A stretch of 64,000 nt of DNA from Nitrososphaerota archaeon (lineage in GTDB: Archaea; Thermoproteota; Nitrososphaeria; Nitrososphaerales; Nitrosopumilaceae), in assembly GCA_028866895.1 (NCBI GenBank), contig JAGWHF010000006.1, forward strand, positions 1-64,000, read 5' to 3'. Made by a program: the position numbers and the translations under genes. The number at the start of each line of letters is the position of its first letter. The first letter of the stretch is position 1. Positions 1 to 64,000 of the stretch are shown here, piece by piece. The notes under the pieces were generated by a model. That model saw nothing but the letters and a program-made list of their open reading frames with translations, made no database searches and was not told the origin of the DNA.

Positions 1-167
1 AGATCTTCTACCTTTTTCATTGTGTTTTTGCCATTGTTCTTTACCACATGGCTTAGCCTTCTTACCATCTTGTCAAGGTTGGTGTAAATTTCAGACCAGC
101 TTCCTTGGTTCCACAGGTAGTGAAGAATCTGGGCGCGCAGCTGGTCATTTGTAAAAACTGCCTTCAA
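1..167 (-). CDS. Partial protein, possibly winged-helix family (C-terminus outside window)
   Basis: A minus-strand reading frame is open from about 194 to the window edge without a stop. It translates to a helical, basic sequence containing ILHYLWNQGSWSEIYTNLDK and then RRLSHVVKNN. The only usual start codon near the 5' end is TTG at 167. A TATA-like TATTTAAATTAT (about 201-212) lies between this gene and the divergent gene at 233 and could serve both. The spacing of a hydrophobic helix followed by a helix-turn-helix-like stretch recalls the two plus-strand winged-helix genes nearby, but the fragment is too short to be sure. Confidence 0.4.
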   Translation of the reverse strand, partial: MKAVFTNDQLRAQILHYLWNQGSWSEIYTNLDKMVRRLSHVVKNNGKNTMKKVED

Positions 168-232
168 TGCTGGTACACTTATGATACCTTCTAAAGTTAT
201 AATTTAAATACTTTTTAGGGGTTGATAATATC

Positions 233-571
233 ATGACTGAATCAAGTTCGCTCCTTCTCAGGGCATACGGCAGCTCGCCGCAGATGAAGATAGTCGACTA
301 TCTGCTGGACTTTCCAAAGAATGACTTTACACAAAAGGAGATAATTGAGGCACTCGGAATGAGCAAAACTACGTTTTACAAGTATTTTGACAACCTTGTT
401 GATTTTGGCATGATACGAATAAACCGGAAGATTGCAAATGCGAAACTGTATTGTATCAATATTGAAAGCCCGGTAGTTCAGGGGATGAGAAAAAATGTAG
501 ATTACATCTCTGAGAAAATTGCAGACGAGTCATTACACAAAATTAGTGTACAGGCAAAACGAAAAAAATAA
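233..571 (+). CDS. Small winged-helix (HTH) regulator
   Basis: A 112-aa basic protein with a winged-helix DNA-binding core: helix around KIVDYLLDFPKNDFTQKEII, recognition helix in ALGMSKTTFYKYFDNLVDFG, then a wing (MIRINRKIANAKLYCI). It is a clear paralogue of the protein at 1125-1472, sharing the order GSSP, D-Y-x-LD, a K-TF-KY turn and an R-KI-x-A-x-LY wing. A TATA element TTTAAATA (about 203-210) about 27 nt before ATG suggests a leaderless transcript. It is probably a DNA-binding regulator; the target is unknown. It sits in AT-rich accessory DNA next to other HTH genes and a toxin-antitoxin pair. Confidence 0.75.
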   Translation: MTESSSLLLRAYGSSPQMKIVDYLLDFPKNDFTQKEIIEALGMSKTTFYKYFDNLVDFGMIRINRKIANAKLYCINIESPVVQGMRKNVDYISEKIADESLHKISVQAKRKK

Positions 572-658
572 AATTGTATGGATGGCATAAACATTGATCA
601 GGCGCGCCTTCCTTTCTCCATACATCGTATGGTCTCATGACATGCAATTTGCACTAGT

Positions 659-680
659 GTTTGATTAAATTTGAATTTTA
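659..680 (+). repeat. Dispersed AT-rich motif, copy 1
   Basis: Contains TTTGATTAAATTTGAATTT (660-678). The core GAT(T/C)AAATTTGAATTT recurs at 1670-1690 and 2524-2547, always in the same orientation and always in the 3' flank of a plus-strand gene. The arms AAATTT are self-complementary, so it may bind a dimeric protein or be a remnant of a small repeat. Confidence 0.6.
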
Positions 681-781
681 TCTAAAAAATACAATCACAA
701 GAAATTTGAATCATCAATTTCACCGCACAGGAGTGGAACTCAATACCTGCAAATGATTTGAGCCACAACCCGCAAACCTCG

Positions 782-1063
782 TCATACCTCAGGGAAATAT
801 GGTTTCATTATTGAAATTATCTTCTCGTTCTGTCTGGGATTGAGTGATACTTGCATTCCGTAATGGGTTGGTTTTATTATTATCAGGCCCTCTCGAACTA
901 GATCTTTTGATATTCTATCTGTCAATCTCGTCCCTTGCTTGCCGAGGTCTCTCTCATTAAATCCCTTCTTGATGTTGTCAAATGCGGTGTGGCTTGCGCC
1001 CCAGTTTCCTCTCTTGTGCAGCTTGAAGAGGATTGTGGCCATTATCTGACCTTCGGTAAGCAT
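782..1063 (-). CDS. Hypothetical 93-aa protein, probable winged helix
   Basis: It begins MLTEGQIMATILFKLHKRGN, followed by a conserved-looking HTH region (FNERDLGKQGTRLTDRISKD) and a possible wing (EGLIIIKPTHYGMQVSL). This is the layout of a short winged-helix or MarR-like DNA-binding protein without other domains. It is divergent from the winged-helix gene at 1125, and TATA-like sequences for both directions lie in the 60 nt between them (CTTATAAAG on minus, CTTAAATAC on plus). No specific family is recognised; the DNA-binding role is inference from secondary-structure pattern. Confidence 0.6.
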   Translation of the reverse strand: MLTEGQIMATILFKLHKRGNWGASHTAFDNIKKGFNERDLGKQGTRLTDRISKDLVREGLIIIKPTHYGMQVSLNPRQNEKIISIMKPYFPEV

Positions 1064-1124
1064 AAGTTCACTTTCAGTACTTTATAAGTTCATACTTAAA
1101 TACTTTAATCATGAATTACATTTT

Positions 1125-1472
1125 ATGACCTACAAAAAAGCGGAGACTCTTTTACTCAAGTATCTAGGATCAAGCCCAGTCCTGAGGATAATGGATTATT
1201 TCTTGGACAACCCTCTTTCTGATTTCTCCAAAAATGAGATAGTAAAGAATTTGGAGATGGGGAGAGTCACTTTCTTCAAGTACTGGGCGGAACTTGAACA
1301 ATCTGGAGCCATTAGAGAAACAAGGAAGATAGGACGTGCCACCCTGTACCGACTAGACAAGGAAAACGAAGTTGTAAAACAATTGATTAAATTAGACATG
1401 GCTCTTGCGAGGCGTGCAATGGGTAGGGCAGTTGAGAGTTACAAGAAACCTGTTGTGGCAAGATCAAGGTGA
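1125..1472 (+). CDS. Small winged-helix (HTH) regulator, paralogue of 233-571
   Basis: A 115-aa protein with the same organisation as the gene at 233: GSSPVLRIMDYFLDNPLSDF, an HTH with recognition region NLEMGRVTFFKYWAELEQSG, a wing RETRKIGRATLYRL, then a basic helical tail. CTTAAATAC about 25-30 nt before ATG is a good TATA box for a leaderless start. Two paralogues within 1 kb, plus the related-looking fragment at the window edge, suggest a locally expanded family. The ligand or target cannot be told from sequence. Confidence 0.75.
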   Translation: MTYKKAETLLLKYLGSSPVLRIMDYFLDNPLSDFSKNEIVKNLEMGRVTFFKYWAELEQSGAIRETRKIGRATLYRLDKENEVVKQLIKLDMALARRAMGRAVESYKKPVVARSR

Positions 1473-1877
1473 ATTCTGGTGCTTCAGGCAGGACACGGAT
1501 TAAGCGATACCAAAGTTTTTCGTTCTGATTTAAGGGCCAAAGTAACTAGACATGACAGTAAACTAAGGTAACAGCCTAAACTTCTTTGTTCCTTTTTATT
1601 CGGGCGATGATGAATCTTAGCAAATTGTCCTCAGTACCATTGGTTAATGTGTGTACGATTAATGAAATTTGGATTAAATTTGAATTTCACGTAAATTTCT
1701 CCAAACCGAATACATCTCAATACTCCAAAATCTGAAGGTCAAACCCCCATGCGTCAAAATGCATAGATCATGTATCGGGGTAAATTTGCTGGCGGTCGCA
1801 TTTTCTGGCATATTCTGGTTCAACATGCTGAAAAAACTTTATATCGATAACATCACTGTAATACAATAGGGTTAACG
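1473..1877. other. Intergenic, 405 nt
   Basis: No convincing reading frame or RNA gene on either strand. It holds the second copy of the dispersed motif (1670-1690). Near its right end CTTTATATCG (about 1839-1848) is a plausible TATA box for the antitoxin gene at 1878. Confidence 0.6.
1670..1690 (+). repeat. Dispersed AT-rich motif, copy 2
   Basis: TTGGATTAAATTTGAATTT followed by CAC. It shares the 15-nt core with the copies at 659 and 2524 and lies about 200 nt after the stop of the winged-helix gene at 1125-1472. Confidence 0.6.
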
Positions 1878-2087
1878 ATGAACACAGTGAAGGTGTCAAA
1901 AAAATATCAGGTGGTCATACCTGAAAATTTACGGGACGAGGCGCATATCAAGCCTGGCGACAAGATGGTTGTTGTGGCAAAACACGGCATACTACAATAC
2001 GTCCCTGTTCGCTCCATCAAGGAGACCAAAGGAATGATACCGGGACTTGATTTGAAAGACCTTCGCGACAAAACAGACAGGATATGA
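1878..2087 (+). CDS. AbrB/SpoVT-type antitoxin (VapB-like)
   Basis: A 69-aa protein with the swapped-hairpin AbrB signature: VKVSKKYQVVIPENLRDEA, then IKPGDKMVVVAKHGILQYVP. Such proteins bind DNA as dimers and neutralise a partner toxin through their C-terminus. The stop overlaps the start of the PIN-domain gene by 4 nt (ATGA), the usual antitoxin-first toxin-antitoxin arrangement. The C-terminal tail (GLDLKDLRDKTDRI) is the likely toxin-binding segment. Autorepression through a site near the TATA box at 1839-1848 would be expected but no operator is obvious. Confidence 0.85.
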   Translation: MNTVKVSKKYQVVIPENLRDEAHIKPGDKMVVVAKHGILQYVPVRSIKETKGMIPGLDLKDLRDKTDRI

Positions 2088-2455
2088 TAAGCATTGACAG
2101 CTACGGCTGGATAGAACGATTCACTAACGGGCCAAAAGCATTGCGTTATAATAAAATCATAGACAAGGCCGTACCCGCCGATCTTATCACGTCTGTCGTG
2201 GTGCTGTATGAGGTTTACAAGAAGGTAAAAAGGGTTAGGGGGGAGGAGATGGCCTTGGAGGCAGTGGCAGCCTTGAGCCAGACAAAGGTTGTACCTGTGG
2301 ATCAGACGTTATCGCTTGAGGCTGCAGACTATAGTCTTGAACACAGCCTTCACTTCTCAGATGCCCTAGTCTATGCCACGGCGCGTAAATTCTCCGCCCA
2401 TCTTTATACGAGCGACGGTGATCTTGGAGGCTTGAAAGGGGTCAAGCTAGTCTGA
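2084..2455 (+). CDS. PIN-domain ribonuclease toxin (VapC-like)
   Basis: A 123-aa PIN domain. The acidic metal-binding set is visible: D5 in ISIDSYGW, the conserved Glu in VLYEVYKK (about 43), Asp in HFSDALVYATA (about 93) and Asp in YTSDGDLGGL (about 112). PIN toxins cleave RNA with Mg2+ or Mn2+; many VapCs cut tRNA or rRNA. It is translationally coupled to the AbrB-type antitoxin by a 4-nt overlap. The cellular RNA target cannot be predicted. The pair lies beside small HTH genes in AT-rich DNA, fitting a mobile or accessory block. Confidence 0.85.
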   Translation: MISIDSYGWIERFTNGPKALRYNKIIDKAVPADLITSVVVLYEVYKKVKRVRGEEMALEAVAALSQTKVVPVDQTLSLEAADYSLEHSLHFSDALVYATARKFSAHLYTSDGDLGGLKGVKLV

Positions 2456-2523
2456 ACCCTTGTAGATGGCATTCCTTACCGGATTGATGACAAAAGGACG
2501 AGGTCAAGACCGTTTTTACGAAT

Positions 2524-2547
2524 GGTTTGATCAAATTTGAATTTGAC
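2524..2547 (+). repeat. Dispersed AT-rich motif, copy 3
   Basis: TTTGATCAAATTTGAATTT at 2526-2544, third copy of the motif at 659 and 1670. It lies about 70 nt after the PIN-toxin stop and about 95 nt before the convergent end of glyA, so it marks the right border of the AT-rich block. Confidence 0.6.
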
Positions 2548-2640
2548 AGGAAGACTCGGCTGGAACCCGTCCCATCAATTTGCTGCCGCGGCCCACAGTC
2601 CCAACCTACAGCGCAAGTTAATCCGGCAGTTGGAGGCTAC

Positions 2641-3963
2641 CTAGCGTATCCTGATGTAATCATACCCGCCGGTCCTGCTCTCAAAGCAGTAGCGGACCTT
2701 CTGGAACTTCTTCCTGAACCTCTTGACCTCGGCCGCAACCCTCTTCTTGTCCTTCTTGTCGACAACCACTCCCTTGATGAACTCGGCAACCTGCCTCATC
2801 TCTGACGGGCCCATGCCGAGCCTTGTAAGCTCGGAAACTCCGAGCCTCATTCCCCCCGGATGGAAGTAGTTCCGCCCCGCCTTGATGTCGCCTGGTATGA
2901 GCTGCCTGTTGACTATGATGTTTGCCTTTTCAAGGTCGGCCTCTATGGTGCCGCCGTCCCCAAACGAGAGCACGTTTACCACCAGCTGGTGCGACTGCGT
3001 AAAGCCACGCTTCTCCCCAAGTACCGTAAATCCGGCACCACTCAGCGCCTCTGCCAGCGTCTTTGCATTCTTGATGACCTGTACCGCGTATTTCCTGCCG
3101 AACTCGAGCATCTCTGCAAATGCGATTGCCTTTCCAGCCATGTGATGCAGGTGGTGGTTGCTTGTCATCCCTGGAAACGTAGCCTTCTTGATGTCCTCGC
3201 CGTACCTGTCGAACGAGCAGATCATGCCGCCCTGCGGGCCAAACAGCGTCTTGTGGGTGCTCATCGTCATCGCGTCGGCGCCCTCCCTTAGCGGATCCTG
3301 GAACTGGCCTCCAGCAATTAGCCCCGCAACGTGGGCGCCATCATAATTAATGAACATGTTGTAACCCTTGAGAAAGTCGGACAGCTCCTTTACCGGATGC
3401 GGGAAGAGGAATACCGAGCCCCCGAACATCGCAATCTTGGGAATCCTTCCTGCCTTCTCAAGCTCCTGCACCTTCTGCTTTGTCTTGTCCACGTCGATCG
3501 ACATCTCCTCCGCATCAAACGGATAGAACTCGATATCGAGGCCGTGCACAAGCCCCGCCGTGCCCGAGTGTTCCTTCTTGCCGTGCGATATGTGCCCGCC
3601 CGAAGGGATGGACGGAGCAAGCATCACATCGCCCGGATTTGTAAAAGCAGAATAGATTGCAAGGTTTGCCACCACGCCCGAGATGGGCCTCACGTCGACA
3701 AACTCTGCCCGAAACAGCCTCTGGGCAAGCTCCATGCACTTGAATTCCACCTTGTCGATGTAGACGCATCCCGCATAGACGCGCTCGCCGGGCCAGCCCT
3801 CCGCATACCGGTTCGCAAAGTCCGAGATCATGGCCTCCCTGACCGCCGGGCTTGGGACATTCTCGCTTGCAATAAGCGGGATTGACTCGGAAAACCACCG
3901 GTTGTGGGTCTTGAGCATCGAGAGGACTTCGTTGTAAGCAGTACGCGGTGAGGAGCGGGCCAT
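2641..3963 (-). CDS. glyA: Serine hydroxymethyltransferase
   Basis: PLP enzyme interconverting serine and glycine with transfer of a one-carbon unit to a pterin carrier. The PLP lysine is in MSTHKTLFGPQGG (about residue 238 from the chosen start). Other family landmarks are SENVPSPAVREA near the N-terminus, GYVYI-type active-site region (ERVYAGCVYID), NYDGAHVAGLIAGG before the lysine and the Arg-rich C-terminal small domain. The frame is open to 3996, but a strong TATA (GTTTAAATT, about 3985-3993) lies 26 nt before ATG 3963, giving a leaderless start and MARSSPRTAYNEVLS as N-terminus. Archaeal-type length (about 440 aa). Divergent from the thermosome gene. Confidence 0.95.
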   Translation of the reverse strand: MARSSPRTAYNEVLSMLKTHNRWFSESIPLIASENVPSPAVREAMISDFANRYAEGWPGERVYAGCVYIDKVEFKCMELAQRLFRAEFVDVRPISGVVANLAIYSAFTNPGDVMLAPSIPSGGHISHGKKEHSGTAGLVHGLDIEFYPFDAEEMSIDVDKTKQKVQELEKAGRIPKIAMFGGSVFLFPHPVKELSDFLKGYNMFINYDGAHVAGLIAGGQFQDPLREGADAMTMSTHKTLFGPQGGMICSFDRYGEDIKKATFPGMTSNHHLHHMAGKAIAFAEMLEFGRKYAVQVIKNAKTLAEALSGAGFTVLGEKRGFTQSHQLVVNVLSFGDGGTIEADLEKANIIVNRQLIPGDIKAGRNYFHPGGMRLGVSELTRLGMGPSEMRQVAEFIKGVVVDKKDKKRVAAEVKRFRKKFQKVRYCFESRTGGYDYIRIR

Positions 3964-4078
3964 GCCTTGTTCGGCCGCCCTTCCTAATTTAAACAATATT
4001 CAGAAAAATGCGAGACCCCGTCCCAACCGTACATCATTACATAAAGAATAATAAGGGAAAATTGGTCTTCACTAAAAT

Positions 4079-5776
4079 ATGTCAGTACAGGCTTCTGCCG
4101 GTGGAATTCCGGTTGTGATACTGAAGGAGGGCGCCTCCCAGACCAAGGGACGGGATGCCCAGAAGAACAACATCACGGCGGCAAAACTGATTGCAGAAAT
4201 CGTACATACGAGCCTGGGCCCAAGGGGCATGGACAAGATGCTGGTGGACTCGCTTGGCGATGTCACCATCACGAACGACGGCGCAACCATACTGAAGGAG
4301 ATTGACGTCCAGCACCCGGCAGCAAAGATGCTCGTCGAGATATCCAAGGCCACTGACAACGAGGTAGGCGACGGAACGACGTCTGCTGTCGTGCTTGCAG
4401 GGGCTCTTCTTGAAAACGCCGAATCCCTGGTATTGCAGGACGTCCACCCGACGATAATTGTCGACGGGTACAGGAAGGCCGCACAGAAGGCCAGGGAACT
4501 GCTTGCAAAGATTGCCGACAAGGTCAGCGCGACCGACAAGGAGGTCCTCGAAAGGATAGCCAGGACATCGATGCAGACGAAGCTTGTGAGGAGGGATTCC
4601 GCAAGCCTTGCAGACATGATAGTAAAGGCGGTAGTCGCAGTAGGGGAGAAGACCGACGACGGATATGTTGTAGATATTGACGATATCAAGGTTGAAAAGA
4701 AGGCGGGAGGATCAATCAGGGACTCGCTCTATACCAAGGGAATCGTGCTCGACAAGGAGGTCGTCCACAGCGGCATGCCAAAGAAGATAGAAAAGGCAAA
4801 GATTGCCATCATAAATACCGCACTTGAGATTGACAAGACGGAATTTGACGCAAAGATAAACATCCAGAACCCGCAGCAGATGAAGTCATTCCTTGACGAG
4901 GAGAACAGGATGATAAAGAACATGGTCGACAAGGTGATTGCCGCCGGTGCCAATGTGCTGTTCTGCCAGAAGGGAATTGACGACATGGCGCAGCACTACC
5001 TTGCCAAGGCCGGCATCCTCACCGTCAGGAGGGTCAAGGAAAGCGACATGGCAAAGCTTGCCAAGGCGACGGGCGCCAGGATGATTACCAATCTTGATGA
5101 TCTCTTTGAAAAGGACCTCGGCACTGCCGAGATAGTCGAGGAACGCAAGGTGGAGACCGACAAGTGGGTCTTCGTCGAGGGATGCAAGCATCCCAAGGCA
5201 GTGACGCTTCTTGTCAGAGGAGGCTCCCAGAGGGTCGTCGACGAGGTCGACAGGTCAGTCCATGACGCGCTGATGGTCGTAAAGGACGTGATGGAAAACC
5301 CGATGATTGTCGCAGGGGGCGGGGCTCCGGAAACCTATGCCGCAACGAAGCTCAGGGAGTGGGCAAAGACACTCGAGGGCAGGGAGCAGCTTGCAGTTGA
5401 AAAGTTTGCAGACTCGCTTGAAGTAATTCCTATAACGCTTGCAGAGAACGCCGGGATGGACCCGATAGACACTCTTGCCTCGCTGCGGTCAAAGCAGCTC
5501 AAGGGAAACAAGTGGACGGGAATCGACGTACTGAAGGCGCAGGTAGCCAGCATGCATGCCACCGACATCTTCGAGCCGCTTGCAGTCAAGAACCAGATAA
5601 TCTCGTCTGCCACCGAGGCCGCATGCATGATTCTCAGGATCGATGACGTGATAGCCGTTGCAAAAGGTGCCGGAGGCCCGCCTGGAGGCATGGGCGGTAT
5701 GGGTGGCATGGGAGGCATGGAAGGAATGGGCGGCATGGGTGGCATGGGCGGAATGCCGCCAATGGGAATGGAATAG
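4079..5776 (+). CDS. thsA: Thermosome subunit (group II chaperonin)
   Basis: A 565-aa ATP-dependent chaperonin subunit forming a double-ring cytosolic folding chamber. Hallmarks: TSLGPRGMDKMLVDSLGD near residue 48, NDGATILKEIDVQHPAAKM, the ATPase motif GDGTTSAVVLAG (about 97), and VVAGGGAPE-like region IVAGGGAPETYAA in the second half. The C-terminus is a flexible GGM-repeat tail (GGMGGMGGM...PPMGME) that projects into the cavity. An AT-rich TATA region lies at about 4040-4060. Only one subunit gene is visible here; archaea often carry paralogues elsewhere, so the alpha/beta naming is tentative. Confidence 0.95.
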   Translation: MSVQASAGGIPVVILKEGASQTKGRDAQKNNITAAKLIAEIVHTSLGPRGMDKMLVDSLGDVTITNDGATILKEIDVQHPAAKMLVEISKATDNEVGDGTTSAVVLAGALLENAESLVLQDVHPTIIVDGYRKAAQKARELLAKIADKVSATDKEVLERIARTSMQTKLVRRDSASLADMIVKAVVAVGEKTDDGYVVDIDDIKVEKKAGGSIRDSLYTKGIVLDKEVVHSGMPKKIEKAKIAIINTALEIDKTEFDAKINIQNPQQMKSFLDEENRMIKNMVDKVIAAGANVLFCQKGIDDMAQHYLAKAGILTVRRVKESDMAKLAKATGARMITNLDDLFEKDLGTAEIVEERKVETDKWVFVEGCKHPKAVTLLVRGGSQRVVDEVDRSVHDALMVVKDVMENPMIVAGGGAPETYAATKLREWAKTLEGREQLAVEKFADSLEVIPITLAENAGMDPIDTLASLRSKQLKGNKWTGIDVLKAQVASMHATDIFEPLAVKNQIISSATEAACMILRIDDVIAVAKGAGGPPGGMGGMGGMGGMEGMGGMGGMGGMPPMGME

Positions 5777-5803
5777 GGACGCCTCGCCCTTCTCAAAGTT
5801 TAT

Positions 5804-6106
5804 TTGAGTAGTACAGATAGGCTTGGTATGCAGCTTGGCGGCAACAAGATAATATCCGGTGCAAAGTACGCCTATCTGGCAATCTTCTTTGCGCTGCTTT
5901 CAGGCGCATTTTATCCCGTAATCACCCACAGCGCATGGGATCCGGTAATCATAGGCACCATAATCCTCTTCATAGGAATGGCAGGCGCAGTATCGCTCTA
6001 CAAGGCGGGAACCGGCGACAGGCACAGGAAGGCCTATCTCATAATAGGCCTCGCCGTCATGGCGCTTGCCATGTTCATGGCGTATGCCGAGATTGGAAGG
6101 GCCTAG
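5804..6106 (+). CDS. Small three-helix membrane protein
   Basis: A protein of up to 100 aa with three predicted membrane helices: YAYLAIFFALLSGAFYPVI, PVIIGTIILFIGMAGAVSL and AYLIIGLAVMALAMFMAYA, separated by short loops; a basic loop (GTGDRHRKA) sits between helices 2 and 3. The frame begins at TTG 5804; ATG 5828 (MQLGGNKIISGAKYAYLA) is an equally good start. It follows the thermosome gene by 27 nt on the same strand and could be co-transcribed. No family recognised. Confidence 0.7.
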   Translation: MSSTDRLGMQLGGNKIISGAKYAYLAIFFALLSGAFYPVITHSAWDPVIIGTIILFIGMAGAVSLYKAGTGDRHRKAYLIIGLAVMALAMFMAYAEIGRA

Positions 6107-6175
6107 GCCCGCACAAATGCCCTGCCAGTTTCCTGCACTCCATGCAAGACAGGCAGCGGATTTCCGGCAGCGCCA

Positions 6176-7681
6176 CTAGATGTCGAAATAAAGGTAAAAC
6201 TCGTGCGGATGCGGCCTGATTGAGATCTCGTGGTCGTCCGCCCTCTCTATCTCTATTATCTTGTCGATGGTCTCGTTTGTGAATATGGGGCTGAGGAACT
6301 TCCTGTCGGACTCTAGCTCGTCCAGCGCCTCCCCCAGGGTGGACGGCAGGTCCTTGATTCCCCTCGCATCCCTCTGTTCCTTGGTCATCTTGTAGATGTC
6401 CTCGTTGATGGGATCTCCAGGATCAGTCTTCTTCTTTATGCCGTCAAGGCCCGCCGCAAGGACTGCTGCAAAGACAAGGTACGGGTTCGAGGAGGGGTCG
6501 GGCGCCCTGAACTCAATCCTCTTGATCTTCGAATATCTCTCGCCCTTGAAGTGCGCCGGGATCCTTATGATGGCAGACCTGTTGCTTGCACTCCATGCGA
6601 TGTATACCGGCGCCTCGTATCCCGGCACCAGGCGGTGGTACGAGTTTGTGGTCGGCGCAACGATGGCAGACAGCGCCTTGGCGTGGTTCATTATGCCGCC
6701 GCAGTAATACCTCGCAATCTGGCTTATCTCCTCCTTGTCATCCTTGTCATAAAACAGATTCTTGCCGTCCTTCCAGAGGCTGACGTTGGTGTGCATTCCA
6801 GAGCCCGCATCCATCGAGATAGGCTTTGGCATCATCGTGGCTACCTTGTCATACTTTGTCGCGATGTTCCGCACCACATACTTGTAGGTCTGGGCGCCGT
6901 CGGCCGCATTGGTGAGCGTGTCATACCTGATGTCTATCTCGCACTGTCCAGCGGTGGCCACCTCGTGGTGGTGGTTGTCGCAGAGGATGCCAAAGTATTC
7001 GTTGAGGCATTCAACACAGTCATTCCTGAAATCCGTAAGCGTGTCTGCAGGCGTGCTGGGATAGTACCCCTTCTTGAGGGCCATCGGGTACCCCTTGCCC
7101 TCCTGGTTCCAGGGGGCCTCCTTCGAGTCGATGGAATATGACTGGCCCTTGTAGGGCGTCAGCACGTCCCAATGAATCCTGTCAAAAACAAAAAACTCCA
7201 CCTCGGGCCCCCAGTAGCTCGTGTCGAAGCCCTGGGTGGTGAGGTATTTTTCCGCCTTTTGTGATATGCCTCTCGGGTCAACCTCGAGCCTTCCCTTTCC
7301 CCATCCCCAGTAAACGTCACAGATAAGCCTTGCAGTCTTGGAGCCCGTCATCCACGGTATCACCGCGTAGGTGTTCGGGTCCGGCTTTAGCACCATGTCT
7401 GAATCCTGCACCGACGCAAACCCCACTATCGAGGATCCGTCAAGCTTTGGGAGGCCGTCCTGCATCTGCTGCGGAGTGAATAGGTTAGCTGAAATCGTGG
7501 TATGATGGAACCTTCCCCTGAGGCCCGTAAACTGCAAGTCGATGAATTTTATCTGGTCGTGTTTTATTTTTGCAAAAACCTCGTCGGCGGAGAACGACGT
7601 CGATACCGGCTCCCCACCAATCACTTTATATGGCAATTTGACACCTTGATCATAAAACATAGGGATCTGTGATTTAAGCAT
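6176..7681 (-). CDS. glnA: Glutamine synthetase, type I
   Basis: Makes glutamine from glutamate, ammonia and ATP, the main ammonium-assimilation step in an ammonia oxidiser. Signature motifs: GSSIVGFASVQDSDMVLKPD, metal/glutamate site GPEVEFFVFD, NHHHEVATAGQCEIDIRYD, ATP site MDAGSGMHTNVSLWKDG, RLVPGYEAPVYIAWSASNRS and RIEFRAPDPSSNPYLVFAA. A C-terminal adenylylation-type Tyr loop is not obvious. The frame is open to 7798 inside the divergent GINS gene; the likely start is ATG 7681 (MLKSQIPMFY), ATG 7660 or a GTG near 7624, since TATA-like elements (GCTTAAATC, CCATATAAAG) lie within this stretch. Start uncertain by about 20 codons. Confidence 0.95.
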   Translation of the reverse strand: MLKSQIPMFYDQGVKLPYKVIGGEPVSTSFSADEVFAKIKHDQIKFIDLQFTGLRGRFHHTTISANLFTPQQMQDGLPKLDGSSIVGFASVQDSDMVLKPDPNTYAVIPWMTGSKTARLICDVYWGWGKGRLEVDPRGISQKAEKYLTTQGFDTSYWGPEVEFFVFDRIHWDVLTPYKGQSYSIDSKEAPWNQEGKGYPMALKKGYYPSTPADTLTDFRNDCVECLNEYFGILCDNHHHEVATAGQCEIDIRYDTLTNAADGAQTYKYVVRNIATKYDKVATMMPKPISMDAGSGMHTNVSLWKDGKNLFYDKDDKEEISQIARYYCGGIMNHAKALSAIVAPTTNSYHRLVPGYEAPVYIAWSASNRSAIIRIPAHFKGERYSKIKRIEFRAPDPSSNPYLVFAAVLAAGLDGIKKKTDPGDPINEDIYKMTKEQRDARGIKDLPSTLGEALDELESDRKFLSPIFTNETIDKIIEIERADDHEISIRPHPHEFYLYFDI

Positions 7682-7695
7682 TGTTGGGTGTGTAA

Positions 7696-8253
7696 ATGTC
7701 GGAAACAAAAAAAATTGACGCAAACTCATTGTACGCCCTGCTCCTGCGCGAGGTTGAAAACGACTCGGTGCAAGAGCTTGATCCAAAGCTCTACACAAAC
7801 ATCGCGGAATTTCTCGGCAACCTGAAGAGCCAGGATTACGACGGCGTTGAATCCAAGATAAAGGACTCGCTTGTGAATATGATAACCGACATGACGTCGC
7901 TGCTTCTCAGGATACGGATTGAGAAGGCGATAGCCCTGGACGATCTTGATTATTCCAACCTGCTTGACGAGGAAAGGTTCATCCTGGATTCCGAGGACGA
8001 GCTGAGGCAGCGCAGGGAGACCATCCTCTCCGCAACGCTGAACGGCAGGCTGAAGCTCCTTGAGACCGTTGCAAGAAACCACCGCTCAAGGACCATCGTT
8101 GTCAGATTCCTCAGGCCCATTGACCAGATAGTGGGCACCGACCTGCAGAACTACGGACCCTTCGAGGCGGAGGATGTCGCGACCCTTCCCTTTGAGAACG
8201 CGCGGGCCCTGATAACAAAAAAGGTGGCGGCAAAGATAAGCTGGGAAGACTAG
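7696..8253 (+). CDS. GINS complex subunit, Gins51-type
   Basis: Replication factor of the CMG-like helicase (with MCM and Cdc45/GAN) at the replication fork. The 185-aa protein has an N-terminal helical A-domain (IAEFLGNLKSQDY ... LVNMITDMTSLLLRIRIEKA) and a C-terminal B-domain with the typical VVRFLRPIDQIVGTDLQNYG, then PFEAEDVATLPFENARALI. The A-then-B order is that of Gins51 rather than Gins23. GATTTAAGC (7670-7677) about 22 nt upstream can serve as its TATA box, shared back-to-back with glnA. Confidence 0.8.
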   Translation: MSETKKIDANSLYALLLREVENDSVQELDPKLYTNIAEFLGNLKSQDYDGVESKIKDSLVNMITDMTSLLLRIRIEKAIALDDLDYSNLLDEERFILDSEDELRQRRETILSATLNGRLKLLETVARNHRSRTIVVRFLRPIDQIVGTDLQNYGPFEAEDVATLPFENARALITKKVAAKISWED

Positions 8254-8280
8254 AAATTGGGAAGGCCGGCGTAATATGCC

Positions 8281-8553
8281 ATGGCAGACACCGTCGGCTT
8301 TGTAGAGTACTTTGAGATTATAATCTATCCCGTGGTGGCGCTCTTCCTCATAGAGATGATAAGCAGGGCCGCGAGGATTCCGAACTGGATAAAGCTGCTC
8401 ACCCAGGCAGTCTCGTGCGTGGGGTTTGGAGTCGTATACCTGACGATGCACGTTTCGCAGTGGCTTACGGGAGGCGTGCTCCTGGCCCTTGCAATCGCGC
8501 TTTTTTACCAGGCAAAGCTGTCAAAACTTGATCCCAAGAAGGCGCTCTACTGA
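8281..8553 (+). CDS. Small membrane protein
   Basis: A 90-aa protein with helices at about 10-27 (FEIIIYPVVALFLIEMIS), 38-57 (LLTQAVSCVGFGVVYLTM) and 62-78 (LTGGVLLALAIALFYQA), ending in a short charged tail. It follows the GINS gene by 27 nt and may share its transcript. No recognised family; a lineage-specific membrane protein is the best description. Confidence 0.7.
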   Translation: MADTVGFVEYFEIIIYPVVALFLIEMISRAARIPNWIKLLTQAVSCVGFGVVYLTMHVSQWLTGGVLLALAIALFYQAKLSKLDPKKALY

Positions 8554-8783
8554 CCGAACTTGCCAAAGACGCGCCTTATGAACCCCTGCCTTCCGGTACC
8601 CTTCCTTCTCTGGACCCCGCTCTCGCCGAATCTTTTTGCCCTGATCTGGTGGAGCTTGACGCACCGGTGGTCCTCCGGCAGCCTGTGCTCCGGGCAGAAC
8701 TTGTCGCTGCAATAGTTGCACTGGAACGGCATGTCCGTCTTCTCGCCACAGTATGCGCAGTCGACTTTCTCCATGCCCTTCAT
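8547..8783 (-). CDS. AN1-type zinc finger protein
   Basis: A 78-aa protein whose first half matches the AN1 zinc finger: C-x2-C (CAYCGEK), C-x2-C (CNYCSDKFC), then C-P-E-H-R-L-P-E-D-H-R-C, giving the Cys/His set that binds two zinc ions. The C-terminal half is strongly basic (KRFGESGVQRRKGTGRQG), suitable for nucleic acid or ribosome contact. In eukaryotes AN1 fingers occur in stress and ubiquitin/proteasome-linked proteins; archaeal roles are not established. The 3' end overlaps the convergent membrane-protein gene by 7 nt. ATG 8774 (MEKVDCAYC) is an alternative start. Confidence 0.85.
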   Translation of the reverse strand: MKGMEKVDCAYCGEKTDMPFQCNYCSDKFCPEHRLPEDHRCVKLHQIRAKRFGESGVQRRKGTGRQGFIRRVFGKFGQ

Positions 8784-8880
8784 CGTCCATTATCCTAAAT
8801 CAATGTTAAGAACCAAGCAAATTTCTGCAATTATTTGAATTAATTGACAAGACTTAATTACCAAAAATTGAGGATGAAAA

Positions 8881-9633
8881 ATGATTTCCGGAATGATAAA
8901 GGGACAGGTCGCCGTGATAACTGGGGCAAGCAGCGGCATCGGGTATGCAACCGCTCTTTCACTGGCAAGGGCGGGAGCAAAGGTTGTTGCAGGCGCAAGA
9001 AGAAAGGAGAGGCTAGACAAGCTCCGGGGGGAGATTGAGGGTGCCGGCGGCGAATGCGTCGCGGTATCATGCGACGTTACAAAACGCGCCGACTGCGAGT
9101 CCCTGATAGACGCCGCGATAAAAAAGTGGGGCAGGATTGACATTTTGATTAACAACGCTGGACTGATGCCGCTAAGCTTCGTGAAGAACCTCAAGATTGA
9201 CGAGTGGGAGAGGATGGTTGACGTGAACATCAAGGGGGTGCTGTACTGTACCGCGGCCGCCGTCCCGCACCTCCTGGCCCAAAAGTCGGGCCACATCGTG
9301 AACATATCGTCCATAGCAGGCCGGGTCGTGTTTCCCGCGGGAAGCGTCTACTGCGCCACAAAGTATGCGGTCAGGGCCTTTGGCGAGGGGCTGAGGCAGG
9401 AGCTTTCCACCAGGAACAACATCAGGGTAACCACCATCGAGCCTGGCGTGGTGGCCACCGAGCTTACGGACACCATTACGGACAAGTCGCTTGAGGCCTT
9501 TGTAAAATCCGTCAAGGAGATGCAGGCCCTAAAGGCGGAGGACATTGCAAGCTCCATACTCTTTGCGGTCGACTCGCCGCCCCACATGAACGTAAACGAG
9601 ATAACCATCAGGCCGACGGCCCAAGAAAGATGA
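8881..9633 (+). CDS. Short-chain dehydrogenase/reductase
   Basis: A 250-aa classical SDR. The Rossmann motif TGASSGIGYATAL, a DVTK stretch, the NNAG motif (LINNAGLMPL), catalytic Ser in VNISSIAG and YxxxK in SVYCATKYAV are all present; PG motif follows in TTIEPGVVATEL. The residues after the second strand (GARRKERL) suggest NADP preference. Substrate unknown. CTTAATTAC about 24 nt before ATG supports a leaderless start. It is followed after 15 nt by a flavoprotein gene, so the two may form a redox operon. Confidence 0.9.
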   Translation: MISGMIKGQVAVITGASSGIGYATALSLARAGAKVVAGARRKERLDKLRGEIEGAGGECVAVSCDVTKRADCESLIDAAIKKWGRIDILINNAGLMPLSFVKNLKIDEWERMVDVNIKGVLYCTAAAVPHLLAQKSGHIVNISSIAGRVVFPAGSVYCATKYAVRAFGEGLRQELSTRNNIRVTTIEPGVVATELTDTITDKSLEAFVKSVKEMQALKAEDIASSILFAVDSPPHMNVNEITIRPTAQER

Positions 9634-9648
9634 CGGAGGCATGCTGAG

Positions 9649-10791
9649 ATGCGACCTGCCAACATTGTAATACTGGGGGGCGGCTTTGGCGGCCTTGCGG
9701 CCGCAAACGAGCTGCGCGGCAGCCTCACGCAGGACTCGAGGATAATGATAGTCGACAAGAAGGACTGGTTCATGATGGACCTGGTCAAGCTCTGGATGAT
9801 TGCAGGCTCGAGGGAGTTCGAGTCCTCAAAGAGGCCGCTTGAGGCCGTGACAAAGAAGGGCATCGAGTTCATAAACGAGAACGTGACCCGGATCGACCTT
9901 CAGAACAAGATAGTAAGGACGAGCTACCGCAGGCTGCATTATGATTACCTGATAATCGCGCTCGGGGTGGAGCTTGCGCCCGAGCTAATCCCGGGCCTCC
10001 GGGAGAACAGCCTCGTGCTGTACGACATAAACGACGTCCCCAAGATCCGCGATGCCATCCGCAAGATGAAGTCGGGGAGGCTGGCAATCGCGATAACGGG
10101 CCTTCCCTACAAGTGCCCGCCCGCCCCGTACGAGGCCGCACTGATTATCAGGTCGGTCCTTGAGGAGACGGGCTCGGGCAGTTCCGTCGAGATGGACCTT
10201 TACAGCCCCACCCCCATAACGCTGCCTGCCGGCGGCCCTCAGGTCAGCGAGCAGATCCTCCAGATACTAAATTCAAAGGGAATCAACTTCCACGGAAGCT
10301 GCAAGACGGTTGCTGTGGATCCAGGCAAGCTAAAGTTCGAGTCAGGCGAAGCCGCATTTGACATGCTGATAACGGTGCCCCCCCACAAGGTCCCGCTTGT
10401 CGCGGTGGACTGCGGCCTTGCCGAGCCCGGCAGGTTCATCGAGGTCGACAGGACGTGCAGGACCAAGTTTGAAGGCGTCTATGCAATAGGCGACGTCAAC
10501 CAGATAATGGTGACCGACAAGATCGCAGTCCCAAAGGCGGGAATATTTGCCGAGGGGGAGGGGGTGGCCGTCGCAAGAAACATTGCCTCGAGGATAAAGA
10601 AGGAGGCCGAGGGCGCGATATTTGATGGCAAGGGAGGGTGCTACCTTGAGACCGGGAAGGGGGCTGCAGGATACATCAGGGTGGACATGTATGCTGATCC
10701 GGTGCCGATAACTGAGATCCTTCCTCCCACCGCCGACTATCTTGCCGAGAAGGAAAAGTTCGAGAAGGAACGCCTTGAACGGTGGCTCTAG
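9649..10791 (+). CDS. Flavoprotein of the sulfide:quinone reductase / NDH-2 family
   Basis: A 380-aa two-dinucleotide-binding protein. It has the N-terminal FAD motif VILGGGFGGLAAANEL, the strand-end motif YDYLIIALGVEL, and the second FAD contact KFEGVYAIGDVNQI near residue 285. The segment GLPYKCPPAPYEAA (Cys at about 149) is characteristic of the SQR/flavocytochrome c sulfide dehydrogenase branch, and another Cys occurs in GGCYLETG. It could pass electrons from sulfide or NAD(P)H to quinone; without all three SQR cysteines in their usual places I leave the substrate open. Probably co-transcribed with the upstream SDR. Confidence 0.8.
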   Translation: MRPANIVILGGGFGGLAAANELRGSLTQDSRIMIVDKKDWFMMDLVKLWMIAGSREFESSKRPLEAVTKKGIEFINENVTRIDLQNKIVRTSYRRLHYDYLIIALGVELAPELIPGLRENSLVLYDINDVPKIRDAIRKMKSGRLAIAITGLPYKCPPAPYEAALIIRSVLEETGSGSSVEMDLYSPTPITLPAGGPQVSEQILQILNSKGINFHGSCKTVAVDPGKLKFESGEAAFDMLITVPPHKVPLVAVDCGLAEPGRFIEVDRTCRTKFEGVYAIGDVNQIMVTDKIAVPKAGIFAEGEGVAVARNIASRIKKEAEGAIFDGKGGCYLETGKGAAGYIRVDMYADPVPITEILPPTADYLAEKEKFEKERLERWL

Positions 10792-10852
10792 CGGGAATTC
10801 AGCCTGACGCAATCCCACCATTTAATAATTTCAACTCCGGCCAGCAACTTGA

Positions 10853-10929
10853 GGGACCGTTGTCTAGCTTGGTATGATGCTAGCCTGGGGTGCTAGAGGT
10901 CGCCGGTTCAAGTCCGGCCGGTCCCACCA
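10853..10929 (+). tRNA. tRNA-Pro (anticodon GGG)
   Basis: All four arms can be drawn: acceptor GGGACCG with CGGTCCC, short D stem GTC/GAT, anticodon stem CTAGC/GCTAG around loop CTGGGGT (anticodon GGG), T stem GCCGG/CCGGC around TTCAAGT. Discriminator A and CCA (10927-10929) are encoded. No intron. A TTTAATAATT element about 30 nt upstream can act as promoter. Confidence 0.95.
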
Positions 10930-11074
10930 TATTGCCGCACGTACTGCGCAAATGCGGGCAGTCAAACTCTGCACATGTCATGCCAACATTTTTGCCGGAA
11001 CCGAATGGCAGGCATATGCCCGCGGTATTCCGTACGGCCGTTAATCACATGCCCTGCATTTCTGCAGAGGCCAA

Positions 11075-11806
11075 TTACTGTTTGCAGACCGGGCTTCCAT
11101 GGCAGGACATGTCCGCAGTAGGCGTTTCAAAATCCGTAACATGGGTTCCGCTGAGGTTGGCACCATGCATGATACTTGACCCGGCATAGGCATCTTGGAG
11201 GTCTGCCCCCACCAGGTTGGCATTTGTCAGATTGGCCCCGGCAAGCCATGAATACGACAGATTGGCATTTTGAAGATTGGCACCTGCGAAACTGGCATCA
11301 CCTGCCCAGATGTGGTAGAAATTTACCCCCTGCAGATCAGCGCCTGAAAGGTCGGCATACATGAACGTGGAGCCGGCAAGCCTGGCACCGCTAAAATCTG
11401 CGCCTGAAAGGTCGGCACCGTAGAAATCAGACCATTGCAAATTGGACCCTTCCAAATTGGCTCCTGCAAGGTCCGCGTTGTTGATGTTGTCCCCCTGCAT
11501 GTCCGCCCCTTGGAGGTCTGCACCCCTTAGGTCCGTACCATAAAGCCTGGCGCCTGCCAGGTCAGCTCCAGAAAGGTTAATTCCTGCCAGATCCCGGAAT
11601 GTCAGGTCCATCCCGCTCAGATCACAGCCTGCCCAGTCATTGTTTTTCGATGACTGGCCATAGCATGGATTGTAAGTCTGTACGGGACCCGGCGCCGTGC
11701 CGTGCCCGCTGCTTGCCAGCGCATATGACGATGGAATGCCCGGCGCTGCGACGGATGCCGCCAAGATTGCCGCCAGCAACACCATCACAGGTAACCTTAA
11801 TGACAC
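11075..11806 (-). CDS. Secreted pentapeptide-repeat protein
   Basis: A 243-aa protein with an N-terminal signal peptide (MSLRLPVMVLLAAILAASVA, cleavage near SYA-LA) and then about 25 tandem A(D/N)Lxx pentapeptides (GADLQGADMQ, LAGANLEGSNLQ, GADLSGADFSG), which fold into a right-handed square beta-helix. Four cysteines (CYG, GCDL, MSCHG, VCKQ) could form disulfides at the two ends, fitting an extracellular location. The start is GTG 11806; a TATA (TTTTTATAGG, about 11826-11835) lies about 25 nt upstream. Function unknown; some members mimic DNA, but secretion argues for an envelope or surface role. Confidence 0.9.
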   Translation of the reverse strand: MSLRLPVMVLLAAILAASVAAPGIPSSYALASSGHGTAPGPVQTYNPCYGQSSKNNDWAGCDLSGMDLTFRDLAGINLSGADLAGARLYGTDLRGADLQGADMQGDNINNADLAGANLEGSNLQWSDFYGADLSGADFSGARLAGSTFMYADLSGADLQGVNFYHIWAGDASFAGANLQNANLSYSWLAGANLTNANLVGADLQDAYAGSSIMHGANLSGTHVTDFETPTADMSCHGSPVCKQ

Positions 11807-11885
11807 GGTTTTAGTTGTGTACCGATCCTATAAAAATAACGCACATTTCATTTCAGGCATGTGCCGGATATCACGCAGACAAGAA

Positions 11886-12068
11886 TCACGCGTTGAGAAG
11901 GGCGCCCACCGGTGGGATTGCTACCAAATCCCGGCCAGTGATGTTCCCCTGCTCCAACTGAAATAAAGACCATATTGCAATTAGACCGGTCCTGAACTCT
12001 TCCCATTCAGGTTCCAAAAGCGCCTTGTCGGCCCATGCCACTGTTACCGCTCCATACTGCCGTCCCAT
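11886..12068 (-). CDS. Possible 60-aa hypothetical protein
   Basis: A minus-strand frame of 60 codons in an otherwise empty 345-nt gap. The translation has a protein-like pattern of alternating hydrophobic and acidic residues (TGLIAIWSLFQLEQGN) and starts MGRQYGAVTVAWADKALLEP. AAAATTTATG (about 12078-12090) could be a TATA box, though a little close to ATG 12068; a GTG lies at 12044. No family recognised, and random occurrence cannot be excluded. Confidence 0.35.
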   Translation of the reverse strand: MGRQYGAVTVAWADKALLEPEWEEFRTGLIAIWSLFQLEQGNITGRDLVAIPPVGALLNA

Positions 12069-12150
12069 GAAATCTTGTCATAAATTTTGATGCTGAAGAT
12101 GACGCCTGTTTGCCATCCCTACTTTTGAGCGGTTTTGGCCTCTTTAGGGC

Positions 12151-12453
12151 ATGGCAAAAAGGAGGTTCATCATTGACCTTGGGCGCGAGAAGATCGAGGC
12201 CGAGGGCCACCAGCACAGGAACGTGGCAGTCAGGTACCTGATGAAGAGGCGCAGGTCGCTTCTCATGACAAGGGATTCCGGCAAGGCCGAGGCGCTGTAT
12301 TCCAGCCTGCCAAGGTCCGTCTCGATAATAGGCGGACATGTAACAAGGGCATACAGGATAAACTGGGAGCGCGAGGGGACCACGGAATTTGAAGGGTCAA
12401 GGTTTGTCTTTACACTCGAGGAGCTCGGGGGCCATCTGGAAATGCCGGCCTAA
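12151..12453 (+). CDS. Hypothetical 100-aa basic protein
   Basis: Starts MAKRRFIIDLGREKIEAEGH, with the first half rich in Arg and Lys (RYLMKRRRSLLMTRDSGKAE) and a second half rich in beta-type residues (SVSIIGGHVTRAYRINWERE), ending in an acidic tail. No membrane segment or signal peptide. I do not recognise the family. It converges with the cupredoxin gene 11 nt downstream. Confidence 0.65.
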   Translation: MAKRRFIIDLGREKIEAEGHQHRNVAVRYLMKRRRSLLMTRDSGKAEALYSSLPRSVSIIGGHVTRAYRINWEREGTTEFEGSRFVFTLEELGGHLEMPA

Positions 12454-12464
12454 AAAAGGGCACC

Positions 12465-12944
12465 CTAGGAGGTCAGCGCGCCCGGAACGATGTCAATCTC
12501 GCCCTTCATCCAGGGGTGGACCTTGCAGTAGTACGGGATCTGCGCCGTCTGGGTGAACAGGAACGTGTAGGTCTTGCCCGGCAGGATCGCCTCGGACCCA
12601 AAGACGCCGCTGTATGCATCCTTGTAGTCCTTGACCGGCGTCACATAGTGTGCCGCAGCATCCTTGTTTGTCCATGTTACCTCGTTGTCGATCCCAAGCT
12701 GGACTGACTGCTTCTTTGGAACAAAGTTCTGCTGCTGGTCGGAGTTCATCGAGCCTGCCACGATGGTTATCTTTGTGCTAAGCTCGGGCTTTAAGATCTT
12801 CTCAGGAATTATCGGCTTGGCGTTGTATTCCGGAATGTAATACATCTGGTAGTACCCAATCCCGACTGCCGCGCCTACAATGATCGCAATCAGTGCTATT
12901 CCATACGCATGACTTGACGAGACTGGAACGGCCACAAGTCCCAT
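12465..12944 (-). CDS. Membrane-anchored blue copper protein (cupredoxin)
   Basis: A 159-aa protein with one N-terminal membrane helix (IALIAIIVGAAVGIGYY, about 16-32) and an extracytoplasmic plastocyanin-like domain. The type 1 copper ligands are visible: His in DAAAHYVTP, then Cys, His and Met in YYCKVHPWMKGE. Ammonia-oxidising archaea encode many such proteins in place of cytochromes c, to carry electrons between hydroxylamine oxidation, quinone and terminal oxidase. No partner gene sits beside it. The exact start (ATG 12944 or GTG 12935) is uncertain because a TATA-like CATTTATTAATG lies close by. Confidence 0.9.
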   Translation of the reverse strand: MGLVAVPVSSSHAYGIALIAIIVGAAVGIGYYQMYYIPEYNAKPIIPEKILKPELSTKITIVAGSMNSDQQQNFVPKKQSVQLGIDNEVTWTNKDAAAHYVTPVKDYKDAYSGVFGSEAILPGKTYTFLFTQTAQIPYYCKVHPWMKGEIDIVPGALTS

Positions 12945-13004
12945 TCCACAAGGTCATTAATAAATGAAATCCGCCCGCCGCAATCCCGCGGCTCCCTGCC
13001 GCTG

Positions 13005-14705
13005 TCAGCTTGCCGACTCGACATATGTCCTGAATCCCAGTACGTCATAGTAGGCCCTCGGGACCATCGGCTTGCACTGGTAGAGCAGGTCGTTTGCCGC
13101 CTCGTCAAGCACGTATGTCACCGCCCAGTCATCCTCGCTCCTAATCGACCTGCCAAACCCCTGCAGCAGCTTGACAAGCGTCTGCGACTTGTACCACAGG
13201 GGGAACCTCTGCATCTTAATCTTGGTCCTCTTCTCGCTGAGGTTGGGATACGGGGCCTTTGCTATTATCTGGAACCTTGAGAGGTCGTCCTTGAGGTCTA
13301 CCCCCTCCCACAGCGACGACGAGAGCAGCACGCCGTCCGCGTCTGCCGCGTGGTTCTGTATTACCTCCTCTTGGGTCATCCCGTCCTCGTTCCTGCTGTG
13401 GCAGATCCTTATCCTGCCCCTGTTTTTCTCCGAGAGGTTGTTCCTGATGTCAAGGCACCTCTTCTCGGACGACGTAAGTATGAGGCCTCGCTCCCCCTCG
13501 TGCTTGGAGAGTACCTCGTCAATCTTCGAGATTACTGCAAGCTCGTCCTCCCACCTAGAGGAGTAGCTGAGCTTCCGGACGTTGAGGAAGCTTATCCTCC
13601 TCCTGTCCGGCAGGAACGGTGATTTCGGCGTGTCGACAAACGCGACCTTCGAGGGATCAAGCCCAGTATTCTCGCAGAAGCTTGCCTTGTCGATTGTGGC
13701 CGACATGAAGACCTGGGTGTCATCGTCAAAGAATGTCCTTACGTACTTTGAGATGTCAAGCGGCTTGATTGAAAGCGACCTGAGCCCTCCCCGGTCGTCA
13801 AAATACGGGTCGTTGATAACAAAATTGTCCTTGTTTGTCTCAAGCTCCGCATGCGAGTTTGCCATCCTCTCATAGCGCGACTCGAGCTTTGCAAGCAGCA
13901 TGTAGTCCGGATTTACCTGGAACTTCCGGCTCTCCTGTAGGTCCCTTATCTGCTGCGAGTATGACCTGGCAAGATCGTCCACCAGCTGTATGACGACCTC
14001 CGGGTCTGAAAGCGAGTAGCTCCTTGCGTCGATCCCGCACTCCGTCATGTGCACGTTGTAGACGTCAATCCCGATGAACTGGATTATCTGGTCCTCTATC
14101 TTGTGGGCCTCGTCAAATATCGCGACCGGCTTGCTGATGTAGTCTGCATAGGCCTTCCTGCCGAACCTCTTGAGCTGAAAGTATGCCGCATAGTTCCACA
14201 GCGAGTGGTCAGACGCGAGGGCGCGGAACTTCTGGTCGTAATAAAAGCAGTACGGGACCTTCGGCTGCTGCTCCATCTCGCCCATCCTGGGCTTGAACTT
14301 GCAGTATTCCTTCACCTCCTTCCCGTTTGCCCTTACGGTCTCCTCGCATAGGCCCCTGTCGCATGAAAGCCCCCTCTGGAGCGCCTGCCTTGCCTCCCCC
14401 CCGGAAACCCCCTGCTGCTCCATGAGCTTGAGGCACGCAAAATTCGACTTGCCCTTTACCGGGTTGAAGAACCGCAGGTCCTTGGAATACTGGTCCTGCA
14501 GCTGCTTTGATGCTGTTATGACAAACGACTTGCCAAAATACCTGGCAAGCGTCGCCGCGATGAGCGACTTTCCCACACCCGTGGGGGCCGAAAGCACGAT
14601 GATCTTGTATCCTGACCTTAGCTCCTGCTCTATCGCAGAGAGTATGTCCTTCTGGATCTGCCTTGGCTTGAAGCCCTCGGGAAAATGCTCTAAAACGCCG
14701 CTCAT
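13005..14705 (-). CDS. XPD/DinG-family DNA helicase
   Basis: A 566-aa superfamily 2 helicase. Walker A APTGVGKS (40-47), DEAH box (198-201), motif V/VI region LLQGFGRSIRSEDDWAVTYV near the C-terminus. Between motifs I and II there is a cysteine cluster C91, C115, C120, C135 and C153, of which four fit the XPD 4Fe-4S domain that makes this family a 5'-3' helicase. Archaeal XPD homologues are linked to repair; a role in nucleotide excision repair here is inferred from family only. Transcribed alone on the minus strand. Confidence 0.88.
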   Translation of the reverse strand: MSGVLEHFPEGFKPRQIQKDILSAIEQELRSGYKIIVLSAPTGVGKSLIAATLARYFGKSFVITASKQLQDQYSKDLRFFNPVKGKSNFACLKLMEQQGVSGGEARQALQRGLSCDRGLCEETVRANGKEVKEYCKFKPRMGEMEQQPKVPYCFYYDQKFRALASDHSLWNYAAYFQLKRFGRKAYADYISKPVAIFDEAHKIEDQIIQFIGIDVYNVHMTECGIDARSYSLSDPEVVIQLVDDLARSYSQQIRDLQESRKFQVNPDYMLLAKLESRYERMANSHAELETNKDNFVINDPYFDDRGGLRSLSIKPLDISKYVRTFFDDDTQVFMSATIDKASFCENTGLDPSKVAFVDTPKSPFLPDRRRISFLNVRKLSYSSRWEDELAVISKIDEVLSKHEGERGLILTSSEKRCLDIRNNLSEKNRGRIRICHSRNEDGMTQEEVIQNHAADADGVLLSSSLWEGVDLKDDLSRFQIIAKAPYPNLSEKRTKIKMQRFPLWYKSQTLVKLLQGFGRSIRSEDDWAVTYVLDEAANDLLYQCKPMVPRAYYDVLGFRTYVESAS

Positions 14706-14811
14706 CTCTTCTCAGGTCTGTGAAATCATGGCGGATTTCTGCCTAACTTAACTCCTTGGAATCCCCCGGATGGCGCGGGCCTCCGCAGGAAGGTGCCGCA
14801 TGTCCGCAACC

Positions 14812-15012
14812 CTACTTTCTTATCGATACTACGAGTCTCCCGTTTGACTTGTCCCTGATGTTTACCTGCTGGGGGTGGACCTGGAAGTAGACGTGGCTCA
14901 TCACCAACACGTCCTCGCCGTCGGCCCCCGCCCTGCCGTCTGCAAGCAGTACGAGGTCCCGCATCGCCACCCTCGTCCTTGGCACCCCGTGCTTTTTTAT
15001 GAAATTGTCCAC
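14812..15012 (-). CDS. Small conserved-looking protein with unclear start
   Basis: The GTG at 15012 gives a 66-aa protein (MDNFIKKHGVPRTRVAMRDL ... NIRDKSNGRLVVSIRK). The frame stays open upstream to about 15084 and that extension also looks coding (DPDTEEAIRRRAEFYTSSIV), yet it contains no ATG, GTG or TTG. A TATA-like CTTATTAGG (about 15102-15110) would place transcription start near 15078, right at two ACG codons. Either translation starts at GTG 15012 after a 65-nt leader, or at a non-standard codon. Family not recognised. Confidence 0.55.
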   Translation of the reverse strand: MDNFIKKHGVPRTRVAMRDLVLLADGRAGADGEDVLVMSHVYFQVHPQQVNIRDKSNGRLVVSIRK

Positions 15013-15112
15013 AATGCTGCTTGTGTAAAATTCCGCCCTGCGCCGTATGGCCTCCTCAGTATCGGGATCTACGTGCGTCGTGGGTTACTAATGGGCGCGC
15101 CTCCTAATAAGA

Positions 15113-15721
15113 TCATCCTATCCTGTCGAACTTTTGGAGGCTCTTCCACAGGTACCACGTGGCAACCGTCCTGTACGGCCTCCATCTGTCGGCAAGCTCC
15201 TCCACCTCCTTGGGCGTGGGCAGCCTGGGCAGGGAGAATGCCCTCTGGACCCCCTTCTGGAGGCCGAGGTCCTGGACCGGCAGCACGTCCTCCCTGCAAA
15301 GCGAGAAGATGAGGAACATCTCGGCAGTCCACCTCCCTATCCCCTTGACCTGCGTGAGGTGCGCCACGACCTCCCCGTCCGTCATCCTTGGCAGCCTCTC
15401 AAGCCTGACCTGCCCGCTGTCCACCCTCCTTGAGAGGTCCTTCAGGTACTCCACCTTCATGCCTGAGAGCCCAGCCCTGCGCAGCACTGACCTCCTGGTT
15501 GCAAGAATCTCCGTGGCCGTGGGAAACCTAGGATAGAGGCCGCAGAATTTCTTGAAGATCGCCTCGGCTGCCCGCGTTGCAAGCTGCTGCGAGATTATGG
15601 ACTCGACGAGCACCGCAAAGTACCTGTTTCTCCTCCTCAGCTTGTACTCTCCCACCGATGCGATTATCCCCCTCATCACCGGGTCCCTCCGGAGGAACCT
15701 CACCCCGTCATGCTGCCTCAT
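15113..15721 (-). CDS. AlkA-type DNA glycosylase (HhH-GPD)
   Basis: A 202-aa base-excision repair glycosylase that removes alkylated bases. N-terminal helical part includes LVESIISQQLATRAAEAIFKK, the typical AlkA/MPG2 entry helix; the helix-hairpin-helix is LTQVKGIGRWTAEMFLIFSL, followed by the catalytic Asp in DVLPVQDLGLQKG (about residue 154). No FeS cluster cysteines at the C-terminus, which separates it from the Nth gene at 58432. It is the last gene of a five-gene overlapping minus-strand operon; its start overlaps the CDF transporter stop by 4 nt. Confidence 0.85.
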   Translation of the reverse strand: MRQHDGVRFLRRDPVMRGIIASVGEYKLRRRNRYFAVLVESIISQQLATRAAEAIFKKFCGLYPRFPTATEILATRRSVLRRAGLSGMKVEYLKDLSRRVDSGQVRLERLPRMTDGEVVAHLTQVKGIGRWTAEMFLIFSLCREDVLPVQDLGLQKGVQRAFSLPRLPTPKEVEELADRWRPYRTVATWYLWKSLQKFDRIG

Positions 15722-17073
15722 TGCGGCTCCGGGTGGATGGTAACTATAGCGTTTTTTATCCGGTCCTTTATCTTGTTCTCGATCTCTGACACTATGTCAT
15801 GGACCTGTTCTATCGTAAGGCTTCCGTCAAACGAGCAGTCGATGTCGACCTTGAAGACGTCCTGCAGCTGGAACGTGATGACCCGCCCTATCCTCCTGAC
15901 TCTCGGATACTCCCTAATGATGCCCGCCACCTGCTCCTCGATGGTAAGGTCCTCCACCGGCACGCTCTTTGGGATGGAGACGTACGGCTCCAGGTGTATC
16001 GTGATGTGCCTCACGTCCTCGACCGATTTTTTGATCTCCTCCTCTATCCTGTCGGAGACCTCGTGCGCGTCACGGAGCGACATGCCCCTGTCGACCATCA
16101 CGTGGAGGCTGATGAATGCGCCGTCCTTTGTGGTGTAGCTGATGTTGTGGATTCCCTCGACGCCCCTGACGGACGAGGCGACCTTGTTCACGATGTAATC
16201 TATGGGGACGTCCTTCCATGTGGGCTCAAAGTGGACCGTGACCTTGGAGTTTGAAATGCTGTCCCTGATGTTCTTCTCCACGTTTGCGCTAATCTTGTGC
16301 GCCTCCTCGAAGCTCGAGTCCCCCTTGAGCGATATTGTGACCTCCGCGAAGATGTCGCTTCCCGACCTGCGCATCTGCACCGCCTCCGTCTTCATCACGC
16401 CCTCCGTGCCGCTCACTATGTCCCGTACACTCCTTACCATGCTCTCCGGCACTGCGTCGGTAAGCTCCATCGCGTTCCTGTAAATCAGCTTCAGGCTGAG
16501 CGCCGCAAGGAAGAACCCAAGGATGAGGCCCGCAACAAAGTCTCCCTGGTAGAACCCGACGACGACAAGCAGTATGCCCGCCAGCGCGACGGAAGTGGCC
16601 GCGATGTCCATGAATGCGTGGTAATAGTCCACTCGCAGGGACGAGGCCTCCGTCCTGCCCATCGCCCTTTTCAGTATGGCAACCCTTGCGCCGTCCGAGC
16701 ATATCGTATAGACTGCCGCCCCCACTGCCATCATGCCGGGCAGGACTGCCGGGCGCGGCTCACCGAACCTTGAGATCGCCTCTAGGATGAAAAAGCATGC
16801 TATGGCAAGTATGATGAGCCCCCCGACGAAGCTTCCCATCGTCTCTATCTTGCCGTGTCCGTACGTGTGGTCCGTGTCGGGCGGCTTTGCCGACCACCTT
16901 GCAGTGACAAGGAGTATGCCCGTTACGACCGAGTCGAGCACCGCGTGTATGCTGTCGGTCACAAGCCCGAGGCTGTTTGAGGATATCCCGATTACAAGCT
17001 CTACTGCAAATGCCGACAAAATTATGCCAAGCGAGATCTTGAGCGCGTGGGTCTTGACGTTCTGCAGGCTCAA
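15718..17073 (-). CDS. CDF-family metal cation transporter with extended C-terminal domain
   Basis: A 451-aa cation diffusion facilitator. The membrane half (about 1-205) has the metal-site motif TDSIHAVLDS in helix 2 and VDYYHAFMDI in helix 5, and the cytoplasmic loop DTDHTYGHGKIE. CDFs usually end after one ferredoxin-like dimerisation domain (total about 300 aa). Here the cytoplasmic part runs for about 245 residues and contains three similar units, recognised by I-x-V-H-(F/L)-E-P-type endings: SKVTVHFEPTW, HITIHLEPYV and AIVTIHPEPQ. It would export Zn2+, Mn2+ or Fe2+. It overlaps the kinase gene before and the glycosylase gene after by 4 nt each. Confidence 0.88.
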   Translation of the reverse strand: MSLQNVKTHALKISLGIILSAFAVELVIGISSNSLGLVTDSIHAVLDSVVTGILLVTARWSAKPPDTDHTYGHGKIETMGSFVGGLIILAIACFFILEAISRFGEPRPAVLPGMMAVGAAVYTICSDGARVAILKRAMGRTEASSLRVDYYHAFMDIAATSVALAGILLVVVGFYQGDFVAGLILGFFLAALSLKLIYRNAMELTDAVPESMVRSVRDIVSGTEGVMKTEAVQMRRSGSDIFAEVTISLKGDSSFEEAHKISANVEKNIRDSISNSKVTVHFEPTWKDVPIDYIVNKVASSVRGVEGIHNISYTTKDGAFISLHVMVDRGMSLRDAHEVSDRIEEEIKKSVEDVRHITIHLEPYVSIPKSVPVEDLTIEEQVAGIIREYPRVRRIGRVITFQLQDVFKVDIDCSFDGSLTIEQVHDIVSEIENKIKDRIKNAIVTIHPEPQ

Positions 17074-17837
17074 TTTTTGTCCAACCCCAGCACCGCCAGC
17101 AGGCCGTCGAAATTGCTGCGGGACTGCTCATGCTTGTACTTTTTGAGCGATTTTATCATGATATCCCTGTCCGGTATTCTCATAATCCTGCCGACCTTGC
17201 TTGAAAGTCCCGAGCCTATGAAGATGCTCTGGGTGGCAGACGTCACGTTGGACGTCCTCCTCTCCGTGCTTGCGCTCTCAAAGTCTATTATGCAGGGGGA
17301 CCTGCCAACAATTACGTGCTTGTGTATGTAGCTGAGCTCCCCGTGGTCCAGGCCTATCCTGTCCAAGCTGTAGCAGTCCTCAAGGACCCTGCGTGCAACT
17401 TCCCGGAAGCGGGCAGCCCGTCCCCTGCCCTTGAGTTCCCCCGCCCAGTCGATTATCCTCCTTCCTTCCACGTACTCCATTACCATGAAGTTCTTACTGC
17501 AATCTATTAGTCGCGGGCCTACATTTACCTTGTTTGCAAGCCTGAGCAGTCTTGCCTCGCTTTTCATTTCGGGCCTGCTTGAATCGACCCTGCGTATCTT
17601 GAGCGCCACCATCCTGCCGGCCCTTTTTGCCAGCACGACTACCCCGACGTATCCCTTGCCCAGTACGGGCAGGCTGTTCAGTACTGTCGGGCCCGCAAAC
17701 GTGACGCTCTTGACCCCGAGCCCTCTCAGCTCGGCAACCCGCCTTTCCGCCTCCCTCGGTGCCGGCCGCGGGTATCCCAGAATGAAAGAGTACGGCGGCC
17801 TGCCAAGCCTACCTGCCGGCACTGAAAAGGAGTCCAT
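17070..17837 (-). CDS. RIO/ABC1-like protein kinase
   Basis: A 255-aa small kinase-fold protein. Glycine loop LGKGYVGVVVLAKR, invariant Lys in MVALKIRRVD, hinge FMVMEYVEGRRI, catalytic loop GLDHGELSYIHKHV and metal-binding Asp in CIIDFESAS are all visible, so it is probably active. The loop reads HGELSYIHKH rather than HxDLxxxN, as in lipopolysaccharide-kinase and RIO-like groups. Substrate unknown. The start overlaps the end of cca by 29 nt, which suggests strict co-translation with the tRNA-end enzymes; a different start further in is possible. Confidence 0.8.
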   Translation of the reverse strand: MDSFSVPAGRLGRPPYSFILGYPRPAPREAERRVAELRGLGVKSVTFAGPTVLNSLPVLGKGYVGVVVLAKRAGRMVALKIRRVDSSRPEMKSEARLLRLANKVNVGPRLIDCSKNFMVMEYVEGRRIIDWAGELKGRGRAARFREVARRVLEDCYSLDRIGLDHGELSYIHKHVIVGRSPCIIDFESASTERRTSNVTSATQSIFIGSGLSSKVGRIMRIPDRDIMIKSLKKYKHEQSRSNFDGLLAVLGLDKN

Positions 17838-19143
17838 CGGTAGAGGTAATCTCTGCCAGTGCCTTTTTAATGGATTTGCTTGCAGGCTCGTCCCCCCGCA
17901 GCACCTTGAAGCCGCGCCTGATGTCTGGTATGAGCCCGCTTGGCACCCCGGCCTGTGCGGAACGGTTCCTCAGCAGGTGTTCGAGCAGCTTCTTTGCATG
18001 GTAGTACTCCCTCCTCTGCATCGAAAGTATCCGGCCGTCGTCGCCCACCCATGTCATGATGTTGCCTGAATTTTTCAGTATAAAGTTCTCAGCATCGGAC
18101 CTTCTGTAAACCTCGGGGCCGTTCTTTACTGCAAAGCCCTCGATGGTGGGTAGGCGCAGGAGGAAGATGAGTGCGGCCTCCGACTCTTCGTCCGTTACCG
18201 CGCCCCTTCGGACCACCTCGAATCCCCCGAGCTCAAGCTGCCCCGAAAGGGCCGCCGCGGCGCGCTTTACCTGGCCCCACACGATGTCAGGGCTGCGCCA
18301 CTTGTACCGGAACCTCACTACAAGCACGTTCTTGAGGTTCTTCCTGTTCGGGCTCCTCCTGACGCCCGTGAAGAACCGGAGGGACGGCTTTTTCAAAAAG
18401 GCCCTTGAGGCAAGGATGAATCTTGCGACGTTCTGGGGCGAGATTGCAGTGCCCAGGTTCCTGTTGCTGTCTATCGGGTCTATCAGCACAAGCGGCGTGC
18501 CGAATTTTTTTGCCGGGCTTCCTATCACGTGGCCCGGCGTGAGGCTGGATGCGGCCTCAAGCACCCCAAGGAAGCTGCCGTAATTGTAGACCAGAACCTC
18601 GGCGACGTAGCCTCCAAGGCCCTCCCTTGCAATCTCCGCGCCGTATATCCCTACTCCCTTTAGGAACTTCTTCAGGAGGCGCACCTCGTCCTTCCTTGGG
18701 CCGTCCAGCTTTTCAAGGATGAACCTGGTGTGGAAGGAGGACCTGTCGGCCGCGCTCCTCCACTGGCCCATCCCCACGTCGTACGAGGGAACCACGTTTA
18801 CCTTTATCCCCCTGATCTCAGCCTCCACGTAGGGATGCTCCGAATACCTCAGGCGCGGCCCGAATCTCTTCATTGAATCAAACCCGATCCTCTTGCCAAC
18901 ATCCTCGAAGGTCTTCTCGTCGACGTCCGTTCTTATCTTGACGAAGATGTCAAAGTCCATCCTGTCCTTGAGCCACGTGCCTTTTGCGTAGGACCCGCCC
19001 ATCTCGACCCCTACCACCTGCGGGTGCTTGGACGCCTCGTCCCGTACAAGTCCCAGGAGAAGCCCGGCAATCCTTCCCTTCCTTTCCTCCTCCTGTCTTG
19101 TAGGTACCGAGATCTTTCTTGCCTTCGCCAGCACCGTCCTCAT
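17809..19143 (-). CDS. cca: CCA tRNA nucleotidyltransferase, archaeal class I
   Basis: Adds or repairs the 3' CCA of tRNAs without a nucleic acid template. The nucleotidyltransferase core has GGSYAKGTWLKDRMDFDIFV near residue 49-68, including the two Asp metal ligands, and the third carboxylate in EAEIRGIKVNVVPSYDV. The central and C-terminal domains and total length (444 aa) fit the archaeal class I enzyme. It overlaps thpR by 4 nt; both act on RNA 3' or cyclic ends. The tRNA-Pro gene in this window encodes its own CCA, so repair is relevant too. Confidence 0.93.
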   Translation of the reverse strand: MRTVLAKARKISVPTRQEEERKGRIAGLLLGLVRDEASKHPQVVGVEMGGSYAKGTWLKDRMDFDIFVKIRTDVDEKTFEDVGKRIGFDSMKRFGPRLRYSEHPYVEAEIRGIKVNVVPSYDVGMGQWRSAADRSSFHTRFILEKLDGPRKDEVRLLKKFLKGVGIYGAEIAREGLGGYVAEVLVYNYGSFLGVLEAASSLTPGHVIGSPAKKFGTPLVLIDPIDSNRNLGTAISPQNVARFILASRAFLKKPSLRFFTGVRRSPNRKNLKNVLVVRFRYKWRSPDIVWGQVKRAAAALSGQLELGGFEVVRRGAVTDEESEAALIFLLRLPTIEGFAVKNGPEVYRRSDAENFILKNSGNIMTWVGDDGRILSMQRREYYHAKKLLEHLLRNRSAQAGVPSGLIPDIRRGFKVLRGDEPASKSIKKALAEITSTDGLLFSAGR

Positions 19144-19682
19144 TGCGCCTTTACCACCAGCAGGTCCGAATATACCGGCCCGTTTGAAGTCAGGACGCTC
19201 TGCTTGAACTTGAGCTCCGAGACGGTGTCAGTCCCAAGGCTGACCTTACCGTACCGTGCCAGCCTGCCCGCCATTGCGTCGTCCCTGTTCCTAACCCGGA
19301 AGATTGTAAGGTGGGGCTTGAACGGCTTGTCGGCCTTGAAGCCGAGGGGCGCAAGCCTCTGCTCTACCTGCCTTGCAAGTTCCACAAGCTTCCTGCCGGA
19401 ATCCTCGTCAACGCCTATCCAGATGACGCGCGGGAAATCAGGCTTTGGAAACGCGCCCACGTGCGTAAAGCTTACCTGTATTGGGGAAAATACAATCCCG
19501 GAGAGGGCCTTTTTGACATCCTCTGATGCCTCCTCTGATATCTCCCCCAGGAAGAGTAGCGTGAAATGCATGTTCTTTTTGCTTACCGGGCTTGCCTTGA
19601 TCTGCATCTCGGACTGGAGCCTTGCTATTGATTCAAGAAGGCCGTCGTTGCAAATCTCGACTGCCACAAATGCGCGCATCAT
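19140..19682 (-). CDS. thpR: RNA 2',3'-cyclic phosphodiesterase (2H family)
   Basis: A 2H phosphoesterase with both catalytic motifs: H-F-T-L in KNMHFTLLFLG and H-L-T-I in FKPHLTIFRVR. Such enzymes open 2',3'-cyclic phosphates, a reaction linked to tRNA splicing ends. The frame is open to 19697, but CATTATAGACG (about 19703-19711) puts the transcript start at about 19681, so ATG 19682 or 19679 (MRAFVAVEI) is the likely leaderless start. First gene of the operon thpR-cca-kinase-CDF-glycosylase. Confidence 0.88.
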   Translation of the reverse strand: MMRAFVAVEICNDGLLESIARLQSEMQIKASPVSKKNMHFTLLFLGEISEEASEDVKKALSGIVFSPIQVSFTHVGAFPKPDFPRVIWIGVDEDSGRKLVELARQVEQRLAPLGFKADKPFKPHLTIFRVRNRDDAMAGRLARYGKVSLGTDTVSELKFKQSVLTSNGPVYSDLLVVKAQ

Positions 19683-19793
19683 GAAAGTTTCGCCCATGCC
19701 GTCTATAATGATTTCCGCCCGTCCTTGGCGACCCGCGTAGGGGAAAGGCTGCGGGGCCCTTCCGGTAGCTTGATAGAATGGAAGCGGGGCCCC

Positions 19794-20348
19794 GTGGTTG
19801 TGGCAAAGCTCATCGTGTGCTTTACCGGCATGCCGGGGGCGGGAAAGACTACCATAGCAGAAGCCCTCAGGGCAAGGGGCTTTGACAAGGTAACCATGGG
19901 CGACGCGGTCAGGGCGGAGGCCGCAAGGAGGAACGTGGAACCCACGGGCGCAAACCTCGGCAAGATAATGCTTGAGCTCAGGGAAAAGAAGGGGCCAGGC
20001 GCAGTGGCGGAGCTTGTCAGTGATCAGATAATCAATTCAAAATCAGACGTCGTGCTCGTCGACGGTGTCCGATCGATCTCGGAGATCGAGGTGCTAAAAA
20101 GGATCGGCAAGGTCAGGGTGCTCGCAGTCCACGCATCGGGCGACACGCGGTTCCGGTTTCTGACCGGGCGCGGGAGGTCCGACGCCCCTTCCGACAGGGG
20201 CGAGTTTGCCCAGAGGGACTCGAGGGAGATCGGGGTCGGGATGAGCGAGTCAATCGCGCTTGCCGACGAGACGATATCAAACAACAACCTCTCAATCGAG
20301 GAGCTGGTAAATGCAGCCTACGAGATCATCAAGGGCTGGATGGATTGA
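19794..20348 (+). CDS. UPF0200-type P-loop kinase (dephospho-CoA kinase-like)
   Basis: A nucleotide kinase fold with Walker A FTGMPGAGKTTIAEAL, then MGDAVRAEAARRNVEPTG, a Walker B-like VVLVDGVRSISEIEVL and a lid segment RFRFLTGRGRSDAPSD. This order is that of the archaeal UPF0200 family, related to dephospho-CoA and adenylate kinases; the substrate has not been assigned with confidence. The frame is open from 19725, but the first residues are not protein-like; GTG 19794 or GTG 19800 (MAKLIVCFTG) fits the P-loop start. It overlaps the next gene by TTGA. Confidence 0.82.
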   Translation: MVVAKLIVCFTGMPGAGKTTIAEALRARGFDKVTMGDAVRAEAARRNVEPTGANLGKIMLELREKKGPGAVAELVSDQIINSKSDVVLVDGVRSISEIEVLKRIGKVRVLAVHASGDTRFRFLTGRGRSDAPSDRGEFAQRDSREIGVGMSESIALADETISNNNLSIEELVNAAYEIIKGWMD

Positions 20349-20749
20349 AGGCGCCTGACATCGCATGCAAGATAGAGGCGTATGCGGCGGTAACCCCGTC
20401 CGAGGACGAGGAGAAGGTCAGGACTGCGCTTGAGAACGTCATGCCGGAGGCCGACTACCAGTACAAGGACGGCAGCATAAAGGCCACCTCAAGGGATCTC
20501 TCCTCGCTCTCAAAGATAGCGGAGACCGTACGGAGGCGCAAGGTCAACAGGGTATACAGGAGGCAGATGAGGTTCAACGAGAAGGGGGACACCACATGGT
20601 TCTACCTCAACAAGCAGGCAGCATTTGTAAATGTGATCGCGCTCTGCGAGGAGGCGGAGGAATCCCCGCTGGGGCCCATCAAGGTGATAATCCACTCAAG
20701 GCAGCTGGACAAGATAGTCGACTGGCTTGCGCCAGAGTTTGTCGGCTAG
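20345..20749 (+). CDS. UPF0201-type RNA-binding-like protein
   Basis: A 134-aa protein starting at TTG that overlaps the stop of the upstream kinase gene by 4 nt. The sequence (IEAYAAVTPSEDEEKVRTAL, ENVMPEADYQYKDGSIKATS, LNKQAAFVNVIALCEEAEES, GPIKVIIHSRQLDKIVDWLAP) matches the archaeal UPF0201 layout, a fold related to ribosomal protein L5 and probably RNA-binding. UPF0200 and UPF0201 genes are often adjacent in archaea, which supports both calls and a linked, still unknown, function. Confidence 0.8.
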   Translation: MKAPDIACKIEAYAAVTPSEDEEKVRTALENVMPEADYQYKDGSIKATSRDLSSLSKIAETVRRRKVNRVYRRQMRFNEKGDTTWFYLNKQAAFVNVIALCEEAEESPLGPIKVIIHSRQLDKIVDWLAPEFVG

Positions 20750-20821
20750 AGAATTTTTCTACAGTTGCTCAATTTGTATGCATTACCCTTTTTTTATTAA
20801 AAGCAGAGGAGACCTGACTGT

Positions 20822-21709
20822 TTGCTTGGAAAGCTGATAATAATCGGGATAATAGCGGTAGGTCTTGCAGTCGTGCTGCCAGGCCTTCTAAGGGGGGGAC
20901 AGCACGCAGGGCCCCTCCAGACGCTCAAGGAGAGAATAGACTATGCAACTGCCTCCCATCCTGGAAGCAACTCCACCGGGTATGCCGGATACGGCGGGAT
21001 TCTTGCAACCGGGCAGGGCGGCGGCAACCAGTCAGGCCGGGCCGCAGGCCTGAATTCCGGCACTCCGCAGGGCACCCCGGCATCTCCTGCAGGCCAGTCC
21101 TATACGGGGCAGGTATTCCGCAATGAGAACGGCACCTGCCAGGTCTCTGTGCCCGGGATGGCCCAGACCGTCAACGGGCAGACCGAGCTTACCTACGTCA
21201 TCCAGGTCCCGGACTGCAGCCTGCCGGTGAACCGTCCGGTTGACGTGACAGTAAATCCGCAGCAGAACCCGGCCCGGCAGGCAGGCGGGGGAGGGGCGAT
21301 CGAGGTCGTTCCCTTCTATTATCCGGGCAGCGGAGGCGGCCAGAATGCCCCTGCATCCGGGCAGGGCCAGGCCAGCCCCAGCGGGCAAAATTCCCCGCCA
21401 ACCGCACCTCCATACTTCCAGACCGTGCAGCTTGACGCTGTCAACCAGGGAACAGGCGTCATGCTGTCATACGACGATACCACCGGAAAGACCACGCAGG
21501 TCACGGTGGTCATGAAGAACAGCCAGAAGACCCTCTTCTCCGGCGACTTTTACTCGTCCCAATTCCATACCGAGGTAAATGACATCCCCAATACCCCGCA
21601 CATGATTGAAATGACAATACAGAACTCGCTTTACGGTACATTGCACGCATCGGTATACGCCCCCTCGGACATTCAAAACTCCACCATATCCGGGATATTT
21701 GCAAACTAG
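20822..21709 (+). CDS. Exported low-complexity protein with N-terminal anchor
   Basis: A 295-aa protein from TTG 20822; a TATA-like TTTTTTTATTAAAAG lies about 25-30 nt upstream. The N-terminus (LIIIGIIAVGLAVVLPGLL) is a signal or anchor helix. Residues about 40-200 are rich in Gly, Gln, Pro and Asn, with a small island (VFRNENGTCQVSVPGMAQTV) holding two cysteines; the last 95 residues look like a beta-sandwich (VQLDAVNQGTGVMLSYDDTT). Several N-x-S/T sites fit surface glycosylation. No family recognised. Confidence 0.75.
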   Translation: MLGKLIIIGIIAVGLAVVLPGLLRGGQHAGPLQTLKERIDYATASHPGSNSTGYAGYGGILATGQGGGNQSGRAAGLNSGTPQGTPASPAGQSYTGQVFRNENGTCQVSVPGMAQTVNGQTELTYVIQVPDCSLPVNRPVDVTVNPQQNPARQAGGGGAIEVVPFYYPGSGGGQNAPASGQGQASPSGQNSPPTAPPYFQTVQLDAVNQGTGVMLSYDDTTGKTTQVTVVMKNSQKTLFSGDFYSSQFHTEVNDIPNTPHMIEMTIQNSLYGTLHASVYAPSDIQNSTISGIFAN

Positions 21710-22011
21710 GCCTTTGCCCCACTGATTTCAATAAACTGGAAAAGATTTGATGGCGTGGCCCTGTATAGGCAGGAAGCCATCCTGCCGCTTGCGCACCTTT
21801 GTGCGCTCTACTATGTACTGTTTTTCGCAGAGCCACGCAAATTCAATCGCCAGAATTTGCGTCTTTTCTCATTGTTATGTATACGAATTTATGATATTTA
21901 ACAATATATCATAATTCTCACAAATAATTTCCAAATTAATGTTATTTATTATTCACTTGCTTGCAATTCTGCCAAATCCTTGCCATTCCCGTACAAAATT
22001 TTACACCGACC
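21710..22011. other. Intergenic between convergent genes
   Basis: AT-rich, 302 nt, no supported gene. Contains the inverted repeat at 21889-21914. Confidence 0.6.
21889..21914. terminator. AT-rich inverted repeat, possible bidirectional terminator
   Basis: TTATGATAT (21889-21897) and ATATCATAA (21906-21914) form a perfect 9-bp stem with an 8-nt loop, placed between two convergent transcription units and followed by T-rich sequence on both strands. It could also be a protein-binding site. Confidence 0.45.
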
Positions 22012-22731
22012 CTACGGACTGAACGCTGCGGCCAGGGCAGGCAGTGCCTCCGCCGCGGACGAGCGCACTGAGAGGTCCATCATGCCACTCATCGGCGTCT
22101 CCTCGGGATTTACCTCGACTAGAGTCGCTCCGTTCTTCTTTGCGTATGCAGGCAGCAGGTTTGCAGGCGATACCGCAAGCGAGGTGCCCACCACCACCAT
22201 CAGGTCGCACGAGCTTGCATGCCCTATTGCCGCCCTCCAGACGTCCTGCGGCAGCTGCTCGCCAAACCACACCACGTCGGGCCTCAGCACCTTGCCGCAC
22301 CTGCATAACGGGGGCAGCCTTGAGAAACCCGCAGTCACCGTGTCCTTAAAGCCGCACGCGGTGCACCTTATCCTGATGATGCTGCCGTGCAATTCGTAAA
22401 CGCTCGTGCTTCCGGCCCTCTGGTGCAGCCCGTCGATATTCTGGGTGAGGACGTGGACGCGCCTTGACTTTTCAAGCCCGGCAATCGCAAGATGGCCCTC
22501 ATTGGGCCGCGCCGCCAGGATGTTCCGCCTCCTCTCCTCGTACCACTCCCATACAAGTTCCGGGTCCTCGTAAAACGCGCCTATCGTTGCAAGCTTCATC
22601 GCGTCATGCTTGCGCCACAGCCCGTCCTTTCCCCTGAAGGTCGGTATGCCGCTCTCCTGCGAGATCCCGGCACCTGTGACAAACACGACCGTCCTTGCAC
22701 GGGCCATCCTGTCCGCTACCCGGCCGAACAT
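22012..22731 (-). CDS. Sir2-type NAD-dependent protein deacylase
   Basis: Sirtuin that removes acyl groups from lysines using NAD+. NAD-binding motif TGAGISQESGIPTFRG, QNIDGLHQRAG, catalytic His in VYELHGS, a Cys4 zinc site (CTACG then LCRCG) and the GTSLAVSPAN motif. In archaea the known target class includes the chromatin protein Alba. The frame extends to 22770 inside rnz; ATG 22731, just after the rnz stop, gives the normal N-terminus (MFGRVADRMARARTVVFVTG). Last gene of the prs, Trm-G10, rnz, sir2 operon. Confidence 0.92.
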   Translation of the reverse strand: MFGRVADRMARARTVVFVTGAGISQESGIPTFRGKDGLWRKHDAMKLATIGAFYEDPELVWEWYEERRRNILAARPNEGHLAIAGLEKSRRVHVLTQNIDGLHQRAGSTSVYELHGSIIRIRCTACGFKDTVTAGFSRLPPLCRCGKVLRPDVVWFGEQLPQDVWRAAIGHASSCDLMVVVGTSLAVSPANLLPAYAKKNGATLVEVNPEETPMSGMMDLSVRSSAAEALPALAAAFSP

Positions 22732-22732
22732 C

Positions 22733-23632
22733 TCACTTGATCTCAATCTCAAGCATGTCCCTTGCGGCAATTACCGACCGGTGCACGGCCCCCGCCTCGG
22801 CCACAAGCTCGCCGGCATCATCGTACCTTGCCGAAAAATGCGTCAGTATGAGGTTTGACACGCCTGCCCTCCTTGCAAGTTCCGCCGCCTCGACCGAGGT
22901 GGAGTGGTAGTTCTCCCTTGCCTTGTCCCGCAGCGAGTCAGAGTATGTTGAATCAAACGTCATGTAGTCGCACCCCGTAAAAAACGCCTCAAGCCTCGGC
23001 GAGGGCCGGGTGTCCCCCGATATCCCTATCCTCCTTCCCCGCCTCTTCTCCCCCGTTACCTCCTGCGGCCTGACAGTCCTGCCCCCTGCCTGCACCTCCC
23101 TTCCCTGCTGCAACTCGTGCCAGAGCTTCCCCTCCTCCACCCCTAGCTGCCTTGCCTTCTCGGGATAAAACCTGCCGGGCCTGTCCTTCTCCACAAAGAG
23201 GTATGAAAATGCGGGAATCGAGTGCTCCGCCCCGCACGCGCTTACGGTGTATGCTGCGTCCTCGTGTACCGTACCCTCCCTTATCCTTGTCACCCTGATC
23301 GGGAATGAAAGCCCGAAGTTTAGCACCTTGAGGTTTGCCGCAAGAAACTCGTCGATGCCAGGCGGACCGAAGATGTCCACCGGCTCCGTCCTGTTCTGCA
23401 GCGACATTGTCTGCAGCATCCCGAGTATCCCTATGCAATGGTCCCCGTGCAGGTGCGTCACAAATATTTTCATCCTCTTGTTCCATCCGAGCCGGGCCTT
23501 CTGGTACGCGACCTGCGCGCCCTCGCCCGCATCAAACATCAGGATCTCCCTGTCCAATACCAGGCAGATGCACGTCATGCCGCGCTCCGCGGTCGGCTGG
23601 GCGGCAGAGGTCCCGAGAAAAACCAGTTTCAT
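22733..23632 (-). CDS. rnz: Ribonuclease Z
   Basis: Endonuclease that removes tRNA 3' trailers. Metallo-beta-lactamase fold with motif [14 protein letters not shown], a GEGAQ motif upstream ([13 protein letters not shown]), FDSTYSD region ([11 protein letters not shown]) and the terminal [11 protein letters not shown]. Length (299 aa) is normal for the short form. It overlaps the Trm-G10 methyltransferase gene by 4 nt and precedes sir2, so tRNA processing and modification are co-expressed here. Confidence 0.93.
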
Positions 23633-24555
23633 CTTACTGCAATCACTCTTGTGAGGCTTTTATGTCTGTACACCTCGTATTTTTTTGCTTTGGCAAGCAC
23701 GTCGGCCTCCGTCCCCTTCTTGTAGACCACGACCAGCCTCATCCTTTCCGGGATGACGGAGACAAGGTCGCGTATTACCTCCCCCGGGCTTGAGGAGGAC
23801 CGCGACGCGTTGCCGTACGGAACATCAGTCACCACGGCGTCAAACGCCCCCCCGATGCCCGCAAGGATGCGGTGCGTCGAGTTGATGATTCCAGCCCCAT
23901 ACCCGTTTGCAGCAAGGTTCCTCCCCGTGATACGGCACATCCGGTAATCAAAGTCAACGCCCGTTGCCATCATCCCCATTGATTCCGCCTCAAGAAGTAT
24001 GGTCCCGCTCCCGCAGAACGGGTCGCAGAGGCTGCAGCCCTCCCTCAGCCCTGCAAGGTTCACCATGCACCGGGCAATCTTCCAGCCGATCTCGGTAGGA
24101 TGCCTTGTAACCTTCCTCGGCCTTGCGGGTGAGTACCCCTCCGAGTAGCCGAGGAATGCCGCGCCGTCGGTGACTATCTGGTATACCGTAAGCGATGGAC
24201 TTGAGAGCGAGACCCTCAAGCCCGTCTTCCTTGACAGAATCGCGCCAGTCTCACTCTCAAGTCCCGGCACGTCAAGCCTCCTTGAGGAGAGGTTGACCAC
24301 CCTGACCGCAAAGCTGCCAGCCCTCGGAAGCTCCACGTCCGAGATCCCGTCCATGGTCCCGGCAAGCCTCCCTGCAATCCTTACAAAGGCCGCGCGGCGT
24401 GCCACCGCCCTCCATGGCGCCTTCGATGATATGATTGAGAGCCGCGAGTCCGCCGTGTGGCTCGCGCCGCCGTCGTACGACCTTGCTATGGAGACCAGCT
24501 CGTCCCTTGCAAGCTCCTCATGCTCCCCTGATAATACGAAGAAGCTCCGTTCCAT
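23629..24555 (-). CDS. tRNA (guanine-10, N2) methyltransferase
   Basis: A 308-aa THUMP plus Rossmann methyltransferase of the Trm-G10/Trm11 group, which makes m2G/m2,2G at tRNA position 10. The N-terminal THUMP-like part ends at about 150; [21 protein letters not shown] leads into the SAM motif [15 protein letters not shown]. The catalytic N/D-P-P-Y motif appears as TDVPYGNAS. It abuts prs by 1 nt and overlaps rnz by 4 nt. Confidence 0.87.
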
Positions 24556-25440
24556 TCAGGCTATTGCCCTTGCGATTGCAGGCGAGACGTCCACCATGGC
24601 AGTCCTCCCCGGTATGGTGTTGGTGCTTACAATCCTTGACACTCCCGCCTTTTTGATCCTTTTTTCCGCATCCCCTATCAGGAGCGCGTGGGTGCACGTG
24701 GCGTATATTTTTCCGCACCTCTGCTTCCTGAGGTGCTCCGAGGCCTTGACGATGCTTCCGCCGGTGCTTATCATGTCGTCTACTATGATGATATCCCTGT
24801 CCCTGACATCCCGGTTGGTGCTTGATTTTATCGTGACCTCGCCGCTCCTCCTGTCGCGGTGCTTCTCAAGCGCGATGTATCCAGTACCAAGGAGGCCGGC
24901 AAAGTTCCTTGCCCTCCCGGCCCCGCCCATGTCGGGGGACACCACAAGCGGGTCCATCAGCCGCATCTTCTTGAAGTACCTGACAAGCTCCCCCACTGCC
25001 GTGACGTTCTTTGATGGGAACTGGAAGTGCTTGAGCGCCGTCATGCTGTGGATGTCGACCACCAGCATCCTTGCGGCGCCCGCCGCCTTGAACATCTTTG
25101 CAACAAGCGACATCGTGACAACCTCCCTTGGGAGGAACTCCCTGTCCTGCCTTGCGTACCCCATATACGGTACAACGGCGTACACCTGGGAGGAGTACTT
25201 TCGCGCCTGTGAAACCAGCGCAAGCGCGCGGACAAGGTTTGAATCGACGGGGGGATATACGGACTGGACCACGACTATCCTGCCTGAAGGCTTCCCCTTC
25301 AGCGTAATCTTGCTCTCGCCGTCCGGAAAGACCCTCAGGTCGCATCCCACGTACCTTGATCCCAGCCTTGACGCGACCCTCCGTGCAAGCTGTTCGGAAG
25401 ACGGTCCACCTATTACTGTAAAGCCGGCCAACAGACTCAT
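24556..25440 (-). CDS. prs: Ribose-phosphate pyrophosphokinase
   Basis: Makes PRPP from ribose 5-phosphate and ATP for nucleotide, histidine and cofactor synthesis. Key regions: VFPDGESKITLKG, PYMGYARQDREFLPREVVTM (flexible ATP loop), VVDIHSMTALKHF, DMGGAGRARNFAG and the PRPP loop RDIIIVDDMISTGGSIVKA. Length 294 aa fits the archaeal class. First gene of a four-gene minus-strand operon whose other members process and modify tRNA. Confidence 0.95.
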   Translation of the reverse strand: MSLLAGFTVIGGPSSEQLARRVASRLGSRYVGCDLRVFPDGESKITLKGKPSGRIVVVQSVYPPVDSNLVRALALVSQARKYSSQVYAVVPYMGYARQDREFLPREVVTMSLVAKMFKAAGAARMLVVDIHSMTALKHFQFPSKNVTAVGELVRYFKKMRLMDPLVVSPDMGGAGRARNFAGLLGTGYIALEKHRDRRSGEVTIKSSTNRDVRDRDIIIVDDMISTGGSIVKASEHLRKQRCGKIYATCTHALLIGDAEKRIKKAGVSRIVSTNTIPGRTAMVDVSPAIARAIA

Positions 25441-25530
25441 CGAGCAAATCTGCTATTCTTAAGTTTTGAGGAGGCCGGAACTGGAAACACCAAGTATGTT
25501 TAAACGAGTCTTTTGCAAAATGATATCTGG

Positions 25531-26457
25531 ATGGAAAACCGCATAGTATCGTTTCTCCCCAGTGCCACCGAGATCCTGTACGACCTCGGCGTCGGGGACA
25601 GCGTGCTGGCAGTAACGCACGAGTGCAATTATCCGCCGGAGGCAAGGAGCAAGCCCAAGGTCATCCGCTCGGTCTTTGACCCGCAGAAGATGAGCAGCCA
25701 AGAGATTGACAGGCAGGTTGCCGACCTGGTGAGAAACGGCAGCGAGATCTACGTCCTGGACGAGGCGGTGCTAAGGGAGGCAAACCCGGACATCATCATT
25801 GCGCAGGGAATATGCGAGGTATGCTCGCCATTTACAAGGGAGATTGACAAGGCGGTGGGGCTGCTTGGCGGCAGGCCCGAGGTGATCACGCTGAACCCGA
25901 GAACGCTTGACGGCATACTTGACAGCATCTCGGAGGTCGGTGCAAGGGTGGGAAGGCTGGGCAGGGCGCGGTCCTATGTGTCGGACCTGAGGGGGAGGAT
26001 AAAGAAGATCCAGCATACCCCCAAGGGCGCAAGGCCCAAGGTCCTGTGCATCGAGTGGCTTGACCCGCTCTATACGGCGGGCCACTGGGTCCCACAGATG
26101 GTAGAGATTGCGGGAGGAATCAACGGGCTGAGCACCACGGGCGGGCAGTCAAGGCGGATGGAGCTTGACGAGGCCGCAAGGTTTGATCCCGACGTGATCG
26201 TGCTCATGCCGTGCGGATTCGACGTGGGGCGCACCCTCGGGGAATATGAGAGTACTGCGGAAGGCAACAGGTGGAGGTCGCTGAGGGCCGTAAGGGAGGG
26301 CCAGGTCTACGCCGTGAATGCAAACGAGTACTTTAGCAGGCCAGGTCCGAGGACCGTGACAGGGCTTGAGATCCTGGCAAAGATAATCAACCCCGACACC
26401 TTCCGGGATCTCCACACTCCGAAAAATTCGGTCAAGAAGGTAGAGCCCGAGCTGTAG
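25531..26457 (+). CDS. BtuF-like cobalamin/metal-complex binding protein without signal peptide
   Basis: A periplasmic-binding-protein fold of the BtuF/FepB class: IVSFLPSATEILYDLGVGDS, HECNYPPEARSKPKV, GICEVCSPF, FDPDVIVLMPCGFDVGRT and FSRPGPRTVTGLEILAKI. Family members normally are lipoproteins delivering vitamin B12 or siderophores to an ABC importer. Here the TATA box (TGTTTAAAC, about 25498-25506) and ATG 25531 place the start directly at the domain, with no signal peptide, and no permease or ATPase gene is adjacent. A cytosolic ligand-binding or regulatory role is inferred. Confidence 0.8.
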   Translation: MENRIVSFLPSATEILYDLGVGDSVLAVTHECNYPPEARSKPKVIRSVFDPQKMSSQEIDRQVADLVRNGSEIYVLDEAVLREANPDIIIAQGICEVCSPFTREIDKAVGLLGGRPEVITLNPRTLDGILDSISEVGARVGRLGRARSYVSDLRGRIKKIQHTPKGARPKVLCIEWLDPLYTAGHWVPQMVEIAGGINGLSTTGGQSRRMELDEAARFDPDVIVLMPCGFDVGRTLGEYESTAEGNRWRSLRAVREGQVYAVNANEYFSRPGPRTVTGLEILAKIINPDTFRDLHTPKNSVKKVEPEL

Positions 26458-26608
26458 GAACGTCGCGCTGCAAGGGGGCGCGGAAATTCCCGTCGGAGGC
26501 ACGCCGGGCAGGGGGAGTCGGCAGCCTTTCACCTCCTGGAAACCCGCCGGAATCGCGGAGGAATCCTTCCCAAATCTTATAATCTATCGGGGGCAGGTTT
26601 AACCAGAA

Positions 26609-27688
26609 TTGAGGCTGATACTTTTTTCCATCATCCTGCCCCTTCTTGCAGTGTCGGGCCAGGCCTGGGCAGTCTCCGACCTCGGCACACTCCCGGCCCC
26701 CGACGTGTCAATTTCGCCTGCCTCCGGGCCGCCCGGAACCAACGTGACCATCACGATATCAGGCATCCCGGACATTTCAAACGAGACATACCCGTATGCC
26801 GACCTTTACATCTACCTCCCGTTCTCCCAGCAATTCGGGGTGACGCCGCAGAGCCAGTGCGGTGGGGAGGACTGCTTTCCAGTCTACACCCATGACATGG
26901 CGGTCAACCATGATTTTGCCAACAGGACGGTCACGTTCTCCCTGTTTAGCACGGGCAACCCGGCCCCGGTATATCTTGACGGCCTTGAGAATTCCGTCTG
27001 CGACGTCAGCGTAAACGGCAGGATTGCCGAGAGGTACTTTACCCTCTGCAATACAAAGGACCAGCCTGCCGGGACATACGAGATAAAAATCGGCTGGGCC
27101 GAGGAGAACGCGCCGCAGATAAGCACGATCGTAAAGACGGTTGCGTTCACCGTGACGCAGGGCTCCCCCTCCCCGCCCGCCCAGAAGGTGGACAACGGAA
27201 ACTCCATCATACAGGCGTACCAGGACGGCAGGATAAGCGAGGCCGATTTCTACAACGGCCTGTCCGCGCTGGGGTGGAACTCCCAGGAGATAAGGGAGGC
27301 CCTTGGTGCTATAGGAAGGCTTCCCCACCAGATGGGCGCACCCGTACCGCAGGAGATGCAGCAGATCCAGGAGGGGCTGCAGAAGGCAGGGGCCGGCGCA
27401 AATCCGGTACAGGCAGTCCAGGCCTTGAAGGAGAAGGCCCAGCAGGCCGTCTCGGCATCGCGGCAGGAGACAGTCCAGCTTGCAGCCAAGGTGCAGCTGA
27501 CCGCATACCGGCATGAAACGCAGGCGGATGCGCCTGCCGTGCCGCAGGTCCTGCCTGCCGCGGGCACAACGGCTGCGCAGGGCGGCAGCTTCTGGACCGT
27601 GGTTACCATTGCGGCGTCCGCCGGTGCTGCAGCTGCGGTAGGTGCCGGCGTCCTTGCCGCCAGGCGAACACATAAAATTACAAATTAG
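26609..27688 (+). CDS. Exported protein with C-terminal membrane anchor
   Basis: A 359-aa protein starting at TTG 26609, with TCTTATAATC about 26-30 nt upstream. Signal peptide (LILFSIILPLLAVSGQAWA), then an immunoglobulin/IPT-like domain (VSISPASGPPGTNVTITISG), a helical Gln/Ala-rich middle, and a C-terminal TM helix (VVTIAASAGAAAAVGAGVLAA) with a short basic tail facing the cytoplasm. A segment with IQAYQDGRISEADFYNGLSA resembles the short WW/DGRI-type motif found in other exported proteins of this lineage, including the one at 40256. Function unknown. Confidence 0.8.
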   Translation: MRLILFSIILPLLAVSGQAWAVSDLGTLPAPDVSISPASGPPGTNVTITISGIPDISNETYPYADLYIYLPFSQQFGVTPQSQCGGEDCFPVYTHDMAVNHDFANRTVTFSLFSTGNPAPVYLDGLENSVCDVSVNGRIAERYFTLCNTKDQPAGTYEIKIGWAEENAPQISTIVKTVAFTVTQGSPSPPAQKVDNGNSIIQAYQDGRISEADFYNGLSALGWNSQEIREALGAIGRLPHQMGAPVPQEMQQIQEGLQKAGAGANPVQAVQALKEKAQQAVSASRQETVQLAAKVQLTAYRHETQADAPAVPQVLPAAGTTAAQGGSFWTVVTIAASAGAAAAVGAGVLAARRTHKITN

Positions 27689-27705
27689 GAGAAGGCCCAT
27701 GTTGC

Positions 27706-28545
27706 TTGTTGGACCTGGTATTTTCCGATATTCATGCCGACATTGGGGCGCTTGACGCCATACTTGGGCTTGCATCAAGCCGGGAATTCAAGAAGAAATA
27801 CGGCGAGTTCTCGCGCATACTCAACCTCGGCGACGTGCTGGAGAGGGGCATGCATCCGGCGGAGGTCCTTGCGAGGCTCAAGTCGCTCCAGGGGAGTTAT
27901 GAGATGCACTCGGTGATGGGCAACCATGACGAGGGGTTCCTCTACGGCAGGCCGGTCAGCGCAAGCTCGCCCGAGTCCCTTGACGCCCACGCCAAGCTTA
28001 CGGCAGACGACCTGTCGTTCTTCAAGGCAAACGGCGACAGCACTTTTGGAAGCCAGGAGTTTGTCGACAAAAAGCACGGCCTCTTTTGCGTGCACGGCGG
28101 GCCCCTTGACCCGGGCCGCATAACCCCCAAGGATGCCCGGGACGACTCGTGGCTCTACCAGAGGTCGTGGCAGAGGCTTACAAGCGAGGACTTTGAGTTC
28201 TTCACATATGCAGGCTACCACTACCGGCCCGATTCGGCCTTCAGCGAGGCTGCAAGGCACGTCAAAAACCACGTCATCCTGTGCGGCCACCAGCACCAGG
28301 AGGAGGCGGTGATGCAGGACGGAGGGGTCCGCCGCATCTACCATGATCTCAAGCCCTCCACGGAAAAGATCTCAGGCAGGGTCCTCGAGAGCAGGGAGAT
28401 AATCATCGAGCCCTCAAGGAACTACCTCGTCAGGCTCGGAATAGGCGGGCCCGAGGGCCACTATGTGCCAAACTCCGACGTTCCCCACTTTGCGATAGTC
28501 CAGCACGATCCAAGGAAGGTCGTCCTGTTTGCCATAAGGAGTTAG
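27706..28545 (+). CDS. Calcineurin-like metallophosphoesterase
   Basis: A 279-aa phosphoesterase. The five metal motifs are present: D-x-H in FSDIHADIGALD, GD in NLGDVLERGMHP, GNHD in VMGNHDEGFL, and histidines in FCVHGGPL and LCGHQHQEEA. Such enzymes hydrolyse phosphomono- or diesters (proteins, nucleotides, diadenosine polyphosphates); the substrate is unknown. It starts at TTG 27706 or the next codon TTG, 17 nt after the exported-protein stop, and is followed 13 nt later by the hemerythrin-like gene, suggesting one transcript. Confidence 0.85.
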   Translation: MLDLVFSDIHADIGALDAILGLASSREFKKKYGEFSRILNLGDVLERGMHPAEVLARLKSLQGSYEMHSVMGNHDEGFLYGRPVSASSPESLDAHAKLTADDLSFFKANGDSTFGSQEFVDKKHGLFCVHGGPLDPGRITPKDARDDSWLYQRSWQRLTSEDFEFFTYAGYHYRPDSAFSEAARHVKNHVILCGHQHQEEAVMQDGGVRRIYHDLKPSTEKISGRVLESREIIIEPSRNYLVRLGIGGPEGHYVPNSDVPHFAIVQHDPRKVVLFAIRS

Positions 28546-28558
28546 GTGGGAGGACAGG

Positions 28559-29101
28559 TTGAGTGCCACAGAGACGCTGCGCAACGACCACAGGCAGATG
28601 CGCCGCCTTGAGAAGGTTGTCATACGCTGCTACACCAGGCTCTACGACGGAAAGGACGTGCCGTTTGGGGACATGGAGAGGATGGTAAGGATAATGTCGG
28701 AGTTCCTTGACTCGATCCACTACTCGAGGGAGGAGGACGCGTACTTTGCATGCGTGGGCAGCTACGGTACGCTGAGGGAGGAGATCAGGGCGTTCATGAT
28801 AGAGCACGAGCTCAGCCGCCGCATCGCGGCCAACATATCAAGGCACCTCCAGAGGTGGAAGCAGGGCGAGGATGCGCGTGAGCCTGTTGCAAGGTTCCTC
28901 AAGGCCTACGCGGTATACCTAAACGATCACATGACAAAGGAGGACGAGTTTTTCAATATCGCCGAGCAGCAGGTCCTCTCCCCGGAGGAGGAAAAGATGA
29001 TGTATGAGGAGTTCCGCGCGGTAAATGCAGTCGTCACAAAGATAGACGAGTTAATGGTAATACTGGAAGACCTTGAAAAGGCCGGCTGGATGGAAGACTA
29101 G
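28559..29101 (+). CDS. Hemerythrin-like (HHE) domain protein
   Basis: A 180-aa four-helix bundle. Candidate diiron ligands are spread as in HHE proteins: NDHRQMRRLEKVV, SIHYSREEDAYF, IEHELSRRIA and LNDHMTKEDEFFNIAEQQV. These domains bind oxygen or nitric oxide or sense iron and redox state; a role in NO handling would make sense in an ammonia oxidiser but is not shown by the sequence. Start TTG 28559. Last gene of the plus-strand group that begins at 26609. Confidence 0.85.
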   Translation: MSATETLRNDHRQMRRLEKVVIRCYTRLYDGKDVPFGDMERMVRIMSEFLDSIHYSREEDAYFACVGSYGTLREEIRAFMIEHELSRRIAANISRHLQRWKQGEDAREPVARFLKAYAVYLNDHMTKEDEFFNIAEQQVLSPEEEKMMYEEFRAVNAVVTKIDELMVILEDLEKAGWMED

Positions 29102-29175
29102 TTCTCCTCAAAGACCGACTTGACCCTGGGATAAAGGGAGGGCTCCTCGTTGCTGCTGCCGCGGTTTTTCTGCAT
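29098..29175 (-). CDS. Possible 25-aa peptide
   Basis: ATG 29175 opens a 25-codon frame reading MQKNRGSSNEEPSLYPRVKS and ending VFEEN. ATATATAATAATT lies centred about 26 nt before the ATG, the normal distance for a leaderless archaeal gene, and a 16-bp palindrome (29215-29230) lies just upstream of that. The 3' end overlaps the convergent hemerythrin gene by 4 nt. The AT-rich setting makes chance TATA matches possible. Confidence 0.45.
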   Translation of the reverse strand: MQKNRGSSNEEPSLYPRVKSVFEEN

Positions 29176-29214
29176 GGCATCCTTAGAAGTGCATAATTAT
29201 TATATATCATTAAT

Positions 29215-29230
29215 ATAGTATGCATACTAT
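29215..29230. promoter_or_regulatory. 16-bp perfect palindrome, candidate operator
   Basis: ATAGTATGCATACTAT equals its own reverse complement. It lies upstream of the TATA box of the possible 25-aa gene and about 30-40 nt upstream of AT-rich sequence on the plus strand. Suits a dimeric regulator. Confidence 0.5.
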
Positions 29231-29395
29231 TCATAATGATTTTACTGTAAATAATGCGGTCTCAAAAGGCAAGCGATGCCGGGATTGCAGGCTGCACAGG
29301 CAAGATCTTTCAGGACTTGGATCCCGGGTTGGTTGTGGGACAGTTTCAAAAAGGCAGCATTACGATCGGCGGCAAAGGGGCGGCTGCGTTCCTGC

Positions 29396-29620
29396 CTAGC
29401 TTGAGCCCCTTGTTGCAAGTTCAGGCTTTATCGTCCAGACTATGCCCATGGCTACGAAGGGGATCGATATTATGCCTGCTATCTCAAGGTATACCAGATA
29501 CTGCTCGGGGTGGGACGGGTCGGGATTCTTCCACATGAACGGCACCGGAAGGGCCGCCGCGAACCAGATTATGGCCAGCATGATGATTACGCCGAGCTTC
29601 TTCTTCCTCTTGGGATCCAC
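29396..29620 (-). CDS. Small two-helix membrane protein
   Basis: The frame is longer, but its first part lies inside the reductase gene. AAATTAATAG centred about 25 nt before GTG 29618-29620 indicates a leaderless start there, giving a 74-aa protein: basic N-terminus (MDPKRKKKLG), helix VIIMLAIIWFAAALPVPFMW, loop NPDPSHPEQ, helix YLVYLEIAGIISIPFVAMGI and a short tail. This layout is shared by small subunit-like membrane proteins; no family is recognised. Confidence 0.7.
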   Translation of the reverse strand: MDPKRKKKLGVIIMLAIIWFAAALPVPFMWKNPDPSHPEQYLVYLEIAGIISIPFVAMGIVWTIKPELATRGSS

Positions 29621-29661
29621 GCTATGATAGGGGGCAGGTTCTATTAATTTGATGTGGGTGG

Positions 29662-30402
29662 TTACTTTACAGAGACGCCGCCGTCCACGGGCAGGACCGC
29701 CCCCGTAACCCATGACGACTCTTCGGATGCGAAATACAGTATGGACCTTGCCACGTCGTCCGGGCTGCCGATCCTGCCTATCGGGTGTTCCGCAACCGCC
29801 ATCGCCCTGTCGGCCTCGGTCCTGAGGAACGGTTCGGTCATGTCGGTCTCGACGATTCCCGGACACACGCAGTTGACCCTGATCCTGTACCTGGCGTACT
29901 CTACCGCCCACGCCCTTGTCAGGTGTATGATGGCCGCCTTTGCCGCCGAATACGAGTCCGCCTCGAAATTTTCAAACGACCTGAGGCCCGCATCCGACGA
30001 GACGTTGATGATGCAACCTCCCCCCTCCATCATGTGGGGTATTACTGATTTTGTATATCTGAACTGGCCGGTCAGGTTCACGTCAATAACTTCAGTCCAT
30101 TTTTCCTCGGGAGTCTCGTGCAGCGGCATCACCTCGGGGAAAATCCCCGCGTTGTTTACAAGGATGTCGATCCTGCCGAACCTGTCCATCGTCCTTCCTA
30201 CGACGCTGCCGACGTCAGCGGACCTTCTGATGTCTCCCGCAAATCCAGGCACTCCAAGCTCCCTTGCCGCCTCTTGAAGCCTGCCGTCATCCCTCCCTGT
30301 TATTGCCACCTGCGCCCCCTCTGCTGCAAAAATCCTTGCCGTGGCCTTGCCTATGCCCCTGCTTCCCCCAGTTATGAGGGCGACCCTGCCTGACAGCCTC
30401 AT
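29662..30402 (-). CDS. Short-chain dehydrogenase, FabG-like
   Basis: SDR with TGGSRGIGKATARIF, DDGRLQEAARELG, LVNNAGIFPE, catalytic Ser in IINVSSDAG, YxxxK in DSYSAAKAAIIH and CVCPGIVETDM. The C-terminus ITGAVLPVDGG-type ending (SWVTGAVLPVDGGVSVK) is typical of 3-oxoacyl reductases and glucose dehydrogenase-like SDRs. The frame runs to 30552, but ATG 30402 (MRLSGRVALITGG) is preceded at 27 nt by AGATATACC, so that is the start. Substrate unknown. Confidence 0.88.
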   Translation of the reverse strand: MRLSGRVALITGGSRGIGKATARIFAAEGAQVAITGRDDGRLQEAARELGVPGFAGDIRRSADVGSVVGRTMDRFGRIDILVNNAGIFPEVMPLHETPEEKWTEVIDVNLTGQFRYTKSVIPHMMEGGGCIINVSSDAGLRSFENFEADSYSAAKAAIIHLTRAWAVEYARYRIRVNCVCPGIVETDMTEPFLRTEADRAMAVAEHPIGRIGSPDDVARSILYFASEESSWVTGAVLPVDGGVSVK

Positions 30403-30559
30403 ACCGTTGGATTGCCGGGCAACGGTATATCTGTATTGGACTTTCTTGCAGACTCGAAATCTTTTCGCCTGTGCGTGCGGCACACCGTCCATCCGAGGTG
30501 TCCCGTACAACTGCCGGGGCTCTCGAAGCTTTGCCGGTGTCCGGTATTGCAATTATTGG

Positions 30560-30587
30560 AAATTTTCAGACAATGTCTTGAAAATTT
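30560..30587. promoter_or_regulatory. Imperfect long palindrome, candidate operator
   Basis: AAATTTTCAGACA and TGTCTTGAAAATTT face each other around a single A; the arms match except for one extra base. The arm end AAATTTGCC recurs 15 nt downstream. It lies between the divergent SDR promoter and the candidate RNA promoter near 30667. Confidence 0.5.
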
Positions 30588-30696
30588 GCCTACGGTATCC
30601 TTTAGAAATTTGCCAAAATCAATCAAATTTATGAAAAATCCTGCATAAAATAATAAATATGTGAATCTTATATAGTATTTCATGCAGAGAGATGCA

Positions 30697-30836
30697 AAAT
30701 CTACTGCTCCGTGAGCGTGGCTTCGCAGACCATTCGATAATCTCCGCGCCTGCGGATCATAAGAGGTAATCTCTGAACGTCTGCGAACGGGGCCACGCCC
30801 TAATTTAACCAGTCCCAGTCCGGACTAGGGCTTTTC
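30697..30836 (+). ncRNA. Candidate structured non-coding RNA, about 140 nt
   Basis: In a 500-nt gap. CTTATATAG (about 30667-30675) is a TATA box that would start transcription near 30697. The RNA then forms a 16-bp closing stem: GCGTGGC (30715-30721) with GCCACGC (30792-30798) and TTCGCAGAC (30722-30730) with GTCTGCGAA (30779-30787), with a 4-nt bulge CGGG. Inside are two hairpins, TCCGC/GCGGA (30743-30756) and AGAG/CTCT (30762-30774). A last hairpin CCCAGT-CCGG-ACTAGGG is followed by CTTTTC, a plausible terminator. No match to 5S, SRP or RNase P RNA signatures that I know. Confidence 0.5.
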
Positions 30837-30905
30837 ATCCGCAAGTTCTGGGGGCTTCGGGTTCCCTGGCCTGCACGGTCAAATCCGGAAAAAATTTTTC
30901 AAAAA

Positions 30906-31820
30906 TTAAAGCTTGAGGGATTCCTTTAGTCCCTTGTACCTGTTCCTGATGGTTACTTCTGTAACTCCAGCCGCCTGCGCCACGTCCTTCTGCGTCTTGT
31001 TCTCCCCGTTCATCACGCAGGAGAGGTACAGTGCTGCCGCCGCAAGGCCCATCGGATCCTTGCCTGCCGAGATCTCAATCTCCGCCGCATCCTTTAGGAT
31101 CTGCAGCGCCTTGCGCTTTGTCTTCTCGCTCAGTCCCGCCTTGCTTGCAATCCTTGCCACACACTTTATCGGGTCGACAACCGGCATCTTGAGGTCAAGC
31201 TCCCTGAGCAACAGCCTGTAGCAGCGTGCTACATCCTTCCGCTTGATGTTGATTCCGCTTGCCACGTCGGTCAGGGTTCTGGGAGTCTCTGTGTCCCTGC
31301 AGGCTGCATAGAGCGCGGCCGCAACAAGTCCAGGGATGGACCTTCCCCTCACAAGGCCCTTGTCAAGTGCCTTCCTGTAAATGTAAGCTGTCTTTTCAAT
31401 CACCGCATCAGATAGTGCAAGTTTGTCCTTCAGCCTGTCAAGCTCGCTGAATGCCTGCCTGAAATTCCTGTCCACCGGCTCGTGGACCTGGCTCCTGCTG
31501 TCCCATGTCCTCAGCCTCTCGATGGTGCTCTTCATTGATGCCGAGAGCGGCTTTCCCGATGCGTCCTTGTCTGCAGGGCCTATGATTGTAGCGAGGCCCA
31601 TGTCGTGCATTGCAAGCGAGGTCGGTGTTCCCGTCCTGCTCCGGTCCTCATGCTCCTCCTTGGAAAATGATCTCCATTCCGGCCCGGACTCCTCGACGCG
31701 CTCAGTCATTACAAAGCCGCATCCGCCGCAAAACATCTCACCTGTCGTACTGTCTGTTACCATCGGCCCCTTGCCACAACGCGGACAACGGCCGCCAGAA
31801 CCAAAAGTTTCGCGAGTCAT
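30906..31820 (-). CDS. tfb: Transcription initiation factor B (TFB)
   Basis: Archaeal TFIIB that bridges TBP-DNA and RNA polymerase. Zinc ribbon at 12-36 (CPRCGKGP ... FCGGCGFV), B-reader/linker region (GPEWRSFSKEEHEDRSRTGT), then two cyclin-like repeats (about 110-200 and 205-304) with a C-terminal HTH (TEVTIRNRYKGLKESL) for the BRE. GLAxxI region reads DMGLATIIG, as usual. TTTTTATTTATG about 27 nt before the ATG is its own TATA box. A T-rich run after the stop may terminate it. Thaumarchaea usually carry several TFB paralogues. Confidence 0.95.
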   Translation of the reverse strand: MTRETFGSGGRCPRCGKGPMVTDSTTGEMFCGGCGFVMTERVEESGPEWRSFSKEEHEDRSRTGTPTSLAMHDMGLATIIGPADKDASGKPLSASMKSTIERLRTWDSRSQVHEPVDRNFRQAFSELDRLKDKLALSDAVIEKTAYIYRKALDKGLVRGRSIPGLVAAALYAACRDTETPRTLTDVASGINIKRKDVARCYRLLLRELDLKMPVVDPIKCVARIASKAGLSEKTKRKALQILKDAAEIEISAGKDPMGLAAAALYLSCVMNGENKTQKDVAQAAGVTEVTIRNRYKGLKESLKL

Positions 31821-32159
31821 ATAATCTCTTATAAGAATTTCGGTTTACATAAATAAAAAGGTTTAACTATAAGTGAGATTGTCAGTTTTTTAAAATATTT
31901 TCAAATAAGATGTAATTTCTATGATGTAATCAATTTTACATTAAAAAAAGTGGATCATCTGATCCTTTTCATAAAAAACTCGCCATTCCGGACAAGATGC
32001 AAACGGTACATTTTTTGAAAATTATTTCCCAAAGTTTCCTGGGACCTTCCCTCCCACTTTCCGGGCCGGACTTGGGAAACGGGAGTAAACCATTGCATGC
32101 CAAAGAAGTTCAGCCAAATCCTTAAATACGTTAGTTTTGGAGGACAGGCAATATATAAA
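31821..32159. other. Intergenic, 339 nt
   Basis: AT-rich promoter region of tfb on the left (TATA-like elements at about 31831-31860) and of the small zinc-finger gene on the right (CTTAAATAC at 32121-32129). Nothing else is supported in between. Confidence 0.6.
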
Positions 32160-32270
32160 ATGGAAAAATGTCCACTTTGCTGTGAATCGCAACCGTCGAC
32201 CGGCGCGCTTGCAGTTCACATAAAGAAGATCCATCCGCAGAGAAGTATTGCAATCCAAGTAATGCAGTAG
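32160..32270 (+). CDS. 36-aa single C2H2 zinc finger protein
   Basis: ATG 32160 opens a 36-codon gene, too short for ordinary ORF calling. It reads MEKCPLCCESQPSTGALAVH followed by IKKIHPQRS, a classic C-x2-C-x12-H-x4-H finger (C4, C7, H20, H25) with the hydrophobic L/V spacing of a C2H2 unit. A TATA box CTTAAATAC (32121-32129) and a GGAGG (32140-32144) stand upstream. Small single-finger proteins are known in archaea and may bind DNA or a protein partner. It precedes the CdvB-like gene by 175 nt. Confidence 0.75.
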   Translation: MEKCPLCCESQPSTGALAVHIKKIHPQRSIAIQVMQ

Positions 32271-32445
32271 GTTTCTGTCGAGGGGATTGAACCTAGGATA
32301 TATCCAATGCAGGTAATCCGAAAATTTTGATTTTTTGGCAGCGTCCAAGCCGTGACTATCCCCTGTGGTGCAGTCATCTAAGTTTAGCATACTGTAAACC
32401 ACATTTCACATCGGAAATTAATAACGGATTTTCCCAGTCGTATCC

Positions 32446-33084
32446 ATGACAACATTTGCTAAGAACTGGCAAAGACCTCAGACCCCAAGCCTGGGAGAGA
32501 GGCTCAATGACGCAATAAAGCCCAAAGGCCCACTGAAGCCAAGGATGGAACAGGCAGTAAAGAGGCTGCAACTCCAAATTGGAAAGCTTGACGGGATGAT
32601 CTCAAAGCTGAAGCAGCGTGATGAGAAATTATTCAAGAGAATCGTTGCCGCAACCCAGCAACATGACCTTACCGCTAGTCGCGTTTTATCAAAGGAATTG
32701 GCCGAAGTCAGAAAGGTTACAAAACTTCTCGGTAATGCAAGGATCGCACTCGAACAGATAGAGCTAAGGCTCAGCACCTTCCATGACCTGGGAGACACCG
32801 TGGTCACAATCATGCCTACGATAGGCCTGATGAAGAGCCTCCGGTCGTCGCTCGTCCAGTTCATGCCTGAAGCGGACCGCGAGCTGTCCGGAATGACGGA
32901 AATGCTCAGCGGGCTGATGACAGACACGTTCCACGGCGGAGACTTTGGAATAGACTCCGGAGTGGCCGACGAGGAATCCGAGAAGATCATGCAGGAGGCT
33001 GCGGCAGTGGCGGAGGCGGCGGTAAACGACAAGCTGCCGTCCATGCCTGCCGGAAGCGAGGCCTCGTCTGCACGGTACGTCTAG
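32446..33084 (+). CDS. CdvB-like (ESCRT-III / Snf7) protein
   Basis: A 212-aa all-helical protein with a basic N-terminal half (KPKGPLKPRMEQAVKRLQLQ, DGMISKLKQRDEKLFKRIVA) and an acidic C-terminal half (MTEMLSGLMTDTFHGGD, ADEESEKIMQEAAAVAEAAV), the charge layout of ESCRT-III. In thaumarchaea Cdv proteins form division filaments, with CdvA as membrane recruiter and CdvC (Vps4) as ATPase. The gene is alone here; no CdvA or CdvC lies next to it. No winged helix or MIM-like Pro-rich ending is evident, suggesting one of the short CdvB paralogues. Confidence 0.82.
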   Translation: MTTFAKNWQRPQTPSLGERLNDAIKPKGPLKPRMEQAVKRLQLQIGKLDGMISKLKQRDEKLFKRIVAATQQHDLTASRVLSKELAEVRKVTKLLGNARIALEQIELRLSTFHDLGDTVVTIMPTIGLMKSLRSSLVQFMPEADRELSGMTEMLSGLMTDTFHGGDFGIDSGVADEESEKIMQEAAAVAEAAVNDKLPSMPAGSEASSARYV

Positions 33085-34364
33085 GCGGCCCTGTGGGACA
33101 GCCTGTAGCGGAAGTAGAGCCCGAACAGCGCCACCGATACGGAAAGGACCGAGGCGGACAGCAAGAACATGGCCTGGTAGCCAAAAGCCTTTGTCAGCTC
33201 GCCTGTCACAAGCGCCCCTGTAAAGACCCCGATGCCAGTGACCGCGCTGTTGACGCCAAGATATTTTCCCTCAAAACCCTGCGGTATGCTCTTGAAGAAT
33301 ATGACCGAGCTTGACGTGCTGAAGATGGAAAAGCCGATGACGAGCAGGCATGAGGAGGCTACTGCCAGCTCGGCGCCGAGGCTTCCAAACAAGAATGGTG
33401 CTGCAGCTGCCGGAATCAGCACTGCAAGGATCCTCGGGGCAAAGGAAGCAAGCGTAGCCCTGTCCTCGCCGAGCCTGGAGATTATCCTTGGTGCTGCAAA
33501 ATAGATGAGAAGCATGGCTGTCATCTGGACCATGTAGTTGAGGAATACGCCCGAGTTGGAAAACCGGTGCGTTATGAGAAACGGGCTCCAGGCAGTCGAG
33601 TACATGTTGCTTCCGAGGTTGAAGAAGAATATCGCCATGTAGAAAATGCCAATCTCGTTGCTGACCCTTCCCCTGAAAATCGCCATTATGTGCTTGAAAT
33701 CATGCAGTTCTGGAATCCTGGGGAAGACAAAGTGGTGGTGGCCAATTGCGTAACGCAGCCCGTGGATCGAGTGGGCGATGCCGCTTCTTTCAATGTGGGC
33801 CTTTCCCTCCCCGACCGTCAGGCTCAGCGCCATTGCAGTCCCGCTTGAGACGGCGCAGATGAGGAAGTATGGTTTGAGGTCAAGGTACAGGCTGTCGACA
33901 AAGCCGATTGCCATGGCGGCCAGCATTCCAAGCGTGCTTATCACCGACGTCCTTGCAAAAAGCCAGCTCCACAAGTTCTTCTGGATGGATTCCATGACAA
34001 GTAGCTGGGTCACCGGGTTTCTGCCCACGATGAAGAATCCTATTATCGGTACTATGGCATAAAGTGCGGCAATGGAGTTTGTAAAGTACATTCCGAGGCT
34101 GCAAATCAGGACGGCAAGAAACGAGATGAGAAGTATCGGCCTCTTGGCGTGCAGCCTGTCTATTACCCTGCCCCAGAAGAGGGACCCCGTCGCAACTGCT
34201 GCGTTCTGGATGGATACTAGTATCGCGACCTCGCCTATGCCGCCGCCGAGGGCTATCACGTAGAGGGGGATTACTATGTTGAGCCCTTGGTTTGTTATCT
34301 GGCCCGGGAGTATGTACAACATCCATCGTTGGGACTGGGCTGGCCGCACCCTTGGGGTCAGCAT
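33081..34364 (-). CDS. Major facilitator superfamily transporter
   Basis: About 427 aa with 12 predicted membrane helices. The MFS loop signature after helix 2 is FWGRVIDRLHAKRPILLIS (G-x3-D-R-x-x-R-R type). Central cytoplasmic loop is long and His-rich (GLRYAIGHHHFVFPRIPELH). Substrate cannot be predicted. The frame is open to 34439, but ATG 34364 (MLTPRVRPAQSQRW) gives the better N-terminus; TGTAAAAATTTCG (about 34392-34403) could be its TATA box. The candidate structured RNA at 34430-34620 lies on the same strand just upstream. The 3' end overlaps the CdvB-like gene by 4 nt. Confidence 0.85.
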   Translation of the reverse strand: MLTPRVRPAQSQRWMLYILPGQITNQGLNIVIPLYVIALGGGIGEVAILVSIQNAAVATGSLFWGRVIDRLHAKRPILLISFLAVLICSLGMYFTNSIAALYAIVPIIGFFIVGRNPVTQLLVMESIQKNLWSWLFARTSVISTLGMLAAMAIGFVDSLYLDLKPYFLICAVSSGTAMALSLTVGEGKAHIERSGIAHSIHGLRYAIGHHHFVFPRIPELHDFKHIMAIFRGRVSNEIGIFYMAIFFFNLGSNMYSTAWSPFLITHRFSNSGVFLNYMVQMTAMLLIYFAAPRIISRLGEDRATLASFAPRILAVLIPAAAAPFLFGSLGAELAVASSCLLVIGFSIFSTSSSVIFFKSIPQGFEGKYLGVNSAVTGIGVFTGALVTGELTKAFGYQAMFLLSASVLSVSVALFGLYFRYRLSHRAA

Positions 34365-34429
34365 GAACTCGTTATTGTACGATGAATTCGAAATTTTTAC
34401 AGGGATTTGTCTAATTTGTGGAGACCGGA

Positions 34430-34620
34430 AAAAATTCAATCATGCAGGCGTGTGCGAGGCACACGCCGCGTGAGAATGCAGGGCATTCAAAGACGGGACG
34501 ACCTTTGTCATCGTTTCCGCGGGATTTCTCCCGTGGGTCTTCTACGCAGGGGGTTTTGGCCCGGGCGTATCACGCGCTTGCTGCATGATCCCTGTCGTGG
34601 GAGGATTCCTTTGACAGGGA
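34430..34620 (-). ncRNA. Candidate highly structured RNA, about 190 nt
   Basis: On the minus strand CCTTAAATAAT (34641-34649 region) would start transcription near 34620. Helices (plus coordinates): P0 34589-34596/34613-34620; P1 34439-34447/34581-34589 (9 bp); P2 34467-34473/34570-34576 (7 bp); hairpin 34448-34466 (8 bp, loop CTC) exactly filling the gap between P1 and P2; hairpin 34474-34488 (6 bp) abutting P2; P3 34543-34547/34565-34569; P4 34490-34494/34537-34541, enclosing 34497-34512 and 34518-34535 (GAAA loop). A T6 run follows P1 (34430-34436). Either an independent RNA or a leader of the MFS gene. Not recognised as 5S, SRP, RNase P or a known riboswitch. Confidence 0.6.
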
Positions 34621-34640
34621 CAATTAATACGTGAACAAAT

Positions 34641-34649
34641 TATTTAAGG
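34641..34649 (-). promoter_or_regulatory. TATA box of the candidate structured RNA
   Basis: Minus-strand CCTTAAATA, close to the archaeal consensus and to the boxes before leaderless genes in this window (for example CTTAAATAC before 1125). It sits 25-28 nt before the start of helix P0 at 34620. Confidence 0.55.
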
Positions 34650-34770
34650 ATTGTGAAGAATTCCTACCTTGAAATCCTGCCCACGCAAAATCCCAGGTTG
34701 TTGCAAATACCGATGCAGATTTTTTGCAAACCCGATGAAAACTTTTATCATATGATCGCGTAGGGAACCC

Positions 34771-35109
34771 GTGACAAAAGATCCTGACGTATACCAGTTA
34801 ATTTACGAGTCCAACCTTGACAGCAAGCTCGAGCAGATACTGATTGGGCTGATGAAGGACAACCCGTCCCACAAGACCGAGATGTCAATCCAAAAGTTCC
34901 TGCTCTATGTGCAGCAATCAACCGAGAACTTTTGGACCACCTACTACAGGGCCAAGACGTACCAGGAAAAACTGGACTGCTACTACCAGTTCTCAAAAAA
35001 CCAGTGTCTGGCAACCGAACTGCTGATGCGCGACCTCAACTCCCTCTCCTCTGAGGAGGAGATAAGGGACAATCTGGGCAGTATGCTAAAAGAGGGCTTT
35101 ACCTTCTAG
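34771..35109 (+). CDS. Hypothetical 112-aa helical protein
   Basis: GTG 34771 start with CTTTTATCATATG about 20-30 nt upstream as TATA. The protein is soluble and almost fully helical (VYQLIYESNLDSKLEQILIG, SIQKFLLYVQQSTENFWTTY, YQEKLDCYYQFSKNQCLATE, SLSSEEEIRDNLGSMLKEGF). No motif recognised. It converges with the coiled-coil gene by a 4-nt overlap. Confidence 0.7.
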   Translation: MTKDPDVYQLIYESNLDSKLEQILIGLMKDNPSHKTEMSIQKFLLYVQQSTENFWTTYYRAKTYQEKLDCYYQFSKNQCLATELLMRDLNSLSSEEEIRDNLGSMLKEGFTF

Positions 35110-35732
35110 GTGAAGGAAGGCTCGGATTTCGGCCTAGAGTCCCTGAATTTCTCTATCCTGCTTCCTTCCTCGTTTACCACCCTGTCGATTCCGAGGATCT
35201 TCTCGCGTAGGTTGTTGACTATGGTGGCCACGTCGTCTGCCTCCCTCTCCACCTCGCTCCGTTTTTGCTGAAGTGCCTTTATTCCCTGCCTCTCCTCGTC
35301 GATGTACTGGCCGACCTTGACAAGTTTCTCCTTGAGGTTCTTGATGTCGACAGACTCGTCCTCGATGCTTTTCTCGAGGTTGGTCCTCTTGTCCTTCAGG
35401 TTCTTTATCATGAGGCCGACATAGTCAATTGCATCCTCAAGCTTGGTGCGCTTGTCCATGAGTGACCGTATGCCAATGTCTTCCATGCTTCCAGCCGTCC
35501 TCTGCTGCATGGGCTCGGGTATTTTTACCTGCTCAGGCCTTGGATGTTCCACAACTCTCGGCGGTTCAGGCCTTGGCTGTTCCACAACTCTCGGCGGTTC
35601 AGGCCTTGGCTGTTCCACGACTTCAGTCTTTGGAGGCTCGGGGGCCTGGTAGGCAGTCGAAAAATCCTCCTCCTCTTTTTTAGCGGAATCCGGTTTAAAT
35701 TCGTCCTTTTTCTTTCTGAACTTTTCAAACAT
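35106..35732 (-). CDS. Coiled-coil protein with Pro-rich tandem repeats
   Basis: The frame extends upstream, but ATG 35732 (MFEKFRKKKDEFKPDSAKKE) is preceded by CTTTTTATATTTACG about 25-30 nt before, so it starts there (208 aa). Order: basic N-terminus, acidic linker, three 11-residue repeats of the type VVEQPRPEPPR, then a coiled coil of about 120 residues (LMDKRTKLEDAIDYVGLMIK, NLKDKRTNLEKSIEDESVDI, LREKILGIDRVVNEEGSRIE). It resembles cytoskeletal or Cdv-associated coiled-coil proteins in general shape only; it lacks the PRC-barrel of CdvA. Proximity to the CdvB-like gene (2.6 kb) is suggestive, no more. Confidence 0.75.
   Translation of the reverse strand: MFEKFRKKKDEFKPDSAKKEEEDFSTAYQAPEPPKTEVVEQPRPEPPRVVEQPRPEPPRVVEHPRPEQVKIPEPMQQRTAGSMEDIGIRSLMDKRTKLEDAIDYVGLMIKNLKDKRTNLEKSIEDESVDIKNLKEKLVKVGQYIDEERQGIKALQQKRSEVEREADDVATIVNNLREKILGIDRVVNEEGSRIEKFRDSRPKSEPSFT
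35529..35620 (-). repeat. 33-nt tandem repeat inside the coiled-coil gene
   Basis: Near-identical 33-nt units encode VVEQPRPEPPR twice and the variant VVEHPRPEQVK. The units are almost identical at DNA level, so they arose by recent duplication and may vary in number between strains. Confidence 0.8.
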
Positions 35733-35888
35733 TTTGCTTAAGACTACTGTAATGCGTAAATATAAAAAGTTAATACAGCAGGCGGTAAAGCCTGGGGCGA
35801 TCGGAAAAACGCCCCTTTTTGGGCCATGTTGGCCGCGCAAATGCCCCAAACCAAGATATATTTAGAATCGGCTCGCTCTTCCCGTTGG

Positions 35889-36275
35889 TTGGCAAACATT
35901 GCAAGCAGGAAGAACAACCTCGTACCCATAGTGGAATCCATCCTCGACCTGGACCCGATGATGCGGTTTGCAGCCATAATCGATCTTAGGGGCAACATTT
36001 CCGAGGCAATAATGAAGGAAGGCAAGACCTCCCTCAAGTCCCAGAAGGAGGAGGAGCACTTTTGCAAGCAGGTGGCCATAAGGAGGAGGATAAGGAAGCA
36101 TTATGACAAGAGCTTGGGGCCCGTGGATTACGTTCACATAGAGCGCAGGAGAGTCACCCAGATAGTCCTGTATCCCAAGAGGAAGACGGTGTATGTTACC
36201 ATGGAGCCTGCCATGGATATCGGCAGGAAACTGGAGATTATAAGGGAAATAAAAAAGAAAACTAGTGGTTTGTAA
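35889..36275 (+). CDS. Hypothetical protein, thaumarchaeal DUF6659-like
   Basis: The frame is open from 35826, but AGATATATTTAG (about 35853-35863) is a TATA box lying 27-30 nt before TTG 35889, so the protein is probably 128 aa beginning MANIASRKNNLVPIVESILD. Central part DPMMRFAAIIDLRGNISEAI followed by an HTH-free helical region (EEEHFCKQVAIRRRIRKHYD) and two beta-rich pieces (RRVTQIVLYPKRKTVYVTME). The pattern recalls a thaumarchaeal-specific family (DUF6659), with a roadblock/PAS-like sensor flavour; assignment is from memory and tentative. Confidence 0.65.
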   Translation: MANIASRKNNLVPIVESILDLDPMMRFAAIIDLRGNISEAIMKEGKTSLKSQKEEEHFCKQVAIRRRIRKHYDKSLGPVDYVHIERRRVTQIVLYPKRKTVYVTMEPAMDIGRKLEIIREIKKKTSGL

Positions 36276-36306
36276 GAAATCAGGAAAACGCCCCTGAAGT
36301 CCCCAG

Positions 36307-36651
36307 CTATTCTGCTGCTGGTTGCGGGGTTCCCTCGCCTACTACATCAGCCGTGGCAAAGCGTCCGCCTACTTGCGTTATCTTTACCTTTGCGTTCTGA
36401 CCTACTTGTCCGCCTTTGACAAATATGACAAAACCCTCTACTCTTGCGATTCCGTCGCCCTTTCTGCTGATTTCAGTTATGGAAACGTCGTATTCCTTAC
36501 CGGTTTCTACTGGTTTTGGCCTGTCGTCTTCAAATCTGCGTCCGCCTCCGAATCTGCGTCCGCCTCCGAATCTCCGACCTCCACCGTAACCTCGATTTCC
36601 ATCGTAGTCATTTCTTGGACTTTCACCAAAACCCGAGTCGTTAAAGCTCAC
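36307..36651 (-). CDS. TRAM-domain RNA-binding protein with GGGRRF repeats
   Basis: C-terminal TRAM domain (about 60 residues): GKEYDVSITEISRKGDGIAR, VEGFVIFVKGGQVGQNAKVK, ITQVGGRF. The N-terminus is Gly/Arg-rich with three GGGRRF repeats, an RNA-binding style tail. Stand-alone TRAM proteins in archaea act as RNA chaperones in cold response. The frame begins at ATG 36687, but the TATA box (TTTTATAGG) is only about 10 nt before it; a GGAGGTG stands 8 nt before GTG 36651, which I take as the start (114 aa, MSFNDSGFGESPRN). Confidence 0.85.
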   Translation of the reverse strand: MSFNDSGFGESPRNDYDGNRGYGGGRRFGGGRRFGGGRRFEDDRPKPVETGKEYDVSITEISRKGDGIARVEGFVIFVKGGQVGQNAKVKITQVGGRFATADVVGEGTPQPAAE

Positions 36652-36849
36652 CGTTGCACCTCCTTTTGATACTAGTACTGTATCCATGCCCTATAAAATC
36701 TGATCAAATTGGGGCGAAATCGGGCCCTCCCGCGCTTCGTAAATCCGCCATTTTTGGGCGTTTCAGGGGCTGAAACAGCCGTTCCCGAAGGCGTTCCGCT
36801 GTGACGTTTCATAATGTCCCTCTTAAAACATCGATTCCATAAAGTGCCC

Positions 36850-37137
36850 ATGTCAAAACAACAATACAGGTCCGAAATGGGCATCATCGCCGATATCCTC
36901 GGCGTAACCATGGATGGCGGGATACAGGGGGTTATTGTATCTGCCATATCCAGAAGAGCGAACCTTTCTCACTATGCAGTCCTGGAGAAGTGCCAGAAGC
37001 TAATAGACGCAGGCTTGGTCGAATCCATGAAGGCAGACAGGAACAGGCTGTTTAGGATTACGGAGAAGGGGATTAGGTTCTTTCAGGAGTTCCAGAGGTT
37101 CCAAGGGGTCGTCCAGGGACTGAACCTAAGGTACTAG
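36850..37137 (+). CDS. Winged-helix protein
   Basis: CTCTTAAAACATC lies about 25 nt before ATG 36850, so the start is MSKQQYRSEMGIIADILGVT rather than the upstream ATG. The 95-aa protein has an HTH (AISRRANLSHYAVLEKCQKL), then DAGLVESMKADRNRLFRIT and EKGIRFFQEFQ, the archaeal PadR/MarR-like form in which the wing carries the TEKG motif. It stands 4 nt before the membrane-bound winged-helix gene, suggesting one transcript and linked regulation. Confidence 0.8.
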   Translation: MSKQQYRSEMGIIADILGVTMDGGIQGVIVSAISRRANLSHYAVLEKCQKLIDAGLVESMKADRNRLFRITEKGIRFFQEFQRFQGVVQGLNLRY

Positions 37138-37141
37138 AAGA

Positions 37142-38356
37142 ATGTACCAGAAAGGCCTTACAGTCCTAGAGGAGGAAATGGCGTTTCCAGCGGAAGCACT
37201 CCCAGAAGGAATGCTTTTTGTAAGGATTGCTCATATCCTGACAGCAATGTTAAAGGCCCCAATCATTGCTGCCTGCCTATTTATACTAGCACTTTCATCC
37301 TGCGTTCAGTATGCGCTAAGCTCGACGCGGGCCCTGGAATTTACCATTTATGGTGACGGTACAACGCATGTCTTTTATCAGGGCACCGTGGACCCGCAGT
37401 CGCCGGACTCGGTGGTGGGAATCTTTGGCAATACCACCGACAATTTGGTCGTGCGCGACCAGAACGGCACCCTGCTTTCAAGCAAGGCCGAGCCAAACGG
37501 CCTTGACGTTGAGACGCTGGGCGCCTCCTCGGTCAAGGTGGATTACGATACGCCGGACCTTGTTTCCAAGAATGGAAAGACGTGGACGTTCCGTGTGGAC
37601 TCTCCTCTTGATTATTCCGTATTGCTGCCGGCAAATGCGGTCATAGTAGGCATGAGCACCGTACCGACAAACCTGCAGGTAGTGGACGGCCAGTCACTCA
37701 TCTCGCTCCCAAGCGGCTCTGCCGATATCAACTACGTGTTCGGGGTGCTTGGAACAAGCCAGAGCGCCACCATGGCAATCCAGAAGGCGCATGATTTTGT
37801 CAGCACCGTCAATTCGGAAAACATAACGACGCCGCTTGCATCCGAAAAACTTGCAGAGGCAAACTCGGCGTTCAACCAGGGAAGGTATTCTGACGCGGAG
37901 GCACTTGCAAACGACGCCAAGAACGCGGCAATTCAGGAGCAGCAGTCGGTCCTCTCGGCACCCAAACCGGATGCTGGCGCCGGCACGACCCCGATCCTGA
38001 TAGCGGCGGGAGTTGCTGCTGCCGGAACAACCGCGTTTATCATGCTCAGAAGGACGAGGAATTCGAGGGAGATTGCGGTGCCGGTGATGCCGCAGAACAA
38101 TTATGTCGCACCCGACAAGGACTCTATCTTCAAGCTCAGGCCGGAACTGCGGCAGGAAGACAGGGAGATAATAGCGTTCATCTCGGAGAAGGGAGGGCGG
38201 GTCTTTGAAAGCGAACTGCGCAAAAAGTTCCTTCTTCCGCGCACCACCACCTGGCGCGCCGTCAAGAGGCTGGAGAGGGAAGGCATAGTGGAGATTGAGA
38301 AGGTCGACCAGCAGAACCTCATAAAACTGCAGAGGGTAGAGGGGGGAAGCCAATGA
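37142..38356 (+). CDS. Membrane-spanning regulator: exported domain plus cytoplasmic winged helix
   Basis: A 404-aa protein. Signal or anchor helix (MLKAPIIAACLFILALSS, from about residue 36; ATG 37247 is an alternative start), an extracytoplasmic beta-rich domain (EFTIYGDGTTHVFYQGTVDP ... DYSVLLPANAVIVGMSTVPT), an Ala/Asn helical stretch, one TM helix (TTPILIAAGVAAAGTTAFIM, about 285-305) and a cytoplasmic C-terminus with a winged helix: REIIAFISEKGGRVFESELR, FLLPRTTTWRAVKRLEREG, VEIEKVDQQNLIKL. It reads as a one-component transmembrane signalling protein. Its stop overlaps the start of the next gene by 4 nt. Confidence 0.8.
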   Translation: MYQKGLTVLEEEMAFPAEALPEGMLFVRIAHILTAMLKAPIIAACLFILALSSCVQYALSSTRALEFTIYGDGTTHVFYQGTVDPQSPDSVVGIFGNTTDNLVVRDQNGTLLSSKAEPNGLDVETLGASSVKVDYDTPDLVSKNGKTWTFRVDSPLDYSVLLPANAVIVGMSTVPTNLQVVDGQSLISLPSGSADINYVFGVLGTSQSATMAIQKAHDFVSTVNSENITTPLASEKLAEANSAFNQGRYSDAEALANDAKNAAIQEQQSVLSAPKPDAGAGTTPILIAAGVAAAGTTAFIMLRRTRNSREIAVPVMPQNNYVAPDKDSIFKLRPELRQEDREIIAFISEKGGRVFESELRKKFLLPRTTTWRAVKRLEREGIVEIEKVDQQNLIKLQRVEGGSQ

Positions 38357-39933
38357 AGCTCTCAACCATCCTCTTGTTGGTCCTAGCAGGCACTATGATA
38401 TCGATAGTTCCTGCAAAATCATATGCTGATCCCCAGCTTGATATCCTGCTTAGCATCGCCAAGCAGGCAAAGGACAGCCTGGGAATTACGATATCGCAGA
38501 TAAGCAGCGTCCCGGACCAGGTAAACATGCTCTACCAGGAGGGATCAAACGAGACTGACGCGCTTGCGCAGGCAGCCTCCCACCAGGACGCCGCGTCTGC
38601 AAAGCAGCATTTTCTTGCGGCCATGAAGTACTTCAAGGAGACAAACGACATGATAAACTCGCTCAACGCGACTGCCGCATCAAGCGACCAGCAGAGGGCG
38701 GAGGCAAACCAGCTGAGGGGCGAGGTGGTGAGGCTTGAAAACATGGGCAACCTGCTAAAATCCATCGCATCGCAAAACAATGTAGACGTGAATTTTACGG
38801 GATTTGACGGGCTGCTGCAGAATGCCACGGCGGACCTCAACGCGGGCAACCTGACTGACGCGTCCGGCCAGGTTCAGAGTGCCAACGAGTTCATCGTGGC
38901 CACCCACAGCTCGCTAAACAGGGCTGCCGAGGAAAGGAACTCGCAGATGGCAAAGGACTTTACCGAAAGGCAGATTGCACAGCTGAACAGTTCGGCAGGC
39001 TCAAATGCCACGGGGCAAAACAATTCCAGCACGCCCAGCACAGGCGCGCCAAACGGTACCGGCAGGGCAAATGAGGGAAAGATCGAGGTACCGCCGACCG
39101 CTGTCCCGCACGTCATGGTTCAGAATAATTCCAATTCTGCGATTTACAATAATCCAAGGGAGATGGTAGACAAGCTCAAGCAGCTTGTTGCCGAAGGGAA
39201 GGTCGACGAGGCGATAAGCCTGATAAAGGCGATACAGGAGTACCAGAGGGCAAGCCTGGCCAATCAGTCTGCGGAGAGGTTGGCCGAGCACCAGCCTCCC
39301 GAGGTTTCACAACACCCGGAGCAGGAGGTGGAGCATCCAGTGCAACAGGCGCCAGGGCCGGTAAACGGCACGGTACAGATTCCCCCTCCAGTGAACGGGA
39401 CGATACCAGTGCCGCCGCCTGTGAACAACATGCCGCATGCGCTGCCTCCAGTCAACAACGCAACTCCGGCCCCGCCAGTGAACGGGACGATGCCAGTGCC
39501 GCCGCCTGTGAACAACATACCGCATGCGCTGCCTCCAGTCAGCAACGCAACTCCGGCCCCGCCAGTGAACGGGACGATGCCAGTGCCGCCGCCGGTAAAC
39601 GGCACGGTACAGATACCGCCGGCCGGGAACAGCACGATGCCGGTGCCTCCGCCGGGAAACAGCACTGTGCCGACTGCTCCAGAAAACGTCACGACACAGC
39701 AGCCGTCCTTCAATAACGAAAGAGAGATACCTCCGCCTGCAAACCACACGATGCCAACTCGGCAAGTACAGCACAACGACCACGGGCAGAACCAGGGACA
39801 GCACAACGACCACGGGCAGAACCAGGGACAGCGCTTTGACCGCGGTCAGGCCCAGATACCGGGGCAGCAGGGAAGCAACCAGTACTACCAGTCAGGCAAC
39901 GGGGATTCGCGGGGCAGGCACCGGGACCACTGA
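38353..39933 (+). CDS. Exported Pro/Asn-rich repeat protein coupled to the membrane regulator
   Basis: A 526-aa secreted protein: signal peptide (LSTILLLVLAGTMISIVPA), a helical domain of about 190 residues (LDILLSIAKQAKDSLGITIS, AKQHFLAAMKYFKETNDMIN), then a disordered region of about 230 residues made of VNGT-(M/V)-P-V-PPP and VNNMPHALPPVNNATPAPP units, and a tail with HNDHGQNQGQ repeats. Many N-x-T sites suggest heavy N-glycosylation in the cell-surface layer. The ATGA overlap with the regulator gene makes it the natural partner or output of that protein. Confidence 0.8.
   Translation: MKLSTILLLVLAGTMISIVPAKSYADPQLDILLSIAKQAKDSLGITISQISSVPDQVNMLYQEGSNETDALAQAASHQDAASAKQHFLAAMKYFKETNDMINSLNATAASSDQQRAEANQLRGEVVRLENMGNLLKSIASQNNVDVNFTGFDGLLQNATADLNAGNLTDASGQVQSANEFIVATHSSLNRAAEERNSQMAKDFTERQIAQLNSSAGSNATGQNNSSTPSTGAPNGTGRANEGKIEVPPTAVPHVMVQNNSNSAIYNNPREMVDKLKQLVAEGKVDEAISLIKAIQEYQRASLANQSAERLAEHQPPEVSQHPEQEVEHPVQQAPGPVNGTVQIPPPVNGTIPVPPPVNNMPHALPPVNNATPAPPVNGTMPVPPPVNNIPHALPPVSNATPAPPVNGTMPVPPPVNGTVQIPPAGNSTMPVPPPGNSTVPTAPENVTTQQPSFNNEREIPPPANHTMPTRQVQHNDHGQNQGQHNDHGQNQGQRFDRGQAQIPGQQGSNQYYQSGNGDSRGRHRDH
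39350..39680 (+). repeat. Tandem Pro/Asn-rich coding repeats
   Basis: Imperfect units of 30-60 nt, coding for PPPVNGTMPVPPPVNN and HALPPVNNATPAPPVNG. The longest DNA identity is between about 39470-39530 and 39560-39600, pointing to recent slippage or unequal exchange. Confidence 0.75.
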
Positions 39934-40013
39934 TCCCGTGGGATCATGCGGCCGCGCAGTTTTGTGATACCTGAAATCTGTCCACAAACTTCATATAGAT
40001 TTTTGATGGCAGC

Positions 40014-40223
40014 TTGTCCGTGGTATCCAAGCAGATAACTCTGGGCGTAGGCATCCCGATGATTGTAATCGGGGCAATACTTGCGGTGGTCCTGGCCCCA
40101 ATGAAGCCTGATCTTAGCGATACCGTCCAGTTCGTCGGAAGCCTCATAGGAATACTTGGCGTCCTGATTTTTATTGCGGGCCTGTTCTCAAGGAAGCCGC
40201 AGAAGATTTTGTCAGGTTTGTAA
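40014..40223 (+). CDS. Small two-helix membrane protein
   Basis: A 69-aa protein from TTG 40014, with TATAGATTTTTG about 25 nt upstream. Helices TLGVGIPMIVIGAILAVVLA and FVGSLIGILGVLIFIAGLF with a short acidic loop (PMKPDLSDT) and a basic tail (SRKPQKI). No family recognised. It follows the exported Pro-rich protein by 80 nt. Confidence 0.65.
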   Translation: MSVVSKQITLGVGIPMIVIGAILAVVLAPMKPDLSDTVQFVGSLIGILGVLIFIAGLFSRKPQKILSGL

Positions 40224-40255
40224 AGGCCGCCGTATTTGTACGGTAGATCTTGGCC

Positions 40256-42625
40256 CTAAAGCGACAGCATCCCGTTTGAAATCAGGAACTGTATGTCAGA
40301 GTAGAAGCTCCTGTCGTCTATCCGGCCCTCCTCCCACCAGGCGGCAACGTGCTTTAGCCAGGCTGGAACGCGGGGCTGCGCGGCCGGCGCCGTGCCGCCT
40401 GTGTTTATGACTCTCTGGCCAGCCATGAATTTCAGGGCCAGCAGGAAATCATTCCTGTGCAGCTCGCCCTGGGACCATCCGGCAACCCTCTCCGTTATCC
40501 GGTCTGGAACTATGATCCTGTTATGGCTGCCGTACAGGGAGAACTTTTGGATGTCGTTGTTTTCCTTGTCTGTCACGTAGATGTTCCCAAGGGAATCTAT
40601 CGCAAGGCCTGAGGGCTCGCCGAACCTGCCGGGCCCCGTGCCCGCGCCGCCCCAGCTGAGGAGAAAGTTCCCGTACCGGTCGAACTTTTGGATGCGGTGG
40701 TTGCCTGCGTCAGCCACGTAAAAGTCGCCCATCGAATCTGCCGCAATTCCGGCCGGCCCGTCAAACCTGCCGTCCTCCGTCCCGCCGGATCCGACAAAGT
40801 TCTCGAACCTGCCGATGGATGAGAACTCTAGCACCTTGTCGTCTGTCGAAGTTGCGTAAAAGTTGCCGCCCGGGCCGGACGCAATGCCTCCAAGTCCGGC
40901 AAAACCGAGGCCCTCCGTCCGGGGCGACCTTATCTCGCCCGAGTATTGGTACTGGGAATTGAACACCTGCACGGTCCCAAGCCCGGAATCTGCAACCAGC
41001 AGTTTTCCCGAGCTTTCCTTGACCAGGCCTACCGGGGTATGGAAGAGTCCCAGGCCTGAGCCGTAGCTGCCCCATGAGTAGATGAAGCGGCCCTGCTTGT
41101 CAAACATCTCGATTCTCGCATTGCCCGTGTCTGCCACGTAGACGTACCTGTCTCCGACGGCAATCCCGCCTGGGTGTAGGAGCTGGCCATCTCCCGAGCC
41201 CACCGTTCCCCATGACAGGAGAAGCCTACCGGCGGGATCGAATTTCTTGACCTGCCCATCTCCCGAGTCCACCACGTAGACGTTGTTGTCCGGGCCGACC
41301 GCGATGCCGGTCGGGGAGCTGAGGGGCGTGGAACTGCCAAATTCGGAGGCAAAGGAGGGCATGCTGTACTGGACAGGGCTTAGGACCTCGGCCTCGCTGA
41401 CGGGAGGCCCCTGCACGTAGAAGGGGGCGGCCCTGACGATGCCACCATAATCAGCGTAGATCTCCCACCTGCCGGTGGTATAGTTGGAGCCTATCTTGTG
41501 CAGCAGGATGGCATCGGTGGACGTCACGGGTATGGCAGTCCTTGGATACTCGACGCCGTGCGGGTCGACCGCCCAGAGGTCTACAGAGCCTGCCGCGGCC
41601 TGCGAGGCGTAGGCCTTGACGTGCATGATCTCGCCGGGCCTGTAGTACAGCTTGTCAGGGAAGATCTGGAACGTTATGTTCGGCACGGGATGGGGGTTTG
41701 GTACCACGCTAAAGGAGCCGGAATCGGTGGTCCCGCCGTACTGTATGGTGTAACTGTAATTGCCCGGGACCTGCGTCAAGCCGGTGAGGACAAGGGGCGT
41801 CCTGACGGAAAAGACCTGGAACTGGCGCGTGGTGACGTTTCCAGCGGGGTCTGTTATCTTGAGCGTCCCCTCGGACTGGGAGACGTGGGTAAACAGCATG
41901 TCAAGCTTGACCGGGTCGCCCACAATGTAGTGGTCCCTGTCCGTGCTGGAGGTTATCGACATGAACTCCCTGTACCTGCCCACAAGAAAGGGCACCTCCC
42001 TTACGGTATTGTAATACTTGACGCGCAGCTTGTAGGCTCCGGGGGGATGGTAGTTGGCGATGCCTCCCATGTGAAAGTCGTAGATTATGCTGGGCTGGGC
42101 TGCCCTGATCTCGATGGTGGGTATGTCGGTTATGACGTTCCCGTCCGGGTCGATGAAGTTGAGGCGGAAAAATTCCGCGCGGGACGCTACCGGGTTATAG
42201 TACGACGTGGTGATGTTCACCTGCATCACGTCGGGCTCGTAGTACGTGGTCTTGTCGGTGGATACCGTCAGCACGATGGGGCTAACGGTGAAGTTGATGG
42301 TCTGGTTTGTCTTGTCGTAATCATATGTCATGGTCCACCTTCCAAAGTAGTTGTCAAACGCGTCCCTCACTATCTCCTGTGTCACTGTGCCGTCGGGCTT
42401 TACCTGGTCGAGGACCCCGCCTGCCGTTGAATTGTCGGGGTGGCGGGCCGTCCACAGGAGGGGGCCGCCGTTGTAGCCGCTTATCTTTACGTGTATTACT
42501 ATCCAGTCGTTTGGGCCGAAGGGCTGCGTCTCCGGTACCGCGCTGATGGTGGCTGCCTGGGCCTGCTGGCAGCCGACGAACGCCGCCAATGCGACGAGTG
42601 CTAGTATCGGGGCAATGCGTCTCAC
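40256..42625 (-). CDS. Exported NHL-repeat protein with Ig-like N-terminal part
   Basis: A 789-aa secreted protein. Start GTG 42625, with GGTTTATCTG about 26 nt before it. Signal peptide (IAPILALVALAAFVGCQQAQA), about 400 residues of beta-sandwich domains (FTVSPIVLTVSTDKTTYYEP, RDHYIVGDPVKLDMLFTHVS), then six NHL repeats forming a beta-propeller (PTGIAVGPDNNVYVVDSGDG, VKKFDPAGRLLLSWGTVGSG and so on). The end has two copies of a short motif (ITERVAGWSQGELHRNDFLL; WLKHVAAWWEEGRIDDRSFY) common in exported proteins of this lineage. Likely a surface binding protein; the ligand is unknown. Confidence 0.85.
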   Translation of the reverse strand: MRRIAPILALVALAAFVGCQQAQAATISAVPETQPFGPNDWIVIHVKISGYNGGPLLWTARHPDNSTAGGVLDQVKPDGTVTQEIVRDAFDNYFGRWTMTYDYDKTNQTINFTVSPIVLTVSTDKTTYYEPDVMQVNITTSYYNPVASRAEFFRLNFIDPDGNVITDIPTIEIRAAQPSIIYDFHMGGIANYHPPGAYKLRVKYYNTVREVPFLVGRYREFMSITSSTDRDHYIVGDPVKLDMLFTHVSQSEGTLKITDPAGNVTTRQFQVFSVRTPLVLTGLTQVPGNYSYTIQYGGTTDSGSFSVVPNPHPVPNITFQIFPDKLYYRPGEIMHVKAYASQAAAGSVDLWAVDPHGVEYPRTAIPVTSTDAILLHKIGSNYTTGRWEIYADYGGIVRAAPFYVQGPPVSEAEVLSPVQYSMPSFASEFGSSTPLSSPTGIAVGPDNNVYVVDSGDGQVKKFDPAGRLLLSWGTVGSGDGQLLHPGGIAVGDRYVYVADTGNARIEMFDKQGRFIYSWGSYGSGLGLFHTPVGLVKESSGKLLVADSGLGTVQVFNSQYQYSGEIRSPRTEGLGFAGLGGIASGPGGNFYATSTDDKVLEFSSIGRFENFVGSGGTEDGRFDGPAGIAADSMGDFYVADAGNHRIQKFDRYGNFLLSWGGAGTGPGRFGEPSGLAIDSLGNIYVTDKENNDIQKFSLYGSHNRIIVPDRITERVAGWSQGELHRNDFLLALKFMAGQRVINTGGTAPAAQPRVPAWLKHVAAWWEEGRIDDRSFYSDIQFLISNGMLSL

Positions 42626-42726
42626 TTGGTTTTTTGCACCTGCAAGTCAGATAAACCGGATCGGTAAAAACTGTTCAGCGCTAAACCCAATTAAATACAT
42701 ATTGAGGAGGGGGGAAGCTGGAATAC

Positions 42727-43440
42727 TTGAAAGTACGATTATACGAGATATTCACATCGGTGGAGGGCGAGGGCATACTGTTTGGCACAAAGACGCTCTT
42801 TGTCAGGCTGGCGGGGTGCCCGTTCAAGTGCTTCTACTGTGATACCAAGGGGGCGCTGCCGGTGGAGTCTGGGACGGAGTACGAGATCGGCGATGCAAAG
42901 AAGCTGATAGGGGACAGCATCGAAAGGAACACGTACAAGGTGAACTTCACGGGGGGTGATCCCCTCCTCCAGTCCGAGGCAGTAGCGGAGCTTGCGGGGT
43001 TTGTCCGGGAAAGGAAGATCCCGACGTACCTCGAGTCCTCCTGCTTTGATTCGGCAAGGTTCGCGCAGGTCCTGCCGAACATTGATCTTGTAAAGGTGGA
43101 GTTCAAGACGCGCGATTCCGGGTTTGTGGAGGAGGCGCACTATTCCAGGCTCTTGGAAAACGAGCTGCAGTGCCTGGCGCTTGCGCTAGGTTCGGGCAAG
43201 ACGACCTACATAAAGGTGGTAGTGAGCTCAAGGACGGGACTTGGGGAGTTTGGCAGCCTTGTGGGGGAGATCTTCAGGGTGGCTGGAGGCTCCGCGCTTG
43301 CAGGATTTATAATACAGCCGACTCATGGCATAGCAGAGCCTGATTTGAAGCAGCTTCTTGGATTCTATGATGCAGTCTATCCTTATTACAACGGGGTGCG
43401 TATAGTACCGCAGTTACACAAGATAATAGGAGCGCCGTGA
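42727..43440 (+). CDS. queE: 7-carboxy-7-deazaguanine synthase
   Basis: Radical SAM enzyme turning carboxy-tetrahydropterin into CDG, a step to the archaeosine base of tRNA position 15. SAM motif CPFKCFYCDT (C-x3-C-x2-C), EGEGILFGTKTLFVRLAGCP at the substrate site, NFTGGDPLLQ glycine motif and a C-terminal region ending PQLHKIIGAP. It starts at TTG 42727 with GAGGAGGGG 8-14 nt before it and a TATA (AATTAAATAC) further up. It overlaps folE by 4 nt. Confidence 0.92.
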   Translation: MKVRLYEIFTSVEGEGILFGTKTLFVRLAGCPFKCFYCDTKGALPVESGTEYEIGDAKKLIGDSIERNTYKVNFTGGDPLLQSEAVAELAGFVRERKIPTYLESSCFDSARFAQVLPNIDLVKVEFKTRDSGFVEEAHYSRLLENELQCLALALGSGKTTYIKVVVSSRTGLGEFGSLVGEIFRVAGGSALAGFIIQPTHGIAEPDLKQLLGFYDAVYPYYNGVRIVPQLHKIIGAP

Positions 43441-44000
43441 TGAACAAGGAGAGGGTAAAGAAGCTCATACGCGAGCTGATTGCAGAGATTGGGGAGGACC
43501 CAACGAGGGAGGGCCTCGTAGATACGCCCGACAGGATAGCGGACATGTATGACGAGATATTCAAGGGGTATGATGCCGAGTCGGAGCTCTCGGTCAAGTT
43601 CTCGGAGGACTCGGACGTCGTGGTAGCAAAGGACATACAGTTCTATTCAATGTGCGAGCACCACATGCTGCCCTTCTACGGCAAGATTACCATTGCGTAC
43701 GCGCCCAACGGGAAGGTCTTTGGGATATCAAAGCTCGTGCGCCTGGTGGAAAAGTACTCGTCCAGGCTCCAGATCCAGGAGAGGATAACGAAGAACATCG
43801 CCGACGAGCTGCACTCGGAGGGCGTCAAGGGGGTGCTTGTGGTGGCGGAAGGAGAGCACCTCTGCATGAAGATGCGGGGTGTCAGGAACGACGCTGTGGT
43901 AACCACGATAGCGGCAAGGGGGGTGTATGACAAGAAGGAGGCAAGGACGGACATACTCAGCATGATATACAGCGGCAGGCCTCCGGCCAAGATCGCCTAG
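43437..44000 (+). CDS. folE: GTP cyclohydrolase I
   Basis: Converts GTP to dihydroneopterin triphosphate, the first precursor for 7-deazaguanine and pterins. Zinc/active-site motifs FYSMCEHHMLPFYGKITIA and EHLCMKMRGVRNDAVVTT are complete, with GISKLVRLVEKYSSRLQIQE between them. This is the FolE (type IA) form, not the MptA form common in many archaea. ATGA overlap with queE ties it to tRNA 7-deazaguanine synthesis; queD is not in the window. Confidence 0.95.
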   Translation: MMNKERVKKLIRELIAEIGEDPTREGLVDTPDRIADMYDEIFKGYDAESELSVKFSEDSDVVVAKDIQFYSMCEHHMLPFYGKITIAYAPNGKVFGISKLVRLVEKYSSRLQIQERITKNIADELHSEGVKGVLVVAEGEHLCMKMRGVRNDAVVTTIAARGVYDKKEARTDILSMIYSGRPPAKIA

Positions 44001-44056
44001 GCTTTCGGGCAGGCACACCTGAAAAATTAAATAATGACATGCATCGTTCCAGAGTT

Positions 44057-44308
44057 ATGGGCGTGCACAACAATTTCCATGCTCCGAAGGATTCGTGGCC
44101 CGCGTTTGCGTGGTATGCCATCGAGTTCTTCGTCGTGCTGGCGGTGGGCATCGTGATTGCGGCAAACTCGATTGACTATTTCACAAAGATGGGGTTTGAC
44201 TCATCGATGACCAACTGGATCTTCTGGGGAATTACGGGCGTGCCGTTTCTTGCATACTATATCATCGTAAGGCCGCTGCTTCTCAGGAAGCCGGCGCTGC
44301 AGATCTAG
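44057..44308 (+). CDS. Small two-helix membrane protein
   Basis: AAATTAAATAA (about 44024-44033) lies 25 nt before ATG 44057, fixing the start (MGVHNNFHAPKDSWPAFAWY, 83 aa). Two membrane helices (YAIEFFVVLAVGIVIAANSI and WIFWGITGVPFLAYYIIVRP) with His residues at the N-terminus. Not recognised. It overlaps the convergent queC end by 4 nt. Confidence 0.7.
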   Translation: MGVHNNFHAPKDSWPAFAWYAIEFFVVLAVGIVIAANSIDYFTKMGFDSSMTNWIFWGITGVPFLAYYIIVRPLLLRKPALQI

Positions 44309-44979
44309 GGGAACCTGTAGCGGGTCCTGTCTGCCATGCCGGCCTCGGCAAAGGCCCTGCGCCTGTTGTTGCAGGACTCGCATCTTCCGCACTGCATCCT
44401 TGACTGTGAGTAGCAGCTCCACGTCCTGAAGATCTCGTCGCCGAGCAGGCCGTGCCCTATCTTCAGCAGGCTGCTCTTTGAGAGGTTTGCGGCGTAGGGG
44501 CTCCAGATTGCAACCTTCCTTCTCATGCCGCTTCTTATCCCGTCTGACTCGCCCTCGTTTATTGCGCCCTCAAGCATCCTTGAGAACCTGGGCCTGCAGT
44601 CGGGGTACTGCCTGTCGTCTTTGTGGGCGCCGTAGGCGACAAGGCCCGCCCCCTTTGAAAATGCCCATGCGGACGCAATCGTAAGGAAGACTGCATTTCT
44701 TATGGGGACCACGATGGAGTAGTCGAACTTGGACGGGATTGGCTTGTTGCCGCACGTGAGCGCGTTTGTCTTCTCGTAGAGCGACTTCATGAATCCGATG
44801 TCGACCACCCTGTGCTCGCGGAACTTGAGGGCCTTTGAAAAGTAGCGCGCGGCCTCAAGCTCGCGGCCGGCCTTCTGGCCGTAGGCAAAGGTGATGCCGT
44901 AGAGGTCGTACCGCTTTTTGAGGTGGGCTGCCATGCATACCGAGTCCATCCCGCCGCTAAAGACTATGACTGCCTTCAA
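44305..44979 (-). CDS. queC: 7-cyano-7-deazaguanine synthase
   Basis: ATP-dependent enzyme turning CDG into preQ0, the base inserted by archaeal TGT. PP-loop VIVFSGGMDSVCMAAHLKK, FAYGQKAGRELEAARYF, IPSKFDYSIVVPIRNAVFLT, YGAHKDDRQYPDCRPRF and a zinc site near the C-terminus (SCYSQSRMQCGRCESCNNRR). The frame is open far upstream inside the transporter gene, but TTG 44979 is the real start: AATTTATTTG lies about 26 nt before it, and the domain begins there (MKAVIVFSGG). Confidence 0.92.
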   Translation of the reverse strand: MKAVIVFSGGMDSVCMAAHLKKRYDLYGITFAYGQKAGRELEAARYFSKALKFREHRVVDIGFMKSLYEKTNALTCGNKPIPSKFDYSIVVPIRNAVFLTIASAWAFSKGAGLVAYGAHKDDRQYPDCRPRFSRMLEGAINEGESDGIRSGMRRKVAIWSPYAANLSKSSLLKIGHGLLGDEIFRTWSCYSQSRMQCGRCESCNNRRRAFAEAGMADRTRYRFP

Positions 44980-45017
44980 TTTGATGGCAGTAAATTGCGG
45001 GCAAATAAATTGCTTGA

Positions 45018-45845
45018 CTAGGCGATAGTGATGAGGGCGGCACCGCACAGGATGAGCGCGCCGCCTGCAATCACCCTCAGTATGCCCTGCCTGTGGACGA
45101 CCTCCCTGAAGTAGAGGATGCCCCATGATATGGCAAAGAGGGTGGCAGTCTGGGATACGGGGTAGGCAACCGTGATGCCGATGAGGCCTACGGCCGTCAG
45201 TATGGAGATGCTGCCAGCGTTGAAGATGCCGCCCGAGATGGCGCCTGCAAGCATCTCGCGCCTCATGAACTTTCTTGAAAGGAGGAGCAGCGGTATTCCG
45301 AAGGCAAAGATGGCAAGGCTTGAGGAGAAAAAGCCCGCCTGCAGCGTGTGTGTTGCCTGCATGGGGACGACGTAGGAGCCGCCCACAAGTCCTGATATGG
45401 CTGCAAGGACGTATCCCTTCCTTCTCACTGGGTGGCCCGACGAGGTGTTTGCGATGAATCCGAGGCCGCCAAGGAGCATGACGACCGCGATGACTGCAAG
45501 GTACATGTACCGGAACTCCTCGTGGAAGTAGAGGATGCCCCACAGGAATGACACCAGGATGCTAAAGCCCGCAAGAAACGGGGATGTCCTTGAGAGGCCT
45601 ATCAGCCTGACGGCATAGAGTGCAAGTAGGTTGCTAAAGGCCCAGAGGGCCCCGCCGAGCAGGCCGGAAGGAAGCAGCTGGTAGCCGGACCAGGCGCTCA
45701 CTGGGATTGCAAGGAGGATGACGCCGATGCCTGTGGCGCCCTGCAGCTGCCAGATGTCGGAGACGGAGACCTTCTTTACTGGTACGAAGAAACTCCCCCA
45801 GCAGACGGCGGCGCCTATGGCTGGAAGGAGGCCCAGTTGGTTCAA
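45018..45845 (-). CDS. Drug/metabolite-superfamily transporter, GRP/TMEM144-like
   Basis: Ten predicted membrane helices in two related halves, each with a W-G motif (GAAVCWGSFFVPVKK; ATLFAISWGILYFREVV), as in the glucose/ribose and rhamnose uptake branch of the DMT superfamily. The frame extends to 45989; GAGTTATACTG (about 45868-45875) is 27 nt before TTG 45845 (MNQLGLLPAIGAAVCWG), which I take as the leaderless start. It stands 38 nt upstream of queC on the same strand but queC has its own TATA box, so a link with deazaguanine salvage is only possible. Confidence 0.78.
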   Translation of the reverse strand: MNQLGLLPAIGAAVCWGSFFVPVKKVSVSDIWQLQGATGIGVILLAIPVSAWSGYQLLPSGLLGGALWAFSNLLALYAVRLIGLSRTSPFLAGFSILVSFLWGILYFHEEFRYMYLAVIAVVMLLGGLGFIANTSSGHPVRRKGYVLAAISGLVGGSYVVPMQATHTLQAGFFSSSLAIFAFGIPLLLLSRKFMRREMLAGAISGGIFNAGSISILTAVGLIGITVAYPVSQTATLFAISWGILYFREVVHRQGILRVIAGGALILCGAALITIA

Positions 45846-46020
45846 AGCAACTCCATTGAAAGGAAGGCAGTATAACTCGGTTTCGGCGCGTTCCATCCAG
45901 ATGGTCCGGGATTGTGCGCCTGCGTTTGTAAAATGGCGGCCGGCGGAGATGCGGGACAGCCTGCAATTTTTTCCAGCGCGGCCGGACAATGCTTAATAAT
46001 TGATATGGGGCATCTCAGGA

Positions 46021-46335
46021 ATGGTAAAAATAGGATACAGAAATCCGCCACGACTGGTAAAAAAAGTAAAAAAGAAGGAGCCTGGAAAGACAAAACCCAT
46101 CCAGGCCTTTGCAAACGAAATGGGGATGACGGTACCTGAAGTAATTGCGGCAATTGCAGACCCGGTAATATGGGAGATCATACATGGGGGTTTTGGCAGC
46201 GGCGTTCCCGTGGCAGCCGCCTATTCCCAGAAGGTCGTTCCAGAGTCGCAGGTGAAATCCTATGTTGACAAGGGATGGAACATGAGGTTCCAGCTCTCCA
46301 CGGGCCACGCAGTTGTGGAACGGCTAAAGATTTAG
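46021..46335 (+). CDS. Hypothetical 104-aa protein
   Basis: GCTTAATAATT (about 45990-46000) is 25 nt before ATG 46021 (MVKIGYRNPPRLVKKVKKKE). Strongly basic N-terminus, then FANEMGMTVPEVIAAIADPV, which has HTH-like spacing, and GGFGSGVPVAAAYSQKVVPE. It could bind nucleic acid; no family recognised. The following 220 nt have no supported gene. Confidence 0.65.
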   Translation: MVKIGYRNPPRLVKKVKKKEPGKTKPIQAFANEMGMTVPEVIAAIADPVIWEIIHGGFGSGVPVAAAYSQKVVPESQVKSYVDKGWNMRFQLSTGHAVVERLKI

Positions 46336-46553
46336 GGGGAACCCATGCTGGCGGCCTTTTCCGGCCGGTCCTTGGCAGGCAGCCCACGGCGGCAGTGCAT
46401 CAGGCTGAAAATCGGTTTGTGGTGCATGCGGGCGGGGCTGTATTTTTCCGTACTTCCTTACAATTCGCACTCGTCTTGAAAACACGCTCGTGAAAACCTG
46501 TTTCGGCCAAGCTCCGCTCTAAGGTTTATTTTGCAGAGCCGGGACCATCTGGT

Positions 46554-47306
46554 ATGCGATACCTCGGGGAGGAAAGGGAGGGCGATGTGGTGGTAATTAC
46601 GATAGAAAGGGAGGACAAGCTTAATGCGATGAATCTTGAGGTGATGGACGAGTTTGTCGGCGTACTTGAGAAGTTAAGGTCGGACTCGTCAAAGGCGGTA
46701 ATCATAACGGGCTCGGGAAGAAGGGCGTTTTCTGCGGGGGCGGACATTGAGTACATGAGCAGGATAGGGCCGGCGGAGGCGGAGAGGTACGCACTCAGGG
46801 GCCACGAGGTGCTCAACAGGATAGAGGGGCTGGAAAAGCCGGTGATAGCGGCGGTGAACGGGTACGCGCTGGGGGGAGGATGCGAGCTTGCGCTTGCGTG
46901 CGACATACGGTTTGCGTCGGCAAACGCGCAGCTTGGGCAGCCGGAGGTGACGCTCGGCATATGTCCGGGATGGGGCGGGACCCAGAGGCTCCTGAGGATT
47001 GTGGGGCCCGCAAGGGCAAAGGACCTCATCTTCTCCGGCAGGAGGATAGGAGCGGAGGAGGCGGCATCGATGGGGCTTGTCAACAGGATCTTTCCGCAGG
47101 ACGGCCTGCTTGGGGAGGCAAGGGCGTATGCGCAGGCGGTGGCAAAAAACAGCAGCTTTGCGGTCGGCATATCGAAGAACCTTGTCAACAAGGGGATGGA
47201 CGCAAACATTGACACCGGGCTGAAGATGGAGATCTATTCGTGGGCGCTGTGCTTTGCAACGAAGGAAAGGGAGGAGCGGATGGCGGCCTTCCTTGGGAAA
47301 AAGTAG
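46554..47306 (+). CDS. Enoyl-CoA hydratase family (crotonyl-CoA / 3-hydroxypropionyl-CoA dehydratase candidate)
   Basis: A 250-aa crotonase. Oxyanion-hole motifs SAGADIEYMSRIG and NGYALGGGCELALACDIRFA; catalytic Glu pair region AQLGQPEVTLGICPGWGGTQ. In thaumarchaea a promiscuous crotonase of this type serves two steps of the 3-hydroxypropionate/4-hydroxybutyrate CO2 fixation cycle; this gene is a good candidate by length and motif but paralogues could exist. GGTTTATTTTG (about 46524-46534) is the TATA box for a leaderless ATG. Converges directly with thrB. Confidence 0.87.
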   Translation: MRYLGEEREGDVVVITIEREDKLNAMNLEVMDEFVGVLEKLRSDSSKAVIITGSGRRAFSAGADIEYMSRIGPAEAERYALRGHEVLNRIEGLEKPVIAAVNGYALGGGCELALACDIRFASANAQLGQPEVTLGICPGWGGTQRLLRIVGPARAKDLIFSGRRIGAEEAASMGLVNRIFPQDGLLGEARAYAQAVAKNSSFAVGISKNLVNKGMDANIDTGLKMEIYSWALCFATKEREERMAAFLGKK

Positions 47307-48227
47307 CTAGGCAACAGAGGCGCCCCTGCTTGGCCTGCACACGACGGTGGTGCACTGGACGCCTGCAGAGGCAAAGCCCCTCCTCATGGACTGGGATATC
47401 TTGCCGTGGTTGGAGGACTGGGAGGCAAATGCAATCACTGAGGGGCCGGCGCCGCTGATTGTGACGCCCATGGCACCCGCCTTGAGGGCGTTCTTCTTTA
47501 CGGCGTCAAAGCCGGGTATGAGGTGCTTTCTTGCAGGCTCGACTATGATGTCGTTTATGGAGCTGCCAATCAGGCTGACGTCGCCCCTCATGAAACCTGC
47601 GGCAAGGGCGGAGGCCTGGGAGAGGTTCCTGACGTGGTCTGGCAGGCTGACATTCTTTGGGAGGGCCCTCCTTGAGACCTCGGTCTTCTTTTGGGGGACG
47701 GGGATCTTGGGGATGGCGACGCAGAGGACGAGGCCCCTTGGGGGCCTTGCGGTTATGACGTCAAGCGGGCAGGTCCTCACAATGACAAACCCTCCCAGCA
47801 CGGATGCTGCGACGTTGTCGTAGTGGATGGAGCCTGCGCTTGCCATCTCGCCCATGCCTGCGTACCGGACAAGGTCGTTTGCGTCAAGGTGCAGCTTGAA
47901 GAGCGAGTCGAATGCGACTGCGGCAGCGGCCGCCGAGGCCGCGCTGCTTCCCATGCCAAAGCCTGCGGGGACGCCCTTCCTGATGGTAACTACGATGCCT
48001 GTCTTTATCTTGAATTTTTTTGCCATCTCGCTTACGACGAGTCCTGCGGAATTTTTTTCGGGCTCGGAGGGGACTGCGTCGGAGCTCTCGATCCTGATGG
48101 AAGTTCCCTCCTTTCTGAGCTCGACCTCGTCGTAGTAGGCGTCAAGGGCAAGGCCGAAGACGTCAAAGCCCGGGCCGAGGTTGGCAGTGGAGCAGGGGGC
48201 CCTGGCGGTGACGCTCTTTGCTGTCAG
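47307..48227 (-). CDS. thrB: Homoserine kinase, apparent CTG start
   Basis: GHMP kinase phosphorylating homoserine for threonine synthesis. The N-terminal motif APCSTANLGPGFDVFGLALD lies upstream of the first ATG (48026), so the true protein is longer. GHMP ATP loop VPAGFGMGSSAASAAAAAVA and C-terminal VTISGAGPSVIAF are present. Reading back, the frame has no ATG, GTG or TTG before an upstream stop; the only fitting codon is CTG 48225-48227, which overlaps the GPN-GTPase stop as CTGA. That gives 306 aa (LTAKSVTARAPCSTANLGPG), the usual length. Confidence 0.9.
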   Translation of the reverse strand: MTAKSVTARAPCSTANLGPGFDVFGLALDAYYDEVELRKEGTSIRIESSDAVPSEPEKNSAGLVVSEMAKKFKIKTGIVVTIRKGVPAGFGMGSSAASAAAAAVAFDSLFKLHLDANDLVRYAGMGEMASAGSIHYDNVAASVLGGFVIVRTCPLDVITARPPRGLVLCVAIPKIPVPQKKTEVSRRALPKNVSLPDHVRNLSQASALAAGFMRGDVSLIGSSINDIIVEPARKHLIPGFDAVKKNALKAGAMGVTISGAGPSVIAFASQSSNHGKISQSMRRGFASAGVQCTTVVCRPSRGASVA

Positions 48228-48982
48228 TCCTCTATCTCCTCCCCCATGCTGAGGATCCTGCTCAGGGCGGCATTAAGGTTGGCGAGCCCCTCGCCTGACG
48301 CGTTTGAGACCGGGATGAGGCCCTGGGCAAAGCCGCCCAGGTTGAGGCTGCGCAGGAGGTTTGTGGAAAGCGTGTAGCTCTCGCCGTCGGACTCTTTTGC
48401 AATCGCCTCCTCAAGGGTTGCCATGTTGGTGGACCACCCCAGGATTTCTTTAATCTTGTCACCGATGAGGTCTGCCTTTGTTATGACGTTTACCTGCGGG
48501 AGGCCGAGGCGGAGCCTGACTGAGGTGGCAAGAAGGGCGACGGAGATAAAGTTGGTGGCAGTGGTGATAAGCGAGCCGTCGTGGAGGAAGATTGATGTCT
48601 TCTGCTCGGCGTTGAGGTTTTTTATGAAGAAGGGGCCGCTTGCCCTGTAGGCGAAGAGCTCTATCTGGCCGGGCGTGTCTATTATCAGGTAGTCGGGGTT
48701 GACGTCGTCGACGTCGCGCTGGAGATCCTCGATCTTGGAGGCGATGAGGTCGCTTGCCATGATGAGAGATCCGTTGGGGCCAAGGTCGTACTGCTTCATT
48801 AGGGAGACAATGTCGACATAGTCCCTCACGTCAATGTCGCAGGTGTAGGGAAGGTTCTCCACCCCGGGGTCGAGGTTCAGTATTCCCACAAAGTGGCCCG
48901 TCCTAGTGTAATAGTCAAATATGTTGGAGGCAAGGAGGGATTTTCCCGATCCCGCGGTCCCGACAAGGAAGATTGCTTTCAT
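48224..48982 (-). CDS. GPN-loop GTPase
   Basis: A 252-aa GTPase of the GPN family. P-loop GTAGSGKSLLASNI, the family-defining GPN insert in YDLGPNGSLIMASDL, Walker B/switch LIIDTPGQIELFAYR and NVITKADLIGD for guanine recognition. Eukaryotic relatives (GPN1-3) help RNA polymerase II assembly and import; in archaea an RNA polymerase assembly role is guessed. First gene upstream of thrB, which it translationally couples. Confidence 0.92.
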   Translation of the reverse strand: MKAIFLVGTAGSGKSLLASNIFDYYTRTGHFVGILNLDPGVENLPYTCDIDVRDYVDIVSLMKQYDLGPNGSLIMASDLIASKIEDLQRDVDDVNPDYLIIDTPGQIELFAYRASGPFFIKNLNAEQKTSIFLHDGSLITTATNFISVALLATSVRLRLGLPQVNVITKADLIGDKIKEILGWSTNMATLEEAIAKESDGESYTLSTNLLRSLNLGGFAQGLIPVSNASGEGLANLNAALSRILSMGEEIED

Positions 48983-49039
48983 TTTAGATCAGCTATTTTG
49001 ATGTTGAGCTTATATTTCCATCCATGGATAAGCCATGCA

Positions 49040-50056
49040 ATGAACTGGAAGCTGCTTGCGATACCTGTCAGCATCATACCGTTCCTGATAATTGCAGCCA
49101 CATTCAACGTCAGCCTTGCCAACCTGCTGGCGGTGGGGATGGTTCCGTTCATAGGGGCGGCGGTCTGCATGGCGCTCAAGCTCTTCACGCAGGGGCTCAA
49201 GTTCAACTATCTTGTCAGGAAGTTCCTCGGGCCGGTGGATGCGGGCTGGAGGACGGTATCTGTGAGGATGGGAAGCGAGTTTGTGACATCGACGACGCCG
49301 TCGTTTGTGGGAGGGGAGCTTGTAAGGATAATGTGGCTCAACAAGAAGGGGATAGCTATAGGCAAGGCGTCGTATGTCACGATAGTTGAGATTGTGACGG
49401 AGGTTTTGGTGGCGGGCATATTTGCGATTGCGGCGGCAGCATTCTCGTTTACGTACGGGGCGTATGTGGTGGGGATTGCGATACTTGCGGTGAGCCTGCC
49501 CATCACGGGCGTGTGGGCCTCGCTTTTCTTCCTGTCGTCAAAGAGGACGTTCCAGGTGCCGTCGCTCATCTCGAGGCTGGCATCAAGGGTGGGAAAGGAG
49601 CGCGCAGTCCAGTACATCGACAAGACCAACCTCTGGATGAAGGACATCTGCGACATGAGCAGGGAGACGCGGCACAACCAGCAGATAAGGAAGGCGTTTG
49701 GGGTGTCGCTGCTCATCTCGGTGTTTACGTGGGGGTTCTACGGGCTGTCGTTCATGATAATTGCAAACGGCGCGGGCTATGCCATCAACTTCCTACACTC
49801 GCTGATGGCGACGATGGCTGCAAACGCGGTGGGCAACCTTCCGGTGACGATCGGGGGTTCCGGGCTTACAGAGTTTACTGTATGGGCGTACCTTGGGCAC
49901 CTCAACACGCTCTCGTATGTGGCAGCAAAGGACAGCATGCAGTGGAACATCATCATTGCGTGGAGGATAGCGACGTATCATGTGGGGCTTGTAATAAGCT
50001 GGCTCTTCCTCATGAAGGTCGTGTACCCGAGCATAAAGAACCAAAAGGCGGCATAG
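49040..50056 (+). CDS. Flippase-like membrane protein (UPF0104/AglD-like)
   Basis: A 338-aa multi-spanning membrane protein of the lysylphosphatidylglycerol synthase TM/UPF0104 group. Marks: MGSEFVTSTTPSFVGGELVR, GKASYVTIVEIVTEVLVAGI, and the late motif NLPVTIGGSGLTEFTVWAYL. Archaeal relatives act in lipid or dolichol-linked sugar transfer. The frame starts at 48893 inside the GPN gene, but CTTATATTT (49006-49014) is 26 nt before ATG 49040 (MNWKLLAIPVSIIPFLIIAA), the leaderless start. Divergent from the GPN-thrB operon. Confidence 0.82.
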   Translation: MNWKLLAIPVSIIPFLIIAATFNVSLANLLAVGMVPFIGAAVCMALKLFTQGLKFNYLVRKFLGPVDAGWRTVSVRMGSEFVTSTTPSFVGGELVRIMWLNKKGIAIGKASYVTIVEIVTEVLVAGIFAIAAAAFSFTYGAYVVGIAILAVSLPITGVWASLFFLSSKRTFQVPSLISRLASRVGKERAVQYIDKTNLWMKDICDMSRETRHNQQIRKAFGVSLLISVFTWGFYGLSFMIIANGAGYAINFLHSLMATMAANAVGNLPVTIGGSGLTEFTVWAYLGHLNTLSYVAAKDSMQWNIIIAWRIATYHVGLVISWLFLMKVVYPSIKNQKAA

Positions 50057-50092
50057 AAAGCACTTTATTTTCATCCGGCCTGATTTTCTGTG

Positions 50093-50872
50093 ATGGATTA
50101 TTCTGGCAGGGTGGTTGTAATTACGGGCGCCTCAAGCGGGATAGGCAAAGAGTCTGCGGCAAAGTTTGCGCGGCTTGGGGCGTCAGTTGCGCTTGTTGCA
50201 AGGGACGGGGTGAAATTGGGGGAGGCGGCAGGCGAGCTTGCCGGGTACGGGGTGCCGGTGCTTGCGTGCGCATGCGACGTCTCAAGGAAGGAGGAGGTGG
50301 AAGGGATGGGCAGGAAGGTGCTTGAGAAGTTCGGGAGGGTGGACGTGCTTGTAAACAATGCGGGATTCGGGGTGTACGGCAGGTTCAGCGAGGTGGGGGC
50401 GGATGCGGCAGAGTCCCAGATGGCGACAAACTATCTTGGCATGGTGTACTGCACGGGCCAGTTCCTGCCGGGGATGCTTGAGAGGAGGTCGGGCCACATT
50501 GTCAACGTGGCATCGGTGGCTGCAAGCTTTGGAATTCCGGCAATGGCGGGGTACTGCGCGTCAAAGTTTGCGATGCTTGGATTTTCAGAGTCGCTGTACC
50601 ACGAGCTCAAGGGGAGCGGCGTGGGGGTGACGGTGGTAAGCCCGATAATGGTAAGGACGAACTTTTTTGACGGCGAGTCGTTCAGGAGGATGCCGAAATA
50701 CACGTACGCCCTGAGCGCATCGGCGGTGGCGGGGGCGGTGGTAAGGGCGGCGTCGTCGCCGCGCCTTGAGATAATAACTCCGCAGGCGGTCAGGATTGCT
50801 GTGTGGTTCAAGCAGACGCTTCCATACCTGGTAAACCCGATAGTGGGGCAGATATTCAGGAGGTCGGGGTAG
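50093..50872 (+). CDS. Short-chain dehydrogenase/reductase
   Basis: SDR with TGASSGIGKESAAKF, CDVSRKEEV, VLVNNAGFGVYG, catalytic Ser in VNVASVAAS (S next to A as SVAA), YxxxK in GYCASKFAML and VVSPIMVRTNFF. The C-terminal hydrophobic tail (VRIAVWFKQTLPYLVNPIVG) suggests membrane contact, as in lipid-acting SDRs. CTTTATTTT about 28 nt upstream is the TATA box. ATG 50093 is preferred over the GTG one codon before. Confidence 0.87.
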   Translation: MDYSGRVVVITGASSGIGKESAAKFARLGASVALVARDGVKLGEAAGELAGYGVPVLACACDVSRKEEVEGMGRKVLEKFGRVDVLVNNAGFGVYGRFSEVGADAAESQMATNYLGMVYCTGQFLPGMLERRSGHIVNVASVAASFGIPAMAGYCASKFAMLGFSESLYHELKGSGVGVTVVSPIMVRTNFFDGESFRRMPKYTYALSASAVAGAVVRAASSPRLEIITPQAVRIAVWFKQTLPYLVNPIVGQIFRRSG

Positions 50873-50934
50873 GGTGCGGGCAGGAGATCTTGCAAGCAGC
50901 CCGAGTTCTTGCTTTTAAAAATCCAGGGGATGCC

Positions 50935-51441
50935 TCAACTGGCCCTGCCCTCGCCATTTAATGCCCATCTAATCTCTGCCTGAAGTGACTTGATTTCGGA
51001 TTTGGTAAGATTGGAGATGGCTTGTTCTATTGCAAGCACGAAATTCTTGGTGTCGGCAATTAGCTTGTTTTGATTAATCTGGATGGTTGCAGTATAGTAC
51101 TGGGCATCTATGCGATCATCCTTTGATCGCTCCAGTTCTTGTACAAGTGCGGGCTCGATTTTGCCGGAGAATAGATATTTGAACAGCGCTATTGTGCAAT
51201 CGTGAATCTCGCATTTTATTCCCAGGCGCGAGAGCAGCGCATATACTGCGTCATATCTTGCATAATAGCTTGCAGCGACCGCCCAATCATTGACCCCCTC
51301 CCTGGCATTTATTTCCATTGACTTTATGGCGCTTCTTGATTTTTGCAGGTATGCCTTCTGTAGCACAATTGATTCTGTACTAGTCTTGATCCCATTTTTT
51401 TGCCTTGCGCACCATCTGATGTGTTTTTTAATTGGATTCAT
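50935..51441 (-). CDS. HEPN-domain protein (toxin candidate)
   Basis: A 168-aa helical protein from ATG 51441 (MNPIKKHIRWCARQKNGIKT), overlapping the nucleotidyltransferase stop by 14 nt. Helical pattern with AASYYARYDAVYALLSRLG, KCEIHDCTIALFKYLF and DRIDAQYYTATIQINQNKLI is the HEPN layout paired with minimal nucleotidyltransferases. The RNase motif R-x4-6-H is not clear (nearest is SRLGIKCEIHD), so it may be an inactive or divergent HEPN. In MNT/HEPN systems the nucleotidyltransferase AMPylates and silences the HEPN toxin. Confidence 0.72.
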   Translation of the reverse strand: MNPIKKHIRWCARQKNGIKTSTESIVLQKAYLQKSRSAIKSMEINAREGVNDWAVAASYYARYDAVYALLSRLGIKCEIHDCTIALFKYLFSGKIEPALVQELERSKDDRIDAQYYTATIQINQNKLIADTKNFVLAIEQAISNLTKSEIKSLQAEIRWALNGEGRAS

Positions 51442-52036
51442 AATGCCGCCACATGATGTCGCAAAATTTGTCTGCTCCCTTGAGCAATACATGGTTGGAA
51501 ACAACCTCGTTTATCAGGGGATCCTTATCCTTTAAACCGCCTAGAAATTTGTAGGCGTCGGCGAATTTGATATTAATGTCATGACCTACAAGATCGCCTA
51601 TTTCAAGGGCAGCCTTGCTGGTCCTTTTTTGTCCTATGACGAATAGATCTATGTCGCTTTCCCTGGTATGCCCCCCTTTTACAAAACTGCCAAAAAGTAC
51701 AATCGGATCGTCTATCTGGGAGTCTAATTCCGTAATTGTCTTCCTTATCACGAAATTCTTCTGGAGGTACCTGATCGTGGTAAAAATTTCCGCCATCGTC
51801 AGGTAATGCTTGGCAATAATGTTGTCCAGGTTGGGAGAGTATTCCTTGTTTTTGCCTCTGTGCGTGCTTGAAAGGACATTGGCGTCCTCCAATTTGTTTA
51901 GCTGCATGAAAGCGGTATTCACATCAGTCTTTGTTTTTCTTGCAATCTCCCTCAAATGGAGTGTCTTTTTATAATCGTCATTGTAGAGGGCCAGGATTTT
52001 CAGGGTGGTCTGTGTAATGTTGGTCATTTCCAACAT
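51428..52036 (-). CDS. HTH plus minimal nucleotidyltransferase (antitoxin candidate)
   Basis: N-terminal winged helix (TLKILALYNDDYKKTLHLRE, IARKTKTDVNTAFMQLNKLE) fused to a MNT domain with VLFGSFVKGGHTRESDIDLF, carrying the G-S and D-x-D catalytic residues. CTTTAAGTT (52059-52067) is about 26 nt before ATG 52036 (MLEMTNITQ), fixing a leaderless start; the longer upstream frame is not needed. The 22-bp palindrome at 52026-52047 covers the transcription start, so the HTH probably represses its own gene. Together with the HEPN gene it forms a toxin-antitoxin module. Confidence 0.8.
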   Translation of the reverse strand: MLEMTNITQTTLKILALYNDDYKKTLHLREIARKTKTDVNTAFMQLNKLEDANVLSSTHRGKNKEYSPNLDNIIAKHYLTMAEIFTTIRYLQKNFVIRKTITELDSQIDDPIVLFGSFVKGGHTRESDIDLFVIGQKRTSKAALEIGDLVGHDINIKFADAYKFLGGLKDKDPLINEVVSNHVLLKGADKFCDIMWRHYESN

Positions 52037-52047
52037 ATGTTGGAAAT
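52026..52047. promoter_or_regulatory. 22-bp perfect palindrome, operator of the MNT/HEPN genes
   Basis: ATTTCCAACAT followed immediately by its reverse complement ATGTTGGAAAT, with a further half-site ATCCAAC at 52048-52054. It overlaps the ATG and expected transcription start of the HTH-MNT gene and lies directly downstream of the TATA box at 52059-52067. Confidence 0.75.
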
Positions 52048-52144
52048 ATCCAACAATCAACTTAAAGGTTTGGCTTTTGCTTGTGGCGGAGATGTTGAAG
52101 GCTGGTGCAAAACCAGTCCTTGTTACCTTTTTGACAAGCGGCAT

Positions 52145-52570
52145 GGAATTTCTTGATTAGAAAATCCGGGGAACACTTTCTGCCGTAATGATTGTAGTGT
52201 GGCAGCATCCCGTTGGACCATGTTGCATCGGGACCTCTCTAGGTCCTGTATCAAGTTTGAATTGGTTCGGGGCACCTTTGGTGTGTGGCTTTATGGAAAC
52301 CGGGGCTGCATTTGCGGGGCAGGTCGGGGAAGAATCTGTGTCAGGTTTTTGCGGACGTGATACTCCTGGTCACTTTGGATGTTTTATTTTGTACTAGGCT
52401 TGACGGCAAGGGATTTGGACTAGAAGTTCCACATTTGCCTTCTAACCGGGAGGGTTTGGCATGGGGGGACCTGGAGTTGGCCGGGGCCCTCTCTCAATAT
52501 GGCTTTTTTTGATAGGTTTAGGTAATACTGCCTGCAGGAGATCTAAAGTACCTGAGTATTTCTGCGTGGC
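52145..52570. other. Intergenic, 426 nt
   Basis: No supported coding region. Holds a perfect hairpin GGACCT-CTCT-AGGTCC (about 52230-52245) and a T7 run at about 52503-52509. Composition differs from coding neighbours and may be a border of the toxin-antitoxin island. Confidence 0.5.
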
Positions 52571-52963
52571 TTATTCCTCTTCGGCATCCCCGGAGGCCGA
52601 GTCAGAGTCCACGTCCATCAGTTCAAGGGCTGCAAGGTCGAACTGGTAGATGGCATCCATGTCAAGCTCCATCTCCTTTTTGAGGAACTCGACCAGCTTC
52701 TTGCCGAGGGGGGCCTTGTTGACGTTTATTGTAAACTCGTACACGACGCCCTTCATGAGGTCGGCGGCCTTGACCTTCTTTGGAAGGCTCATGCCCTCGA
52801 TTATCTTCCTGCCGTCGTCGAGTGCCTCGTAGACCTGGACGTCGGCCCTCATCTCCTTCTCGTAGATCTCAAGTATGTAGCCGGTCCTTGTTATCGTCTC
52901 GGGCTTGCCGAACTTGGCGTTCTTTATCTCGTCCTGTGCCCACTTTGGAATTTCTTTGCTCAT
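52571..52963 (-). CDS. Hypothetical 130-aa protein
   Basis: Begins MSKEIPKWAQDEIKNAKFGK, with beta-rich middle (ETITRTGYILEIYEKEMRAD, GVVYEFTINVNKAPLGKKLV), a helical segment and an acidic tail rich in Asp, Ser and Glu. No membrane segment, no motif recognised. It follows the zinc-ribbon gene by 18 nt and is probably in the same transcript. Confidence 0.7.
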   Translation of the reverse strand: MSKEIPKWAQDEIKNAKFGKPETITRTGYILEIYEKEMRADVQVYEALDDGRKIIEGMSLPKKVKAADLMKGVVYEFTINVNKAPLGKKLVEFLKKEMELDMDAIYQFDLAALELMDVDSDSASGDAEEE

Positions 52964-52981
52964 CTAGTGCTCACCATCAAG

Positions 52982-53203
52982 CTAACCCTGCTTTTCTTTC
53001 TTACTTGACTGCCACCAGTCGCGGTACTCGTCGTGCTTGTCCTCGCGCGTCCTCTCGCGCCTGTTCAGCCTGTATTTGATGTCGCTTACCTGTTCCCGGG
53101 TTGCATACAGCCCGCACTTTTTGCAGATAAAGTGTTTGGTGTTCGGATCAAATTTCATCTCTACTTGAACTTGTCTTGCTGCGCACTCGGGACAGTCAGT
53201 CAA
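52982..53203 (-). CDS. Zinc-ribbon protein
   Basis: A 73-aa protein from TTG 53203. Zinc ribbon with CPEC (C4, C7) and CKKC (C28, C31), then a strongly charged helical tail (KYRLNRRERTREDKHDEYRD). Probably a small nucleic-acid or protein adaptor. The TTG overlaps the stop of a 40-aa upstream frame as TTGA, the coupling form also used at 20345. Confidence 0.8.
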   Translation of the reverse strand: MTDCPECAARQVQVEMKFDPNTKHFICKKCGLYATREQVSDIKYRLNRRERTREDKHDEYRDWWQSSKKEKQG

Positions 53204-53322
53204 TGACGGCGATCACAAGAGCTGTCCATAAAAGCTTTTGCCAGTTTCTGGTACGCGGTCTGTATCTTCATCCCTGGAAGGTCAGTTCGCCCATCGAAAA
53301 TGCCGCGTACCAGAGATCTCAT
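53200..53322 (-). CDS. Possible 40-aa protein coupled to the zinc ribbon
   Basis: ATG 53322 opens a 40-codon frame (MRSLVRGIFDGRTDLPGMKI, then QTAYQKLAKAFMDSS) whose stop overlaps the zinc-ribbon TTG by 4 nt. A TATA-like ATTATAATTT lies about 20 nt upstream, slightly closer than usual. The amphipathic second half looks protein-like. The same stretch carries a 12-bp inverted repeat, so an RNA element is an alternative reading. Confidence 0.5.
   Translation of the reverse strand: MRSLVRGIFDGRTDLPGMKIQTAYQKLAKAFMDSSCDRRH
53247..53314. repeat. 12-bp inverted repeat with 44-nt loop
   Basis: TCTGGTACGCGG (53247-53258) and CCGCGTACCAGA (53303-53314) are perfect complements. On the minus strand the right arm begins near the expected transcription start, so an mRNA or small RNA would open with a 12-bp stem. 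Confidence 0.65.
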
Positions 53323-53385
53323 GTTGCATTCCAAAAATTATAATTCTTTCTAGCTTCCTTGCGGGAGGAAGCCGCGCGGCAGGAT

Positions 53386-54618
53386 CTAGTTCTCCAGCAT
53401 CTCGAGGATGAGGGCCGCGGTCTTCTTGGTTCCGTTGCGCTCGTAATTTCTGGCAAACTCTGCGAGGCTCTCCTGGTACTTGTTGTAGTCCTTGTGGATT
53501 CTGGAGACTGCACCGGCGGTCTGCTTTGCGGTCTTGGCAAGCACGCCGAGGTTGCGCTCCTCGGCCCATCTTATCTGGTTTGTGTGCTCGTCGTAGACTG
53601 GGATGCCTATGATGGGCTTGGCCTTGCCGCCTATTATCTCGCCCATCGCGGTGTGGGAGCCGTTGATGACTGCATACTTGCAGTGGTCAAGGACCGTCTC
53701 CTTCTCCTGCTCGGAGAGGAATCCGACGTCGATCTGGAGCCAGTCTATCTGCTTTTCAAATGCCTCCGGTATGGTGTACCTGCGCCCGTCCCTGCCAATC
53801 ACCCTGTCAATTGCGGGGTCGTTCTTTGCATGGGAGACGATCCTGCGCTGGGTCCTCATGCCCTCGGTGCGGAAGATCCTCTCGTACTTTCTGGCGGTGG
53901 CATCGTTTGTGGACTTGTTGCCTGTTATCATCCAGTAGCCAAAGTCGGTGGAGCCGTCGATGAGCCCCTCAAGGTCGGACCTGGGGCCGGGAGATGCAAT
54001 CCTGCCGTTTGAGAAATGGCCCGTGTATACTATCTTGTCCTTGAGGCTGTCCGGGAAGTTGAGGTTGTACTCGCATATGGTGTAGGGAGGTGGCGAGTCG
54101 GCGACTACTATCTTTGAGGCCTTGGCGATGTTCTTTGATATGTAGACAAGGCCGGGGTAGAGGTAGGCCCTCGAGGTCCACAGGCGGGGCCTGAACTGGT
54201 TTGTGACAAAGACGGACTTGACGTTCCTCTTCTGGGCAATGACGTTTGAGCCGACGTCGCCGTCGTTTATGACAAGGTCGAACTTCTGGCTGTCGTAGAG
54301 CCGCCCCTCGTCGACGAGGTACTTTTTCATCACGGATACGAGCGGGGGCCTGCCTCCCACGGGGAGGAAGAAGTTGGCAAGGGAGAGGGCGACGCTTGGC
54401 CCGCACCTGCCGTCGACGGGCGTTGGAATCACGATGTTGTGGAGGTTGGAGGCGGAGGCGGGGAACTTTCTGAGGAGCTTCTGGTAGATCTCGCCGCTGC
54501 TTGAGTAGTGGATCTCAAGCTCGCCTGGGGCCTTGTTGCGGATGGTGCCGTCAAGCGCCATCATCCTTGTAAAGTGGCCGTTGCCCCACGGGTTGATGAA
54601 GCCTCCTATCTTCTTCAT
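53386..54618 (-). CDS. GT-B glycosyltransferase
   Basis: A 410-aa protein of the UDP-glycosyltransferase/MurG-like fold. N-terminal MKKIGGFINPWGNGHFTRMM holds the Gly-rich acceptor loop; the C-terminal donor site has YAVINGSHTAMGEIIGGKAK and PIIGIPVYDEHTNQIRWAEE, the E-x7-K/P-x4-P-x7-Q pattern of family 28-like enzymes. Acceptor is unknown; a cell-surface glycolipid or glycan role is likely. Transcribed with or just after the ThiI-like gene (30 nt apart). Confidence 0.82.
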   Translation of the reverse strand: MKKIGGFINPWGNGHFTRMMALDGTIRNKAPGELEIHYSSSGEIYQKLLRKFPASASNLHNIVIPTPVDGRCGPSVALSLANFFLPVGGRPPLVSVMKKYLVDEGRLYDSQKFDLVINDGDVGSNVIAQKRNVKSVFVTNQFRPRLWTSRAYLYPGLVYISKNIAKASKIVVADSPPPYTICEYNLNFPDSLKDKIVYTGHFSNGRIASPGPRSDLEGLIDGSTDFGYWMITGNKSTNDATARKYERIFRTEGMRTQRRIVSHAKNDPAIDRVIGRDGRRYTIPEAFEKQIDWLQIDVGFLSEQEKETVLDHCKYAVINGSHTAMGEIIGGKAKPIIGIPVYDEHTNQIRWAEERNLGVLAKTAKQTAGAVSRIHKDYNKYQESLAEFARNYERNGTKKTAALILEMLEN

Positions 54619-54648
54619 GAATGCAGCTGGTTCTGACCCTCTTAAATT

Positions 54649-55794
54649 CTAATGATTAGTTCTCAGCTGGTCTATTATGTCGTAAACATTTTTCGGGCCA
54701 AGCGAGAGCGTGAGGGGCCGAAGGGTCTTGAGCGCTGCACTTACGTGGCTTCTTATCCTTGCCCTGTCGGGCGCCTTCCTTGGAATCCTCGGGCCTGCGA
54801 TGCTGCCAAGTCCGGCAAGGAACTTGTCAAGGCCCATCTGCCTTGCGTTCTCGATGATTGCAGAGTCCATGCCGGAGAGGGGCAGCCATGGGAGAAGGCC
54901 AGCCTTGAAGGCCTCCCTTGATGCGGCGTCGACGAGGCTTGGCGGGATTACGAGCGGCAGGATGGGAAGCGCGATGTTCCTTATCTTCCTTGGGCGGGCC
55001 ATGGATATCATGATGCCGGAGGCGACGAAAATCCTTGTGAGTGCGTCCTCCTTTGGCGTCCTGCAGGAGTAGAGCGCAAGCTTCTCGCGGGGCACGGAGG
55101 GGAGGATCCTGTTTATCATCTTTGAGGTCTTGAGGAGGTCGACGTCGCCCGAGTAGCATATTATCATGGTGACGTCAAAGCCCATCTTTATGCACTGGAG
55201 GCAGGCAATCGCTGAGAGCTCGTCGTAGATGCAGCACAGCAGCGGCTCGGCCTGGGAGCCGTAGGGGAGGCCGCCAAGTCCTCGGTCCACGAAGATGCAG
55301 ATGTAGGCGCGGCTGCCTGCAAGGTGCGTGTAGAGCATCCTCGTGTTGTCTGATTCCGAGCCCGGCCTGGCCTGAATGCCACCTGCCTTTTCGATGAGGG
55401 AGGCGGTAGCTGCGACCTCGAGGTCCTTTGGGAGGTAGCCGGGAGATGTCCCGTCCACCTTGAGGTAAAACTTGTCGCCGCCTGAAAGGAGGCTCATGCT
55501 TGTGGAGACAATTTGTGCAAGCGCGTCGTTGAAGGCGGAGGGCACCTCCCTTGCGATGGCGACGCGGTCGATGCCGAAGAGTGATGCGACGGCAGAGGAG
55601 GCAAGGACCGGGTCGGGGGTCTCCAGTACTATGAGGCTGCCGTTCCTGCGCATCCTGTCAAGCTTGAGATCTTTTATCTTGAGCGCCTTGGAGATTGATT
55701 CCTGCAGGCTTGGAATCCTGGAGAGCGCGTAGGGGGACGGGAAGACTGCAAGTACAGTTTTTTCGTCAGCTTGGTTTTGGGCGGGCTGGGTCAT
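54649..55794 (-). CDS. ThiI-like protein with degenerate PP-loop
   Basis: A 381-aa protein with the layout of ThiI: N-terminal ferredoxin-like part, THUMP domain (SGGDKFYLKVDGTSPGYLPK ... TRMLYTHLAGSRAYICIFVD) and a C-terminal adenine-nucleotide hydrolase-like domain. Where ThiI has the SGGxDS PP-loop, this protein reads AEPLLCCIYDELSAIACLQC, so ATP pyrophosphatase activity is doubtful. It may be a tRNA-binding partner or use a changed site. It is divergent from cysH (64 nt), which could link it to sulfur supply. Confidence 0.72.
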   Translation of the reverse strand: MTQPAQNQADEKTVLAVFPSPYALSRIPSLQESISKALKIKDLKLDRMRRNGSLIVLETPDPVLASSAVASLFGIDRVAIAREVPSAFNDALAQIVSTSMSLLSGGDKFYLKVDGTSPGYLPKDLEVAATASLIEKAGGIQARPGSESDNTRMLYTHLAGSRAYICIFVDRGLGGLPYGSQAEPLLCCIYDELSAIACLQCIKMGFDVTMIICYSGDVDLLKTSKMINRILPSVPREKLALYSCRTPKEDALTRIFVASGIMISMARPRKIRNIALPILPLVIPPSLVDAASREAFKAGLLPWLPLSGMDSAIIENARQMGLDKFLAGLGSIAGPRIPRKAPDRARIRSHVSAALKTLRPLTLSLGPKNVYDIIDQLRTNH

Positions 55795-55857
55795 TTATAG
55801 TTCGGAGATGGAGGATCGACCTAAATAATTATATGGGCAAAATCGGCGCATTTTCCC

Positions 55858-56577
55858 ATGCATAGCTTTACTGCTGAGCAGATTCAGCAGTTAAACGACA
55901 GGTTTACTACTCCGGAAGAGGTTCTCAGGTGGGCGCTGGAAACATTCCATCCGAGGATCGCGCTTGCCTCAAGCTTCGGGGCGGAGGATGTGGCGGTGAT
56001 TGACATGTTAATGAAGATAAATCCAAAGGCGAGGATCTTTACGCTTGATACGGGAAGGCTCAACCAGGAGACGTACGACGTGATGGACGAGATTAGGAAG
56101 AGGTATGGGACAAGCATCGAGGTGATGTTTCCAGATCCGGCGGAGGTGGAGCAGATGGTGCGCGTCAACGGCATGAATCTGTTCTACCAGAGCGTAGGAA
56201 ACAGGAGGCTGTGCTGCGGGGTCAGGAAGGTCCAGCCGCTCAAGAGGATGCTCTCGACGCTTGATGCGTGGATTACGGGGCTCAGGGCGGACCAGACGGA
56301 GGTAAGGTCGGGGGCGCGCAAGATAGAGGTCGACTCGCAGCACGGGGGGATAATCAAGGTAAACCCGATAGTGGAATGGACGTGGGACGAGACCTGGGAT
56401 TACATCAGGAAGAACAACGTACCTTACAACAAGCTGCACGACAGGGGGTACCCAAGCATTGGGTGCGAGCCCTGCACGCGCGCAGTCAGGCCGGGGGAGC
56501 CGCTGAGGGCGGGCAGGTGGTGGTGGGAGGATGACTCGCAGAAGGAATGCGGCCTGCACGCGGACAACGGAAGCTGA
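55858..56577 (+). CDS. cysH: Adenylylsulfate (APS/PAPS) reductase
   Basis: Reduces activated sulfate to sulfite. PP-loop-like start [32 protein letters not shown], and the C-C...C-x2-C set for a 4Fe-4S cluster: [12 protein letters not shown] and GCEPCTRAV. The cluster cysteines point to the plant/bacterial assimilatory APS-reductase type rather than the clusterless PAPS form. C-terminal redox Cys in [11 protein letters not shown] (E-C-G-L-H) is present. ATTATATGG about 25 nt before ATG is the TATA. Followed by sat. Confidence 0.92.
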
Positions 56578-56588
56578 AAGTGGGCGGG

Positions 56589-57722
56589 ATGGGTCCTTCA
56601 AAGCCGCACGGCGGAACTCTGGTCAGCAGGATAAGGGAAGGTCCGGTGGGGGAGGGCCTCCTGTCGGTCGGCATTAGTCAGGACCTGGCAAACGACGTGG
56701 AGAATATCGCGGACGGCATTTTCAGCCCGCTTGAGGGGTTCCTCCTCAGGGAGGATTTTGAGAGCGTGGCGGCAAGGGGGAGGCTTGCAAACGACCTGCC
56801 GTGGACCGTACCGATAGTACTGGATGTGGATGGGGCGACTGCGGCAAGAATGAAGGATGCGCGGGACGTGGGGCTTGCGGTCAACGGGACGAATTTTGCT
56901 GTGCTGCACGTGGAGGAGGCGTACAAGTTTGACCGGGAGGCGGCCTCAAGGGGTGTGTACGGTACGACGGACGAGGCGCACCCGGGGGTGGCAAAGATGC
57001 GGTCGATGGGGGAATACCTGGTGGGCGGAAAGATTGACTACCACAGGAGGCCGGAGCAGACGGCGGTCAGGAGGCTCAGGAGGACCCCGAGGGAGATGAG
57101 GGAGGTGTTTGAGAGGGCGGGCTGGAAGAGCATCGTGGGGTTCCAGACAAGGAACGTGCCGCACGTGGCGCACGAGATGCTCCAAAAGGCGTCGCTTAAC
57201 ATGCATGACGGGCTCTTTGTCAACCCGCTGATAGGAAAGAAGAAGAAGGGGGACTACAAGGACGAGGTGATACTCTCCGCCTACGAGACGCTCATCAGCA
57301 ACTATTATCCGCAGGAGAGGTGCCGCCTGGCGACGCTGCACACGGAGATGAGGTATGCGGGGCCCAAGGAGGCCATACACCACTCGATAATGAGGAAGAA
57401 CTTTGGGTGCACCAACATCATAATTGGGAGGGATCATGCGGGCGTGGGCAAGTTCTATGATCCGTTTGCCTCGCAGCGCATATTTGGGGGATATCCGGAC
57501 ATCGGGATAGAGCCGATATTCTTTCCTGCCTTCTTCTACTGCAGAAGGTGCCTCTCGTTTGCAAGCGAGAGGAACTGCCCGCACGGGGCGGAGTTCCATG
57601 AGCAGCTGAGCGGCACCAAGCTTAGGAACATGATAATGGAGAAGAAGAGCCCCTCGGAGTACATGATGAGGCCTGAGGTCTTTAGGATCCTGGCAGGCTG
57701 GGACAACCCGTTTGTGGAATGA
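56589..57722 (+). CDS. sat: Sulfate adenylyltransferase
   Basis: ATP sulfurylase making APS for the adjacent reductase. Motifs: [20 protein letters not shown] (QTRN and H-x-x-H), [36 protein letters not shown] and [16 protein letters not shown]. The last part [20 protein letters not shown] holds four cysteines, a zinc site of archaeal Sat. The frame opens at 56547 inside cysH, but ATG 56589 ([15 protein letters not shown]) is the natural start, 11 nt after cysH. The pair is a minimal assimilatory sulfate module. Confidence 0.95.
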
Positions 57723-57779
57723 CGGGGGGCGGAAGGAATCAAGGGTATGTTGTTATATCCCCCAAATTCACCAAAAATC

Positions 57780-58445
57780 ATGCGCGGCCTGATAGTTGCA
57801 ATACTGCTGTTGACCCCGATGCTTCCTGCATTTGCGCAGCAGTCGACGATGAACAAGTCGGTGCATTATGACTCGGTAGAGATTCCGGCAGCCGCGTTCA
57901 ACTTCGTAAGGGACAACGCGACCGTGATAAAGCTCCCGCACGAGCATGTCACCAACTGGCAGCTGACGATGCAGAACAAGCTTGAATACTCGGCGCCTGA
58001 CGGCAACGCGATAGTGAGGCTGCTTGAGCAGCCAAACGGGACAAAGTTCATCGAGGTGGGGATGGGGGGGCCGCCGGACTACCGGCTGTGGGTGGCGGTA
58101 AACACGCCGGAGCAGGGGTACTTTTTGATTCATGAGCAGAAGACCAACGGGTGGAGTCCGGGCAAGATAATTACCATACAGCACACAAGCAACGGCGGGC
58201 TCTCGGCATCAATAGGGCAGGAGGTACTGGTGGACAACCTTGACATCTCGGGGTTTACAGTGAGGGACCTTTCGGCGTCGGGCCTTGATTCGGTCTCGCA
58301 GCCGCCGCCTGCCTCGGGGGGGACGGTGGCGGTGACCATAGTCTCGGGAAACCCGGTTGACAACCCGATATTTTATTTGCCGTTTGTGATTGTGGTGGTG
58401 ACGGGCGTATCCATCGGGCTGCTGATAAAGACTAAGAAGAGGTAG
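57780..58445 (+). CDS. Exported protein with C-terminal membrane anchor
   Basis: GTTATATCC (57751-57759) is 25 nt before ATG 57780, fixing the start at MRGLIVAILLLTPMLPAFAQ, a signal peptide. Then a beta-rich extracytoplasmic domain of about 160 residues (VHYDSVEIPAAAFNFVRDNA, NWQLTMQNKLEYSAPDGNAI) and a C-terminal TM helix (PIFYLPFVIVVVTGVSIGLL) with a KTKKR stop-transfer tail. Same overall plan as the protein at 26609. Function unknown. Its end overlaps nth by 14 nt. Confidence 0.75.
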   Translation: MRGLIVAILLLTPMLPAFAQQSTMNKSVHYDSVEIPAAAFNFVRDNATVIKLPHEHVTNWQLTMQNKLEYSAPDGNAIVRLLEQPNGTKFIEVGMGGPPDYRLWVAVNTPEQGYFLIHEQKTNGWSPGKIITIQHTSNGGLSASIGQEVLVDNLDISGFTVRDLSASGLDSVSQPPPASGGTVAVTIVSGNPVDNPIFYLPFVIVVVTGVSIGLLIKTKKR

Positions 58446-59091
58446 ACTTGAAGTAGCTGCAGCAGCGCCTCACCCGGCAGACGGGGCACATGGGGGATAC
58501 GGGCTTGCAGATGTTCTGGCCGTACATCACGAAGGTGTCGTTTATGCGGAGCCAGTGCTTGCGCGGTACGGTCTTCATGAGTTCGGCCTCGGTCTCCTCG
58601 GGGGTCTTGGTCTTTACGAGGCCTATCCTGTTTGAGATCCTGTGGACGTGGGTGTCGACGGGGATTGCCGGCTTGTCAAACGCGTAGACAAGCACGCAGT
58701 TTGCGGTCTTGCGGCCGACGCCTGGGAGCTTGAGGAGGTCCTCAAGCGTGGAGGGGACCTTGCCAGAGTATGCGGTGTCGATTATGCGGGCAACCTCGAT
58801 GATGCGCCTTGCCTTTACGCGGTAGAATCCGGTCCTCTTGATTATCTTCTCGACGTCGGGGACCCTGGCGCGCGCAAGGTCGTGGGCGGACTTGTATCTT
58901 GAGAAGAGGTCCCTGACAACAGCGGACGTGCTCTCGTCCCTCGTGCGGGCGGAAAGTATTGTACCTATGAGTATGCTCAGGGGGCTGCCGTTCTCCGCCT
59001 CGCGCAGCTGGCGCAGCGCGGTCATGCGGGGGGGCCGGACCTCGTCCATGGTCCTGAGCATTTCGTCAAGGATCTTCTTGATGTCTTCCAA
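58432..59091 (-). CDS. nth: Endonuclease III
   Basis: Base-excision repair glycosylase/AP lyase for oxidised pyrimidines. Helix-hairpin-helix LLKLPGVGRKTANCVLVYAF with catalytic Lys (GRKTA), catalytic Asp in AIPVDTHVHRISNRIGL, and the 4Fe-4S loop ending CKPVSPMCPVCRVRRCC. Length 219 aa is typical. Monocistronic and convergent with the exported protein gene. Confidence 0.95.
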   Translation of the reverse strand: MEDIKKILDEMLRTMDEVRPPRMTALRQLREAENGSPLSILIGTILSARTRDESTSAVVRDLFSRYKSAHDLARARVPDVEKIIKRTGFYRVKARRIIEVARIIDTAYSGKVPSTLEDLLKLPGVGRKTANCVLVYAFDKPAIPVDTHVHRISNRIGLVKTKTPEETEAELMKTVPRKHWLRINDTFVMYGQNICKPVSPMCPVCRVRRCCSYFKSTSS

Positions 59092-59139
59092 ACAGGCTCA
59101 TAATGATCAAATAAGTGATATATCTGTTCAAAGAAGGAA

Positions 59140-60300
59140 ATGCCGTTGGAGCTGACAAGGGAGGAGGAGGCTGCGCTTGACGGGAAGCAGGGAGAGACGC
59201 TTGCAATGGCGTACAGGATTCTGGTTGCGATTGGAAAGGCGACAGGGGCGGACAGGCTGATTCCGGTGGAGTGGGCGCACCTCTCGGGCGTAAATTACAA
59301 TACTATAGGGGATGCGGGGGAGGAGTTCCTCTCACACCTCAGCGGGGATGCAAGGTTCAGGATAAGGACGACCGTCAACCCGATGGGGTTTGATTCGGAC
59401 AGCGTGGGAAGGTTCGGGCTTGACGACGAGTTTGTGGAAAAGCAGCAGAGCATCAGGAGGTCGTACGAGAAGATGGGGGCGATACCGTCTTTTTCATGCA
59501 TACCGTACGAGATATTTGAGATGCCAAAAATGGGGACGCAGGTCTCGTTTGCGGAGAGCAACGCGGCAATATATGCAAACTCGGTCTCGTCGCTGAGGAC
59601 CAACAAGGAGAGCGCGCTCAGCGCGCTTGCAAGCGCGATAACGGGCAAGAGTCCGTACTCGGACCTGCGCGGCGAGGAGGGGAGGAGGCCGGGGCTCTGC
59701 ATCAGGATGAAGGTGGAGGAGGCGGACGAGCTTGCATACGGCATGCTTGGGTATTTTGCGGGAAAGGATGCGGGCAGCTCGGTTGCGATATCGGGAACGG
59801 ACGGGTTTGACAGGAGGAGCTGCAAGTCGCTGTGCGCGGGGATGGGGACGTCGGGCAGCTGCGGCATGTTTACTTTGGGCGAGGAGGGGGGGGAGAGGGT
59901 TGATTTTGGCAAGGAGGAGATGGAGGATGTCCGGGACGAGCTGAGCACCGCGGAGTCGGGCGACATTATCACGCTTGGAAGCCCGCAGCTTGGGCTTGGG
60001 GAGGTGTCGGATCTGGTTGCAAGGCTCAAGGGAAGGTCGTTTAGGAAGAGGTGCATGATATTTTGCCCGAGGGCAATACAGGGGCAGGTGCGCAGCCTGG
60101 GATACGAGGGGGAGCTTGCAAGGGCGGGAGGGGAGGTGCTGTATGACTGCTGCACGTGCCTCACGCCGCTTGTCGACAAGAAGGATGTTGATTCCGTGAC
60201 AACAAACAGCGTCAAGGGGGCGTACTATCTGCGGACTTCAAACGGCGTGGGGGTGAACTTGAAGAGCCTCAGGCAGATTGTGGAGGATGAGACTGCATGA
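59140..60300 (+). CDS. Aconitase X catalytic (large) subunit, phosphomevalonate dehydratase candidate
   Basis: A 386-aa AcnX large subunit. Landmarks: LTREEEAALDGKQGETLAMA at the N-terminus, PSFSCIPYEIFEMPKMGTQV, SFAESNAAIYANSVSSLRTN, and cysteines for the FeS cluster in SFSCIPY, RSCKSLCAG and YDCCTCLTPL. In archaea the large plus small AcnX complex dehydrates (R)-mevalonate 5-phosphate to trans-anhydromevalonate 5-phosphate in the archaeal mevalonate pathway. GTGATATATC about 25 nt before the ATG is its TATA box. Overlaps the small-subunit gene by 4 nt. Confidence 0.9.
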   Translation: MPLELTREEEAALDGKQGETLAMAYRILVAIGKATGADRLIPVEWAHLSGVNYNTIGDAGEEFLSHLSGDARFRIRTTVNPMGFDSDSVGRFGLDDEFVEKQQSIRRSYEKMGAIPSFSCIPYEIFEMPKMGTQVSFAESNAAIYANSVSSLRTNKESALSALASAITGKSPYSDLRGEEGRRPGLCIRMKVEEADELAYGMLGYFAGKDAGSSVAISGTDGFDRRSCKSLCAGMGTSGSCGMFTLGEEGGERVDFGKEEMEDVRDELSTAESGDIITLGSPQLGLGEVSDLVARLKGRSFRKRCMIFCPRAIQGQVRSLGYEGELARAGGEVLYDCCTCLTPLVDKKDVDSVTTNSVKGAYYLRTSNGVGVNLKSLRQIVEDETA

Positions 60301-60680
60301 ACGTGAAGGTGATAGTGAGGGGGAGGGCCAGAGGGACGGTCATCTGCGCGCGGCACCCGCTGAACTTTCTTGGAGGGATAGACAAGAAGACGGGTAGGGT
60401 AAGGGACGAGAAGCACGACCTTTTTGGGAGGTCGGTCGGGGGCAAGATACTCGTGTTTCCAAACGGGGTGGGCAGCAGCGTGGGGGCGTACACGATTTAC
60501 TCGCTGAGGTACAACAAGGCGGCGCCTCTTGCGATGGTCTGCCTGCACGCTGACATCACTACGGCGTCGGGATGCGCTATATCGAACATACCGCTGGTGG
60601 TGGCGGGCAGGGAGGACTATGAGTCGCTAAGGGACGGCCAGGAGGTGCTGGTCGATGCGGTGGACGGAAAAGTGCTATAG
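60297..60680 (+). CDS. Aconitase X swivelling (small) subunit
   Basis: A 127-aa swivel domain with GRARGTVICARHPLNFLGGI, the typical PNGVGSSVGAYTIYSL loop and AISNIPLVVAGREDY, DGQEVLVDAVDGKVL at the end. Together with the large subunit it forms the heterodimer of archaeal phosphomevalonate dehydratase. Gene order large-small with ATGA overlap is standard. Other mevalonate-pathway genes are not in the window. The 3' end overlaps the convergent AMMECR1 gene by 6 nt. Confidence 0.9.
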   Translation: MNVKVIVRGRARGTVICARHPLNFLGGIDKKTGRVRDEKHDLFGRSVGGKILVFPNGVGSSVGAYTIYSLRYNKAAPLAMVCLHADITTASGCAISNIPLVVAGREDYESLRDGQEVLVDAVDGKVL

Positions 60681-61277
60681 TTTTGCGCGCACGACGGGGC
60701 CGGAGGGGCTTGTCTCCCTGAATATGATCCCCTCGAATTTCAGGATGGTGGTATTGCCGGTCCTCCAGCAGTCAAGGGGGGCGCCGGCCTTCTGGCAGGT
60801 GTGGGAGAGAAACTCCTCCTCGTTCCAGCCGTACTCGACGGGGACCTGGGGTAGGAGGAGGCCGGAGCCGTACCTCCACCGGACGACGAGGCCGTCCCTG
60901 CCGACCTTGATTGCGGAGGGGTACTGGGAGGGGTGATCGACCCTGACCACCTCGGGCGCGGTAAGGACGCTTACCTCGAAGGAGACTGAGCCGAGCTCGG
61001 GGGGCTCGAGGGGGAGGAACCTGGGATCCTCGGTGGCGGATGCGACGGCGGCGTCAAGGAGGGACTCGAACAACTTCCTGTCGGGCGTGGGGTAGCCGAT
61101 GCAGCCGCGCAGCTCGTCGTTCCGGCTGATGGTGACAAAGACGCCCGCGTTGAAGGAGAACCTGGACCTTGCCTCCGGGGGAGGGTCCATCTTTCTTCCG
61201 GACATGAGGAATTCAGTCACGGCGGCCCGCGCAGACCTTACGAGGAGCTCGCCGTCCCGGTCGGATATGGGGGTCAT
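60675..61277 (-). CDS. AMMECR1-domain protein
   Basis: A 200-aa protein with the invariant AMMECR1 motif LRGCIGYP (in SRNDELRGCIGYPTPDRKLF) and the C-terminal region VPVEYGWNEEEFLSHTCQKA. The family is universal in archaea and eukaryotes with no confirmed biochemical activity; RNA-related or redox-like chemistry has been proposed because of the conserved Cys. It is the third gene of the NFACT, Mut7-C, AMMECR1 operon, joined by 4-nt overlaps. Confidence 0.93.
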   Translation of the reverse strand: MTPISDRDGELLVRSARAAVTEFLMSGRKMDPPPEARSRFSFNAGVFVTISRNDELRGCIGYPTPDRKLFESLLDAAVASATEDPRFLPLEPPELGSVSFEVSVLTAPEVVRVDHPSQYPSAIKVGRDGLVVRWRYGSGLLLPQVPVEYGWNEEEFLSHTCQKAGAPLDCWRTGNTTILKFEGIIFRETSPSGPVVRAKL

Positions 61278-61762
61278 GACAGCCTCTGGTTGAGCTTCCT
61301 TGCGAATTCCTGGAGTTTCTCAAAATGGGTGCCCTCCCAGTAGATCTTTTTGCAGTCGCTGCAGGTCCAGAACTTTTGCTGCCGCTCGTAGATTCCGGGC
61401 GGGACCTTGCTGAATATCCTAATCTTCTCGATGGGGATGAGCCTGCCGTTGCAGCTGACGCACCTTGAGGAGTCGCTCTCGACTGCAAAGTTGGAGAGGC
61501 CGAGCTTCTGGGCGACCTGGGCTATCTGCTCGACCTCGTCGTTTCCCCTGATGAGGACCCACTGGACGCCTGCCTTCCCGGCCGCTTGTGTGAGGGCCTC
61601 GTCCTTTGTTAGTATCACCCTCCTCTGCCTCCTGCCTGCCTCGATGAGGGCGGCGTCGTCTGAGGACGAGTCGTACTTGGAGTCGTAGCCGAGGAGGCGG
61701 AGCTTTTTTGCAAGGTTGCCAAGCATCGCGTCCACAAGGAAGGAGGGCTTGTGGGCGCTCAT
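61274..61762 (-). CDS. Mut7-C RNase-type PIN protein with zinc ribbon
   Basis: A 162-aa protein. N-terminal PIN-like fold: FLVDAMLGNLAKKLRLLGYD (catalytic D in VDAM), RVILTKDEALTQAAGKAG (second Asp), then a zinc ribbon with SRCVSCNGR and FWTCSDCKKIYWEG, exactly the order of the Mut7-C family. Eukaryotic Mut-7 C-terminal relatives are nucleases in small-RNA pathways. It is overlapped by 4 nt on both sides, by NFACT/RqcH before and AMMECR1 after, which suggests a role near the ribosome. Confidence 0.92.
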   Translation of the reverse strand: MSAHKPSFLVDAMLGNLAKKLRLLGYDSKYDSSSDDAALIEAGRRQRRVILTKDEALTQAAGKAGVQWVLIRGNDEVEQIAQVAQKLGLSNFAVESDSSRCVSCNGRLIPIEKIRIFSKVPPGIYERQQKFWTCSDCKKIYWEGTHFEKLQEFARKLNQRLS

Positions 61763-63690
61763 GCGTCCGCCTGGCCGAGGCCTGATTCTGCAATGTGGCC
61801 GTCCCCTGCGGGGAGGGCGCGGATGAAATCGTCGATGTTGAAGGACTTGATGACGTCCTGGTTCTCGGCAAGCTTTAGGAATTCGAGGCGTATCTTCTTT
61901 GCAAGCTCGGTCATCTCGGAGCCGGAGGGCTCTATGGTGACATACAGGAGGCAGTGGGCCTTGACTGCGGGCAGGGGGCCTGCCATTATGGCGTACGAGT
62001 CGCCCTTACGGTACAGTCCTACGGCAAGCTGGAGGAGGGAGACCTGGATGAAGTTTCGTGTGCCCTCGATGGGAAAGGCGCCCTTTGCAAGGAACTGGCC
62101 TGTGGGGGCGGCCATCTTCACCTGGTCGGGGTGCACCCAGTAGGCGTTGAGGCCGTAGAGGCCCTCCCTCCAGGCGCGGCTGAAGGATACGGTTGCCTGG
62201 GCGACCTCCGAGATGCTTGACGGGGCGGCGTCCTGGCAGTCCTTGAGTATGAAGAAGGGGGAGCCTGTTATCTCGGCGTGGAAGACCCTGTCGTTCTTTC
62301 CGAGGTGCTTTCTTATCACGGAAGAGTTGGAGGAGGCGTCCCTGCCGCCGATGGCAAGGAGGCCGTCGGAGGTGAAGAACCAGCGGTACCTCTCGTACCA
62401 CTCCCTCTTCCTCTGGATGGAAAATACGATAGAGTTCTCTGCGACTGCGGCCTGCTTGCGGAGGGACTCGAGGGTCTTCTCGGTCTTGGCCTTCTCGGCC
62501 TCGATTGTGCCGGTGGCCCGCAGCTGCCTCTTTGATTCGTTGAAGAGGAGGGAGGAGATTGCCTGGAGTGAGGACTGGGTGCTTATCTTTATCTTGTCGC
62601 CCCTCACGTCAATGATGGGGATGCCGTTCTCACGTACGAGGGAGGAACCGTACTTTCCGAGGAGGGCGGGGATGCCTGGGTCCTCGATGGAGGTGACTCC
62701 GAGCGAGGCGGAGCCTGTTATTGCGCGCGCGACGTCGGAGATGGACTGGGATCTCTGCCTGACAAGCGAGATGGCCTTGTTCTGCTCCTCAAGCTTGTGC
62801 TCAAGCTCGGTTATCTTCTGGCTGACGGTGTCGGTCTGGACGGTCTTGCCGCGCTCAAGGAGGTTTTCGGAGAAGAGGGTGTCGAGGCCCTCCATGAAGG
62901 TGGCCACCTTGGCGGCGTTCTTCTGGGAGAGGTCGCCAAGCGGTATGGGGTACACGTCGGCACCGCGCTCGTCGCGGACGATGTAGCTGTCGTGGTCTCC
63001 ACTGGCAACTCTCGCGATGACGCGTTCCACCGTCCGGAATATAGAGTCCACCTCCTCGGGGGTGAGCGTGTTTCCAAGGCGCTGGCCGTCGGTTCCGGAC
63101 TCTGACATTATCTCCTCGGCGTACTTTGAGGGGAGGCCAAGCGTCCTGCCGAGCCAGCGCACCGCGGCAGTCGATGTGGATCTTACCTGCTCGAGGTCGG
63201 CCCTGGTCGCATGGAAGATGTCAAGGCCGGACGAGGGGGGAGGCGCGTAGGTCAGGCCGACGCCGAGCTTTCTGTGGCGGACGTCTATGGAATGAAGGAG
63301 GGAGAGGATCTTGAGGTCCTTGCTGCACAGGATGATGTTGCCGTCGCCGAAGAACTCGCCTATGAGGACGGACTCTTGGTTAAAGCCGCTAAATGTTATC
63401 TGGACGATCCTCTCGCTTCCGACCTGCCTGACGTCGGAAATCCTTGCGCGCAGGAGGTCGTTTCTCAGGCGCTTGACGAGCCTGTTCTCCTCCATCTGGC
63501 TTATCTTGGTGTTGGTAATCCAGAGACCAAAGGTGGAGAACATGAGCAGGATGTCGGGCTTGTCGGGGTGGTGGAGCTTGAAGAGGAGGCTGTTGCGGGT
63601 GATGCCGTAGATGTTGCTTACATAGTAGCCGGAGGTCTTGGAGGAGATCTCGCGTACAAGGTATGATATCTCGATTCCTGCAAGGGTCAT
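61759..63690 (-). CDS. rqcH: NFACT-family RqcH-like ribosome quality-control protein
   Basis: A 643-aa NEMF/Tae2/RqcH homologue. N-terminal NFACT-N domain (MTLAGIEISYLVREISSKTS ... YYVSNIYGITRNSLLFKLHH), a helix-hairpin-helix region (about 190-260), a coiled coil (QKITELEHKLEEQNKAISLV; EAEKAKTEKTLESLRKQAAV) and the NFACT-R domain (KREWYERYRWFFTSDGLLAI, GGRDASSNSSVIRKHLGKND). These proteins bind split 50S subunits and add C-terminal tails to stalled chains. GAGTATAATTTTG (about 63707-63718) places the leaderless start at ATG 63690; the longer frame is not used. Confidence 0.92.
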   Translation of the reverse strand: MTLAGIEISYLVREISSKTSGYYVSNIYGITRNSLLFKLHHPDKPDILLMFSTFGLWITNTKISQMEENRLVKRLRNDLLRARISDVRQVGSERIVQITFSGFNQESVLIGEFFGDGNIILCSKDLKILSLLHSIDVRHRKLGVGLTYAPPPSSGLDIFHATRADLEQVRSTSTAAVRWLGRTLGLPSKYAEEIMSESGTDGQRLGNTLTPEEVDSIFRTVERVIARVASGDHDSYIVRDERGADVYPIPLGDLSQKNAAKVATFMEGLDTLFSENLLERGKTVQTDTVSQKITELEHKLEEQNKAISLVRQRSQSISDVARAITGSASLGVTSIEDPGIPALLGKYGSSLVRENGIPIIDVRGDKIKISTQSSLQAISSLLFNESKRQLRATGTIEAEKAKTEKTLESLRKQAAVAENSIVFSIQRKREWYERYRWFFTSDGLLAIGGRDASSNSSVIRKHLGKNDRVFHAEITGSPFFILKDCQDAAPSSISEVAQATVSFSRAWREGLYGLNAYWVHPDQVKMAAPTGQFLAKGAFPIEGTRNFIQVSLLQLAVGLYRKGDSYAIMAGPLPAVKAHCLLYVTIEPSGSEMTELAKKIRLEFLKLAENQDVIKSFNIDDFIRALPAGDGHIAESGLGQADA

Positions 63691-63845
63691 GAGATGGGGC
63701 CGGCAATCCAAAATTATACTCTTTGCTATTTGCAGGCGAGGGATTGCGGGATTGGGTGGCGCGGTGCAGGTTGCCAATAAATCATGCCTGAGAGGGCAAC
63801 GGTAAATATTTACACTAGTCTGACAGAGTGAGTTTGAAAATTTAG

Positions 63846-64000
63846 TTGGTAAGACATCCAAAGAAGAAAGACGAGGAAAATCCGCCGCAGGGGGACAGTC
63901 CGTCAAAGGACGGGCCGCCATCGGAGCCGGCAGAGATTGAGAGCGACGAGGACAGGATAAGGTCGGGGCTCAACAGGGTCTTCTGGATGAGGGTGGGCCT
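63846..64000 (+). CDS. Partial gene, N-terminus of a charged (possibly membrane) protein
   Basis: TTG 63846 begins an open frame to the window end: MVRHPKKKDEENPPQGDSPS, an acidic stretch (EPAEIESDEDRIRSG), then LNRVFWMRVG, which looks like the beginning of a membrane helix or amphipathic segment. Upstream GTAAATATTTA (about 63803-63811) and GTTTGAAAATTT are candidate TATA elements. Divergent from the RqcH gene. Too short to classify. Confidence 0.55.
   Translation, partial: MVRHPKKKDEENPPQGDSPSKDGPPSEPAEIESDEDRIRSGLNRVFWMRVG

Follow-up and report, generated by a model that had tools for sequence, protein, structure and literature searches.

The locus and its genes

The window analysed here is a 64,000-nucleotide stretch from one of the 95 contigs of a 2.26 Mb archaeal genome (G000). 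Nitrososphaera had been guessed as the source in an earlier sequence-only reading of this DNA; the genus is Nitrosotalea, of the family Nitrosopumilaceae. The genes and elements around the segment under study are as follows.

32446-33084, plus strand: ESCRT-III-like CdvB-type protein (Snf7, below the Pfam cut-off), adjoining the MFS gene and well conserved among relatives
33081-34364, minus strand: MFS transporter gene, with its start probably at ATG 34364 and not at TTG 34439; the alignment to relatives begins at about residue 27
34385-34399, minus strand: conserved promoter-like element downstream of the RNA, separate and assigned to the MFS gene; AAATTATTCAAAT-type in relatives
34429-34623, minus strand: structured RNA of 195 nt (model positions 1-194), its true 5' end probably at about 34620-34623 and its 3' end probably in a U-run
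34771-35109, plus strand: small protein, p112
35106-35849, minus strand: coiled-coil protein with tandem proline-rich PPRVVEQPRPE repeats

Past the U-run that ends the RNA, most of the related loci carry another conserved promoter-like element just ahead of the MFS start. Four loci (L002, L003, L005 and L011) have kept the RNA together with its signals and have lost the MFS gene. In these Nitrosotalea genomes the MFS gene is cleanly gone from its place between the RNA and the gene of the Snf7/CdvB-like protein, and L011 retains the MFS promoter-like element.

On the other side, p112 was found beside the RNA and divergent from it in the loci examined from Nitrosotalea and from genera g6, g8 and g21. 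The protein matches no Pfam or NCBIfam family, and its C-terminal end carries an invariant TF, mostly as FTF. The AlphaFold2 model is all-helical (pLDDT 84) and gave no match to PDB folds at E<=0.001. Remote homologs were found in g17, g22, g2 and g14, all genera without the RNA, those in g17 and g22 being about 40% identical. When p112 was considered as a protein partner of the RNA, its distribution was uninformative: remote homologs occur in genera lacking the RNA, and the divergent RNA homolog L105 has no p112 nearby. A hairpin resembling P0, the 5' hairpin of the RNA, was seen in genus g22 (L081, 1402-1475, and L082, 1923-1850), where ACUCUAUCC-GYGGUUCCUCC-UGGGAUAGAG lies ~70-100 bases ahead of the p112 homolog on the same strand; at 11-12 bits, this may be a chance match.

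Fold and transcription signals of the RNA

The RNA was drawn on the minus strand with nine helices or hairpins (P0-P8), given here with the flanking signals from the promoter side to the 3' end.

34637-34647, minus strand: TATA box TTAAATAATTT, a motif shared with the tRNA-Pro promoter, kept in 40 of 40 close homologs; TTAAATATTTT in a subclade and TTAAATAACTT in L105
34624-34632, minus strand: ACGTATTAA element between the TATA box and the RNA start (initiation region), with small variations; CGTA is present in nearly all homologs and absent in L105
34591-34618, minus strand: P0, 5' hairpin with a conserved asymmetric internal loop (UCAAAGGA ... UCCUCCCAAGA)
34581-34589, minus strand: P1 5' strand AUCAUGCAG, closing helix of 9 bp, nearly invariant in sequence
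34570-34576, minus strand: P2 5' strand, 7 of 7 pairs changed on both sides
34543-34569, minus strand: P3 hairpin, two stacked helices, 8 of 9 pairs changed on both sides
34539-34542, minus strand: P4 5' strand, AAG core
34517-34536, minus strand: P5 hairpin, variable, with a GAAA loop in part of the genus; its distal part, with 65% of cells paired, ranks as the weakest helix
34496-34513, minus strand: P6 hairpin, invariant tip GAC-AAWG-GUC
34489-34492, minus strand: P4 3' strand, CUU core
34474-34488, minus strand: P7 hairpin, 6 of 6 pairs changed on both sides
34467-34473, minus strand: P2 3' strand, partner of 34570-34576
34448-34466, minus strand: P8 hairpin
34439-34447, minus strand: P1 3' strand CUGCAUGAU
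34429-34434, minus strand: U6 run, putative transcription termination site, with a T-run in all homologs including L105

The 5' hairpin P0 is followed by a domain closed by P1, which holds P2 and P8; P2 encloses P3, P4 and P7, and P4 in turn encloses P5 and P6, giving three nested multibranch junctions within the P1-closed domain. A multi-helix fold with eight helices had been proposed in the sequence-only reading, and the fold was recovered with nine. The helix edges described there as abutting were reproduced, with the P1 3' strand ending at 34447, P8 filling 34448-34466, P2 starting at 34467 and P7 at 34474, P3 ending at 34569 and the P2 5' strand starting at 34570.

The minimum free energy of the minus strand (34430-34625) was -88.0 kcal/mol, as compared to -55.0 ± 4.8 for dinucleotide shuffles (z = -6.88, with 0 of 200 shuffles as good). 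The plus strand of the same stretch gave z = -6.84. Because these values are nearly equal, folding alone does not pick the strand, as the first reading had also held. Folds of five divergent homologs had z-scores of -3.6 to -6.0, and that of L105 was -5.1.

The TATA box, the ACGTATTAA element and the U-run hold their positions in the 40 close homologs, and the TATA box and U-run do so in L105 as well. Both of these are conserved only in the minus orientation. The 11-mer TTWAATAATTT has two exact matches in the 64 kb, here and before tRNA-Pro, versus 0.02 expected. The TATA box had been placed at 34641-34649, slightly off from its position at 34637-34647, and the T6 run that had been noticed lies at 34429-34434. 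The strand had been made to rest mostly on the promoter and U-run, and it is these conserved signals that fix the minus strand. In the minus-strand reading, GU cells exceeded AC cells by 104:85 in the structure-blind alignment and by 129:79 in the model-fitted alignment, an excess that weakly favours the same strand.

In the structure-blind MAFFT alignment of 32 sequences, compensatory double changes occurred on 17 tree branches at 14 pairs, versus 3.4 ± 1.8 under the null (0 of 5000), in which columns were re-paired within the same consensus pair type and relatedness was preserved. The model-fitted alignment of 40 sequences had 42 of the 65 pairs changed on both sides, and its covariation score was 0.261 as compared to 0.03-0.07 for slid partners. 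An all-pairs, phylogeny-aware G-test (R-scape-like, with simulated alignments) gave zero individually significant pairs, with a tree dominated by two clades, and for this reason the compensatory-branch count was used instead. The proposed RNA had been staked on covariation and on conservation in relatives; homologs with the structure kept were found, and the covariation appears as compensatory branches above the null, not as significant single pairs. Homologs are between 173 and 225 long, and their lengths include every class modulo 3, evidence that speaks against coding.

Distribution among related archaea

The element is single-copy in G000. BLASTN gave matches in 27 of 101 genomes, with the source genome counted and the weakest matches partial. 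One full-length copy each was found by covariance model R1 in 33 of the 37 genomes of the genus, and the same model detected the RNA in nine genomes of genera g6, g8 and g21 (E = 1e-30 to 1e-36). The wider model R2 added genus g9 (G044, homolog L105) at E = 8.6e-12 over all 194 positions. Nothing convincing was found beyond Nitrosotalea, g6, g8, g21 and g9 in 400 class and 398 phylum genomes, and the final model, run on 40 genomes that were partly new, gave no convincing match beyond the RNA family. The RNA has been inherited vertically in Nitrosotalea and the four related genera.

Four genomes of the genus had no match. In G028 the contig ends inside p112, and G014, G026 and G033 are also without p112. 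Since G014 is a 96%-complete member of the genus, the RNA is not strictly essential. Synteny is fixed except in genus g9, where the RNA (L105) follows an RNA 3'-phosphate cyclase gene and neither the MFS gene nor p112 is nearby.

Marginal matches in G193 and G033 (~84-131 of the model) were rejected as false positives, the aligned letters reading as collagen-like GEKGDKG codons. G484:C1:1746926, G527:C6:106451 and G649:C1:988526, all from another family of the phylum (f47), have in common a weak match to part of the model (51-154, E about 0.001). Further marginal matches outside the five genera were obtained in G280 and G068.

Nature of the RNA and known systems

That the segment is a conserved gene for a structured RNA of ~195 nt in the Nitrosotalea group, with start and stop signals of its own, is well supported by these comparisons and seems to us nearly certain. 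An independent RNA was one of two options offered in the sequence-only reading, and it is the option borne out by the RNA's own conserved TATA box and U-run, the compensatory changes, the single copy per genome, the persistence of the RNA after MFS loss in four genomes and the homolog in an unrelated neighbourhood.

From the signals we infer transcription, in which RNA polymerase would start near 34621 and stop in the U-run. The transcript would fold as drawn and act in trans, its likeliest role being that of a ribonucleoprotein scaffold. P1, the P6 tip (GACAAWGGUC) and the P0 internal loop hardly vary though pairing would permit change, and they are thus the likely contacts of such a scaffold, which makes it the first choice; the conservation pattern suggests this function weakly. 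Taken whole, a free-standing, stable, trans-acting structured RNA that most likely serves as a ribonucleoprotein scaffold is in our judgement a reasonably probable account of the locus. The chances appear about even that it represents a class of RNA not described before and confined to the Nitrosotalea side of the ammonia-oxidising archaea, in which it would serve a housekeeping-type ribonucleoprotein or even be a ribozyme; its marks would be the three nested multibranch junctions and the contact sites in P1, the P6 tip and the P0 loop, which hardly vary.

Second in rank, and rather unlikely, is a stand-alone regulatory sRNA that would base-pair with its targets, ribosome-binding sites for instance, by means of UCCUCCC, the C-rich 3' side of the P0 internal loop and the complement of GGGAGGA. 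The UCAAAGGA/UCCUCCC loop is among the most conserved parts of the RNA in the genus, and CCUCC is the anti-Shine-Dalgarno core. However, local pairing persists in L064 and L105, where AACC and CUUCCC, respectively, stand in place of CCUCC; this indicates that the structure and not that sequence is conserved, and the RNA is mostly helical, as is unusual for a simple antisense RNA.

We consider it improbable that the RNA is a very divergent member of a known family, such as an H/ACA or C/D guide cluster or another housekeeping RNA, lying beyond the Rfam models. It does resemble stable RNAs in its tRNA-type TATA box, single copy and compactness, and part of the RNA family has a box-C-like UGAUGA in P6. 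Against this, Rfam 15 returned no match to the window RNA up to E = 10, so that the hit to a standard RNA that would have counted against the sequence-only reading did not appear. The sole Rfam match for L105, L076 and L015 up to E = 1 was a chance one to MEG8_1, outside the RNA. RNase P RNA (RF00373) and SRP RNA (RF01857) were rejected as candidates, each having one match only in the genome, located elsewhere at G000:C54 (167.5 bits) and G000:C11 (112.1 bits), respectively. Box C/D and H/ACA guide RNAs were also rejected on inspection of the alignment: UGAUGA is not conserved (UGACGA in L002), there is no conserved box D (CUGA) and no conserved ANA box behind a pocketed hairpin, and the topology is one of nested multibranch junctions.

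The other option of the sequence-only reading, that the RNA leads the MFS transporter mRNA as a cis-acting riboswitch or attenuator, is very hard to sustain. The RNA does lie upstream of the MFS gene on the same strand, and adjoins it in those Nitrosotalea, g6, g8 and g21 loci that have the gene. But the U-run ends the RNA and is followed, near the MFS start, by a conserved promoter-like element of that gene's own, the RNA has outlived the gene in the four genomes described above, and no MFS gene is near the L105 homolog. This arrangement indicates that the RNA does not control the MFS gene.

Just as improbable is a DNA-level element (a miniature mobile element, or a recombination or replication site) whose many perfect inverted repeats merely resemble helices and would make both strands fold about equally, given a syntenic single copy per genome, the absence of the exact P0 motif from viral contigs, the conservation of the TATA box and U-run in the minus orientation only and the excess of GU over AC cells. 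Neither the multiple copies nor the variable positions of a mobile or repeat element were found, each genome having one copy in fixed synteny except in g9.

To our knowledge, few structured ncRNAs have been described in ammonia-oxidising archaea besides tRNA, rRNA, RNase P, SRP and guide RNAs, and no paper naming such an RNA was found in the open literature searched. We regard the RNA family as new, within a broad kind, the orphan free-standing structured ncRNA, that is already known. The RNA is strongly conserved, and one of the organisms that have it is a cultured acidophile, Ca. Nitrosotalea devanaterra (G035:C1, 39291-39482, minus strand), which makes its transcript, partners and role accessible to experiment. 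The genome paper of that organism lists seven small RNA genes, left unnamed in the relevant passage, and the present RNA may be one of them (PMC4836417).

Riboswitches and attenuator leaders are like the Nitrosotalea RNA in having a compact multibranch fold that ends in a U-run, but this RNA differs from them in being independent of the gene downstream. Archaeal RNase P RNA (RF00373) is likewise a single-copy, multi-helix stable RNA, and archaeal SRP RNA (RF01857) is also stable, single-copy and of roughly comparable size; each has a separate gene in the genome, and the Nitrosotalea RNA has no Rfam match. The marine group II Euryarchaeota (Thalassoarchaea) have Tan1, an abundant ncRNA of 229 nt, 5th in RNA-Seq rank (PMC5069720). 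It resembles the Nitrosotalea RNA in size and in being structured and apparently free-standing, and neither of these archaeal ncRNAs has a known family or function. The two, compared by description, are set apart by their archaeal lineage and by the kind of evidence, with expression measured for Tan1 and sequence comparison used for the Nitrosotalea RNA.
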